Positions 1-5,208 of a DNA stretch of 5,208 nucleotides are shown piece after piece. The DNA is from Deltaproteobacteria bacterium. Its GTDB lineage: Bacteria; Desulfobacterota; Syntrophia; Syntrophales; UBA2210. A model generated the notes under the pieces. That model searched no databases. It was not told the DNA's origin and worked only from the letters and a program-made list of their open reading frames with translations. The first letter of the stretch is position 1. Every line of letters starts with the position of its first letter. The stretch is taken from positions 1-5,208 of the forward strand of contig JAFCZZ010000141.1 in assembly GCA_019314085.1 (NCBI GenBank), read 5' to 3'. A program made the translations under genes and the position numbers.

Positions 1-1277
1 TAAGCGACGACGAGCTCAAGGCATCAATCCTTTCCTATCCGGCCTTCCAGAGGGATGGTGCCTTCGATAACAATCTGTACCAACGTACCCTCCGGTATCA
101 GAGAATGACCCCGGAGGCCTTCGAGGCCATTCAGAGAAAGACCCTCAAGATAGGGAAAATGGAGCAGCTTATCAGGGGATCGGCAAAGGTATCCGAACAG
201 GAGGCCTATGAGATCTACAGGCTGCAGAATACAAAGGTCAACGTAGCCTTCATAAAGATAGCGACCGACGCCGTCACGGTCAAAGAAAAACCCTCCAAAG
301 AGACCCTTGAGACATACTTTGAAGAACACGGTGAAGCCTTCCGGATACCCCAGATGGCAACGATCGAATACATCGTCTTCAAAGGGGATTCCTTTGCCGA
401 GGTTGCGAATCTAACAGATGAAGAGATACAGGAGTACTACGACTACCATGAATACGAGTTCGAGGATAATGGAAAGGTAAAACCCCTGTCGGAGATACGG
501 AGAGACGTGGTCTCCAGGCTCAAATCGATCAAGGGTATGGATACGGCCTTCAGGGAGGCTACAACGGCGCACGACACCATCTACCAGGAGGAAAACTTTG
601 AAGAATATGCCAAAGGGCAGGGGCTCGGCATAGAGACCTCGAAGCTCTTCCGCAATGCCCCCATCACCGGCGGACTTGCCGGCATTCAGGATCTGGGAGA
701 ATATGTGTTCACTCTGCAGGAGGGCGATCTGGGACGCGCCTTTTCCGACAGCAAAGGATACTATGTTTTCAGGCTTGTCTCGCTGAGCCCTTCCCATATA
801 CCCGAGCTCCAGAATGTTCTGAAAAAGGTCAAAAAAGACTATGCCCAGAGCAGCGCCATACAGGCGGCCAAAAAAAAGGCTGAAGATATCCTCAGCCGTC
901 TGAAGGGTGGAGCCGATATGGCGAAGCTCTCGAAAAAAGAGGGTCTGAAGGTGTCGGAAACCGGTCTGTTTCTGCCAGGACCCGAGATACCCCAGATCGG
1001 CTACTCCGCAGACATGGAGGGAGCCCTTCTTGAGATATCCGGGAAAGCCCCCTATCCGGACAGGGTGTTCTTCGTCGATGGAAGCTATGTCGTTATCAGG
1101 CTTGAAGGAGAGGGCACACTAGACGAAAAGGAGTGGACGGCAAAGAAGGCTTCGACGACAGGTTCTCTCCTCAAGCTGAAGGGAGAAGAATACTTCCTCG
1201 CGTGGCTGGAGGGGGCCAAGGAAGACATGATCAACGCAGGAAGGCTGAAGATACTCAGGAGCGTGGAGGATTTGTAA
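1..1277 (+). CDS. PpiD/SurA-like periplasmic folding factor lacking a parvulin domain, 5' partial
   Basis: The frame is open from base 3, so the ATG at 105 is internal: the 34 codons before it encode a typical PpiD segment (YPAFQRDGAFDNNLYQRTL), and the true start lies outside. Of 424 visible residues, about 1-82 form the helical SurA_N-type chaperone region. Two repeats of the PpiD hinge follow (YFEEHGEAFRIPQ at about 104-116 and EYYDYHEYEFEDNG at about 144-157). In PpiD relatives the second repeat leads into the parvulin domain. Here it runs straight into the linker KPLSEIRRDVVSRL and the C-terminal region (GYYVFRLVSLSPSHIPEL, then IPQIGYSADMEGALLEIS and a WLE motif near the end). The family acts as a membrane-anchored periplasmic chaperone for exported proteins. 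The anchor would be in the missing N-terminus, so location is inferred. Without the parvulin domain, isomerase activity is not expected. The gene is probably cotranscribed with the selenoprotein gene 3 nt downstream. The family call is firm; the exact subgroup is less so. Confidence 0.85.
   Translation, partial: SDDELKASILSYPAFQRDGAFDNNLYQRTLRYQRMTPEAFEAIQRKTLKIGKMEQLIRGSAKVSEQEAYEIYRLQNTKVNVAFIKIATDAVTVKEKPSKETLETYFEEHGEAFRIPQMATIEYIVFKGDSFAEVANLTDEEIQEYYDYHEYEFEDNGKVKPLSEIRRDVVSRLKSIKGMDTAFREATTAHDTIYQEENFEEYAKGQGLGIETSKLFRNAPITGGLAGIQDLGEYVFTLQEGDLGRAFSDSKGYYVFRLVSLSPSHIPELQNVLKKVKKDYAQSSAIQAAKKKAEDILSRLKGGADMAKLSKKEGLKVSETGLFLPGPEIPQIGYSADMEGALLEISGKAPYPDRVFFVDGSYVVIRLEGEGTLDEKEWTAKKASTTGSLLKLKGEEYFLAWLEGAKEDMINAGRLKILRSVEDL
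1265..1270 (+). promoter_or_regulatory. Ribosome-binding site of the selenoprotein gene
   Basis: GGAGGA lies inside the last codons of the PpiD-like gene, 10 nt before the ATG at 1281. It supports that start and suggests translational coupling, because the upstream stop (1275-1277) is only 3 nt from the ATG. Confidence 0.65.
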
Positions 1278-1280
1278 CCA

Positions 1281-1598
1281 ATGATTACAAAGAAAATGGT
1301 CACCGCACTGCTTTTGTGCGTACTGCTCGTTGCCCTTTCCCAGGTATCCGCTGCCGCCGTAAAAACCTATGACCTGAAGGTCTCCGGGTGCTGGAACTGA
1401 TCAGGTAAGGCCAGGATAAGTTCTATCCTGAAAAAAACAGATGTCATTGCCTTCAAGCTGAACTCCTCGACATCCACGGTCAGCGTGAAGTTTGAAGACT
1501 CGATGATAGGCATAGACAAGATTGTAGACCGAATCGAAAAGGGGAATTTCCGGGTAAAGAAAGTGGTTGAAGGGCCTACCCCGAAGAGCAGCCCCTGA
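1281..1598 (+). CDS. Exported HMA-domain (MerP-like) selenoprotein with a CxxU motif; TGA at 1398-1400 read as selenocysteine
   Basis: Read through codon 40, this is a 105-residue protein ending at TGA 1596-1598. Residues 1-24 or 1-26 form a Sec-type signal peptide: basic ITKK, a hydrophobic core of Leu and Val, then VSA-AA as a likely cleavage site. Residues 28-94 have the beta-alpha-beta-beta-alpha-beta pattern of a heavy-metal-associated domain: strand TYDLKVSG, motif C37-W-N-U40, helix SGKARISSILKK, strand VIAFKLN, strand TVSVKFED, helix GIDKIVDRIEKG, strand FRVKKVV. HMA domains bind soft metals (Cu, Hg, Zn) through CxxC; here the second Cys is UGA. C37 is the only Cys in the mature protein, so C37 and U40 would be the metal ligands or a selenenylsulfide redox pair in the periplasm. 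The gene follows the PpiD-like gene by 3 nt. The alternative is a nonsense-mutated pseudogene, but the TGA sits exactly on the motif, the frame is intact for 65 more codons, and a SECIS-like hairpin follows. Metal specificity cannot be told from the sequence. Confidence 0.87.
1398..1400 (+). other. In-frame UGA codon predicted to encode selenocysteine (U40)
   Basis: TGA replaces the codon for the second Cys of the HMA CxxC motif, giving C-W-N-U. Cys-to-Sec exchange at a redox or metal-binding CxxC is the common pattern in bacterial selenoproteins. Two neighbouring genes use TGA as a true stop and TGG encodes Trp in this window, so general TGA reassignment is unlikely. Without Sec insertion, translation would give a 39-residue product that is little more than the signal peptide. 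Confidence 0.85.
1412..1430 (+). promoter_or_regulatory. Bacterial SECIS element (predicted mRNA hairpin)
   Basis: CAGGATA (1412-1418) pairs perfectly with TATCCTG (1424-1430), a 7-bp stem closing a 5-nt loop, AGTTC (1419-1423). The loop begins 18 nt after the UGA. Known bacterial SECIS elements lie within the coding region just after UGA, with a small apical loop carrying a G in its first two positions; this loop has G at position 2 followed by U, resembling the GU step that SelB recognises in E. coli fdhF. The hairpin is also coding (residues 44-50). Role inferred from position and geometry. Confidence 0.75.
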
Positions 1599-1622
1599 GG
1601 AAGCGGTGAGCATCCCTTTTTG

Positions 1623-2867
1623 TCACCGGCTGTGCCTGGCCGCCGACCTCCCCGCGAGCCATCCCGTCGAGAACGCCGCCTGGAGGTTATACCCTCCCGT
1701 ATCCGCATCCACGTCCATAACCTCCCCCGCGAAGTAGAGACCCTCCATACAGCGTGACGCCATCGTCCGGGGATCTATCTCCCTCGTGTCGACCCCGCCC
1801 GCGGTGACGATAGCCTCGTCGATGGGACGGATCCCCGTTACCTCCAGACAAAAACCCTTGAGCCATGCCCGCAGGCGTCTCCGCTCCCCCGCGGTGATCT
1901 GGTGGCCTCTTCGGTCCGGTGAAATGCCGATCTGCTCCGCGCACAGGGGTATCAGTTTGGCGGGGAGGAGATCCTTGAGCAGCGTTTCAAATTTTCGTCT
2001 TCCATGGAGATCGAGATCGCGCAGGAGCCTCTCATCCAGTTTGCGCTCGTCGAGGGCGGGTTTCAGATCGATAGAGATGTTCACCCTGCCGCCCGCATCC
2101 AAGGCATCCGTCACATCGCCGCTCAAGGAGAGGATGACCGGTCCGGAAAGGCCGAAATGCGTAAAAATCATCTCTCCGAAGGCCTCACCGCGAATCGCGC
2201 CGTCGACCAGGACGACAACGCTCACATTGCGCAGGCTGAGACCCTGCAGACGCCGTGCCGTATCCCCCTTTGTCTCCAGGGGAACCAGCGCGGGGCGAAC
2301 CGGCACGATGGAGTGCCCCGCGGATTGCGCCAGACGGTACCCGTCGCCGGTCGAACCCGTCGCGGGGTACGACGCGCCCCCCGTTGCGACAATGACAGCG
2401 TCGGCAGGATGGTCTCTCCCCCCGGAGTCACGGACGCCGCACACCCTCCCCCCTTCGAGGAGAAGATCATCCACAACCGCCCCACTCTTCACAACCGCGC
2501 CCTGCGTACGTACCCACCTTGTCAGTGCGTCGACCACATCGCGCGCCCGGCCGCTCGCCGGGAATACCCGTCCCCCCCGCTCGACGACGGTGGGAACATC
2601 CAATCCCTCAAAAAATGTCACCAGTTCATCGTTCGAAAAGCGGTGGAAGGCCTGCCTCAGAAAGGTCCCGGTGGTCCCGAAATGCGAGATAAATTCCGAG
2701 GACGAGGCCACGTTGGTGAGGTTGCACCGCCCCTTCCCCGTGATCGCGAGCTTGCGCCCGGGACGGGACATCTTTTCCAGGAGGAGTACCTGTGCACCCG
2801 CGGAGGCGGCCTGACCGGCGGCCATCATCCCGGACGCGCCCCCCCCGACGACGATGACGGTCCTCAT
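1623..2867 (-). CDS. HI0933/YhiN family NAD(P)/FAD-dependent oxidoreductase
   Basis: A 414-residue flavoprotein, about the usual length for the family (roughly 400). The N-terminus has the Rossmann dinucleotide-binding motif VVGGGASGMMAA (6-17), then the acidic residue ending the second strand (E31) and the family signature GRKLAITGKGRCNLTN (37-52). Further family blocks are GRVFPASGRA (99-108), VIVATGGASYPATGSTGDGY (158-177), MIFTHFGLSGP (233-243) and the C-terminal FAD-contacting stretch beginning TAGGVDTREI (355-364), with GLYFAGEVMDVDADTGGYN (376-394). It should be a soluble cytosolic FAD protein; the family's physiological substrate is generally unknown. The start at 2867 is chosen because the Rossmann strand begins directly after it and because its ATG overlaps the upstream stop as ATGA. 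In-frame ATGs further upstream (2873, 2966) would only add non-family sequence. It is the last gene of the leftward block. Confidence 0.92.
   Translation of the reverse strand: MRTVIVVGGGASGMMAAGQAASAGAQVLLLEKMSRPGRKLAITGKGRCNLTNVASSSEFISHFGTTGTFLRQAFHRFSNDELVTFFEGLDVPTVVERGGRVFPASGRARDVVDALTRWVRTQGAVVKSGAVVDDLLLEGGRVCGVRDSGGRDHPADAVIVATGGASYPATGSTGDGYRLAQSAGHSIVPVRPALVPLETKGDTARRLQGLSLRNVSVVVLVDGAIRGEAFGEMIFTHFGLSGPVILSLSGDVTDALDAGGRVNISIDLKPALDERKLDERLLRDLDLHGRRKFETLLKDLLPAKLIPLCAEQIGISPDRRGHQITAGERRRLRAWLKGFCLEVTGIRPIDEAIVTAGGVDTREIDPRTMASRCMEGLYFAGEVMDVDADTGGYNLQAAFSTGWLAGRSAARHSR
2864..2867 (-). other. ATGA stop/start overlap between the isomerase-like and flavoprotein genes
   Basis: On the minus strand ATGA holds both the flavoprotein start (ATG, 2867-2865) and the isomerase-like stop (TGA, 2866-2864). 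There is no well-spaced Shine-Dalgarno before this ATG, so initiation probably depends on ribosomes finishing the upstream gene. This places the two genes on one transcript. Confidence 0.8.
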
Positions 2868-3580
2868 TCCCATTGGACGGGGTTCTCTATAAAAACCGGA
2901 TCTTCCTTTTCCATGATCTCGATGATATGTTTGTGCAGCCTCTTCTTGTTTTCGCCGAATATCCACCGCCCCTTTGTAAAGGTGCGCGCGAACGCAATTG
3001 CCTCTTCGAGGAGGAGGTCAGCATTTTCACAGGCCTTGACAATCACGTGGCTCTCCTCCAGTTCTTTCGCGCCCGCCTTCTTTCCGGTGTAGACCATCTC
3101 CTCCAGTTTGTAGTGGGGGATCGCCTTCTTGATCATGGCGAGCATCGAGGGGAAGAAGGGGATGTTGATATCCACCTCAGGGAAGCAGAAATACCCCCGG
3201 TCCGCCTTCATGAACCTGAAATCACAGGCGCAGGCCATGACGGTCCCGTTCCCGAAGGTATGACCATTGATCGACGCGATCACGGGCATCGGGAATTGCA
3301 GGATCCGGGCGAATATCTTCCCCAGACCATAGGTGAAATCCTTCACGGTTTGGGCCTCGTTATTCTCAATAGCGCCGGAGATCCACACAACATCGATTCC
3401 TAGTGACCAGTTCTTCGCGTCGCTCGAGGTGATAACCACGGACGAGATTTCCTCGTCCCCCTCGATCTCATCAAAAGCGTCCAGGATAGCCCGGGTGAAA
3501 TCGGGATTATGCCTGTTCTCGTCGGTATTCATCGTCATGACCGCAACCGTTCCATCTTTTTTCCACTCTATAATCGCCAT
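2864..3580 (-). CDS. Crotonase-fold enoyl-CoA hydratase/isomerase, probably a delta3-delta2-enoyl-CoA isomerase type
   Basis: A 238-residue crotonase-superfamily protein, slightly shorter than bacterial hydratases (about 257). Oxyanion-hole regions are visible at NWSLGID (57-63) and NGHTFGNGT (105-113). Of the two catalytic glutamates of enoyl-CoA hydratase, the first (rat Glu144) aligns with Val114, while the second (Glu164) is present as E135 in FPEVDIN. Keeping only the second Glu is the pattern of delta3-delta2-enoyl-CoA isomerases, and the block DFRFMKADRGYFCFPEVDI (120-138) resembles the eukaryotic ECI type. Such enzymes move double bonds in unsaturated acyl-CoAs so that beta-oxidation can proceed. 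The start at 3580 follows a strong ribosome-binding site and begins at the family's first strand (MAIIEWKKDGTVAVMTMN); an upstream ATG at 3676 would overlap polA and add unrelated sequence. It lies between polA and the flavoprotein. Crotonase fold is certain; the substrate is not. Confidence 0.88.
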   Translation of the reverse strand: MAIIEWKKDGTVAVMTMNTDENRHNPDFTRAILDAFDEIEGDEEISSVVITSSDAKNWSLGIDVVWISGAIENNEAQTVKDFTYGLGKIFARILQFPMPVIASINGHTFGNGTVMACACDFRFMKADRGYFCFPEVDINIPFFPSMLAMIKKAIPHYKLEEMVYTGKKAGAKELEESHVIVKACENADLLLEEAIAFARTFTKGRWIFGENKKRLHKHIIEIMEKEDPVFIENPVQWE

Positions 3581-3588
3581 ACGCTTGA

Positions 3589-3598
3589 CCTTCCTCCT
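3589..3598 (-). promoter_or_regulatory. Ribosome-binding site of the enoyl-CoA isomerase-like gene
   Basis: The minus strand reads AGGAGGAAGG, two overlapping purine-rich Shine-Dalgarno matches, ending 8 nt before the ATG at 3580. This decides the start in favour of 3580 over the upstream in-frame ATG at 3676. Confidence 0.75.
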
Positions 3599-3662
3599 CG
3601 GATCGTTATAGATTTGACTCCCCCCACGGGGCGCCGTTTTTATACAGTAAATAGAGGGGTGC

Positions 3663-5208
3663 TTAATGCGCCTCATCCCAGTTCTTTCCGGAGGCTATCT
3701 CGACCTTCAGAGGAACCTTCAGGTCTATGACTCCCTCCATTTCCCCCCTGACGAGGGTGATGACCTCCTCCACCTCCGACGCGGGCACCTCGAAGATGAG
3801 TTCGTCGTGCACCTGCATGGTCATCCGGGCGGAAAGCTTTCTCTCTTCAATCCCCCTCGCGATCCTCAGCATCGCCACCTTGATCAAATCCGCCGCCGTC
3901 CCCTGTATGGGGGTGTTGACCGCCGTCCGCTCCGCAAACTGGCGGACCTGTGCGTTTGTGCCGTTGATCTCCGGGAGGTACCGGCGGCGGTTCAGGAGCG
4001 TCGTGACGAACCCCCTTTTGCGCGCCCCCTCGAGCGTCTCCTCTATGAATGCGCTGACGCCGGAGAAGCGGGAGAAGTAGTTATCGATATAATCCTGCGC
4101 GCGCTTCTGGCCGATGTTCAGCTCCCGGGCGAGGCCGAAGGCGCTCATCCCGTAGATGACGCCGAAGTTGATCACCTTCGCCTGCCGGCGCATCTCCTCG
4201 CTGACCATCCCCGGGAAGACACCAAATATGTCGGAGGCCGTCTTCGTGTGGACATCCTCCTCCGACCGGAACGCCTCTATCAGAAGGGCGTCACCGGAGA
4301 GATGCGCCAGGATGCGCAGCTCTATCTGAGAGTAGTCGGCCGAAACGAGCTCGCACCCCTCGGGCGCGATGAAGGCCTGTCGTATTCTCTTCCCCTCGGC
4401 CGTCCTGATCGGGATGTTCTGGAGGTTGGGGTTACTGCTCGAGAGCCGCCCCGTCGCCGTCACCGTCTGGTTGTAGGACGTGTGCACCCGTCCCGTCTCC
4501 GGATTGACAAGAAGGGGGAGGGCGTCGATATAGGTCGATTTGAGTTTCGCCAGGCTCCGGTAGCCCAGGATCTCCGCCGGGAGTTCATACGATCGCGCCA
4601 GGTTCGTCAGGACATCCACGTCCGTCGAGTACCCCGCCTTCGTCTTCCTCCCCCGGGGGAGCCCGAGCTTATCGAAAAGGACCACCTGGAGCTGTTTCGG
4701 TGAATTGATGTTGAACCGCTCCCCCGCCAAGCCATATATCTTCTCCTCAGAGATATCCAGGAGCTGACCCAGCTGGGCAGACATCTCCCCCAGGAGATCA
4801 CAGTCGAGGAGAACTCCCGCTGCCTCCATCGAGGCGAGTACCCCGACGAGGGGCATCTCCACGTCATCAAAGAGTTCTGTCAGCCCCGCCTCCTCCATCC
4901 GTTCGGCAAGGAAGGGGGCAAGCCGGAAGATGAAATCCGCCCGCCGGCACGCATACGGGGCGGCATCTTTGAGAGAAACGGCATCGAAGGGAATCGCCTT
5001 CGCACCGCTTCCGGTCAGGTCCTTGAGGGAGGGGATGGTCCGGCCGTACTGTTCCTGGACCAGGTCGGGCAGGTCGTGCCCACGGCGGGAGGGATCGAGG
5101 ATATACGCGGCCAGCATGATATCCGACACATCCCCCTTGAGCGTGTTTCCCCTGCGCGCGAGGGCGAGGGCCGCCGCCTTCATATCATGTCCGTATTTCT
5201 TCAGCGTA
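3663..5208 (-). CDS. polA: DNA polymerase I, C-terminal part (5' partial)
   Basis: The frame stays open to the right edge, with 8 further residues (TLKKYGHD) before the Met at 5183, so the start lies outside the window. The 514 visible residues cover the end of the 3'-5' exonuclease domain and the whole polymerase domain. Counting from the Met at 5183: exonuclease-like SDIMLAAYILDP (20-31); TATGRLSSSNPNLQNIP (242-258); motif A SADYSQIELR (281-290) with metal ligand D283; O-helix RRQAKVINFGVIYG (332-345) with K336, F340 and Y344; motif C QVHDELIFEV (457-466) with D460 and E461. It ends in NWDEAH, like E. coli Pol I. Polymerase residues all look intact, and Phe at the O-helix position is the usual dNTP-selective state. 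The exonuclease metal ligand matching E. coli Asp501 is Arg81 (PYACRRADF), whereas the Asp424 match (D21) is kept, so proofreading is probably weakened. It acts in the cytosol in Okazaki-fragment maturation and repair, and is the first visible gene of the leftward block. Confidence 0.97.
   Translation of the reverse strand, partial: TLKKYGHDMKAAALALARRGNTLKGDVSDIMLAAYILDPSRRGHDLPDLVQEQYGRTIPSLKDLTGSGAKAIPFDAVSLKDAAPYACRRADFIFRLAPFLAERMEEAGLTELFDDVEMPLVGVLASMEAAGVLLDCDLLGEMSAQLGQLLDISEEKIYGLAGERFNINSPKQLQVVLFDKLGLPRGRKTKAGYSTDVDVLTNLARSYELPAEILGYRSLAKLKSTYIDALPLLVNPETGRVHTSYNQTVTATGRLSSSNPNLQNIPIRTAEGKRIRQAFIAPEGCELVSADYSQIELRILAHLSGDALLIEAFRSEEDVHTKTASDIFGVFPGMVSEEMRRQAKVINFGVIYGMSAFGLARELNIGQKRAQDYIDNYFSRFSGVSAFIEETLEGARKRGFVTTLLNRRRYLPEINGTNAQVRQFAERTAVNTPIQGTAADLIKVAMLRIARGIEERKLSARMTMQVHDELIFEVPASEVEEVITLVRGEMEGVIDLKVPLKVEIASGKNWDEAH

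Follow-up and report, generated by a model that had tools for sequence, protein, structure and literature searches.

A probable selenoprotein with a predicted HMA fold, encoded across an in-frame UGA in a Syntrophales contig

The window, i.e. the whole analysed stretch of 5,208 nucleotides (contig JAFCZZ010000141.1), very probably holds at positions 1281–1598 of the + strand a gene for a selenoprotein with an HMA fold. The feature is beyond chance: the frame, its TGA and 58% of the residues are conserved in locus L001, and a hairpin follows the UGA. The initial annotation had read this region as a hidden selenoprotein gene, a reading supported here by the conserved UGA, homologs with Cys, the hairpin and intact coding beyond the UGA. 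In many syntrophic bacteria ordinary ORF calling passes the gene over, or the database entry is a hypothetical protein in which Trp occupies the selenium position. The analysis adds a likely family of selenoproteins marked by a very clear SECIS signal. The hairpin, the breadth of the family and the greater constancy of Sec compared with its Cys partner go beyond the initial annotation.

Reading frame, neighbouring genes and relatives

The following features were assigned in the window, with the basis of the assignment in brackets where it is not self-evident:

3–1277, + strand: PpiD/SurA-like peptidylprolyl isomerase gene, cut by the window start, ending 3 nt 5' of the ATG
1265–1269, + strand: GGAGG, probable ribosome-binding site (sequence)
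1281–1598, + strand: probable selenoprotein coding sequence, 105 residues, Sec as residue 40, TGA end (frame; conserved in relatives)
1281–1358, + strand: probable signal peptide, residues 1–26, with A-A-A end (read by eye; model helix 4–19)
1359–1571, + strand: predicted HMA-fold domain, residues 27–97 (predicted model and profile match)
1398–1400, + strand: in-frame TGA, most likely read as selenocysteine (frame and same codon in relatives)
1412–1430, + strand: SECIS-like hairpin, stem 1412–1418 with 1424–1430, loop 1419–1423 (AGTTC) (pairing, controls, published limits)
1623–2966, − strand: HI0933-type flavoprotein gene, convergent (family match)

The frame starts with ATG at 1281, runs through 38 more codons to the TGA at 1398–1400, continues with 65 sense codons and ends at a second TGA at 1596–1598. 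Translation bore out the earlier claims of a single interruption and of 65 codons beyond it, and the blank of about 345 bases expected from standard ORF calling was recovered as the 345 bases between the flanking genes (1278–1622). A ribosome-binding site had likewise been placed just upstream; GGAGG was found 11 nt before the ATG, within the 3' end of the upstream gene. Residue 40 lies in the context G-C-W-N-TGA-S-G, the TGA standing where an HMA-type CxxC motif has its second Cys. An Rfam search of window positions 1200–1700 gave a single match, at chance level.

On the minus strand, the selenoprotein gene is followed by genes for the HI0933-type flavoprotein, an enoyl-CoA hydratase and DNA polymerase I. 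Four neighbouring frames stay open when TGA is taken as a stop, and a terminal TGA closes two of these frames, so TGA is generally a stop codon in the window. At 2864–2966 (− strand) the mechanically called HI0933-type ORF runs into the end of the enoyl-CoA hydratase ORF, and the HI0933-type gene probably starts closer to 2876–2866. With the window counted, the PpiD/SurA-like gene lies upstream in 7 loci of the window's clade and the HI0933-type flavoprotein gene is a neighbour in 8 loci. In the largest locus group, a divergent maf gene was present in 62 loci, yggS beyond it in 55, and a convergent mannose-1-phosphate guanylyltransferase-like gene in 59; the names of these neighbour clusters were checked on one locus, L028. 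Recurrent metal or mer genes were absent beside the selenoprotein gene among the clustered neighbours of the family loci, and gene neighbours were dropped as a guide to function, the three genes of the largest group including no metal partner. That the gene stands alone beside these three suggests a housekeeping periplasmic task, not a mobile resistance operon.

The read-through protein gave one confirmed match in the genome collection, L001 from Syntrophaceae bacterium UBA6078 (Syntrophales), with 58% identity to the window protein and TGA at the same codon; the scan relied on short exact stretches, by which distant kin are missed. A 51-nt match to the viral contig L002 was taken as chance and rejected. 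Within the order of UBA6078, 92 of 155 genomes matched P0001 alone, nearly all listed matches having one internal TGA. With a 13-row profile at E ≤ 0.001, 114 of 155 genomes matched, 11 of them only weakly (best E > 1e-13) and many of these in long metal-ATPase-like frames. Counted by hand, a strong TGA-bearing homolog was present in 102 of the 155 genomes, G142 being left out as a profile match without TGA. The 113 distinct loci extracted from the order comprised 107 Sec members (108 with the window), five other forms (L094, L101, L122, L135 and L148) and L152, which bears the TGA at a contig start, outside the pattern window.

A set of 395 genomes from the phylum yielded 15 with matches at 1e-10, four of which lie outside the order. 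The class of one out-of-order match yielded 27 matches in 22 of 85 genomes (24 with TGA, one without, L193 with Ser, and two long ATPase-like frames). The class of another gave 8 matches in 7 of 12 genomes, namely 3 with TGA and 5 canonical GMTC-type HMA proteins. Altogether, 135 distinct TGA-bearing members were collected, 108 from the order set, the window among them, and 27 from elsewhere; L152 and a G062 copy split over two contigs (L163, L170) were excluded. Over all loci, the forms without Sec were the five of the order and L193, besides the canonical HMA proteins L174–L178 and the ATPase-like L199 and L200. Homologs with TGA or Cys at the codon, proposed beforehand as a check, were thus both found: TGA in L001 and in nearly all listed matches of the 92 genomes, Cys in L094, L101 and 38 of the 120 listed database proteins.

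SECIS-like hairpin and selenocysteine machinery

In the window, a 7-bp stem starts 11 nt past the UGA and the loop 18 nt past it. Across 93 CxxU members the hairpin occupies a fixed place, +14 to +32 with the first base of the UGA as 0, and at least 6 of 7 stem pairs are formed in 93/93. The innermost pair varies in a compensatory manner (A-U in 81, G-C in 10, C-G in 1 and G-U in 1). In these members 96.6% of stem cells are paired, vs 24–49% with slid partners, 67.6% (sd 1.3) on recoding by the family's own codon use, and 90.3% (sd 0.65) on redealing synonymous codons within columns, where 0 of 1000 redeals reached the observed value. The redealing control ignores relatedness, and therefore the slid-partner and recoding controls matter too. 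Unusual codons at positions 5 and 6 are explained by the stem: codon 5 is AGG in 89/93 members, vs 31 of the 202 Arg codons found in the rest of the same genes, and codon 6 is ATA in 68 of 69 Ile codons, vs 119 of 606 elsewhere. In 15 CxU members, counted against the helix, the UGA comes one codon sooner; the stem keeps its place relative to the protein, and its distance from the UGA grows by 3 nt.

For bSECIS elements, Fig 2A of PMC13188914 gives a loop of 3–9 nt, a stem of 4–16 bp, an early G, a spacing of 16–37 nt and an MFE ≤ −7.5, and the window hairpin lies within the four bSECIS limits set out there. The energy limit was reached by 105 of the 108 order-set members and missed by 3. A simple automatic 6-bp hairpin test was passed by 125/135 members vs 258/1605 arbitrary TGAs; 8 of the 10 failing members do not belong to the CxxU members of the order. 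The hairpin is absent from five homologs without Sec.

Machinery for selenocysteine insertion was searched in 12 carrier genomes, all relatives of the window. selA was present in 12/12 and selD in 11/12, each selD with an internal TGA of its own; tRNA-Sec scored over the cut-off in 10 and below it in 2. selB exceeded its cut-off in 11/12 carriers and in 141/155 genomes across the order; the 14 order genomes without it include 9 of the 102 TGA-bearing ones. As a discriminator of carriers and non-carriers selB was rejected as too common.

Selenocysteine is most likely inserted at the UGA, judging from the frame, the conserved UGA, the compensatory hairpin, the machinery of the relatives and the Cys homologs lacking the hairpin. 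In the proposed mechanism, the UGA at 1398–1400 of the mRNA would be followed by a bacterial-type SECIS hairpin at 1412–1430, which would recruit SelB with Sec-tRNA; the UGA would be decoded as selenocysteine and translation would continue to 1596–1598. The product would be an exported MerP/CopZ-like protein of HMA fold, its selenol placed just before helix 1, in the metal-binding loop of HMA proteins, near a Cys.

Fold, motif and possible function

The window protein is probably exported, with moderate confidence, as judged by eye from its N-terminus. The predicted model has the beta-alpha-beta-beta-alpha-beta order of an HMA fold, with the motif just before helix 1. By itself the window protein matched PF00403 at 18.6 bits, below the curated cut-off of 24.8, and five relatives exceeded that cut-off (26.7–33.9 bits); the putative HMA assignment draws on the family profile, the other members and the predicted fold.

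Sec had been proposed to stand for the second Cys of CxxC. This holds for 95 of the 135 TGA-bearing members (CxxU); in the other 40 the partner Cys is shifted (CxU in 28, CU in 3) or no Cys occurs within four residues upstream (9 members: L181, L182, L191, L196, L203, L171–L173 and L147), two of these nine having a Cys directly after Sec. Sec is thus more constant than its Cys partner among members that were collected as TGA-bearing, a sample from which the frequency of Sec loss cannot be read. In five CxU loci (L127, L130, L138, L140, L149) the protein extends by one more C-terminal domain, with HMA over the cut-off in all five. The thioredoxin-like family PF14595 was over its cut-off in L127 and L149, reached 24.8 vs 25 in L130 and was not listed for L138 and L140. 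In several of the thioredoxin-like extensions the FFGTWC/S motif reads FFGTWS, with Ser at the expected Cys.

No NCBIfam model reached its cut-off among the members scanned, namely six scored singly with P0001 and P0002 besides. For MerP (TIGR02052; PDB 1osd, 1afi), the best of the six members reached 46.3 bits vs a cut-off of 92.55, and at E ≤ 0.1 neither P0001 nor P0002 had the model among its listed matches; unlike MerP, the proteins described here carry Sec in the motif, with GC in place of GMTC, and have no recurrent mer neighbours. NF041115, a metal-binding (seleno)protein listed as 'putative mercuric reductase' in Table 1 of PMC13188914, gave at best 30.7 bits among six members vs a cut-off of 95, and 5 of 13 members matched it at E ≤ 0.01. 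The likeness is that of an HMA-like selenoprotein, whereas its motif is UxxU, not CxxU or CxU, and its model of 74 positions lacks the N-terminal part present here. NF045683, a MerT/CopZ fusion-like heavy metal transport selenoprotein (best 21.9 bits of six members vs a cut-off of 375), and the MerT-type 'putative mercuric transport protein' (PF02411, C/SxxU) share Sec in a metal-type motif beside an HMA-like domain, but their MerT part is absent here; for P0001 and for 13 members, the listed Pfam families did not include PF02411.

Table 1 of PMC13188914, a 2026 review, covers 119 families and subfamilies by its authors' count, and in the part of it available an exported MerP-like CxxU entry, or a separate row for a Sec-containing MerP, was not found. 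PMC2398784 (2008 GOS selenoprotein table) has a row 'Mercuric transport protein MerP' with 2 Sec-containing sequences; the row gives no motif, and these sequences could, but need not, belong with the present family. By these searches, and within the parts of the two sources available, the protein falls outside the named families and would add a new variant, at the level of a family, to the HMA-type selenoproteins.

With about an even chance, the protein uses its selenolate to trap or shuttle soft metals or metalloids, e.g. Hg(II), Cu(I) or As(III), in the periplasm. This reading follows from the fold, the position of the site and the nearest named families; the missing recurrence of metal genes as neighbours and the lack of a CxxU pair in 40/135 members speak against it. 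As the main, if tentative, alternative, the same selenoprotein may serve a redox role, a Cys-Sec selenenylsulfide couple or Sec alone reducing periplasmic disulfides or peroxides. Retention of Sec where the partner Cys moves or disappears is consistent with such a role, as are the thioredoxin-like extensions of CxU loci and the position of the gene behind a PpiD-like folding factor in the window's clade. However, the PpiD link is confined to that clade, several of the fused domains have Ser in place of the motif Cys, and the HMA fold is known as a metal-binding fold, not as an oxidoreductase fold.

A more speculative and rather unlikely proposal is that, in a class of exported selenoproteins, the two-thiol metal site of the HMA fold has become a one-selenol active site, with Sec constant, Cys optional and at variable distance, and a thioredoxin-like domain sometimes fused. 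One-selenol chemistry is conceivable because Sec is more constant than Cys; if the proposal is true, the family would form a widespread and unnamed class and amount to a novel type of selenoenzyme in the periplasm, built on a metallochaperone scaffold. Why a metallochaperone fold retains selenium even without the classical CxxC pair is a testable question.

Database entries and the decoding of the UGA

Protein database searches with P0001 alone, and then with L012 alone, returned nothing within the set limits. The 13-row alignment as query matched 212 database proteins, of which 120 were listed. At the Sec position, 82 of the 120 listed proteins have Trp (77 from the pattern, 5 added by eye) and 38 have Cys, 35 of the latter as GCRPCG. 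The Trp entries suggest that gene callers had switched to code 4 to pass the Sec codon, and a protein search for W in place of U might expose other missed selenoproteins. That TGA truly encodes Trp under genetic code 4 would account for these entries but is extremely improbable: the selenoprotein gene itself and two neighbouring window genes end in TGA, the four neighbour frames are open with TGA as stop, Cys is found at the site in the 38 listed proteins and in L094 and L101, and a SECIS-type hairpin follows the UGA.

A sequencing error or a pseudogene, in which the TGA would be a true stop and the remainder decayed, has nothing but the TGA itself in its favour and can practically be discarded, as the TGA recurs in 135 distinct members and pN was below pS beyond the stem in 28/28 pairs among 8 close relatives (ratio 0.25–0.73). 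The decay of the frame after the TGA, named in the initial annotation as a refuting observation, was accordingly absent.

In a tree of 153 sequences and 2 outgroup rows, built on a short alignment, Cys forms appear in several places with 6 parsimony changes; a direction of Sec/Cys change is not claimed from it. Cys paralogs share genomes with Sec copies (L094 beside L093 in G026, L101 beside L028 in G051) and provide natural controls. In L193, Ser (PACTS) replaces Sec, and L192 and L195 are its close kin. Multiple copies were also observed: L186 (G597:C35:445-1087) is a tandem pair of TGA-bearing copies, and G546 has three copies.
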